Shown here: positions 1-37,500 of the stretch, in pieces
Numbering within the stretch: the stretch's first letter is position 1
Layout of the letters: every line of letters begins with the position of its first letter
Assembly: GCA_030426845.1 (NCBI GenBank)
Contig: JAUHXR010000050.1
Span: 1-37,500, forward strand
Length of the DNA: 37,500 bases
Origin: Polyangia bacterium
Lineage (GTDB): Bacteria > Myxococcota_A > Polyangia > Polyangiales > Sandaracinaceae
Direction of reading: 5' to 3'
The notes under the pieces: generated by a model
Told to the model about the DNA's origin: nothing
The model's input: only the letters and a program-made list of their open reading frames with translations
Databases searched by the model: none
Made by a program: the position numbers and the translations under genes

Positions 1-2634
1 CGAGCGGCGGCGGCGGCGGCGGCGGCGCGAGCGGCCCTCGCCGTCGTCGCGGTCGCGATCCGAGTCGGCCCGCGCGTCGTCGCGGTCCCGGTCGCCCCGG
101 TCGCGGTCCCGATCGCGGTCCCGATCCCGGTCGCCACCGCGGTCGCCCCCACGGTCCCGATCGCCCCCACGGTCCGAGCGGTCGCGGTCCCGATCGCGGT
201 CGCGGTCGCCGCCGCGGTCGCGGTCGCCGCCGCGGTCGCGGTCGCCGCCGCGGTCGCGGTCGCCGCCGCGGTCGCGGTCGCCGCCGCGGTCCGAGCGGTC
301 ACGGTCCCGATCGCCGCCGCGGTCGCGGTCCCGATCACGGTCGCCACCGCGATCACGGTCGCCGCCGCGGTCGTCGCGGCTGCGGCCTCGGCCCCGGTCG
401 CGGTCGCCGCCACGGTCGCGGTCACGGCCACCCCGGCCCCGATCGCGGTCGCGGCCGCCCCGGCCCCGATCGCGGTCGCGGCCGCCCCGGTCACCCCGGT
501 CGCCGCGCGCCTCGCGACGCTCACGGCGCTCGGCCTCGCGCTCCTCCCAGCCCTCGGGCTTGGGGAGGAGCACCTTGCGGCTGAGGCGCACGCGACCCTG
601 GTCGTCGATGTCGGTGACCTGGACCTCGATCGTGTCGCCCAGGTTCATCACGTCCTCGACCTTGTCGACCCGCTCCCAGTCGAAGTCCGAGATGTGACAG
701 AGGCCGTCCTTGTTCGGCATGATCTCGAGGAACGCGCCGTACGCCTCGACCCGCTTGACCACGCCCTTGTAGGTCTTGCCGATCTCCGGCTCCTCGGTGA
801 GGCCGCGGATCAGGTCGAGGGCCTGACGCACCGCCTCGGAGTCCGGCGACGCCACGTTGACCGTGCCGTCGTCCTCGATGTCGATCTGCGCGCCGGTCTG
901 CTCCTGGATCGCGCGGATCATCTTGCCGCCCGGCCCGATGACGAGACGGATCTGGTCGGGCTTGACCTTGATGCTGGTGATGCGGGGCGCGTGCGCGCTC
1001 AGCTCGGTCCGCGGCGCCGGGAGCGCCTGGAGCATCTTGTCGAGGATGTGGAGGCGCGCCTCCTTCGCCTGCGCGAGCGCCTGGGTCATGATCTCGCGGC
1101 TGAGGCCGGAGATCTTGATGTCCATCTGGATCGCGGTGACGCCCTTCTTGGTCCCACAGACCTTGAAGTCCATGTCGCCGAGGTGGTCCTCGTCACCGAG
1201 GATGTCGGTGAGCACCGCGTGGCGCTGCCCGTCGCTGATGAGGCCCATGGCCACGCCCGCGACCGGCGCCTTGATCGGCACGCCGGCGTCCATCAGCGCG
1301 AGCGCGCCGCCGCACACCGTGGCCATCGAGGAGGAGCCGTTCGACTCGGTGATCTCCGAGACCACGCGGAGCGTGTACGGGAAGTCCTCCTTCTCGGGCA
1401 GCATGTTCTGCAGCGCGCGGAACGCGAGCGTCCCGTGGCCGATCTCCCGGCGGCCGGGGCCGCGGAGGAACTTCACCTCGCCGACCGAGTAGGGCGGGAA
1501 GTTGTAGTGCAGCATGAAGCGGACCCACTCGGCGCCGGTGAGGAGGTCGAGCTTCTGCTCGTCCGCCGCCGTCCCGAGGGTGGTCGTGCAGATCGCCTGC
1601 GTCTCGCCGCGCGTGAACAGCGTCGAGCCATGGACGCGGGGCAAGAAGCTCACGTCGATGTTGATCGGGCGCACGGTGACGAAGTCGCGGCCGTCCACGC
1701 GGCGCTTCTCGTCGAGCACCTGCGCGCGCATCGTGTGGTACTTGAGGTCGCCGAACGCGTCCTTGACGTCACCGATGTTGTCGGGGAACTCCGACTCGAG
1801 CTTCTTGACGACGTCGGCCTTGACGTCGTCGAAGTGGTCGTAGCGTGCGAGCTTCTCGGGGATGTTGCAACCCGCCTTGACGCCCTCGAGGCCGACCTCC
1901 TTGACGCGCGCGTCGATCTTCTCGTCGCGCTTGGGCGACTCGAAGACCCACTTCTCCTTGCCGACCGCCTCGCGCATCTGCTCGATGAGGTCGAGGCTCG
2001 GCTGGATGGACTCCTTGCCGAACCAGAGCGCGTCGACGAGCTCGTCCTCGTTCAGCTCGTCGGCCTCGCCCTCGACCATCACGATCGCGTCGCGGCTCGC
2101 CGCGATGACGAGGTCGCAGTCGCTCTCCTCGAGCTCGCTGTAGGTCGGGTTGGCGACCCACTGACCGTTGACCCTGCCCACGCGGCAGCCGCCGATGGGG
2201 CCCGCCCACGGGATCGGGCTGATCGTCAGCGCGGCCGAGGCGCCGAGGAGCGAGATGACGTCGGAGGGGTTCTCCTGGTCGTGGCTGAGGACCGTCGCGA
2301 CGATCTGGATCTCGTTGCGGTAGCCGTCGGGGAACAGCGGCCGGCAGGGGCGGTCGATGATCCGGCTGGTGAGGATCTCGTGGTTGCGGAGGCGGCCCTC
2401 ACGCTTGAAGAACCCGCCCGGGATCTTGCCCGCGGCGTAGGTCTTCTCCATGTAGTCGACGCTGAGGGGGAGGAAGTTGATGCCCGGCCGCGGCGACTTC
2501 GTGCCGCAGACCGTGACCATCACCACGGTCTCGCCCTGGGTGACGATGACGGAGCCGGCCGCCTGCTTGGCGATCCGGCCGGTCTCGAGGGTGACGATCT
2601 TGTCCCCTACCTTCACGTTCTCTCGGATGATCAT
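1..2634 (-). CDS. pnp: Polyribonucleotide nucleotidyltransferase (PNPase), C-terminus cut by window edge
   Basis: 3'-to-5' phosphorolytic exoribonuclease of RNA turnover, normally a trimer acting in the cytoplasm or RNA degradosome. The minus frame runs from ATG at 2634 (AGGAG 5 nt upstream) to the window edge without a stop, giving at least 878 codons. Visible in order are two RNase PH-like cores with an all-alpha linker between them, a conserved acidic stretch (GDMDFK, QMDIKI near residue 505), a KH domain with GPGGK near 567, and an S1 domain to about residue 695 (YGAFLEI, GLCHISD). The usual family length is about 700 residues. Here more than 180 extra residues follow, almost entirely Arg, Asp and Gly (RD, RGG and RGGDRD motifs) ending in poly-Arg. 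It lies downstream of rpsO in the widespread rpsO-pnp order. Confidence 0.97.
30..520 (-). repeat. Degenerate short repeats coding the Arg/Asp/Gly tail of PNPase
   Basis: On the plus strand the DNA is a dense array of cggtcgcggtcgccgccg-type units of 6 to 18 bp. On the coding (minus) strand these give RD, RDRGG and RGGRDRD blocks. Units at about 205-290 are near-identical in tandem, so slippage is likely. The reading frame stays open throughout, which argues that the tail is translated. Confidence 0.8.
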
Positions 2635-2689
2635 GGGATCTCCTGTTGCACCCTGGGGCACCGGAGAGCCTGGCTCGGTCCTCGATTCC

Positions 2690-2714
2690 AGCCCCCCCGC
2701 GGCGCCGGGGGGCT
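2690..2714 (-). promoter_or_regulatory. GC-rich hairpin in the pnp leader
   Basis: An 8-bp perfect stem (AGCCCCCC at 2690-2697, GGGGGGCT at 2707-2714) with a 9-nt loop lies about 55 nt upstream of the pnp start. pnp leaders in other bacteria carry RNase III-cut stems used in autoregulation; that this one works so is inference. The 318-bp rpsO-pnp gap holds this hairpin and the one at 2801-2826 and no convincing gene. Confidence 0.4.
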
Positions 2715-2800
2715 CGAAGCGAGTTCCGAACGAAGCCGCCCTCGGGCCTCGCGGACGCTGGTTGTGGGTTCTCGAAAAAAGGGTGTGAGTTAACGAAGAA

Positions 2801-2826
2801 GGCCGCCGCTCGGAAGAGCGACGGCC
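2801..2826 (-). terminator. Hairpin between rpsO and pnp (terminator, attenuator or processing site)
   Basis: An 11-bp stem at 2801-2811 and 2816-2826 closes a 4-nt loop. On the minus-strand RNA it has one G-U wobble and is otherwise perfect. A pyrimidine-rich stretch follows, and a run of six T lies about 20 nt further on (2774-2779). It could be a partial rpsO terminator or an RNase III processing stem before pnp. Confidence 0.5.
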
Positions 2827-2952
2827 TCAGAGCTACGGCGCACCGGACCCGCCCCGCGAGCGCGGGAGGTGCGCAAACCGACGCGCTCGTCCGAAGACGG
2901 CGCGGGGGAGAGCACGAGGGTCGAGCATCGAAGCGAGCAGCGACACGCTGCT

Positions 2953-3222
2953 CTACTTACGGATGCCGAGCTCGGTGATGACCTTGCGGTACCGCTCGAC
3001 GTCCTTGCGGCGCAGGTAGTCGAGGAGACGACGGCGCCGGCTCACCAGCTGCAGCAGCCCGCGCCGCGAGTGGTGGTCCTTCTTGTGCGTCTTGAAGTGC
3101 TCGGTCAGGTACACGATGCGCTCGGTGAGGAGCGCGATCTGCACCTCGGGCGAACCGGTATCGCCGTCGTGCGCCTGAAACTTCGAGATAAGCTCGGATT
3201 TCCTATCCGTCGTCATCGCCAT
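2953..3222 (-). CDS. rpsO: 30S ribosomal protein S15
   Basis: Small-subunit protein that binds 16S rRNA early in assembly of the platform. The 89 residues match the family length and carry its hallmarks: [31 protein letters not shown] and the basic C-terminal helix ending [13 protein letters not shown]. Two in-frame ATGs (3222 and 3216) are possible. A purine-rich AGGAAGAG lies 11 nt upstream of the first and 17 nt upstream of the second, favouring 3222. It is followed by pnp on the same strand. A sigma-70-like promoter at 3307-3335 leaves a leader of about 75 nt, long enough for the S15 autoregulation known in other bacteria, but no specific structure was confirmed. Confidence 0.97.
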
Positions 3223-3233
3223 GACTTGAACAT
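3213..3233 (-). other. Possible six-codon leader ORF overlapping the rpsO start
   Basis: ATG at 3233 opens a frame coding MFKSWR and stopping with TGA at 3215-3213. That TGA overlaps the second in-frame ATG of rpsO in an ATGA arrangement. AGGA lies 4 nt upstream of its ATG. A leader of this size can arise by chance, so this is only noted. Confidence 0.2.
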
Positions 3234-3306
3234 CTCTTCCTGAACGTGCCCGAATTCGCTGTAATTCCGGGCGTGAACCGCAACAATTGCCGTTGAAAGT
3301 CGGCGG

Positions 3307-3335
3307 AGTATGTGCGGGGGCCGCCGGAGCGTCAA
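3307..3335 (-). promoter_or_regulatory. Sigma-70-like promoter for rpsO-pnp
   Basis: On the minus strand, TTGACG (3335-3330) and CATACT (3312-3307) are separated by 17 bp. The position, about 85 bp upstream of rpsO in an otherwise non-coding gap, fits a housekeeping promoter. Confidence 0.55.
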
Positions 3336-3347
3336 GCGGTCACGAGC

Positions 3348-3376
3348 TTGACCTGGTGTTCGGCCAGGGGTAGCAG
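3348..3376 (+). promoter_or_regulatory. Possible promoter for the lipoprotein gene at 3421
   Basis: TTGACC at 3348-3353 is followed after 17 bp by TAGCAG at 3371-3376. The -35 is good, the -10 weak. It is divergent from the rpsO promoter. Confidence 0.3.
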
Positions 3377-3420
3377 GCCAGAGGACGCGCGAGGCGGCTC
3401 GCGCGGGATGGAGCGATTTC

Positions 3421-4422
3421 ATGAGCAAGCGATGGATGATCTTGGGAGTAGCGTTGGCCCTCGCCCTGGTCGGCTGTGACGACGGGGACGGCGGCACCGA
3501 CTCGGGCCCGCCCGATGGCACGGACGCGGGCCCGCCCGACGGGACGGACGCGGGGCCCCCGGCCGGCGGACCGGCGGTCGGCAAGGGCATGGACCTCGGC
3601 GCGCTCGCGGCCGCCGACTACTCGTGCCTCGGCATGCGCGCCGCCCCGACCGCGGGCGCGGAGGTGACCTTCACCGGCCAGCTCAACAGCTTCTCGAGCG
3701 GCGCGGCGGTGGCGGACCTCCAGGTCCAGGTCTACCCGGCCAACATGGTCGACGTCGGCGGCGCCTGCGGCGCCGGCTGCCAGATGGCCACCACCGACGC
3801 GATGGGCCAGTTCAGCGCGATGGCGCCGGCCGACGGCTGGTTCGCCTACCGCGTGCTGGGCGGGCAGGGCACGCCGGGCGGCGGCACGCCGATGCCGTTC
3901 CTCACGACGATCCAGTTCAACGAGCCCGCGCCCGCGGCGGCCGGCGAGACGGTCGGCCTGACCACGATCGATCAGGGCACGCGCGACTCGATCGTGCTCC
4001 TCCTCGGCACCAACGCCGACCCGCTGCGCACCACCGTCGTCGGCACCATCGAGGACTGCGCGGGCGACCCCATCGCCAACGTCGATCTGCGGATCTTCGG
4101 CAGCGCCGGCGAGGTGACCACCATGACGAGCGGCTCCAACGACCGCGAGTTCTACTTCAACGGCGGCGGCGCGATGGATCCGCCGGCCGCGACCATCCCG
4201 GAGACCCGCCGCCGCGCGACCAACGTGGACGGCCTCTACGGCCTCGCCAACCTCGACGTGCCCGGCGACTCCGCCTACCGCGTCGAGGCGTGGGGCTCGA
4301 CCACCGACGGCGAGGCGCCCGTCCTGCTCGGCTGCGAGCAGGTCCAGGTCGCGCCCGACTCGGTCACGATCATCAACATCGGCCCGCTCCGCAGCGACGC
4401 GCCCTCGGGCTGCGGCTCCTGA
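3421..4422 (+). CDS. Secreted lipoprotein of unknown function with beta-rich repeat-like domains
   Basis: The 333-residue product begins with a type II signal sequence: MSKR, a hydrophobic stretch and the lipobox LVGC with Cys at residue 19. A disordered linker with DGTDAGPP repeats (about 20-50) follows, typical of myxobacterial surface lipoproteins. The rest has two stretches resembling the carboxypeptidase-regulatory/SpaA-type beta sandwich: VTFTGQL with VADLQVQVYP near 80-110, and VVGTIEDCAGDPIANVDLRIF near 205-225. Four cysteines at about 115-120 and 210 could form disulfides. It converges with the LytTR regulator gene across a strong hairpin. The family was not recognised and the domain call is by pattern only. 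Confidence 0.8.
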   Translation: MSKRWMILGVALALALVGCDDGDGGTDSGPPDGTDAGPPDGTDAGPPAGGPAVGKGMDLGALAAADYSCLGMRAAPTAGAEVTFTGQLNSFSSGAAVADLQVQVYPANMVDVGGACGAGCQMATTDAMGQFSAMAPADGWFAYRVLGGQGTPGGGTPMPFLTTIQFNEPAPAAAGETVGLTTIDQGTRDSIVLLLGTNADPLRTTVVGTIEDCAGDPIANVDLRIFGSAGEVTTMTSGSNDREFYFNGGGAMDPPAATIPETRRRATNVDGLYGLANLDVPGDSAYRVEAWGSTTDGEAPVLLGCEQVQVAPDSVTIINIGPLRSDAPSGCGS

Positions 4423-4452
4423 GCGGACGGCGCACGCGCGCCTGATCCAAGC

Positions 4453-4484
4453 CGAAGAGGCGGGCCCGAGGGTCCGCCTCTTCG
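4453..4484. terminator. Bidirectional hairpin terminator between convergent genes
   Basis: An almost perfect 15-bp inverted repeat (CGAAGAGGCGG paired with CCGCCTCTTCG, one G-T pair further in) lies 30 bp after one stop codon and 43 bp before the other gene's stop. There is no clear T tract on either side, as is common in very GC-rich genomes. Confidence 0.65.
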
Positions 4485-4527
4485 CGTTGGGAGCCCAGGA
4501 ACGGAACGAGCCGCTCAACCCCGCCGA

Positions 4528-5262
4528 TCAACCCAGCGTGGGGATGAGCGCGCGCAGGGTCCGCGCCCGCTCGCGCGCCAGCGGCACCGTCGGCTGCTCG
4601 GGGTGATCGAGGTGCAGCTCGTAGGTGCCCGCGCCGGCCGGCTCGATGCCGCGGATCCGGTCGAGCCGGACGAGCGCGCCGCGGTGCGAGCGGAAGAACG
4701 CGCCCTCGGGCACCCGCTTCTCGACCGCGCTCAGGGTCAGGTCGAGGGCGAAACGATCGTCCTCGGTGACCGCCCACACGAGCTCGTCCTTCACCTCGAA
4801 CCAGACGACGTCTTCCACCTGGAGCACGACGAGCTTGCCGCGACGGCGCACCGCCAGCCGGGTGAGGGTCGCCTCTTCTTCGTCCGCCGCCGCGGGGGCC
4901 CGCTCGCGCGCGCGCTCCACCGCCTTGGCGAGGCGCTCGAGCCGCACCGGCTTGAGCAGGTAGTCGACGATCCCCGCCTCGTACGCGCGCACCGCGCCGT
5001 CGTCGTGGGCCGAGACCACCACGATCCCGAGCTGCGGGTGGCGCTTCATCAGGCTCTCGGCCAGCGCGATGCCGTCGGGCCCCGGCATGCGCAGATCGAC
5101 GAAGGCGAGGTCGGGGGTCGCCCGATCGAGCTCGGCGAGGGCCGACGGCGCGTCGCCCGCCTGGCCGATCACCTCGACGTCGAGCTGCTCGAGGAGGAAC
5201 CCGAGCTCGTCGCGCGCGAGCGGCTCGTCGTCCACCACGAGCGCCTTGAGGCGGCGGCTCAC
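4528..5262 (-). CDS. LytTR-family response regulator
   Basis: DNA-binding response regulator of 244 residues. The N-terminal receiver domain (about 5-120) has the acidic pair D11/D12, the phospho-acceptor D56 in FVDLRMPG, and K104 in LLKPVRL. A short linker leads to a LytTR domain (about 140-240; VEDVVWFEVKDEL, FFRSHRGALVRLDRI). The start is GTG at 5262, which overlaps the stop of the kinase gene by four bases (GTGA), so translation is probably coupled. The partner is the LytS-type kinase immediately upstream. LytTR regulators bind direct-repeat sites in promoters; the target here is unknown, and the adjacent VIT/vWA gene is one candidate. Confidence 0.93.
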   Translation of the reverse strand: MSRRLKALVVDDEPLARDELGFLLEQLDVEVIGQAGDAPSALAELDRATPDLAFVDLRMPGPDGIALAESLMKRHPQLGIVVVSAHDDGAVRAYEAGIVDYLLKPVRLERLAKAVERARERAPAAADEEEATLTRLAVRRRGKLVVLQVEDVVWFEVKDELVWAVTEDDRFALDLTLSAVEKRVPEGAFFRSHRGALVRLDRIRGIEPAGAGTYELHLDHPEQPTVPLARERARTLRALIPTLG

Positions 5263-6497
5263 GCGGCCCTCCGGTGTTCCTCGGCCGGGAGGCGCACGGT
5301 GGCCCGCATCCCGCGCTCGGTCGGCGTGAGCGAGAGCGACGCGCCCTCTCCGTAGCGGCGCGACAGCCGTCGCCGGAGCGTGTCCAGCGCGATGCCCGCC
5401 CCCGTCTCCACCGGCGGCATCGGCGCGCCGCTCGCTTCGTCCTCGATCTGGATCACCAGGATCTCCTCCTCGCGCGTGGCGGACAGCCGCACGCGCCCGG
5501 GGCCGTCGCGCCGCGCGACGCCGTGCTTCACCGCGTTCTCCACCAGCGGCTGAAGGAGCAGCGGGGGCACGCGCGCGTGCCGCAGCTCCTCGGGCAGGTC
5601 GACCTCGACCGCGAGCCGTTCGTCCCCCAGCCGCGCCCGCTCGATCGCGAGGTAGGCCTGGGCGTGGTCCATCTCCGCCGTGAGCGGCGCCTCCTCCGGG
5701 TGCGACAGGAGGTAGCGGTAGAGGTCGGCAAGGTCGTTGACGAGCTCGCGGGCGCGCATCGGGTCGATGCGGATCGTCGCCCGCACCACGTTGAGCGCGT
5801 TGAACAGGAAGTGCGGCTCGAGCCGGCGCCGGAGCGACTCGAGCGCGGCCGCGTCGGCGGCGGCGCGCGCCTCCACCAGCGCGACCGCCTGCTCCTCGCG
5901 GCTGACCACCAGGCGCGCGACGACCACGAAGAGCGTGACCCCCGACGCGTTGACCACCAGCTTCACTAGGTGGGCGGGCCAGGCGGGGAGGTAGCGGGCC
6001 GCGTGCCCCACCGCCAGCAGTCCGACCCCGACCACCACGAGGTGGATCGCCTGGATGCCGATCGAGGTGACGAACACGCGCCAGCCGGAGAACCAGTCCG
6101 GCCGGCGCTCCGCGACGAGCCCCGCGAGGACGCCGTCGGTGATCGAGGCGGCGAGGACCCAGGGCGCGGTCTCCGGGTCGACGAGCGTCGCGTAGAACAG
6201 CCCCCCGCCGAGGCCCGCGAGCGCGCCGGCCTTCCAGCCGCCGAGGATCGCGGCGATCAGGACGCCGATGGCGCGCACGTTGATGTGCTCGCCGCCGACG
6301 TGGAAGCCGAGGAGCGCGCCCCACGCGGCGAGGCCGAGCCCGAGCGCGACCGCCGCCAGCTTGTCGCGGCGCTGGCCGACGCCGAGGATGCGGTTGCGGA
6401 GCGGAGGAAACAGCACGGCCACGAGCGCGGCCGCCGCGAGCAGGCCCATCTTCTCGGCGAGCTGAATCAGCAGCGTGGCCGCGTCGATGCCTTCCAT
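5259..6497 (-). CDS. LytS/YehU-type sensor histidine kinase with 5TM input domain
   Basis: Membrane sensor kinase of 412 residues. Residues 10-200 hold six or so hydrophobic helices resembling the 5TM_5TMR_LYT input domain, with the characteristic GGEHINVRAIG and GGWKAGALAGLGGG segments. The His_kinase domain follows with H229 in EPHFLFNALN, and the HATPase domain has the N box LVENAVKHG (N321) and a G box at about 366-378 (GAGIALDTL). It is the first gene of a two-gene unit with the LytTR regulator, overlapping it by GTGA. The VIT/vWA gene lies 70 bp upstream on the same strand, so co-transcription is possible. The ligand is unknown. Confidence 0.93.
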   Translation of the reverse strand: MEGIDAATLLIQLAEKMGLLAAAALVAVLFPPLRNRILGVGQRRDKLAAVALGLGLAAWGALLGFHVGGEHINVRAIGVLIAAILGGWKAGALAGLGGGLFYATLVDPETAPWVLAASITDGVLAGLVAERRPDWFSGWRVFVTSIGIQAIHLVVVGVGLLAVGHAARYLPAWPAHLVKLVVNASGVTLFVVVARLVVSREEQAVALVEARAAADAAALESLRRRLEPHFLFNALNVVRATIRIDPMRARELVNDLADLYRYLLSHPEEAPLTAEMDHAQAYLAIERARLGDERLAVEVDLPEELRHARVPPLLLQPLVENAVKHGVARRDGPGRVRLSATREEEILVIQIEDEASGAPMPPVETGAGIALDTLRRRLSRRYGEGASLSLTPTERGMRATVRLPAEEHRRAA

Positions 6498-6567
6498 CCG
6501 GCGTTCACGTTAGCAGTGGCGGGGCGGCCGCGCGCAGCCAACCGGGCGGGCGGGGACCCGCGTCGGC

Positions 6568-8907
6568 TCAACGGTCGGGGGCGGGGTCCGAGTCGCCGGC
6601 CACCGCGTCCACCACGTCGGCGACCTCGGCGTCGAGCGTCAGCGTCGCGGCGGGCAGGTGAGGCGCGACGTAGAGCGGGTAGCGCGCCCGGATCACGCCG
6701 TCGAACGGGGGGATCTCCAGCTCGTCGATCGCGCTCGTGAGGCACGCGCGCAGCCGGTCGGCGAGCCGCCCCTCCACCCGCGCCTGGAGCACCTCGCGGT
6801 CGGCGAGGCGGAACTCGAACACCGCCCGGCTCTGGTAGCTCGCGCGCCCTCGCCGGTCCTCGCGGAAGCACGCGCGGGCCGGGGGGACGATGCGCTGGTG
6901 CAGCAGGGTCAGGAGCGAGCGCTGCGGCAGGCTGGTCGGGCCCTCGTGGCGGCGGAGGCCCGACGGCTGCGCGGTCGGGCTCGGCGCGACCTCGGGCTCG
7001 GGCTCCGGCACGCTCGGGCGATCGCAGCGCCGCGTGTCCGCGAGCATCAGCGCCTCGCGCGGGCCGACGACCGCGCTCGGGCTGCGGAAGGCACCTTGCG
7101 TAGTGCAGGTCGCGGCCGCCTCGGCGGGGCGGGCGAGGGCGGCGAGCCGGCCGGCGCGATCCCGGACCCCCACCGCGCGCTCCACCCGATCGGTGAGCGC
7201 GAGCGCGATCGACTCGGGCGCCGGCCGCGGTCTGCCGCCGCCGAGCAAGAGCCGCGGCGGGCCTGCGCCGCGCCCCTCCCACACCAGCTCCTCGCCCGCG
7301 CGGAGCGCCCCGAGCCGGATCGTCTGGCGTCCGACCGCGACCCGCACGTCCTCCTCCACCACCGGCGCGAGGAGCGCGCTGAGCCGCTCTTCGAGCGGCG
7401 CCATCCCGTGTCCCCGGCCCGCGCGGTCCGCCTCCGGGCCCACGTGGGCGACCCGACCCTCCGCGAGCGCGAGCGCGGCGCGCAGGCCCTCGGTGGGCGC
7501 GCGGTCCGCGACGTCGACCACCGCGACCTCCGCCCCCGCGCGCCGGGCCTCGCGGAACGCGCGCTCTCCCTCCTCCGAGCTCGTCAGCCCGCCGTCGCCC
7601 AGCACCAGGACCAGCGTCCCGGGCCGCACCCAGTCGCGCGCGACCGCCCACGCGGCCTCGAACCGGGTCGCGCTCCCGAGCTCGCGCTCGAGCGCCCGCG
7701 CGATCTGCACGAGGGCCACGTCGGTGGGCGCGGTCGGCTCGGCGATGACCGGCTCGGCCCGCGCCGCGAACGCGGCCACCCGTACGCGCGAGCGCGCCGG
7801 GAGGCCCGAGAGCAGGGCGGCCACCGTCGGTCCGACCCGCCCCCGCGCCGCCCCCGCGGTCGACGGCGACGCGTCGAGGAGGAGCACGAGGTCCCGGGCC
7901 ATCGGCGGTCGGGGCCCCGCCACCGCGCGCAGCCGCGCGCAGCGCCCGCCGGCGCACGGCACGTCCCAGGCCTCCACCGAGGTCCCGCCTCCGTGGAGGC
8001 TCGCCGAGACCTCCGCGTCCTGCCACGGCGCGCGCTCGACCGGGCGCTCCACCGCGTCGCTTCCGTCCACCGCGCCGCCCCGCAGCTCGTCCGAGCGCAC
8101 CTGGATGCGCGCGCTCGCGATGCGGTCGTCGCGCCCCCGCGCCGGCAGGGTCAGCCGGGCCCGCCCGCCGCGCACCGGGGCCGGCGCGATGTAGCGGAGG
8201 CGCACCGTGAGGACGCCGCTCCGGGCCGCGCCGCGCTGCCCGCGCCTCGGCTCGGGCCGCACCGGGGCCGCGCGCAGCCACGCGTAGGTCGGGCCGCCGG
8301 GCTCCTCGACGATCGCCGCGTGGCCGGCCGGCGGCGCGTCGGCCCCGCCGTCGTGGGCGCGCACCGCGTCGTCGTAGGCGCTCAGCGGCCCTCCGCCCGC
8401 GTCGGCGCGGCCGCTCGCGCAGCCGGCCGCGTGGCAGACCTCGAGGGCGGCGAGGCTCGCGCCGGCGGGGACCGGGAGCCGGTAGCGGACCTCCGCCGGG
8501 TAGCGGGCGCTCGAGACGAAGGTGAGCTCGACGTCGACCCGGGCGAGCCCGTGCTCCAGCCGGACCGAGACCTCGTGCGAGCGCTCGCGGACGCCGGCGA
8601 TCGCGCTCAGGACCTCGCCGCGCCGGACGGGGACCTGCGGCTGGAGCGCCTCGCCGGGGGCGGTCGGCGCCACCTGCTCGAGCCGGTCGGTGGCGTCGAT
8701 CCCGAGCGGGTCGTCCTCGCCGCCCGAGAACGGGTCCTCCTCGACCCAGCTCGGCAGGCCCGAGCCCGTGTCCTGGGCCGTGTCCTGGGCCGTGTCCTGG
8801 GCGGCGGCCGGCAGGGCCGGGCCGAGCGCGAGTCCAAGGGTGAGGCCCGCCACGGCGAGCGACAGAAGAAAGGCGGCGCGTCGGAGGTTGGGGTGCACGG
8901 AGATCAC
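6568..8907 (-). CDS. Secreted VIT and von Willebrand factor A domain protein with AgmX-like C-terminus
   Basis: The product has 779 residues. A signal peptide (about 1-36, ending PAAAQ) is followed by a triple AQDT repeat coded by three 12-bp units near 8767-8803. A VIT (vault inter-alpha-trypsin) domain occupies about 100-260 (VSVRLEHGLARVDVELTF). The vWA domain (about 338-510) keeps the MIDAS motif DASPST with the first Asp near 345 and a GDGG segment. The last 120 residues have an AgmX/PglI (TonB-C-like) pattern: a Cys after the first helix, then VFEFRLADREVLQARV and a second Cys. It is likely periplasmic or surface-bound, probably a metal-dependent protein-interaction module. It is divergent from the SPFH gene 110 bp away and upstream of the LytS/LytR pair. 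Confidence 0.9.
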   Translation of the reverse strand: MISVHPNLRRAAFLLSLAVAGLTLGLALGPALPAAAQDTAQDTAQDTGSGLPSWVEEDPFSGGEDDPLGIDATDRLEQVAPTAPGEALQPQVPVRRGEVLSAIAGVRERSHEVSVRLEHGLARVDVELTFVSSARYPAEVRYRLPVPAGASLAALEVCHAAGCASGRADAGGGPLSAYDDAVRAHDGGADAPPAGHAAIVEEPGGPTYAWLRAAPVRPEPRRGQRGAARSGVLTVRLRYIAPAPVRGGRARLTLPARGRDDRIASARIQVRSDELRGGAVDGSDAVERPVERAPWQDAEVSASLHGGGTSVEAWDVPCAGGRCARLRAVAGPRPPMARDLVLLLDASPSTAGAARGRVGPTVAALLSGLPARSRVRVAAFAARAEPVIAEPTAPTDVALVQIARALERELGSATRFEAAWAVARDWVRPGTLVLVLGDGGLTSSEEGERAFREARRAGAEVAVVDVADRAPTEGLRAALALAEGRVAHVGPEADRAGRGHGMAPLEERLSALLAPVVEEDVRVAVGRQTIRLGALRAGEELVWEGRGAGPPRLLLGGGRPRPAPESIALALTDRVERAVGVRDRAGRLAALARPAEAAATCTTQGAFRSPSAVVGPREALMLADTRRCDRPSVPEPEPEVAPSPTAQPSGLRRHEGPTSLPQRSLLTLLHQRIVPPARACFREDRRGRASYQSRAVFEFRLADREVLQARVEGRLADRLRACLTSAIDELEIPPFDGVIRARYPLYVAPHLPAATLTLDAEVADVVDAVAGDSDPAPDR

Positions 8908-9017
8908 GGACAGCGGCCGAGCCGCGACGTTCCCGCGCCGGGTCGGACCACCGTAGGTCTAGCTTGGCGTGATGGGGGTCGGTATGCTCGCCCCCGCTTC
9001 AACGAAGGGGAGCTCTC

Positions 9018-10205
9018 ATGGGGATCATGGATTTCATCAGGCAGGGCACGCAGGAGATGATGATCGCGCGCCCGGACAGCGCGAAGCAGTACATCGTCTA
9101 CAAGCACCCCGAGCAGACGATCCCCATGTTCAGCCAGCTGACCGTGGACGCCGACGAGGCGGCGGTCTTCTTCCGCGACGGCGCGCTCGTGGGCGTGCTG
9201 CGGACGGCGGGCGCCGGCCAGCGCCACCAGCTCAGCACGGGCAACATCCCTTTCCTGAGCAACCTCGTCGACTCGTTCACCGGCGGGAACATCTTCGTCA
9301 CGGACCTCTACTTCGTGACGATGCGCCCGTTCCGCGGCGCCCGCTTCGGTGACTCGCTGCCGCCGATCAAGGATCCCGAGCTCGAGATCACCCTCAGCCC
9401 GCGCATCTACGGCGAGTACGCCTGGCAGATCACGCACCCCGACCGGTTCCTCGTGAACTACCTCGGGATGGGCGGCCAGATGACCAACGAGCAGGTCGAG
9501 AGCTGGATCACGACCAAGTTCAAGAACGCGGTGAAGCGCTCGCTGCCGCAGTTCATCATCCGCCAGAAGATCGAGGTGCAGCACCTGGCCGCCTACCACG
9601 ACGAGATCGGCCAGATGTTCATGCAGAAGTGCGACGACCTCTCCGAGATCGGCGTGCAGTTCCTCGAGCTCGGCGACTTCAACATCAACTTCGACGAGGA
9701 CGACCAGAAGCGCCTCGAAGAGGCCCAGGCGCGCTACGCCGACCTCAAGGTGAAGATGCGCGCGAAGGACGCGCTCGGCGGCGGCAACTACATGCAGTAC
9801 GCGGCCGGCGAGGCGATGCTCGGCGCGGGCCAGGGCTTCGCCCAGGGCGGAGGCGGCGAGGGCGGCGGCGGCCCGATGATGGGCGGCGCCGGCATGGGCA
9901 TGGGCTTCGCCATGGCCAACATGTTCGCCGGCCAGATGCAGCAGCCGCAGCAGGGCTACCCGCCGCAGCAGCCGGGCTACCCGCCCCAGCAGGGCCACCC
10001 GCAGGCGGCGCCCGGCGGCGCGCCGGCCGGCAACCTCATGCAGTGCCCGTCGTGCCAGGCGGCGGTCCCTCCGGGGAAGTTCTGCGCGGAGTGCGGCGCC
10101 TCGCTCGCCCCGCCGCAGCCGCGGCCCTGCCCGTCGTGCAACACGGTCAACGCGCCCGGCGCCAAGTTCTGCACGAACTGCGGCACCAACGTCCAGGGCG
10201 GCTGA
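9018..10205 (+). CDS. SPFH-domain (virion core protein/YdjI-like) protein with double zinc ribbon
   Basis: The 395-residue product has an N-terminal SPFH-like domain (about 1-250) of the bacterial virion-core/YdjI type (QYIVYKHPEQTIP, LTVDADEAAVFFRDG, FGDSLPPIKDPELEITL). A Gly/Met/Gln-rich hydrophobic linker (about 275-330) and PQQGYPPQQ repeats follow. Two CxxC-CxxC zinc ribbons end the protein: Cys343/346/356/359 and Cys371/374/385/388. SPFH proteins oligomerise at membranes; YdjI relatives are linked to membrane stress. No signal peptide is seen, so it is probably cytoplasmic and membrane-associated. GAAGGGGAG 5-13 nt upstream supports the ATG, and TATGCT at 8983-8988 is a possible -10. 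Confidence 0.9.
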   Translation: MGIMDFIRQGTQEMMIARPDSAKQYIVYKHPEQTIPMFSQLTVDADEAAVFFRDGALVGVLRTAGAGQRHQLSTGNIPFLSNLVDSFTGGNIFVTDLYFVTMRPFRGARFGDSLPPIKDPELEITLSPRIYGEYAWQITHPDRFLVNYLGMGGQMTNEQVESWITTKFKNAVKRSLPQFIIRQKIEVQHLAAYHDEIGQMFMQKCDDLSEIGVQFLELGDFNINFDEDDQKRLEEAQARYADLKVKMRAKDALGGGNYMQYAAGEAMLGAGQGFAQGGGGEGGGGPMMGGAGMGMGFAMANMFAGQMQQPQQGYPPQQPGYPPQQGHPQAAPGGAPAGNLMQCPSCQAAVPPGKFCAECGASLAPPQPRPCPSCNTVNAPGAKFCTNCGTNVQGG

Positions 10206-10215
10206 GCCGCTCGCG

Positions 10216-11922
10216 CTATCGCCAGCTCTCTGGATCCTGCCGGCTCAGAATCTGACGGTACGCGCGGCCTTGCGCGCTGGAGCCCCACCGCTCCACGAAG
10301 GTCCTCATGTGGCGGGCGGCGGCGTCGCTGCTGCCCTGGGCCCGGTAGGACTCGATGAGCAATCCCAGCTCCGACTGAGATCGGGCGTGCCCCTCCAGGA
10401 TGCGGATCGCGCACTGGCTGTCGCCGCGCGTGAGGCACTCGCGGGCCTGCGCTTCGAGGCTCCCCTGCGAGGGGGAGCCCTCGCCCGCGAAGGTGATGGG
10501 CACCGTGACGGTCTGCGGGCTCTCCGGCGGCCTGAAGCGCCAGCTCCGCGCCGCCCGCTCAAGGCAATCGCGCACCTCGGCCGGCGCGGTGCCCGTGGCG
10601 GACGCGTCCGAGACCTGGCCGTCGGCCTCGACTCGCATCTGGAGCGTCGCGCGCGACGCCGGGACGGGCGCCGCACAGTCCCGCGCGACCAGCTCCAGGA
10701 TGCGGGCGGGGGTCGGCGGCTCGAGTTGGGGTCCCGTGTACGGCGTCCGCCAGGAGGGCGCGGCGTTCGTGGTGTTCGACGGCGAGTTGCTCGGTGACGC
10801 GGTGTCACGGGGCCGGTCGGTCTCGCCCTCGTGCGACTCGTCATCGGGCGTGGCCTCCTCCGAGGTCGGCGACTGGAACAGGTAGGAGAGCGTCGTCGCG
10901 TCGCCGCGGATCGGCATGAAGTGAAAGGTCGCGAAGCCCCGCTCGAGACACACCCGCAGGTCGTCGGGCAGCGTCCCCCCCACCGGTCTCGCCATCCCGT
11001 CCGGGCCCGGCTCGGTCTGAGGCTCGACGAGGGCTTCGCTCACCCGTCCGCTCGGCTCGATCGTGAGCTCCGCGCGGAGCTGGAGCGGAGCCGGCGCGGG
11101 GTGGCGCCGCCAGCACGGCTCCAGCCGGGCCCGCGATAGGTCGATCCAGCGCTTGGTCCACTCCAGGTCGCGCTGCTCGCGCGGTTCGCCCGCCCCCGCG
11201 TCGGCATCGGCGAGCACTCCGTCCGGCCCTCCCGCGGGCCGCGGGGCCGCGCTCACCAGCTCCCCCTCGGGGGTGAGCATCGGCGCGTCCTCGGCCCGGT
11301 TGAACCACCACGCGGTCAGGCCGATCGCGGCGATGAGGGCGGCCAGCGTGGTCGCGACCGCGGCGAGGCGGCGGCTCACCGTCGGCCGCGACACCGCGAG
11401 GCGCTCGGCGATCTCGTCCTGGGTGAAGCCGGCGACCTTGAGCGCGATCACCGCGCGCTCCTCCCGGTCCGAGCCCGCCTTGTGCATCAGCTCGCTCGCG
11501 AGCGAGGCGTCGAACGGCTCGGAGGGCCGCGCCGCGTGCAGCGCCTCCGCCTCCGTCGTCGCCGGCGGGATCGCGCCCGCGAGGAGCTGCCGCCGCCGGC
11601 GTCGCTTGCGCCGCAGCTCGGCCACGTGGCGGCTCAGGCGCGTCTTCAGGTAGGCGCGGAGCGTGGCCTGGGCGGATCCCTGGCGAAGCTCGTCGAGGTA
11701 GCGCGGCAGCCACGACTCGAACGCGAGCACGGCGAAGTCCCCGACGAGGTCGTCCGCCTCGATCACGTCCGCCGCGCGCGGCGCGACCTCGCGGGCGATC
11801 TCGGCGATCGCGGGCAAGAGCTCCTCCCAGCGGCGCTCGTCGAGCGCGTCGAGCCACGCGAGCAGCTCGCCGGACGCGCGGGTCCCGGGCACGGCGCGGA
11901 GCGCCTCTTCGATCGATCTCAT
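10216..11922 (-). CDS. ECF sigma-like protein fused to a transmembrane helix and periplasmic AgmX-like domains
   Basis: The 568-residue product starts at ATG 11922 with GGTGGAG 8 nt upstream. Residues 56-110 resemble sigma region 2 (EADDLVGDFAVLAFESW, LRAYLKTRLSRHVAELRRK). Residues 150-187 resemble sigma region 4, a helix-turn-helix (SDREERAVIALKVAGFTQDE, IAERLAVSRPTVSRRL). A hydrophobic helix at 188-207 ending in AWWFNR starts directly after the recognition helix. The C-terminal 360 residues, presumed periplasmic, hold two AgmX/TonB-C-like modules (about 250-350 and 415-490, each with paired Cys) and a TPR-like tail. Such a protein could be a membrane-tethered sigma factor or one-component sensor. 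Region 2 is divergent, so RNA polymerase binding is unproven. It is divergent from the DAG-repeat gene. Confidence 0.85.
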   Translation of the reverse strand: MRSIEEALRAVPGTRASGELLAWLDALDERRWEELLPAIAEIAREVAPRAADVIEADDLVGDFAVLAFESWLPRYLDELRQGSAQATLRAYLKTRLSRHVAELRRKRRRRRQLLAGAIPPATTEAEALHAARPSEPFDASLASELMHKAGSDREERAVIALKVAGFTQDEIAERLAVSRPTVSRRLAAVATTLAALIAAIGLTAWWFNRAEDAPMLTPEGELVSAAPRPAGGPDGVLADADAGAGEPREQRDLEWTKRWIDLSRARLEPCWRRHPAPAPLQLRAELTIEPSGRVSEALVEPQTEPGPDGMARPVGGTLPDDLRVCLERGFATFHFMPIRGDATTLSYLFQSPTSEEATPDDESHEGETDRPRDTASPSNSPSNTTNAAPSWRTPYTGPQLEPPTPARILELVARDCAAPVPASRATLQMRVEADGQVSDASATGTAPAEVRDCLERAARSWRFRPPESPQTVTVPITFAGEGSPSQGSLEAQARECLTRGDSQCAIRILEGHARSQSELGLLIESYRAQGSSDAAARHMRTFVERWGSSAQGRAYRQILSRQDPESWR

Positions 11923-11978
11923 CGTCGCCTCCACCCACCCTACACGGGACGAGGTCGCCGGGGCGTTCACCGCGGCGG

Positions 11979-12006
11979 TTGACACCGCGCATGCCCCTCG
12001 CATCCT
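11979..12006 (+). promoter_or_regulatory. Possible promoter for the DAG-repeat gene
   Basis: TTGACA at 11979-11984 and CATCCT at 12001-12006 are separated by 16 bp. The expected transcription start near 12013 would make the GTG at 12013 leaderless and give the ATG at 12028 a 15-nt leader. Confidence 0.35.
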
Positions 12007-12012
12007 GGGGGG

Positions 12013-12408
12013 GTGGGCCTCCCCGGAATGCGCGCGGCGCTGATCGCGCTCGCGGCGATCTTCGCCCTGCTCCAGACCGACGACGGCTGCGGCGCCGTCA
12101 CGGACCCTGAGAAGGGCGAGGGCGAGGCCTGCACCCGCACGAGCGAGTGCCGCTTTCCCCTGGAGTGCCGCGGGGGGGTGTGCCGTAGCTCGAGCGAGCC
12201 GTTCGACGCCGGCCCGGGGATGGACGCGGGGCGGCGCGACGCGGGGGACGAGGACGCGGGAGCGCAGGACGCGGACGTGATGGACGCCGACCTCGCGGAC
12301 GGGGACGTGCCCGAGGCGGGCGTTGACGCGGGCGACGCGGACGCGGGGGACGCTGGCGATTCCGACGCCGGCGATTCCGACGCCGGCGAGACCGACGCGG
12401 GCGCCTAG
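12013..12408 (+). CDS. Small secreted Cys-containing protein with Asp-Ala-Gly repeat tail
   Basis: The 131-residue frame opens at GTG 12013; ATG 12028 is an alternative start that gives a cleaner signal sequence (MRAALIALAAIFALLQ). A short Cys-rich module follows (GCGAV, EACTRTSECRFPLECRGGVC), resembling the CxxxSEC-ECxxGVC motif of many myxobacterial secreted proteins. The C-terminal 75 residues are DAG/DAGD repeats, very acidic and certainly disordered. There is no clear lipobox. It is divergent from the ECF-like membrane protein and could be co-regulated with it, but no function is assigned. Confidence 0.65.
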   Translation: MGLPGMRAALIALAAIFALLQTDDGCGAVTDPEKGEGEACTRTSECRFPLECRGGVCRSSSEPFDAGPGMDAGRRDAGDEDAGAQDADVMDADLADGDVPEAGVDAGDADAGDAGDSDAGDSDAGETDAGA

Positions 12409-12596
12409 GGAGCTTGAATCACCACCGTCGCGGGGCGCCTCCCGGGCGGCAAGCGTCCGCCTCGCCGCCGGCTGCTCCTCGACGATGCCCGAGCATCGCC
12501 TCGTCACATCCGACGCCGATCCGAACGTATGGCGCTCCGGGATCCGCATCGCGCCGGTAGCGAATCAAGCTCCCAGAGCCGCTTCGGCGGCGCGTC

Positions 12597-12626
12597 TTGC
12601 GCCAAGCTCGCACGATTTTCTACAAT
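12597..12626 (+). promoter_or_regulatory. Sigma-70-like promoter immediately upstream of the kinase
   Basis: TACAAT at 12621-12626 is preceded by TTGCGC at 12597-12602 with an 18-bp spacer. Transcription would start near 12633, only about 7 nt before the ATG at 12640, so the mRNA would be nearly leaderless. No ribosome binding site is visible before that ATG. The preceding gap (12409-12596) shows nothing else. Confidence 0.5.
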
Positions 12627-12639
12627 CGCACCGTCCACG

Positions 12640-14394
12640 ATGCGCATCTGCCCGCAATGCGGCACGCGGTTCGAAGAATCGCTCCAGTTCTGTCCGCACG
12701 ACGGGTCACCGACGTACGAAGCCCAGGATCCTCCGCGCGCCGACGAGGATCCCCTCCTCGGCCGGGTGGTCGATGGCCGCTACCGCGTCGAGAAGCGGAT
12801 CGGCGAGGGCGGCATGGGCGTGGTCTACCTGGCCACCCACACCGTCCTGCAGAAGAAGCTCGCGCTGAAGGTCCTCCGCGGCGACGGCAGCAAGGACGCC
12901 GAGACGGTCCAGCGCTTCATGCAGGAGGCGCAGGCCGCGACGAGCATCGGCCACCAGAACATCATCGACATCTCCGACTTCGGCCGGCTCGCCGACGGCT
13001 CCGTCTACTTCGTGATGGAGTACCTCGACGGCACGTCGCTCTCCGACATGATCAAGACCGGCGGCTCGGTGCCGATGCAGTCGGCGGTCCACATCATCCG
13101 TCAGATCGGCTCGGCGCTCGACGCAGCCCACGCGCGCGGCATCGTCCACCGCGATCTGAAGCCCGACAACATCTTTGTCATCAAGCAGGGCAGCGACCCG
13201 CAGTTCGTCAAGGTGCTCGACTTCGGCGTGGCCAAGGTCGGCGGCGCCGCGAGCAAGCTGACGAAGACGGGGATGGTGTTCGGCACGCCCCACTACATGT
13301 CGCCCGAGCAGGCCGCGGGTCACAGCGTCGACCAGCGCACCGACATCTACGCGCTCGGCGTGATCATGTACGAGATGTTCACCGGCAAGGTGCCGTTCGA
13401 CGCGGACACCTTCATGGGGATCCTCTCCAAGCACATGTTCGAGGCGCCGGTGCCGCCGACCGACGTCCACGGCGCGTCGCTCGGTGCGCTGGAGGGCGTG
13501 ATCCTCCGCGCGCTCGAGAAGAACCCCGACCAGCGCTACCAGTCGATGACCGAGCTGGCCGAGGACCTCGACACGATCGCCGCCGGCGGCACGGTCGAGG
13601 CGGTCCGTCACGGGGTCGCCCCGCCCCCCGGCGGGCTCGCGGACGCGCTCGAGCCTCCCTCCTACGCGGAGGTCGCGGCGGCCAACGCGCCGGCGAGCGG
13701 CGGGCGCGGCGCCCTCTACGTGGTGCTCGCCCTCGTCGCGCTGCTGATCGTCGGCGTCGCGGTGGGCACGTCGGTGTTCCTCCTCACCGCGGAGGACGAC
13801 GGCCTGGCCCAGGCGGACGACGGGGGCGACGACCCGACGGACGACCCCGCGGGCCCCGGCACGACAGACACCCTCACGGGTGAGGCGCAGCCAACCAACA
13901 CCCTCGGGCCGGGGACCGACCCCGGGACGACGGGCACGGTGGGCTCCGGCGGGGTCGACCCCTCGCAGGCCGACCCCTCGCAGGCCGACCCCTCGCAGGT
14001 CGACCCCTCGCAGGTCGACCCCTCGCAGGCTCCCACGGTCGATCCGACGCCCGCGCCGGTCATGGTCTCGATCACGTCGGACCCCGCGGGGGCCGAGGTG
14101 CTGCTCGACGGGGTGATGGTCGGCAACACGCCCGTCCAGCTCCCGCGTCCGGCCACCGCGACCCAGACCGTCACGCTCCGCTACCGCGGCTACGAGGCCT
14201 CGGATGTCCAGATCAGCCCGCGGACCGGGGAGCAGCTCAACGTCAGCCTCACCCGGGTGAGCCACTCGAGCCGCCGCCGCCGCTCGCCCGACGTGGTCAT
14301 GCCCCCGGTGGTGCACACCCAGCCGCCCACCACCACGACCACGACGACCCGCCGGCGTTCGACCAGCGAGGTCGTGGACCCCTGGGCGAACTGA
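12640..14394 (+). CDS. Membrane Ser/Thr protein kinase with N-terminal zinc ribbon and C-terminal PEGA domain
   Basis: Eukaryotic-like kinase of 584 residues. A CPQCG-FCPHDG zinc ribbon (Cys4/7/18 and His20 region) precedes the kinase domain (about 48-315). That domain keeps the glycine loop GEGGMG, K77, the HRD motif (H170-D172), DFG (D194-G196) and SPE at 221-223. One transmembrane helix (about 358-383) follows. The outside segment holds five 15-bp units coding DPSQ repeats, then a PEGA domain (SITSDPAGAEVLLDG, VTLRYRGYE) and a Ser/Arg/Thr-rich tail. The ATG at 12640 is preferred over an upstream in-frame ATG at 12529 because the zinc ribbon begins directly there and a promoter lies between the two. 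Substrates are unknown; the CAP lipoprotein gene follows after 49 bp. Confidence 0.95.
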   Translation: MRICPQCGTRFEESLQFCPHDGSPTYEAQDPPRADEDPLLGRVVDGRYRVEKRIGEGGMGVVYLATHTVLQKKLALKVLRGDGSKDAETVQRFMQEAQAATSIGHQNIIDISDFGRLADGSVYFVMEYLDGTSLSDMIKTGGSVPMQSAVHIIRQIGSALDAAHARGIVHRDLKPDNIFVIKQGSDPQFVKVLDFGVAKVGGAASKLTKTGMVFGTPHYMSPEQAAGHSVDQRTDIYALGVIMYEMFTGKVPFDADTFMGILSKHMFEAPVPPTDVHGASLGALEGVILRALEKNPDQRYQSMTELAEDLDTIAAGGTVEAVRHGVAPPPGGLADALEPPSYAEVAAANAPASGGRGALYVVLALVALLIVGVAVGTSVFLLTAEDDGLAQADDGGDDPTDDPAGPGTTDTLTGEAQPTNTLGPGTDPGTTGTVGSGGVDPSQADPSQADPSQVDPSQVDPSQAPTVDPTPAPVMVSITSDPAGAEVLLDGVMVGNTPVQLPRPATATQTVTLRYRGYEASDVQISPRTGEQLNVSLTRVSHSSRRRRSPDVVMPPVVHTQPPTTTTTTTRRRSTSEVVDPWAN

Positions 14395-14443
14395 CCGCAG
14401 GCGCCGGTAGCCCCCGCGCGGCCTCGTCCGTAGACTCCCGGCC

Positions 14444-16084
14444 ATGATCGCTCGCCGCCGTGGTCGGAGCTCGCCTCGCCGAGCCGCGCTCGCGCTCGCT
14501 CTCGCGCTCACCGCGTGCTCCGGAGGAGCCGGCGACCGCGACACGATCCAGGGCGAGCGGTTCCGCGAGGTCGAGGCGCCCGCCCCGAGCGTCGCGACCT
14601 ACGCGACCGAAGCGGGGGAGGGCGCCGCGGTGCTCGGCGCGCCCGGCGCGGACGCGGTGCGCCAGGGGATCGAGGCGGCGAGCGCGGCCCACGACATGCC
14701 CCTGAGCCCGGATCCGCGGCTCGCGCGGCTCGCGCAGTGGATCGGCGAGCGCCTCGGCCCGAACGGCGAGCCGCCGCCCAACGAGGTCATCGAGTTCTTC
14801 GCGCGCCACCTCGGGCTGGTCGAGCCGGTGCCCCACACGATGGTGCTCGGGCAGCCCGCGGAGACGCTCGCCGACGGCATCGCCGACTCGGTCGGCCAGT
14901 TCATGGGTCGCCAGCGCTACAACCGCTGGGGGGCGGCGGTCGTCGAGCGCGGCGGCCTCACCCTCGCGGTGGTCATGCTCTCGTGGCGCTGGGTCGAGCT
15001 CGAGCCGATCCCGCGCTCGGCGCCCGCGGGGCAGGCGCTCGAGGTGCGGGGACGCCTCCTCGGCGACCACCAGAACCCGACGGTGGTCGTGGCCAAGCCC
15101 GACGGTCAGGTGCGCCGGTTGCCCGCGGGCTCCGGCCCCGAGTTCGACGTGCGCGTGCCCACCGAGGGCCCCGGCACCTACCGTGTCGAGATCGTGGGGC
15201 GCGGCCCGCGTGGCGACACCGTGATCGCCAACTTCCCCGTCTACGTGGGCGAGGATCCTCCGCGGGCGGTGCGCCTCGACGCCGGCCCGGCGGTCAGCGG
15301 GGACGCGGCGAGCGTGGGCCGCGAGCTCTTCGCGCTCATCAACCGCACGCGCGAGGAGGCGGGCCTGCGCCCGCTGCGGCCCGACGACCCGCTGCGCGAC
15401 GTCGCCCTCGGCCACAGCCGCGACATGGTGGAGCACGACTTCATCGGCCACGACTCACCGACCACCGGCACCGCCGCCGATCGGGTGCGGGCGGCGCACC
15501 TGCGCAGCGGGCTGGTGCTCGAGAACATCGGCCGGGGCTACAGCGCGGCCGAGATCCACCGCGGGCTCATGGAGAGCCCCGGCCACCGCGCGAACCTCGT
15601 CAACCCGGACGTCACCCACGTCGGCATCGGCGTCGTCGCCCAGCCGGAGGGCACCCGCAACGCGTTTGTCGTGACCCAGGTGTTCATCCGCCAGGCCGAG
15701 CGCGTCGACCTCTCCGGCGCCCCGGCGCGCCTCCTCGATCTCATCAACCACGCCCGCCGCGCCCGAGGGGCCCCGGACGTCTCCCTCGAGGAGCCGATGA
15801 GCGAGGCCGCCCAGGCGGCGGCCGAGGACTTCTTCTCCGACCCGAGCCTCAGCCAGCAGGACACCGTCGACGACGCCAGCGCGGCCCTCCGCCGCTTCGC
15901 GATCGCCTACCGCCGCATCGGCGGCGTCATGGCCGTGGTCGCCGACGTCGACGAGGCCGGCGCCCTCGAGCCCGTCCTCGACCCCGGCGTCCGCTTCATC
16001 GGCGTCGGCGTCGCCCAGGGCAGCCGCCCCGACACCGGCGCCAACGCCATCGGCGTCGTCATCGTCATGGCCTGGCCCCGCTGA
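14444..16084 (+). CDS. CAP/SCP-domain lipoprotein
   Basis: The 546-residue product starts with an Arg-rich n-region and a lipobox LTAC (Cys25). The central CAP (SCP/PR1-like) domain, about 285-425, carries the family's conserved residues: His in GHSRDM, the GHDSP segment, Glu in LENIG and His in SPGHRANL, then THVGIGV. Residues 430-546 look like a second, degenerate CAP copy (LLDLINHARRARG, RFIGVGVAQG) lacking the His residues. The N-terminal part (about 65-190) may be a third, more distant copy (YNRWGAAVVERGGLTLAVVML), followed by a beta-rich stretch at 195-265. CAP proteins are secreted and their enzymatic role is debated. The gene follows the kinase on the same strand. Confidence 0.88.
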   Translation: MIARRRGRSSPRRAALALALALTACSGGAGDRDTIQGERFREVEAPAPSVATYATEAGEGAAVLGAPGADAVRQGIEAASAAHDMPLSPDPRLARLAQWIGERLGPNGEPPPNEVIEFFARHLGLVEPVPHTMVLGQPAETLADGIADSVGQFMGRQRYNRWGAAVVERGGLTLAVVMLSWRWVELEPIPRSAPAGQALEVRGRLLGDHQNPTVVVAKPDGQVRRLPAGSGPEFDVRVPTEGPGTYRVEIVGRGPRGDTVIANFPVYVGEDPPRAVRLDAGPAVSGDAASVGRELFALINRTREEAGLRPLRPDDPLRDVALGHSRDMVEHDFIGHDSPTTGTAADRVRAAHLRSGLVLENIGRGYSAAEIHRGLMESPGHRANLVNPDVTHVGIGVVAQPEGTRNAFVVTQVFIRQAERVDLSGAPARLLDLINHARRARGAPDVSLEEPMSEAAQAAAEDFFSDPSLSQQDTVDDASAALRRFAIAYRRIGGVMAVVADVDEAGALEPVLDPGVRFIGVGVAQGSRPDTGANAIGVVIVMAWPR

Positions 16085-16137
16085 TCTGAGCCGAGCGAAA
16101 GCCACGCCGAGCGCGAGCCCAGCCGAGCGCGAGCCCA

Positions 16138-16618
16138 GCCGAACCGCAGCGATCCCCCGACCCCTATCGCGACGCCAAGCCCCCAAGCGAGCGAGGCGCG
16201 CCGGCGCGGGGTCCGAGCCGAACCGCAGCGGTCCCCCGACCCCCATCGCGACGCCAAGCCCCCAAGCGAAGCGAGAGCCGAGCAAAGCCGAACCGCAGCG
16301 ATCCCCCGACCCCCATCGCGACGCCAAGCGCCCAAGCGAAGCGAGGCGCGCAGGCGCGGGGGGGGTCCGAGCCGAACCGCTGCGGTCCCCCGACCCCCAT
16401 CGCGACGCCAAGCGCCCAAGCGAGGCGCGCCGCGCCGGCGCGGGGGTTCCGAGCCGAACCGCAGCGTTCCTCCAAACCCTATCGCGACGCCAAGCCCCCA
16501 AGCGAAGCGAGGCGCGCCGGCGTGGGGGGGGGGGTTCCGAGCCGAACCGCAGCGTTCCTCCAAACCCTATCGCGACGCCAAGCGCCCAAGCGAAGCGAGG
16601 CGCGCCGGCGCGGGGGGC
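16138..16618. repeat. Six-copy 70-88 bp intergenic tandem repeat
   Basis: Units start with GCCGAACCGC at 16138, 16217, 16287, 16371, 16453 and 16541, spaced 79, 70, 84, 82 and 88 bp. Each contains a CATCGCGACGCCAAG-like core (CTATCG in some copies) followed by AAGCGAAGCGAGGCGCG and a G run. A partial unit precedes the first. Frames stay open on the minus strand but shift between copies, and the G-run lengths vary, so coding is unlikely. Together with the hairpin pair this fills the 616-bp gap between the CAP and IPT genes. Confidence 0.85.
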
Positions 16619-16700
16619 CCCATCGCGGAGCGATGGGGGGGACCGCCAAACAAACAGGGGGTCCCATCGCGGAGCGATGGGGGGGACCGCTAAACAAACA
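16617..16700 (-). terminator. Two tandem 44-bp hairpin repeats abutting the IPT gene 3' end
   Basis: Two near-identical units each contain CCCATCGC-GGA-GCGATGGG, a perfect 8-bp stem (16619-16637 and 16663-16681). Each is followed by GGGGGACCGC and AAACAAACA. On the minus strand, reading out of the IPT gene, the first stem is followed by ACCCCCTGTTTGTTTGG, a terminator-like T-rich run. They probably end transcription of the IPT gene and share the CCCATCGCG core with the neighbouring six-copy repeat. Confidence 0.55.
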
Positions 16701-17123
16701 TCAGAAGCGCTCTTCGCCCTGCCCGGACGTCGCGGTCCCGACGTTCTCCATCACGTTCCCGCCCATCTCCTCGAAGCGGAAGCCCTCGCGGATGCGGAAC
16801 GCGGCGCCGTTGTCGGCCGCGACGATCACGTCGACCGTGCCGGCCTCGTCCATCGTCGGGGTGGCCACGAGCAGGGTGTGGTCGTCGAGGATGGTGGAGC
16901 GCATCGAGCGCTTGTTGCCGAAGTACACCGTGTACGAGATGTCCCGGCGGAAGTGGTTGCCGGAGATGCGGACCGGCTGCTCGCCGGCCGTGGCACCGGC
17001 GCGCGGGTCGATGTTGGTGATCTGGAGCTCACCGCCCTCCGACTCGCCACCACAGGCGGCGAAGAGCGCCAGGGAGATCCCCACGACGAACGCATTGACG
17101 GACCAGGCTCGCGCAGCTCGCAT
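16701..17123 (-). CDS. Small IPT/TIG-domain lipoprotein
   Basis: The 140-residue product has a lipobox FAAC (Cys24), a short acidic linker and one IPT/TIG immunoglobulin-like domain (about 33-115; ITNIDPRAGATAGEQPVRI, YTVYFGNKRS, TLLVATPTMDEAGTVDV). Two in-frame ATGs exist at 17129 and 17123. AAAGGAG lies 8 nt before the second but only 2 nt before the first, so 17123 is chosen. A promoter-like pair lies just upstream. It is divergent from the large response-regulator gene. It is probably an outer-membrane or surface protein; the binding partner is unknown. Confidence 0.85.
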   Translation of the reverse strand: MRAARAWSVNAFVVGISLALFAACGGESEGGELQITNIDPRAGATAGEQPVRISGNHFRRDISYTVYFGNKRSMRSTILDDHTLLVATPTMDEAGTVDVIVAADNGAAFRIREGFRFEEMGGNVMENVGTATSGQGEERF

Positions 17124-17148
17124 CGACATCGCTCCTTTGGCGACCGCG

Positions 17149-17178
17149 ACGATATTCGAGGCCGCCGGCCAGGGTCAA
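17149..17178 (-). promoter_or_regulatory. Promoter for the IPT lipoprotein gene
   Basis: On the minus strand TTGACC (17178-17173) and TATCGT (17154-17149) are 18 bp apart. This places the start about 20 nt before the chosen ATG. Confidence 0.45.
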
Positions 17179-17213
17179 TCCCAACCGAGAGAGCCCGCGA
17201 GGTTGGGTGTGGC

Positions 17214-17243
17214 TTGACACCCCCGAGCCCGGCTACCCATCCT
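17214..17243 (+). promoter_or_regulatory. Possible promoter for the response-regulator/DUF4388 gene
   Basis: A perfect TTGACA at 17214-17219 is followed by CATCCT at 17238-17243 (18-bp spacer). The -10 match is weak. It lies back-to-back with the IPT promoter. Confidence 0.3.
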
Positions 17244-17289
17244 TCGGCCGGGCCGATGGCGCTTCGGGCAAGAGGGGACTGACCAAACC

Positions 17290-20200
17290 GTGGCCAAGAA
17301 AAGCCTGCTCCTCGTGGACGCAGACCCCCGCTCGCTGAGGGTGTTGGAGGTCAGTCTGCGCAAAGCGGGCTACTCCGTCGCGACGTGCCGGGACGCGTCG
17401 GGCGCGCTCGAGACGGTCGAGCTGAGCCAGCCCGACCTCATCCTGAGCGACACCCGCCTCCCGGGGATGAACGGCTTCGCGCTCGTCGAGGAGCTGCGCA
17501 CGCGCGAGGAGCTCAACGGCGTCCCGTTCATGTTCCTGTCGAGCGACTCGTCGGTGGAGAGCAAGGTCCGCGGTCTCGAGCTGGGCGTCGAGGACTACCT
17601 GACGAAGCCCATCTACATCAAAGAGATCATCACCCGGATCAACCTCACCCTGCAGCGGCAGGAGCGCGAGGGCCTCGCCCGGCGCACCTCGGTCGCGAAG
17701 ACCCGGTTCACCGGGTCGCTCGGCGACATGGGCTTGGTCGACCTGCTCCAGACGATCGACATCAGCCGCAAGTCGGGCGTGCTCGAGCTCAGCCACGAGG
17801 CGAGCGTCGGGACGATCACCTTCAAGGAGGGCCAGCTCGTCGACGCCGAGCTCGGCAAGCTGGTCGCGGAGGCGGCGATCTACCGCCTGCTCCTCTGGAA
17901 CGAGGGCGACTTCGAGATCGACTTCCGCCCGGTGCGCGTCGAGCAGCGCATCCGCGCGTCCACGCAGGCGATCCTCATGGAGGGCATGCGGCGCATCGAC
18001 GAGTGGGGCCGCCTGCTCGAGCAGATCCCGTCGCTCGACAACGTCTTCGAGGTCTCGGAGGAGGAGCTGGTCGAGCGCCTCGCGGAGATCCCGGACGAGA
18101 TCAACGGGATCCTCAAGCACATCGACGGGCGCCGCTCGCTGATGCAGATCCTCGACGCGGTCGCGGAGGACGATCTCGAGACCCTCACCGCGATCACCAA
18201 GCTCTACTTCGAGGGCATCATCTTCCCGACGGGGCGCACCGCGGGCGCGGTCGCCGACGAGCCCCTCGAGGAGCAGCTCGTGCCCGGTGAGGCCGACCCG
18301 ACGCCCAGCGATCCGGCGGGGCTCGTGCCGCGCGCGGCGACCGAGCCGCCGCCGGCGCCCCCCGAGGAGGACGCCGAGGTCGACGCCGAGCTGGACGCCG
18401 AGGTCGCGGCCGAGGCGGACGAAGCGGAGTCCCCCGCCGACGACGAGACCGCGGCGCCGGATGATGGGGCGGCCGAGGACGAGGCGGCCGAGGACGAGTC
18501 GGTCGAGGACGAGTCGGTCGAGGACGAGACGGCCGAGGACGAGTCGGCCGACGACGATCGTGCGATCGCTAACGCGGCCCGGGAAGCGTCCGGCACGGAT
18601 GTGTCACAGCGTGCCGACGGAACGCCTCCCGAGGAGGCGCAGATCGCGGCCACCGCGCCCGATCCGGTTGACGGAACGCCCCCTGCACCCGAGATCGAGC
18701 CTCACGGCGAAGAGACGGCCGAGGCCGCCGCCGCACACGAATCCCCCGCAGACCCCCCTGCGGACGATCCCCCCGCAGCAGACGACGCAGAAGAGGACGA
18801 ACAGATGGCACGCAACGGCAGGCGCAGGCGCAGGCGTCGGATGAAGAGCAACGCACCCGAGGCCCCCGAGGTCCAGCAGGCCGAGGAGCAGGCCCAGACC
18901 AACGTCATCCAGTTCCCCGCGCAGGCGCGCGCGGCCGCGGGCTCCGACGTGGTGGTGACCGAGGGCAGCGACGTCGCGCTCGACGCCGAGGCCGAGGTGC
19001 GCGCGGACTCGACCCAGACCGGGCTCAAGGCCGACGTGTCCGAGACCGCGGCGGACGACGCGCCGGCCGAGGCGGCCGAGGCCGAGGCCGAGGCGAAGGC
19101 CGAGCCCGAGGCGACCGAGTCCGCGCCGTCCGAGGCGGCCCAGAGCGAGACGTCCGAGGCCGAGTCGACTCAGACCGAGGCGAGCCAGACCGAGACGGCC
19201 AAGGCCGAGACGGCCAAGGCCGAGACGGCCAAGGCCGAGCCCGAGCAGGCCGAGCCCGAGAAGGCCGAGCCGGCGAAGGCCGAGCCGGCCGCCGAGGTGA
19301 AGGCGTCAGACGACGACGAGGACGAGGGCCGCCGGCGTCGCGGCAAGAAGGGCAAGAAGAAGGGCCGGCGGAGCAAGCGCGACGAGGCCCGTCGCTCCAG
19401 CGCGCCGCCGGCAGAGTCCAAGTCGGACGCCAAGTCGGACGAGCCGCCCAAGCGGGCCGAGTCCAAGCGGGCCGAGTCCAAGCCGGCCGAGTCCAAGCCG
19501 GCCGCCGCGAAGAGCGAGGCCAAGAGCGACGCCCCGAAGAAGCGCCGCAAGAAGAGCGCGACGACCTCGAGCGCGGAGATCCGGGCCCTCAGCTCGACCG
19601 GCGAGCACGCGGAGATCGCCGAGGGCTTCTTCAGCACGAAGGCGCCCGCGCCGGTCACCCACGAGACCTGGGACGACCTGCAGCGCGACGCGATCCCGAT
19701 GGCGCCGGGGATGAAGCAGGCGAAGTACGCCACGCTCGGAATCCTCGCGGCGGGCGTGGCCCTGATCGGCGGCTTCTTCGTCTATCAGAACTACGTCATG
19801 CCGGCCCCGCAGCCGCGGCTCGCGGAGCCGGGCCAGGCGGAGCTCAGCGGCTTCGCGAACCTCCCCGACGCGCCTCCCCCGACGGAGACCGAGGAGACGG
19901 AGGCCGAGCCGACCGAGGCGCCTCCGTCCACCGCGCCGGTCGCGGCGGTCACGCCGACGGAGGGCGAGCCGACCGAGGGCGAGCCGACCGAGGGTGAGCC
20001 GACCGAGGGTGAGCTCACCGAGGGGGAGCCGACCGAGGCCGAGCCGACGGAGGCCGAGCCGACCGAGGTCGCCGTCGCTGAGCCCACGGAGGCCGAGCCG
20101 ACGGAGGCCGAGCCGACGGAGGCTGAGCCCACGGAGGCTGAGCCGACGGAGGCCGAGCCGACGGAGGCCGCGCCCGCGGGCGATCCGGCCGCGGCCGACC

Positions 20201-20433
20201 GCCTCAGCCGTCAGGCGCTGCGCGCGCTCAACCGGCGCGCGAACAGCGAGGCCGCCGGCTTCGCCCAGCAGGCGGTCGCCGCCGACCGCACCAACGCGAT
20301 GGGCTGGCTGGTGCTCGGGGCGGCGCGCTCCGAGCTGGGCGACGCCGCGGGCGCGCGGGAGGCGTACCAGAGCTGCGTCGACCACGGCTCGAACCGCCAG
20401 ACGGTCCGAGACTGCCGGGCGATGCTGCGGTAG
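17290..20433 (+). CDS. Receiver-DUF4388 (PATAN) protein with long disordered linker, transmembrane helix and TPR tail
   Basis: The 1047-residue product starts at GTG 17290 with GAGGGG about 12 nt upstream. Residues 1-125 are a receiver domain (D10, D12, phospho-acceptor D54 in [10 protein letters not shown]106). Residues 139-240 match the DUF4388/PATAN fold of myxobacterial signalling proteins ([35 protein letters not shown]), followed by a small helical domain to about 312. A very long Glu/Ala/Asp/Thr-rich segment, with a Lys/Arg block at 680-705, runs to one hydrophobic helix at about 813-836 ([17 protein letters not shown]). EPTEA repeats and a TPR-like pair end the protein. A receiver domain joined to a membrane anchor is unusual. 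An internal ATG at 18805 (codon 506) follows a purine-rich stretch. Confidence 0.92.
19966..20169 (+). repeat. 15-bp tandem repeats coding [10 protein letters not shown]
   Basis: About a dozen copies of a gagccgacggaggcc-type unit, with one irregular AVA insertion, code a Glu/Pro/Thr spacer just outside the membrane helix. Unit length is a multiple of three, so copy-number change would keep the frame. Confidence 0.85.
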
Positions 20434-20439
20434 CCGGTC

Positions 20440-20470
20440 GATGAAGACCGCCCCCAGGGCGGTCGTCATC
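20440..20470. terminator. Hairpin terminator between convergent genes
   Basis: GACCGCCC-CCA-GGGCGGTC is a perfect 8-bp stem extended by GATGA/TCATC after one A-G mismatch. It lies 7 bp after the stop of the large response-regulator gene and has no T tract. The rest of the 189-bp gap to 20622 shows no gene. Confidence 0.65.
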
Positions 20471-20622
20471 AACCCCGGGTGCCCGTGCCCGCGCTTCGCC
20501 GGGCAGCACCGGATGAGCTCCATCCGCAGGCTCCCCGCCAACCGTGTCGGAGACGGGACGGGGCGGGGGCGCGGATCGGCGACGTGCTGCGATCGCCCGT
20601 GCCCGCGGAGACGTGCTGGGGC

Positions 20623-21345
20623 TCAGGGGTCGTTTCGCTTGGGCTGGTCCTCCAGCCCGAGGTGCTCCTCGAACGCCCACTCGAGGTAGTCCGCGGGCTC
20701 GCGGGACGGCAGCCCCCGCAGCAGCGGGACGATGTCCCCGTCGTCCGTCTCGAGCGACAGCTCCCAGCTCACCTGGCTCGGGTCGCGCAGGCCCCGCTGC
20801 TGGGTGACCGCGAGCTGACGCACCGAGCCCGCCCGCACCTCGCGCTCCCCGAACCACGGGATCGGCCCGTGCTGAACCCGGAGCCGGCCGTCCTTCACCT
20901 CGAAGGTCGTGGTGTTGAGCCAGGCGGCCGCGCACCCGTAGACGAAGACCGCCGGGACGAGCGCCATGAAGGCGGCGGAGATCCAGTCGAGGACACCGCC
21001 GCCGACCGCGCCCGCGAAGGCGACGACCACCGCGCCCGTCCCGACGACCCCGAGGAAGGGCGCGAGCCAGGTCGTCGTGCGGTCCCGCCAGCGCCGCCGG
21101 ATCACGAGCGGCCGGGACGGAGCGCGTCGGTACCCTCCCTCGGCCGCCAGCGCCGGCTCTCCCGTCTCGACCGTCATCCCCGGCGGCAGCGGCGGGCGCC
21201 GGCGCGCGATCGTCTCGCGCCGCGGCGGCGTGAAGGCGTGCGCGCACCCGGGGCAGGTCGCGCGCGCCTCGGCGCGGTCGAGCGCCGCCTCCGGCACGAG
21301 CGCATCACAGCGAGGGCAGCGGACGTTGAGCGTCGACACCCCCAC
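20623..21345 (-). CDS. Zinc-ribbon membrane protein of unknown function
   Basis: The 240-residue product begins with a CPRCD-CPGCAH zinc ribbon (about 10-35), then an Arg-rich linker, two adjacent transmembrane helices (about 92-112 and 117-140) and a cytoplasmic C-terminal domain with PH-like strands (TTFEVKDGRLRVQHG, VRQLAVTQQRG, SWELSLETDDGD). The start is GTG at 21345; GTG 21339 is an alternative and neither has a clear ribosome binding site. It converges on the response-regulator gene and is divergent from the thiolase. The family was not recognised beyond these parts. Confidence 0.82.
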   Translation of the reverse strand: MGVSTLNVRCPRCDALVPEAALDRAEARATCPGCAHAFTPPRRETIARRRPPLPPGMTVETGEPALAAEGGYRRAPSRPLVIRRRWRDRTTTWLAPFLGVVGTGAVVVAFAGAVGGGVLDWISAAFMALVPAVFVYGCAAAWLNTTTFEVKDGRLRVQHGPIPWFGEREVRAGSVRQLAVTQQRGLRDPSQVSWELSLETDDGDIVPLLRGLPSREPADYLEWAFEEHLGLEDQPKRNDP

Positions 21346-21425
21346 AGGGTAATTCCGACCCCGTCGTGCGCTCGCGCATTGCTCGGCGCGCGGCCGCGGC
21401 TTACCCCCCGCTGCATGGAGGGACG

Positions 21426-22631
21426 ATGACCGAAGCCGTGATCGTGGATGGCGTGCGTACGCCGATCGGCCGCCACCGAGGCGGGCTCAGCGGGGTGCGC
21501 CCCGACGACCTCGCGGCGCACGTGATCGCGCAGCTCCTCGAGCGTCAGCCGGCGGCCAAGGGCGCGGTGGAGGAGGTCCTCTTCGGCGACACGAACCAGG
21601 CGGGCGAGGACAACCGCAACGTCGCGCGCATGGCGCTGCTGCTCGCCGGGCTGCCCTACGAGGTCTCCGGCGTCACCGTCAACCGCCTCTGCGGCAGCGG
21701 CCTCGAGGCGGTCATCCAGGCGTCCCGCGCGATCCGGCTCGGCGACCACGAGGTCTGCGTCGCGGGCGGCGTCGAGTCGATGAGCCGCGCCCCCTACGCG
21801 TTCGCGAAGGCCGACGAGGCGTTCCCCCGCACGCCGCCGACCGTCTACGACACGAGCCTCGGGTGGCGCTTCGAGAACCCGAAGATGGCCGAGCGCTTCG
21901 AGCTGATCGGGATGGGGCAGACCGCCGAGAACGTGGCCGAGGAGCACTCGGTGAGCCGCGCCGATCAGGACGCCTTCGCCCTCGCGAGCCACCAGAAGGC
22001 CGCGGCCGCGTGGGAGGCCGGGCGCTTCGACGACGAGGTGGTGCCGGTCACGACGCCGCCGCCTCACCGCAAGGCCCCGCCGGGGACCTTCACGCGCGAC
22101 GAGTCCATCCGCCCCGACAGCTCGCTCGAGGCGCTCGGCAAGCTGCGCGCGGTGTTCCGCGAGGGCGGCAGCGTCACCGCGGGCAACAGCTCGCCGCTCA
22201 ACGACGGGGCGGCCGCGCTGCTCGTCACGAGCGACGCCTTCGCCAAGGCGAACGGCCTGACCCCGATCGCCCGCGTCCGCGCCACCGGGGTCGCCGGCGT
22301 GCACCCGAGCACGATGGGCATCGGCCCGGTGCCGGCCACGCGGCAGGCCCTGAAGAAGGCCGGCCTCACCGCGAAGGACCTCGACCTCGTCGAGCTCAAC
22401 GAGGCCTTCGCCGCCCAGTCCCTCGCCTGCGTCCGGGCCCTCGAGCTGGACGAGTCGAAGGTCAACGTGAACGGCGGGGCGATCGCCCTCGGGCACCCGA
22501 TCGGCTGCTCGGGCGCGCGCATCGTCGGCACGCTCGCGCACGAGATGCGGCGCCGCGACGCCACGCTGGGCCTCGCGACGCTCTGCATCGGGGTCGGTCA
22601 GGGCCTCGCGCTGATCCTCGAGCGCGTCTGA
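21426..22631 (+). CDS. Acetyl-CoA C-acyltransferase (thiolase)
   Basis: Cytoplasmic thiolase of 401 residues, the full family length. It cleaves 3-ketoacyl-CoA or condenses acetyl-CoA. Catalytic elements are C89 in NRLCGSGLEA, the GHPIGCSGAR motif with the active-site His near 357, and the second Cys in TLCIGVGQG near 387. The NQAGEDNRNVARMALLLAG segment resembles beta-ketoadipyl-CoA thiolases (PcaF/PaaJ) as well as general degradative thiolases, so the substrate is open. The ATG at 21426 has GGAGGG 5-10 nt upstream. It stands alone with no beta-oxidation partner in the window. Confidence 0.95.
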   Translation: MTEAVIVDGVRTPIGRHRGGLSGVRPDDLAAHVIAQLLERQPAAKGAVEEVLFGDTNQAGEDNRNVARMALLLAGLPYEVSGVTVNRLCGSGLEAVIQASRAIRLGDHEVCVAGGVESMSRAPYAFAKADEAFPRTPPTVYDTSLGWRFENPKMAERFELIGMGQTAENVAEEHSVSRADQDAFALASHQKAAAAWEAGRFDDEVVPVTTPPPHRKAPPGTFTRDESIRPDSSLEALGKLRAVFREGGSVTAGNSSPLNDGAAALLVTSDAFAKANGLTPIARVRATGVAGVHPSTMGIGPVPATRQALKKAGLTAKDLDLVELNEAFAAQSLACVRALELDESKVNVNGGAIALGHPIGCSGARIVGTLAHEMRRRDATLGLATLCIGVGQGLALILERV

Positions 22632-22748
22632 CTCGTCACGCGGCCGTCCTGCGCCCTGTCGCGTCCCGGAGAGCACGGGTCGCGCACGGGGCGAGGGGCG
22701 AATTCCCGGGCGAGAGCAGCTCCGGCGGTGCCTCGAACGGAGTTCGCG

Positions 22749-22772
22749 GAGGTCCGACCGCCGTCGGACCTC
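22749..22772. terminator. Perfect 10-bp inverted repeat downstream of the thiolase
   Basis: GAGGTCCGAC-CGCC-GTCGGACCTC forms a perfect 10-bp stem with a 4-nt loop, 117 bp after the thiolase stop. GTCGGACCTC recurs at about 22990, followed by a similar CAAAC stretch. It is terminator-like but without a T tract. Confidence 0.4.
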
Positions 22773-22806
22773 GCGCAAACTCTCTTCGGGGAGTGGAGGG
22801 GACCTG

Positions 22807-22980
22807 CCGGCGGATGGGGGTACCTCCGCGCGGGAGGTGAGGGGCTGGTCCGGCGGATGGCCACCCCTCCGCGCGGGGAGGGGGAGGACGGTCCGGCGGA
22901 TGGGGGGACCTCCGCGCGGGGAGGTCAGCGGACGGTCCGTCGGACGGGGGTACCTCCGCGCGACGAGGGGAGGGCGCCCG
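22807..22980. repeat. Four-copy 43-44 bp tandem repeat (array A)
   Basis: Units begin with CCGGCGGATGG or a variant at 22807, 22850, 22893 and 22937. Most contain ACCTCCGCGCGGGAGGT, a 6-bp hairpin. It lies in the 768-bp gap between the convergent thiolase and kelch genes. Confidence 0.75.
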
Positions 22981-23013
22981 CCGGCGGCGGTCGGACCTCA
23001 AACAAGAGTGTTT

Positions 23014-23285
23014 GGGGTGGGGTCGGCGGTAGTCCGATCGGAGTGCAGTCGGTTCGGGGTGAGGGCGGCGGTGGTCCGATCGGAGTGCACTCGGTTCGGG
23101 GTGGGGTCGGCAGTGGTCCGATCGGAGTGGACTCGGTTCGGGGTGGGGGCGGCGGTGCTTCGATCGGAGTGGACTCGGTTCGGGGTGGGGTCGGCGGTGC
23201 TTCGATCGGAGTCGACTCGGTTCGGGGTGGGGTCGGCGGTGCCTCGATCGGAGTCGGCTCGGTTCGGGGTGGGGTCGGCGGTGGT
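23014..23285. repeat. 42-bp tandem repeat, six full copies plus a partial (array B)
   Basis: Units start with GGGGTG at 23014, 23056, 23098, 23140, 23182, 23224 and 23266, exactly 42 bp apart. Each has two palindromic cores: CCGATCGG (TCGATCGG or TCGATCGA-like in later copies) and GAGTNNACTC, whose centre varies (GC, GG, CG). The period is a multiple of three, so several frames are open on both strands, which is not evidence of coding. Confidence 0.9.
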
Positions 23286-23335
23286 CGGCGTCGTGCTCGC
23301 TCGTGAGCGGGTACGGAGACGAGAACGACGTACGC

Positions 23336-23361
23336 GCACGTGCACGAGGACGTGCACGTGC
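23336..23361. terminator. Perfect 11-bp inverted repeat before the kelch gene 3' end
   Basis: GCACGTGCACG-AGGA-CGTGCACGTGC forms an 11-bp stem with a 4-nt loop, 39 bp from the kelch stop. Its place between convergent genes suggests a terminator. Confidence 0.45.
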
Positions 23362-23399
23362 ACGGTGGGTTGACGTCCTGGGTCGGGGCGCCGTTGCGG

Positions 23400-24710
23400 T
23401 CAGCGACCGGTCAGGATCGCGATGTCTTGATAGACCGCGCGCGTCGTGTTGCCGAAGCCGAAGAACGACGCGCCGCTCACCGGGTCCCACCATCCGGCGC
23501 CCGAGGAGCGCAGCGGGGGCTCGTCCTCGCGGTCGACCCGCGTGACGCTCTCGGCGCCGGGGGTGAGGTCGAAGGCCCACAACCCCTCCGACGTCGTCAT
23601 CGCGTCGGCGGTCCCGCCGAACACGTACATCCGGCGGTGCTCCTCGTCGTAGACCGTCGTCCCGTTGCGGCGCCCCGGCGGGACGGCGTCCCCTTCGAGC
23701 AGCCGCACCCAGCGCGGGCCTCCCTCGAGCTCGAGCGCCCAGAGGTCGCGGGCCGGGTTGATCGCCTGCGTTCCGCGCGCGCCGCTGTAGAGCACGACCC
23801 GGCGCGCGTCCGCGTCGAACGCGTAGAAGAAGCCGTAGCGGCCCTCCGGGCGTTCGCCCTCGAGGTTGATCTCGGTCCACACCGCGACGCCGTCCTGCAG
23901 CTCCATGCGCCAGAGGTCGTCGTGGATCCCCTGACCGAAGCCGGCGAAGGTGTAGAAGACCTCGGCGCCCGGGTCGTAGACGAACCCGTGCAGGGTGCGC
24001 GGCCACACGTCCCCGCGCTGCTCGACCGTCTCGAAGCGGACCGTCGCCGACGAGAAGTCGACCCGGACGAGGTCGGTCAAGAGCTCCCGCTCGCCGTTGC
24101 CCCCGAAGAGGTACGCGGTCGACGTCCCCGGGATGACGGCGGCGCGCCGTGAGCCGCCGACCGGGAGCTCGCCCTCGTAGAGGAGGGGTGACCAGGTGTG
24201 GTCGTCGAGGTCGAAGCTCCAGGCGTCCTGGAGGATCTCGCCGTAGGGGGAGTACCCGCTGCCGCTGATCATGATCGCGCGACGGTTCGCCTCGTCGACG
24301 ATCACCGCGGGGTGCTCGCGCGCCTCCGGCCCGCCCGGCTCGGTCCATTCCATCCGCTCGGCCCACCGGAGCGCGCGCGGCGTGATGACGAGCGTCGCCT
24401 CCGCGGCCAGGCCCTCCGGATCGGTCGCGCGGACGGTCACGGTCTGCGGGCCCGTCGCGTCGAAGGCGAGGCGAAGCTCGAGGCGCAGCGGGTCGGTCGC
24501 CACCTCGGCCTCGAGGCCGGGGTGCTCGCCGAGCACGGCGAGCTCGAGCGGATCCTCCTCGGCGTCGGTGGCCGTGAAGGCGACCGTCCAGCGCGCCCCC
24601 TCGTCGAGGGTGAGGGAGGCGGGGACCCCGTCGAGGACGGGCGCGGTGTTGGACGCGCAGCCCACCGCGAGGGCGGCGAGGGCGCAGGCGTAGCGGGCGT
24701 TCGTCGGCAA
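23400..24710 (-). CDS. Kelch-repeat lipoprotein with an Ig-like N-terminal domain
   Basis: The 436-residue product starts at TTG 24710, fixed by a perfect AGGAGG 6 nt upstream. The lipobox is LAVGC (Cys18). Residues 24-110 look like an immunoglobulin/cadherin-like domain (LDEGARWTVAFTATDAEEDPL, VTVRATDPEG). Residues 120-430 hold about five kelch-type beta-propeller blades (AYLFGGNG, MYVFGGTAD, VVLYSGARG, each followed by W or DLW). It is probably exported and anchored to a membrane. Ligand or enzymatic function is unknown; there is no galactose-oxidase copper site obvious. It is divergent from the STAND regulator gene. Confidence 0.9.
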   Translation of the reverse strand: MPTNARYACALAALAVGCASNTAPVLDGVPASLTLDEGARWTVAFTATDAEEDPLELAVLGEHPGLEAEVATDPLRLELRLAFDATGPQTVTVRATDPEGLAAEATLVITPRALRWAERMEWTEPGGPEAREHPAVIVDEANRRAIMISGSGYSPYGEILQDAWSFDLDDHTWSPLLYEGELPVGGSRRAAVIPGTSTAYLFGGNGERELLTDLVRVDFSSATVRFETVEQRGDVWPRTLHGFVYDPGAEVFYTFAGFGQGIHDDLWRMELQDGVAVWTEINLEGERPEGRYGFFYAFDADARRVVLYSGARGTQAINPARDLWALELEGGPRWVRLLEGDAVPPGRRNGTTVYDEEHRRMYVFGGTADAMTTSEGLWAFDLTPGAESVTRVDREDEPPLRSSGAGWWDPVSGASFFGFGNTTRAVYQDIAILTGR

Positions 24711-24768
24711 CTTCGACCTCCTGAGAATCGCGAGGTGTCACCGTGGTCCGCGGGCCGGGGCGGCGGCA

Positions 24769-24788
24769 GATTAAGCCCGATTAAACCC
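24769..24788. promoter_or_regulatory. 10-bp tandem direct repeat, candidate operator
   Basis: GATTAAGCCC and GATTAAACCC are adjacent, one helical turn apart, in the 122-bp divergent gap between the kelch and STAND genes. They are AT-rich against a very GC-rich background. OmpR/SARP-type winged helices bind such direct repeats. Confidence 0.35.
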
Positions 24789-24832
24789 GGCGCGTTGCGT
24801 CGCCCGCCGTCTGCGGGAGAGTACGAGCCGCG

Positions 24833-27334
24833 GTGGGCGAGCCTCTGTTCGGACGTGACGCGCTCAAGGGCGAGCTCCTCGCCGCGCTGGAGGTGCGCGC
24901 TGGCCTCTGGACGCTCTCTGGGGCGGCGGGCGTCGGCAAGAGCCGGCTCGCCCGGGCGCTGCACGACGGGTGGACCGCGGCGCGCCACTGGGTCGACCTC
25001 GCCGACGTCAACGACGTCGCCGGCCTCCTCGAGGCGGTCGGCCTCGCGCTGCGCATCTTCGACGCCGACGGAGACGGGACCGACTTCGAGGCGCGCGTCC
25101 GCAACGCGCTCGCCGCCCGGGAGGGTCCGCTGCTCCTCGTGCTCGACGACGCCGAGCACGTCCTCGACCCGCTCTGTCGCGCCGTGAAGCGCTGGCTCCG
25201 CGCGGCGCCCGAGCTGCGGATCGTCGTCACCTCGCGGGAGGCGCTCGCGCTCCGGGAGGAGCGGCTGGTGCCGGTCGCTCCGCTCGACGTCGAGGCGGGG
25301 ACCGCGCTGTTCGAGGCGCGCGCCCGCGCGGTCCGCGGTGAGCTCTCGCCCAGCGCGGAGGACCGCGAGGTCTACCAGGAGATCGTCGCGCAGGTCGACG
25401 GCCTGCCGCTCGCGATCGAGCTCGCGGCGGCCCGCATGCGCGCGCTGGACGCCCCCGCGCTCCGCGACCGGCTGCACGCGCCGCTGGACCTGCTCGCCAA
25501 CGGTTACCGCGCGGACAAGCCGCGCCAGCGCTCGCTCCGCAGCGCGCTCGACGTCTCGTGGGAGCGGCTCGAGGCCGACGGCCGGGCCGCGCTCGTCGTG
25601 CTCGCCGCGCTGCGCGGCAGCTTCTCCTTGGAGGAGGCGAGCGCGCTCCTCGGGGCGGACGCGCTCACCCCGATCGATGGCCTGCTCGGCCGCTCGCTGC
25701 TCCAGCGGATCGACGGCGGCGCGCGCTACGGGATGCTCTCGGTCGTCCGCGCCTACGCGCGCGAGCGGTCGAGCGCGGTCGACGTGGAGGCAGCGCTCGA
25801 CCGGCTGGCCGCGTGGTACGCCGAGCGCGTCGCCGCGATGGAGCGAGGCGCGCTCGAGCTCGCGCGCGGCAGCCTGGAGCTCCTCGCCGAGCGCGGCGCG
25901 CGTGGCGTGGGTGACCCGGCGCACGCGGCCCGCGTCGGCGTCGCGCTCGGCCACCTCGACCGGCCTCCCCACCTGCACGTCGCGCAGCTCGGCGCGCTGC
26001 TGGAGAGGCTCCCCGACGACGAGCCGCGGCTGGCGGCCGAAGCGCGGCTGGCCCGCGCGCGCAAGCTCCTCGACCTGGGCGAGCTCGGCCGGACCCTCGA
26101 CGACGTCGCGGCGGCGCGCGCGCTGACCGACGACCCGGCGTGCCTCGCGCAGGGCTGGCTGGTCGAGAGCCGCGCCCACTACCTCGGGGGTCGGCTCGAG
26201 GCGTCCACCGAGGCGTTCGAGACCGCGCGGAGGCTCGACGCCGACTCGACGCCGCCGGCGCGGGTGATGGGGCTGGCGGGCGCGATCGACCACGCGAAGG
26301 GCGCCTCCGAGGCCGCGGAGCGCTCGGCGAGGATCGCGCTGCGGTTGGCGCGCGCCAGCCGGGATCAGGCGGCCGAGGGCTTGGCGCTCAGCCGCCTCAG
26401 CTTCCTCGCGTGCGATCGCGCCGACTACGACGAGGCCGAGGCCGCGATCCGCGCCGCGCTCGCGATCCATCGTGAGCGGGGGGATCGCCGAAACGTTGCC
26501 CGCGACCTCTGCTACCTCGGCAACCTCGAGCGCGCGCGCGGTCATCGCCTCCGCGCGGAGGAGGCGTACCGCGAGGCGCTCGTGATCCTGGCGGAGGTCG
26601 GCGATCGGTTCTGGGCCTCGGTCGTGGAGATGGACCTCGGGATCCTCCAGCTCCGCCACGGGCTCGCCGAGCAGGCCGACGCGACCCTCCGCCGGGCGTA
26701 CGAGGGCGCGCGCGCGTCCGAGGGCGCGCGCATCCAGGGCCTGATCGCGGGCTACCGCGCGATGGCGTCGACCGAGCTGGGGGACGCCGACGAGGCGGCC
26801 GAGCAGCTCGCGCTCGCGCGCACCTTCCTCCAGGAGGGCGACACCCTCTACGGCGTGCTCCAGCTGCAGGAGGCGTTCGTGCGCCGCGCCGCGCCGCCCG
26901 ATCTGCGGGAGCCGCCCACGACCGATCACGAGCGGACCGTCGTCGAGCTCCTCGCGCGGCGGGTTGGCCGCGACGCGCTCCAGGTCCGCCGCGACGGCCG
27001 GGTCTACGAGCTCCCCGGCGAGCCCGCGCGCGAGTCGGGCTCCGACGCGGCGGCCGCGATCCTCGTCGCGCTGATGGACGCCCGCATGCACCGCGCGGGC
27101 GACCCCTGCGGCGTCGACGACCTCTTCGCGCACGGCTGGCCGGGCGAGACCGCCCAGCGCGCCTCCCGTCAAAACCGTGTGCGCGTCACGATCGCGAAGC
27201 TCCGCCGCGAGGGCCTGCGTGAGCACCTCGAGACCGTCCCGGGCGGCTACCGCCTGGCGCCCGACCGGCCGGCGACCTGGTCTCAGGCCGCGCCGCCCAC
27301 CAGCGCCGCGACGAGCTCGAAGACCGACGCGTAG
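24833..27334 (+). CDS. STAND (NB-ARC-like) ATPase regulator with TPR array and C-terminal winged helix
   Basis: The 833-residue product starts at GTG 24833. The P-loop is GAAGVGKSR (residues 30-38), Walker B is LLLVLDDAEHV (D105/D106), a TSRE sensor lies near 133, and GLPLAIELAAAR (190-201) is the NB-ARC GxP motif. A winged-helix and TPR-like helical region runs from about 350 to 690. The C-terminal domain (about 700-815; DDLFAHGWPG, NRVRVTIAKLRR, VPGGYRL) resembles an OmpR/SARP-type winged helix, but placed at the C-terminus. This suggests a ligand-gated transcription regulator of the MalT/AfsR class. The last 52 bp overlap the convergent HAD gene. Confidence 0.92.
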   Translation: MGEPLFGRDALKGELLAALEVRAGLWTLSGAAGVGKSRLARALHDGWTAARHWVDLADVNDVAGLLEAVGLALRIFDADGDGTDFEARVRNALAAREGPLLLVLDDAEHVLDPLCRAVKRWLRAAPELRIVVTSREALALREERLVPVAPLDVEAGTALFEARARAVRGELSPSAEDREVYQEIVAQVDGLPLAIELAAARMRALDAPALRDRLHAPLDLLANGYRADKPRQRSLRSALDVSWERLEADGRAALVVLAALRGSFSLEEASALLGADALTPIDGLLGRSLLQRIDGGARYGMLSVVRAYARERSSAVDVEAALDRLAAWYAERVAAMERGALELARGSLELLAERGARGVGDPAHAARVGVALGHLDRPPHLHVAQLGALLERLPDDEPRLAAEARLARARKLLDLGELGRTLDDVAAARALTDDPACLAQGWLVESRAHYLGGRLEASTEAFETARRLDADSTPPARVMGLAGAIDHAKGASEAAERSARIALRLARASRDQAAEGLALSRLSFLACDRADYDEAEAAIRAALAIHRERGDRRNVARDLCYLGNLERARGHRLRAEEAYREALVILAEVGDRFWASVVEMDLGILQLRHGLAEQADATLRRAYEGARASEGARIQGLIAGYRAMASTELGDADEAAEQLALARTFLQEGDTLYGVLQLQEAFVRRAAPPDLREPPTTDHERTVVELLARRVGRDALQVRRDGRVYELPGEPARESGSDAAAAILVALMDARMHRAGDPCGVDDLFAHGWPGETAQRASRQNRVRVTIAKLRREGLREHLETVPGGYRLAPDRPATWSQAAPPTSAATSSKTDA

Positions 27335-27981
27335 CGCGGCGAGCGGTCGTGCTCCGGGTAGAACCCGAGCGGATCGATCAAGGCCGCGCGGAGCCCCGCG
27401 CCGAGCGCGCCGTCCACGTCCACGCGCGGGATGTCGCCCGCGTAGAGCGCGGCGCCGGCCGCGACCCCGAGCCGCGCGCAGGCCCGCTCGAACATGCGAG
27501 GGTCCGGCTTGCGGATGCCCTCGAGCGCGGAGTCGACGATCACCTCGAACGCGTCCCCGAGCCCGACGTGCGCGAAGAGCTCCGGCAGCCGGCCCTCGGA
27601 GTTGCTGACCACCCCGAGGCGCAGCCCCGCGTCGCGCGCGCGCGCCAGGGCCTCCGGCAGCTCCGCCGGCACGCGCCGCCACAGGTTGAGCCGGTCGTGC
27701 TCGGCTCGCAGCGGATCGATCAGCCGAGGGGCGACCGCCTCGCTCACCCCGGCCTCGACGAGCAAGGTCTCGAGGTAGAGCCGCCAGCCGTCCTCGTGGC
27801 TGCCTCCGTCGCCGAGCCGCGCCTCGTAGCGTCGCTTGGCCGAGCCCTCCGCCGCGCGCAGGCGCGACGCCTCGACCGCGACGCCTTCGGCGCGCGCGAC
27901 GCCGGCCACCGCCCCCATGTCGAGGAACACCACGGTGTTCCCCGCGTCGAGGAGCAGCGCCTCCAGCGGGATCGGCGCCAA
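27283..27981 (-). CDS. HAD-superfamily hydrolase with variant motif I
   Basis: The 232-residue haloacid-dehalogenase-like protein starts at TTG 27981, 3 bp after the TerB-like gene, so translation is probably coupled. Motif I is LLLDAGNT: the nucleophile D12 is kept, but the usual Asp two residues later is Gly14. Motif II has VVSNSEG, motif III GIRKPDP, motif IV YAGDIPRVDVDGA. Such D-x-G variants occur in HDHD3/DREG-2-like and dehalogenase-like branches, so classical phosphatase activity is uncertain. Its 3' end overlaps the convergent STAND gene by 52 bp. Confidence 0.88.
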   Translation of the reverse strand: MAPIPLEALLLDAGNTVVFLDMGAVAGVARAEGVAVEASRLRAAEGSAKRRYEARLGDGGSHEDGWRLYLETLLVEAGVSEAVAPRLIDPLRAEHDRLNLWRRVPAELPEALARARDAGLRLGVVSNSEGRLPELFAHVGLGDAFEVIVDSALEGIRKPDPRMFERACARLGVAAGAALYAGDIPRVDVDGALGAGLRAALIDPLGFYPEHDRSPRYASVFELVAALVGGAA

Positions 27982-27984
27982 CGC

Positions 27985-28368
27985 TCAGAGCAGGTCGAGC
28001 AGCGCCTTGGCGCGCGTCTCGGCCGCCTGCAGCAGCACCTTCGCCTCGGCCTCCGGGATGCGGAGCCGCTGCGCCAGGTCGCCGAGGACCGTCTTCTCCT
28101 CGGAGGACTGCTCGCCGTCGATGTAGGTCAGGATGACCGCGTGCTGCAGGAGCAGCCGACGGTCCGACGCGCTCAGATCGGTGAGCGGCACGTCGTCGAG
28201 CGTCTTGGGCTCCTTGGCGAACGTACGGATGTGATCCGCGTCGGCGTCGGCCACCTCGAAGGAGCTCAGGAGCGCCTCGATGACCTCGCTCTCTTCACCG
28301 TCCATGCGACCGTCCGCCCAGGCGACGGCGACCAGCGACTTGACCATGGCTTCTTGGTGGGCCTGCAT
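27985..28368 (-). CDS. TerB-like (DUF533/tellurite-resistance-type) helical protein
   Basis: The 127-residue all-helical protein has two repeated acidic motifs, WADGRMDGEESEVI (about 17-30) and YIDGEQSSEEKTVL, as in TerB-fold proteins that bind divalent metal. No signal peptide is present. It forms a two-gene unit with the HAD gene and is divergent from tldD, 48 bp away. No other ter genes are seen, so tellurite resistance should not be assumed. Confidence 0.85.
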   Translation of the reverse strand: MQAHQEAMVKSLVAVAWADGRMDGEESEVIEALLSSFEVADADADHIRTFAKEPKTLDDVPLTDLSASDRRLLLQHAVILTYIDGEQSSEEKTVLGDLAQRLRIPEAEAKVLLQAAETRAKALLDLL

Positions 28369-28416
28369 GGCGGGGGAGGGTAGCAGATTGGAACCCGGGG
28401 CCGTAGAGTCCCCCCG

Positions 28417-29853
<1,437 letters not shown>

Positions 29854-29864
29854 GAGAGACCACG

Positions 29865-31235
29865 ATGGCGGAACAGGAGCTGGAGGAGCTGCTCGCGCTC
29901 GGCGACCGCGTGGTCGCGCGCGCTCGTGCGCTCGGGGCGGACGTGGCGGAGGCGGTCGCGTCGGGCGGTTCGCACCTCTCGACCAAGGTGCGCATGCGCG
30001 CGCCGGAGCTGGTGGAGGAGGCGGGCAGCCGCGGGGTCGGCCTCCGCGTGATGCTGGGTCAGCAGGTCGCGGTCTCGTACACGAGCGACCTCACCGACGG
30101 CGGCCTCGAGCGGCTCGTCGAGGACGCGATCGAGCTCGCGCGGCTCTCGCAGCCCGACGAGTTCGCGGGCCCCCCCGACGCTTCGCAGCTCAGCGCGGCG
30201 TCCGACCACGCCTCGCTCGACCTGCAGGACCCGCGGGTCCAGTCGGTCGACGGCGCGAGCGCGCTGGCCCACGCGCTGGCGGGGGAGGCGGCCGCGTTCG
30301 ACGCCGATCCGCGGATCACCAACAGCGAGGGCGCGACCTTCACCCGCGCCTCGGGCGGGCGGGCGCTCGTCACGAGCGGCGGCTTCCGCGGGGCGAGCGA
30401 GGGGACCTACGCCTCGCTCACCGTGCACCCGGTGGCCGACGACGTCGGCGGCAAGAAGCGCAGCGGCTTCTACTGGACCGCGCGCCGTCACCTCGACCAG
30501 CTCCGGCCCGACGCCGAGGTGGGGGCCGAGGCCGCGCGCCGCACGGTGGCGAAGCTCGGCGCACAGAAGGTCGACACGCAGGAGTGCCCGGTGGTCTTCG
30601 ACCCCGACGTCGGCCGCTCCCTGCTCGGCCTCCTCGCGGGCTGCGTGAACGGCGGCGCGATCTGGCGGCGCTCGAGCTACCTCCTCGACCGCGAGGGCGA
30701 CCGCGTGGCGAGCGACCTCGTCACGGTGATCGACGACCCGCTGATCGAGCGCGCCCCCGGCTCGCGCGCGTTCGACGGCGAGGGCCTGCTCTCGCGGCGC
30801 AACGTGGTCGTCGACAAGGGCGTGCTCAAGACCTACCTCTGCGACAGCTACTCGGCGCGCAAGCTCGGGCGCGAGTCGACCGCGAGCGCCTCGCGCGGCG
30901 GCAGCGGCGGCGTCAGCGCGTCGGTCACCAACTTCGTGCTCCAGCCGGGCGAGATGACGGCCGAGGAGCTCGTCGCCTCGACGCCGCGCGGCCTCTACGT
31001 CACCGAGATGATGGGCTTCGGCTTCAACGCGGTGACCGGCGACTTCAGCCGCGGCGCGGCCGGCTTCTGGATCGAGGGCGGCGAGAAGACCTTCCCCGTC
31101 GCCGAGGTCACCATCTCGCTCAACCTCGACGAGATCCTCAAGCGCATCGACGCGGTCGCCAACGACCTCGACCTGCGCACCTCCGTCGCGACCCCCACGT
31201 TCCGCGTGAGCGCGATGACCCTCGCAGGCCGCTGA
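29865..31235 (+). CDS. tldE: TldE/PmbA, non-catalytic partner of TldD
   Basis: The 456-residue product starts at ATG 29865 with GGAG 9-12 nt upstream, overlapping the region just after the tldD stop. The body matches PmbA/TldE: no HExxxH, SRRNVVVDKGVLKTYLCD, GLYVTEMMGFGFNAVTGDF and SRGAAGFWIEGGE. It is co-transcribed with tldD. Its stop codon is followed after 1 bp by a 157-bp repeated element. Confidence 0.96.
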   Translation: MAEQELEELLALGDRVVARARALGADVAEAVASGGSHLSTKVRMRAPELVEEAGSRGVGLRVMLGQQVAVSYTSDLTDGGLERLVEDAIELARLSQPDEFAGPPDASQLSAASDHASLDLQDPRVQSVDGASALAHALAGEAAAFDADPRITNSEGATFTRASGGRALVTSGGFRGASEGTYASLTVHPVADDVGGKKRSGFYWTARRHLDQLRPDAEVGAEAARRTVAKLGAQKVDTQECPVVFDPDVGRSLLGLLAGCVNGGAIWRRSSYLLDREGDRVASDLVTVIDDPLIERAPGSRAFDGEGLLSRRNVVVDKGVLKTYLCDSYSARKLGRESTASASRGGSGGVSASVTNFVLQPGEMTAEELVASTPRGLYVTEMMGFGFNAVTGDFSRGAAGFWIEGGEKTFPVAEVTISLNLDEILKRIDAVANDLDLRTSVATPTFRVSAMTLAGR

Positions 31236-31236
31236 A

Positions 31237-31393
31237 AGCCCGTTGAAGAACCTCCCCGCGCGCCTCACGACCGGGAGCCCGCGCCTGCGCGGCGCATCGC
31301 TCCTCGAGAACCCTCCGGGATGCCCTCGTCCCGCTGCGCCACGCAGACGCGCCCTCGCAGCCGCGATCCATCACGGTCGGCTCTTCCGCGGGC
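31237..31393 (+). repeat. 157-bp repeated element, left copy
   Basis: The element is 92% identical (144 of 157 positions, no gaps) to the reverse complement of 32943-33099. Its ends are imperfect inverted repeats (AGCCCGTTGAAGA against the complement of CTCTTCCGCGGGC). It begins 1 bp after the tldE stop and points away from that gene. Size, ends and internal stems fit a MITE- or REP-like element. The 46 bp from 31394 to the next start hold nothing clear. Confidence 0.85.
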
Positions 31394-31439
31394 CGCTGGG
31401 CGCCTCGGTGTCGGGGAGCCGCGCGGTGGACGACGGTCG

Positions 31440-32924
<1,485 letters not shown>

Positions 32925-32942
32925 GCTCCCGCCGCCCTCACA

Positions 32943-33099
32943 GCCCGCTGAAGAGTCGACCGTGATGGATCGCGGTGGCGAGGGCGCGCCTGCGTGGCGC
33001 GGCGGGACGAGGGAGTCCCGGAGGATTCTCGAGGAGCGAACCGCCGCGCAGGCGCGGGCTCCCGGCCGTGAGGCGCGCGGGGAGGTTCCTCAACGGGCT
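32943..33099 (-). repeat. 157-bp repeated element, right copy (inverted)
   Basis: This copy is in inverted orientation relative to 31237-31393. It begins (in minus orientation) 1 bp after the stop of the SDR gene. Internally GCGCCTGCG and CGGCGG at about 32986-33004 pair with CCGCCGCGCAGGCGC at about 33041-33055, and GGGAC/GTCCC forms an inner stem. The open frame across it (starting near 32962) exists in both copies but looks incidental. Confidence 0.85.
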
Positions 33100-33100
33100 G

Positions 33101-34210
33101 CTAAGGCGGGGCGCTGCTGGCGCGTCGGCGGGCCGACTGCTGATCGCGCACGTAGTCGACCATCACGTCGACGTAGCTCTCGAACGGCGGGCACTCGACC
33201 TCCTGCTCGAGCAGGAGCTCGCGCGCGTTGCGGTCGTCGTAGACCACCTCGGTCGCCATCTGCTCGAGGAAGGCGCGCGGCACCTGGGCGAAGCGCTCGA
33301 AGCCCGGTGTCTTGAGGAGCGCGGTCGCGAGGTTCGTCGGCAGCGTCCCGCGCGGCATCGGCCGACCGGCCGCGCGCGCGATGAGCTCGAACACGCGTCG
33401 GGTCGAGCGCGGCTTGGGATCGACGAGGTGGAACGTCCGCCCGAGCGAGCGACGATCGCGCGCGATCGCGTAGCCCGCGTCCACCACGTAGTCGATCGGC
33501 ACCAGGTTGAGCGGCGCCTCGCCCCGACCGGGGATCGGGATCGCGAGGTCCGGGGGCGCCCCGAGCATCAGCTTGATGAGGAGGTAAGGGCCCTCGAGCC
33601 GATCGATGGCGCCGCTGATCGAGTCCCCCACCATGATCGAAGGGCGCAGGATCGTCGTCGGGATCTCGCCCATGTGCCGCCGCACCCGCTCCTCCGCCTC
33701 GAAGCGCGTGCGCTCGATCGCGTTGCGGAATCCCTCGGGCGCGAGGAGCTCGTCCTCCAGCACGTAGCCGCGGCGCTCGCCCGAGATGAGCGCGCTCGAC
33801 CAGTGGACGAGGCGCTCGAGGTGATCCGCCTCCGACGCGAGCTCGAGGACCTCGCGCGTGCCCTGGACGTTGAGCTGATGCGCCACCTCGGCGGTCACCC
33901 CGAAGTAGGTGATGGCCGCGCAGTGGTGGATGAGGTCGACCTCCCCGGCCAGCTCGACGAACTCCGCGCCCGAGAGGCCTAGATCCATCGCCGCCGCGTC
34001 GCCCTCGAGGACCCGCACGCGACCCTCGGCGAGCGGGCCGAGCGCCGCCAGCCGCTCTTGTGCCCGCTCGAGGAACCGGTCCTGCACCACGAGGCGCAGC
34101 GACAGCCCGGGCTCCTCCGTCAGCAGCTTCTCCACGACCCGCGCCGCGAGGAAGCTCGTCGGGAAGCCGGTCACGAGGGCGACCCGGCCGCGCTCCGTCG
34201 CGCCGCTCAC
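33101..34210 (-). CDS. Thioester-reductase-like extended SDR protein with altered active site
   Basis: The 369-residue product is a NAD(P)-binding extended short-chain dehydrogenase of the male-sterility/thioester-reductase type. The nucleotide loop is VTGFPTSFLA instead of TGxxGFLG. IHHCAAITYFG, LNVQGTREVLELA, TTILRPSIMVGDS and PLNLVPIDYVVDA are typical. The catalytic YxxxK normally in NxYxxSK is IERTR here (NAIERTRFEAE), so both Tyr and Lys are missing. It starts with GTG at 34210, overlapping the coaE stop by GTGA. Its stop abuts the right 157-bp element. It may bind rather than reduce its ligand. Confidence 0.9.
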   Translation of the reverse strand: MSGATERGRVALVTGFPTSFLAARVVEKLLTEEPGLSLRLVVQDRFLERAQERLAALGPLAEGRVRVLEGDAAAMDLGLSGAEFVELAGEVDLIHHCAAITYFGVTAEVAHQLNVQGTREVLELASEADHLERLVHWSSALISGERRGYVLEDELLAPEGFRNAIERTRFEAEERVRRHMGEIPTTILRPSIMVGDSISGAIDRLEGPYLLIKLMLGAPPDLAIPIPGRGEAPLNLVPIDYVVDAGYAIARDRRSLGRTFHLVDPKPRSTRRVFELIARAAGRPMPRGTLPTNLATALLKTPGFERFAQVPRAFLEQMATEVVYDDRNARELLLEQEVECPPFESYVDVMVDYVRDQQSARRRASSAPP

Positions 34211-34827
34211 GTGGCCTCCGCGAATCGGGCGAGCAGCGCCGCGTGCACCTCGCGCGCCTGCGCGAACGTCTCTTCGAGGGGCCCACCGTTGTCGATCACG
34301 TAGTCCGCCGCCGCCGCCTTGTCCGCGAGCGGGAGCTGCGAGGCGAGGCGGGCCCGCGCGGCCGCCTCGTCGAGGCCGTCGCGCGCCATCACGCGGGCGA
34401 CCTGCGTCGCCTCATCGACCGCCACCACCACGAGCGCGGCGAAGGTCTCGTGCCGCCCCGTCTCGACGAGCAGCGCGGCCTCGTAGAGCGCGTAGGGGTG
34501 CCCCTCGCCCGCGTAACCGGCGAGCCGCTCCATGCTCGTCGCGCCGATGAGCGGGTGCAGAATCGACTCGAGCCGCCGCCGCGCCGCCTCGTCGGCGAAC
34601 ACCACCTCGCCGAGCTTCGCCCGGTCGAGCGCGCCGTCCGGGCCGAGGATCCCCTCGCCGAACGCCTCCACCACCGCGGCGAGCCCCGGAGTCCCCGGCG
34701 CGACCACCTCGCGCGCGATCCGGTCGGCGTCCACCACGGGGACCCCGAGCTCGTCCGAGAAGAAGCGCGCGACGGTGCTCTTGCCCGACCCGATCCCCCC
34801 GGTGAGACCGACCACAACGAACCCCAC
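34207..34827 (-). CDS. coaE: Dephospho-CoA kinase
   Basis: Last enzyme of coenzyme A synthesis: ATP plus dephospho-CoA gives CoA. The product has 206 residues, normal length. It carries the P-loop [12 protein letters not shown] (7-18), [12 protein letters not shown], the LESILHPLI motif and the lid region AALLVETG. The GTG start at 34827 has no good ribosome binding site. It overlaps the SDR gene by 4 bp (GTGA), so the two are one operon. It is divergent from dtd. Confidence 0.96.
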
Positions 34828-34834
34828 GACGGAG

Positions 34835-34913
34835 GTGGTACCACGCCGCCGCGCGCCGCGGCACCCCGGGCCCGCGCCCCGGCGCTCGACGCCCCGCCGC
34901 GATCCGTGGTACC
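34835..34913. promoter_or_regulatory. Paired GTGGTACC sites in the coaE/dtd divergent gap
   Basis: GTGGTACCAC, a perfect 10-bp palindrome, lies at 34835-34844, and GTGGTACC recurs at 34906-34913, 71 bp apart. The 94-bp gap is otherwise GC-rich. They could be operator half-sites. Confidence 0.25.
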
Positions 34914-34921
34914 GGACCCCG

Positions 34922-35371
34922 ATGCGGGCCGTCGCGCAGCGCGTCTTCGAGGCCAGCGTCGTGGTCGACGGCGAGGTCGTCGGCGCGATCGGCGAGGGGC
35001 TGCTCGTCTACCTGGGCGCGGCCGCCGACGACGAAGCGGCCGACGTCGCGTCGATGGCGAGCAAGCTCGCGGGCCTGCGCGTGTTTCGGGACGACGAGGG
35101 CAAGATGTCCCGCTCCGTGGAGGACATCGGGGGCGGCGTGCTCGTCGTGTCCCAGTTCACACTCTTCGGCGACGTCCGCAAGGGCCGGCGCCCGTCGTTC
35201 ACCGGCGCGGCGCCTCCCGAGCCGGCCAACGCGCTCTACGAGGCGACCGTCGCCGCCCTGCGCGAGCGCGGGCTCACGGTCGCGACCGGCCGCTTCCGGG
35301 CCATGATGGACGTCCGGAGCCGCGTCGATGGCCCGGTCACCATCCTCATCGACACCCGGAAGGTCTTCTGA
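34922..35371 (+). CDS. dtd: D-aminoacyl-tRNA deacylase
   Basis: The 149-residue protein hydrolyses D-aminoacyl-tRNA, a proofreading step. The SQFTLFGD motif (about 79-86) is intact. The second family motif, usually NxGPVT, reads VDGPVT, with the Asn replaced by Val; GRFRAMMDV also differs from the common GxFGAxM. The fold looks complete and the length is normal. The ATG at 34922 begins exactly at MRAVAQRV. It is followed after 7 bp by astA. Confidence 0.94.
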
Positions 35372-35378
35372 GCCTCGC

Positions 35379-36425
35379 ATGGACCCCGTCCGCTACGAGA
35401 TCCGCGCCGCCACCCTCGCCGATCACCGCGAGCTGTACGAGCTCGCCGAGCACCTGAACTCGGTCAACCTGCCGCACGACGAGGCGGAGATCACCGAGAT
35501 CCTCACGAAGTCGGAGCGCTCCTTCACCGGCGCGATCGAGGACCCGCGCCGACGCCAGTACGTCTTCCTCCTGCGGGACCGGGAGCGCGGCGTGGCGGTC
35601 GGAACCTCGATGATCATCGCCCAGCTCGGCTCCCGGGACGCCCCCTACATCTTCTTCGATGTGCAGAACGAGGAGCGGTACAGCGCCACCCTGGACGCGC
35701 ACTTCATCCACCAGGTGCTGTCGATCGGCTACTCCTATCACGGGCCCACCGAGATCGGCGGGCTGGTGGTCGACCCGACCTACCGCCGCGCGCCCGAGCG
35801 CCTGGGCATGCTGATCTCGTACGTGCGGTTCCTCTTCATCGCGGTGCACCGCGACCTGTTCCAGAACCGCGTCCTCGCGGAGCTGATGCCCCCGCTCGCC
35901 GAGGACCGGACGTCCCGCCTCTGGGAGGCCGTCGGTCGCAAGTTCACCGGCCTGAGCTACCGGGAGGCGGACCGTCTCTCGAAGCGGAACAAGGAGTTCA
36001 TCCGCGGTCTGTTTCCGAACGGGGACATCTACGCCTCGCTCCTGCCCCCCGACGCCCAGGCGGTCATCGGCGAGGTCGGGCCGCAGACGCGGGGGGTCGC
36101 CAAGATGCTCTCGCGGATCGGCTTCCGCTACGCAGACCGTGTCGACCCGTTCGACGGCGGGCCCCACTTCATCGCCCCGACCGACGAGATCGACCTCGTC
36201 CAGCGCACGCGACGAGGCCGGCTCGTCTCCCGCCAGCCGGAGGACCTCTCCGATCGACGGAGCCTCGTCGCGCGCGTTCTGGACGGTCCTCCGTACCTTC
36301 ATGCGGTCGCAGCGCGCGCCGAGATCCCCCTCGAGCCCGGTCAGCCGATCGCGGTCGAGGCGCCGGCCCTCGCCCACCTCGCCTGCGAACCCGATGAAAT
36401 TGCAGCGGTTCTCCCGTTGTACTGA
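35379..36425 (+). CDS. astA: Arginine N-succinyltransferase
   Basis: The 348-residue enzyme transfers succinyl from succinyl-CoA to arginine, the first step of the AST pathway of arginine catabolism. Length and sequence match the AstA/AruF family: YRRAPERLGMLISYVRFLF, FRDLFQN-type segment (VHRDLFQNRVLAELMPP), GEVGPQTRGVAKML, FRYADRVDPFDGGPHF. No other ast gene (B, C, D, E) is in the window. It sits 7 bp behind dtd on the same strand. Aspartate/ornithine specificity cannot be excluded. Confidence 0.92.
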   Translation: MDPVRYEIRAATLADHRELYELAEHLNSVNLPHDEAEITEILTKSERSFTGAIEDPRRRQYVFLLRDRERGVAVGTSMIIAQLGSRDAPYIFFDVQNEERYSATLDAHFIHQVLSIGYSYHGPTEIGGLVVDPTYRRAPERLGMLISYVRFLFIAVHRDLFQNRVLAELMPPLAEDRTSRLWEAVGRKFTGLSYREADRLSKRNKEFIRGLFPNGDIYASLLPPDAQAVIGEVGPQTRGVAKMLSRIGFRYADRVDPFDGGPHFIAPTDEIDLVQRTRRGRLVSRQPEDLSDRRSLVARVLDGPPYLHAVAARAEIPLEPGQPIAVEAPALAHLACEPDEIAAVLPLY

Positions 36426-36466
36426 GCGGCGCCGAGAAAAAAAAGCGCCCCTCGCCCCACCCTTTG

Positions 36467-36494
36467 TTGACAGCCCCAGGGCGGGTGCTAGTGA
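36467..36494 (+). promoter_or_regulatory. Promoter P0 upstream of the rRNA operon
   Basis: A perfect TTGACA at 36467-36472 is followed by TAGTGA at 36489-36494 after 16 bp. An A8 tract lies upstream (36437-36444). The -10 match is weak. GCTCTTTGC at 36554-36562 resembles boxA. Confidence 0.4.
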
Positions 36495-36712
36495 TCGGCC
36501 TCCTTCGGGCGGCCCCTCCGGGAGCCAAGGCGCCAGACCGGCGCTCCGAAGTCGCTCTTTGCTTCGTTCATGATGCTTTTTCGAGGGCTCGGCCGAGCCC
36601 GAAGACGCCCGCCCGAGCTCCTGAGTTCCACGCCGGCTTCTTCCTTCTCGCTCCGGCGAGACCGCCCTACGGGGCGGCCCCCTCTGACCGACACAAGGCT
36701 TCAAAAAAAGTC

Positions 36713-36740
36713 TTGACAGGCAGAGCGGCCGAGCTACTCT
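36713..36740 (+). promoter_or_regulatory. rRNA promoter P1
   Basis: TTGACA at 36713-36718 and TACTCT at 36735-36740 are separated by 16 bp, with an A7 tract just upstream that resembles an UP element. Confidence 0.6.
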
Positions 36741-36870
36741 CCGCGACCCAACACGTTGCCACCTAGGGACGTGAGGGTTGCCCAGCGAGCGCCTCACGGC
36801 GCGAGCGAGGCGGCTGCGGTGCTCCGGTCTTGCCGGAGCAGCAGATGGCAAGCGGCGCTAAAAAAAGGGC

Positions 36871-36899
36871 TTGACCCTGAGCTAGCGACGAACTACCTT
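36871..36899 (+). promoter_or_regulatory. rRNA promoter P2
   Basis: TTGACC at 36871-36876 and TACCTT at 36894-36899 are separated by 17 bp. A TAAAAAAA tract lies directly upstream, as for P1. Confidence 0.6.
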
Positions 36900-36913
36900 C
36901 CGCAGCCCTTTGG

Positions 36914-36973
36914 ATCGAGTCGTCCGCGACTCGATGCAGGACACCGGCGAACGTCGGTCGGTCCTTGAAAACT
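36914..36973 (+). promoter_or_regulatory. boxB-boxA-like antitermination element
   Basis: A hairpin ATCGAGTCG-TCCG-CGACTCGAT (9-bp perfect stem, 36914-36935) is followed after 25 nt by GTCCTTGAAAACT (36961-36973), which matches the boxA-type sequence seen in rRNA leaders of many bacteria. It probably recruits Nus factors. Confidence 0.55.
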
Positions 36974-37016
36974 GAATCGGAAGACTCCGATTGTGTCGTC
37001 GGGTCCCTAAGATGGC

Positions 37017-37074
37017 GCTGGCAGGTCCTGTCAGCACCTAGGGTATCCAATGAGGACAAATGTCCGAAAGGACA
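37017..37074 (+). ncRNA. Structured part of the 16S precursor leader
   Basis: Two stems are visible: GCTGGCAG-GTC-CTGTCAGC (37017-37035, one G-U) and TGTCC-GAAA-GGACA (37061-37074) with a GNRA loop. A further GAGAG/CTCTC pair brackets 37144-37165. These lie between the promoters and the mature 16S 5' end and are removed during processing. Confidence 0.5.
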
Positions 37075-37171
37075 GAGCAACGACGCTCGTCGGTCTCCTC
37101 TCGGGCTGGTAAGGCGCAAGCCTCCCCAGTCTGATGAACCGGCGAGAGTCGGGACAAACGCTCTCAGTTTT

Positions 37172-37500
<329 letters not shown>

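Follow-up and report, generated by a model that had tools for sequence, protein, structure and literature searches.

Fusion of a sigma factor to a membrane helix is a known design. IutY of Pseudomonas putida (ECF243) is a proven hybrid of sigma factor, transmembrane segment and periplasmic region, and is released by two-step proteolysis through Prc and RseP (PMC5411451). Tethered sigma factors have also been predicted in groups ECF48, ECF52 and ECF53 (PMC8999054), with release by proteolysis proposed for ECF52 (PMC5826349; review PMC8999054). IutY has a FecR-type periplasmic anti-sigma domain and is encoded beside iutA, the gene of an outer-membrane siderophore receptor. The proteins of groups ECF52, ECF53 and ECF48 of Actinobacteria (e.g., SCO4117) have a zinc-finger anti-sigma domain beside the membrane helix, and ECF52 proteins have a proline-rich outer part that includes a carbohydrate-binding module.

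A gene of this kind is found in a Polyangia bacterium of the Sandaracinaceae, within the first 37,500 nucleotides of contig JAUHXR010000050.1 (GCA_030426845.1), the stretch of DNA analysed here and called the window. Its ORF has 568 codons and high GC3. Computation finds in its product a sigma2 and sigma4 fold, a membrane helix joined to it without a linker, and outer modules with paired cysteines, as follows.

10216–11922, minus strand: tethered ECF-type sigma factor gene, protein P0001 (568 aa; ORF exactly from 11922 to 10216)
11572–11841, minus strand: sigma2 domain, residues 28–117 (model pLDDT mostly 82–95; PDB 2o7g, SigC sigma2)
11362–11478, minus strand: sigma4 helix-turn-helix, residues 149–187 (Pfam/NCBIfam; PDB 3vfz, SigD sigma4)
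11302–11367, minus strand: probable transmembrane helix, residues 186–207, continuous with the sigma4 recognition helix (hydropathy; model helix 179–212)
11179–11301, minus strand: disordered juxtamembrane linker, residues 208–248 (pLDDT below 50 at 208–250)
10852–11178, minus strand: first AgmX/TonB-C-like domain, residues 249–357, Cys270/Cys325 (model; Cys census)
10489–10710, minus strand: second AgmX/TonB-C-like domain, residues 405–478, Cys416/Cys453 (NF033768; model; TonB-CTD fold matches)
10237–10458, minus strand: Cys-paired TPR-like outer module, residues 489–562, Cys496/Cys504 (fold search; module comparison; Cys census)

As in IutY, a cytosolic ECF sigma factor, a single membrane helix and a periplasmic region share one chain, here as read from computation. 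Unlike in IutY, the outer part is AgmX/TonB-C-like and TPR-like; the Pfam scan of the protein gave no FecR match, and no TonB-dependent receptor gene was found among the neighbours. The protein also resembles ECF52, ECF53 and ECF48 in the fusion of a sigma factor to a membrane helix and an extracytoplasmic extension, but it differs from them in having neither a zinc-finger anti-sigma domain nor a linker: no such domain follows sigma4, there being no cysteine before the membrane and no residues at the junction. Given the proven case of IutY (PMC5411451) and the predicted ones of ECF48/52/53 (PMC8999054), the original prediction overstated the case in regarding the fusion as out of the ordinary in kind. 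Tethering of an ECF sigma factor is known; what appears to be new is the lack of an anti-sigma domain, the linker-free junction, the AgmX/TPR head and the occurrence in a Sandaracinaceae lineage.

Sigma domains and the membrane junction

The protein has the domain content of ECF (group 4) sigma factors, that is, sigma2 and sigma4 without sigma3, and it passes one curated sigma-family cut-off, that of PF07638 (Sigma70_ECF; 25.4 bits against 21.1, residues 29–191). In the Pfam scan HTH_23 is likewise above its cut-off. Sigma70_r4_2 scores 24.2 against a cut-off of 25.7 in the protein scan and 27.3 bits, above the cut-off, in the genome scan, and TIGR02937 falls one bit short (42.0 against 42.9, E = 7e-11). 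At E ≤ 0.01, Sigma70_ECF is found in five of the six family members and Sigma70_r4_2 in all six (6/6); sigma-profile scores are weak for a paralogue in the same genome (contig C222) and for a homologue in genome G066.

A full-length AlphaFold2 model, built from six sequences, has sigma2 helices at residues 15–117 (confident, pLDDT 82–94) and sigma4 helices at 136–187 (about 61–78), confidence being moderate (about 60–80) for both sigma4 and the membrane helix. The fold search with the full model was swamped by TPR matches, and the sigma part was therefore folded and searched separately (pTM 0.60). With this N-terminal model the top 23 Foldseek matches are all sigma factors, each at an E no better than 0.014 and with a high rmsd overall, which presumably reflects the free relative placement of sigma2 and sigma4. 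Taken one by one in VIA-align, sigma2 aligns with the sigma2 of SigC (PDB 2o7g; Z 7.3, 3.3 Å, 85 residues) and sigma4 with the sigma4 of SigD (PDB 3vfz; Z 6.4, 2.5 Å, 61 residues); a Z of 6–7 is middling for helical folds, and the weight lies on sigma factors filling nearly every row. A PDB sequence search gave weak matches only, mostly HTHs, and a PADLOC match was discarded because it covers the HTH alone. The region 2-like and region 4-like helices noticed originally thus belong to a genuine two-domain sigma fold, as indicated by PF07638, HTH_23, the model, Foldseek and VIA-align, with TIGR02937 just below threshold; the fold occupies the N-terminal part of the model, residues 50–187 included.

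The protein has one strong hydrophobic segment (Kyte-Doolittle 19-residue mean of 2.12 at residues 186–204, against 1.13 for the next-highest window). Recognition helix and hydrophobic segment form a single unbroken helix in the model (179–212), with no linker residues between them. This junction is kept in four homologues, and the outer part is variable. In each of the four tethered homologues, the 19 positions of the membrane segment include 0–1 charged residues, and its identity among them is only 24–33%; hydrophobicity, not sequence, is conserved. Identity is 38–44% in sigma2, as would be expected if RNA polymerase binding is in use, and 44–68% in sigma4, where the HTH core PTVSRR is invariant among tethered members. 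Among the other ECF-type (sigma4-bearing) proteins of the genome, the 30 that score best all lack a hydrophobic segment right behind sigma4. Arginines precede the segment (PTVSRR) and N-R-A-E-D follows it, which fits an N-in orientation.

In the published structure of sigmaE with DNA, the recognition helix reportedly contacts the −35 element at about R171, S172, F175 and R176. In an alignment with sigmaE, these positions fall at S183, R184, A187 and A188 of the tethered protein. They lie where the hydrophobic segment begins, on and within its first turn, so that in the bilayer base reading would be blocked and tethering alone would inhibit. The reading that we favour, with fair though limited confidence, is that of a membrane-bound, self-receiving ECF-type sigma factor, predicted to be inhibited by the membrane and released by intramembrane proteolysis. 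With the helix inserted from about residue 186, the DNA-reading face of sigma4 would be held against the membrane, leaving the −35 element unusable, and the membrane would take the role of the anti-sigma factor. The AgmX/TonB-C-like and TPR-like modules would sense a signal in the envelope and thereby make the flexible linker (208–248) accessible to a site-1 protease. Next, the membrane helix would be cut by a site-2 enzyme of the RseP/M50 type, and the freed, active sigma2–sigma4 fragment would activate the gene that encodes it, perhaps together with a small further regulon. The genome encodes seven homologues of M50 site-2 proteases, which are weak support for proteolytic release because such proteases are present in 14 of 14 control genomes.

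The good conservation of the HTH (sigma4 identity of 44–68% in tethered homologues) would also suit a ToxR/CadC-like one-component regulator that acts while membrane-bound, its outer modules altering the dimer state and its tethered sigma4 binding DNA there, whether or not RNA polymerase takes part. We hold this to be unlikely. In ToxR/CadC-like proteins a linker separates the DNA-binding domain from the membrane, whereas in this protein the recognition helix continues as the membrane helix, which should block access to the major groove; moreover, sigma2 is conserved too and would be superfluous in a pure DNA binder.

Distribution and history of the locus

The unit of sigma factor and membrane helix was sought in 56 related genomes and then in 317 genomes of the class, with recall limited by the scoring of only 8 to 24 candidates in each genome. 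It is present in 4 of the 317: the source genome (G000), G005, G008 and G066, the last from a different family of the same order. The source genome carries two such units, the window gene and the paralogue on C222. In 377 genomes drawn evenly from across the phylum, the search brought up no further unit. Hence, the fusion, whose conservation in Polyangia the original prediction had left to be checked, does recur there, but it is narrowly distributed and rare even in its own order. A contig collection searched with the protein alone gave no relatives; searched with an alignment, it gave one real relative (Sandaracinaceae MED-G138, SHBB01000036.1, the same contig as in G008) and two short HTH-only matches. 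The plasmids and viral contigs searched contained no relatives.

Some of these relatives have contexts of their own. The paralogue (G000:C222, L008, 4134–6679) has as operon partner a gene for a secreted PEGA-domain protein with an obvious signal peptide and the same Cys-paired TPR-like module; the partner's stop codon overlaps the start of the paralogue (ATGA), and its product is a candidate ligand or co-sensor. In G066 (L055, 3980–5524), genes for a canonical ECF sigma factor and a zinc-finger anti-sigma factor lie upstream of the tethered one, with a TerB-like ORF between. A soluble relative of the sigma part in G055 (L042, 6477–7124) stops where the membrane helix would start, and is possibly the ancestral form.

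In the window, no anti-sigma gene adjoins the tethered sigma gene, in agreement with the original prediction: the neighbours encode SPFH/zinc-ribbon, DAG-repeat, PEGA Ser/Thr kinase, CAP and VWA proteins. Gene order in G005 and G008 matches that of the window (SPFH, sigma in reverse, DAG-repeat, PEGA kinase, CAP). In a tree built from the SPFH and kinase sequences, genome G003 is the sister of the source genome (support 91); it has the SPFH, DAG and kinase genes but lacks the sigma gene, which is also absent from G001, G006 and G007, where the DAG gene directly follows SPFH. The simplest history is a single insertion of the sigma gene before the split of G000 and G005, followed by a loss in G003.

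Relative to its orthologue, the sigma part has diverged fast (47% identity, versus 79% for the SPFH neighbour). This, the absence of the gene from the sister genome and the sub-threshold TIGR02937 score could indicate a decayed or non-initiating sigma-like domain. The protein would then serve as a receptor or scaffold in the membrane, its DNA-binding part being either a remnant or a repressor or decoy. Such decay seems improbable to us, since five homologous genes keep the sigma2–sigma4 frame intact, PF07638 is above its cut-off and PTVSRR is invariant in the tethered members.

The DAG-repeat gene, proposed originally as the natural target, and the two promoter elements lie next to the start of the sigma gene.

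12013–12408, plus strand: neighbouring divergent gene of a DAG-repeat secreted protein
11979–12006, plus strand: promoter of the DAG-repeat gene, housekeeping-like, TTGAC-N17-CATCCT (register unchanged in G005, G008 and the sigma-less G003)
11939–11970, minus strand: element GTGAAC-N18-CGTGTAGG, resembling an ECF promoter and directed towards the sigma gene (conserved in G005/G008)

The two genes are divergent, with 90 bp between them, and the pair is retained in G005 and G008. However, the DAG gene is older than the sigma gene or outlives it, as it adjoins SPFH without any sigma gene in G003, G001, G006 and G007; its promoter is the same in G003; and the ECF-like element points the opposite way. 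Because gene and promoter persist without the sigma gene, the DAG gene is regarded as independent of it, and control by the tethered sigma factor as very unlikely. The −10 of the DAG promoter sits 7–9 bases upstream of the GTG start, in the same register in G000, G005, G008 and G003, and this spacing (window 11979–12015) in four genomes suggests a leaderless transcript.

The element facing the sigma gene, GTGAAC-N18-CGTGTnAG, is common to G000 and G005/G008 although most intervening bases differ. Within the 9.4 Mb genome the pattern is matched exactly once, by the sigma gene's own element, and its reversed control has 0 matches. In 2000 trials, shuffled pairs equalled its similarity 7 to 20 times, in a comparison of two independent sequences only; a self-activating ECF promoter is possible, the evidence being suggestive only. 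A sharing of the element by the paralogue or by G066 was not confirmed, the C222 gene being operonic and the resemblance in G066 loose.

Outer modules and their exchange

Behind the linker, the model has two TonB-C-like alpha/beta domains (249–357 and 405–478) with a disordered stretch between them. The second resembles the C-terminal domains of AgmX/PglI (NF033768) and TonB in both sequence and fold, the first in fold. The NF033768 match covers residues 422–478 (34 bits, E = 2.4e-8), and a fold search of the region 405–478 gives TonB-CTD matches. Unlike in AgmX/PglI, this copy is below the curated cut-off (40 bits) and is carried on a sigma factor. The two AgmX/TonB-C-like periplasmic modules of the original prediction both appear in the model and are of periplasmic type, but a third module, at residues 489–562, had been overlooked. 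It is helical in the model (489–561) and TPR-like by fold, TPR folds filling its match list (Z about 8.5–10.4), and has no clear Pfam family: TPR_14 is non-significant in this protein and reaches E = 0.0038 in one family member. The outer parts differ among relatives, with two AgmX-like modules and one TPR-like in the window gene, one of each in G005 and G008, two TPR-like in the C222 paralogue, and a disordered-looking tail alone in G066.

The sigma part contains no cysteine, and the six of the protein all follow the membrane helix, as pairs 270/325, 416/453 and 496/504. The G005, G008 and C222 homologues have four each, paired inside modules, and the G066 homologue, which has no outer modules, has none. 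The same TPR-like module ends FHA-FHA-membrane proteins and transmembrane kinases, where it lies behind a membrane helix. An extracytoplasmic location of residues 208–568 is thus indicated independently by the cysteine pairing and by the position of this module, which elsewhere lies beyond a membrane helix or a signal peptide. A single-pass, N-in/C-out topology is probable, the hydrophobic segment being a true membrane segment; first placed at 188–207, it is now put at 186–207 from hydropathy and the model. The earlier idea that sensing and DNA binding are fused in one chain is likewise upheld as a prediction, from the sigma fold, the membrane helix and the periplasmic-type modules. That the protein is instead cytoplasmic, with this helix folded onto its sigma domains as an intramolecular inhibitor, is highly improbable: insertion into a membrane is beyond what AlphaFold2 can prove and helix confidence is moderate, but paired cysteines occur only after the segment and AgmX/TonB-C-type domains also lie there, the same outer module elsewhere follows membrane helices or a signal peptide, and the soluble G055 relative just ends at that point.

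In Polyangiales, FHA-FHA-membrane proteins and transmembrane Ser/Thr kinases combine the same C-terminal outer module with a different cytoplasmic output. Residues 489–562 are 80% identical to the module of an FHA membrane protein of the same genome (76% at the DNA level over 222 bp), whereas identity with the orthologous sigma protein is only about 44%, over 48 residues. In the module tree, in which several deep supports are low, the module of the tethered sigma factor clusters with those of the FHA protein and of C222, which belong to the same genome (support 73), and the G003 kinase module with the G003 FHA module (support 95). The C-terminal head therefore seems, from these comparisons, to have been copied or exchanged among proteins of different output (sigma, FHA, kinase). 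The FHA-protein copy lies at G000:C178 8646–8906, and related copies are found in G003:C110 and G003:C149.

Implications for envelope signalling

A further, more tentative proposal is that the membrane itself is the anti-sigma factor, with the −35-reading helix forming the first turns of the anchor and no protein domain acting as inhibitor, and that the exchangeable, disulfide-stapled head, carried also by FHA proteins and kinases of the same genome, may pass one envelope signal to several outputs. If the reading of a membrane-inhibited, proteolytically released sigma factor is true, envelope signalling would here be minimal, one protein standing in for a sigma factor, its anti-sigma factor and a sensor, and inhibition would need no protein–protein interface. 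It would also be an independent origin of the IutY-type design, in a genome that encodes about 60 proteins of the sigma4 type. The outer module is common to sigma factors, kinases and FHA proteins, and its ligand would illuminate several pathways together.
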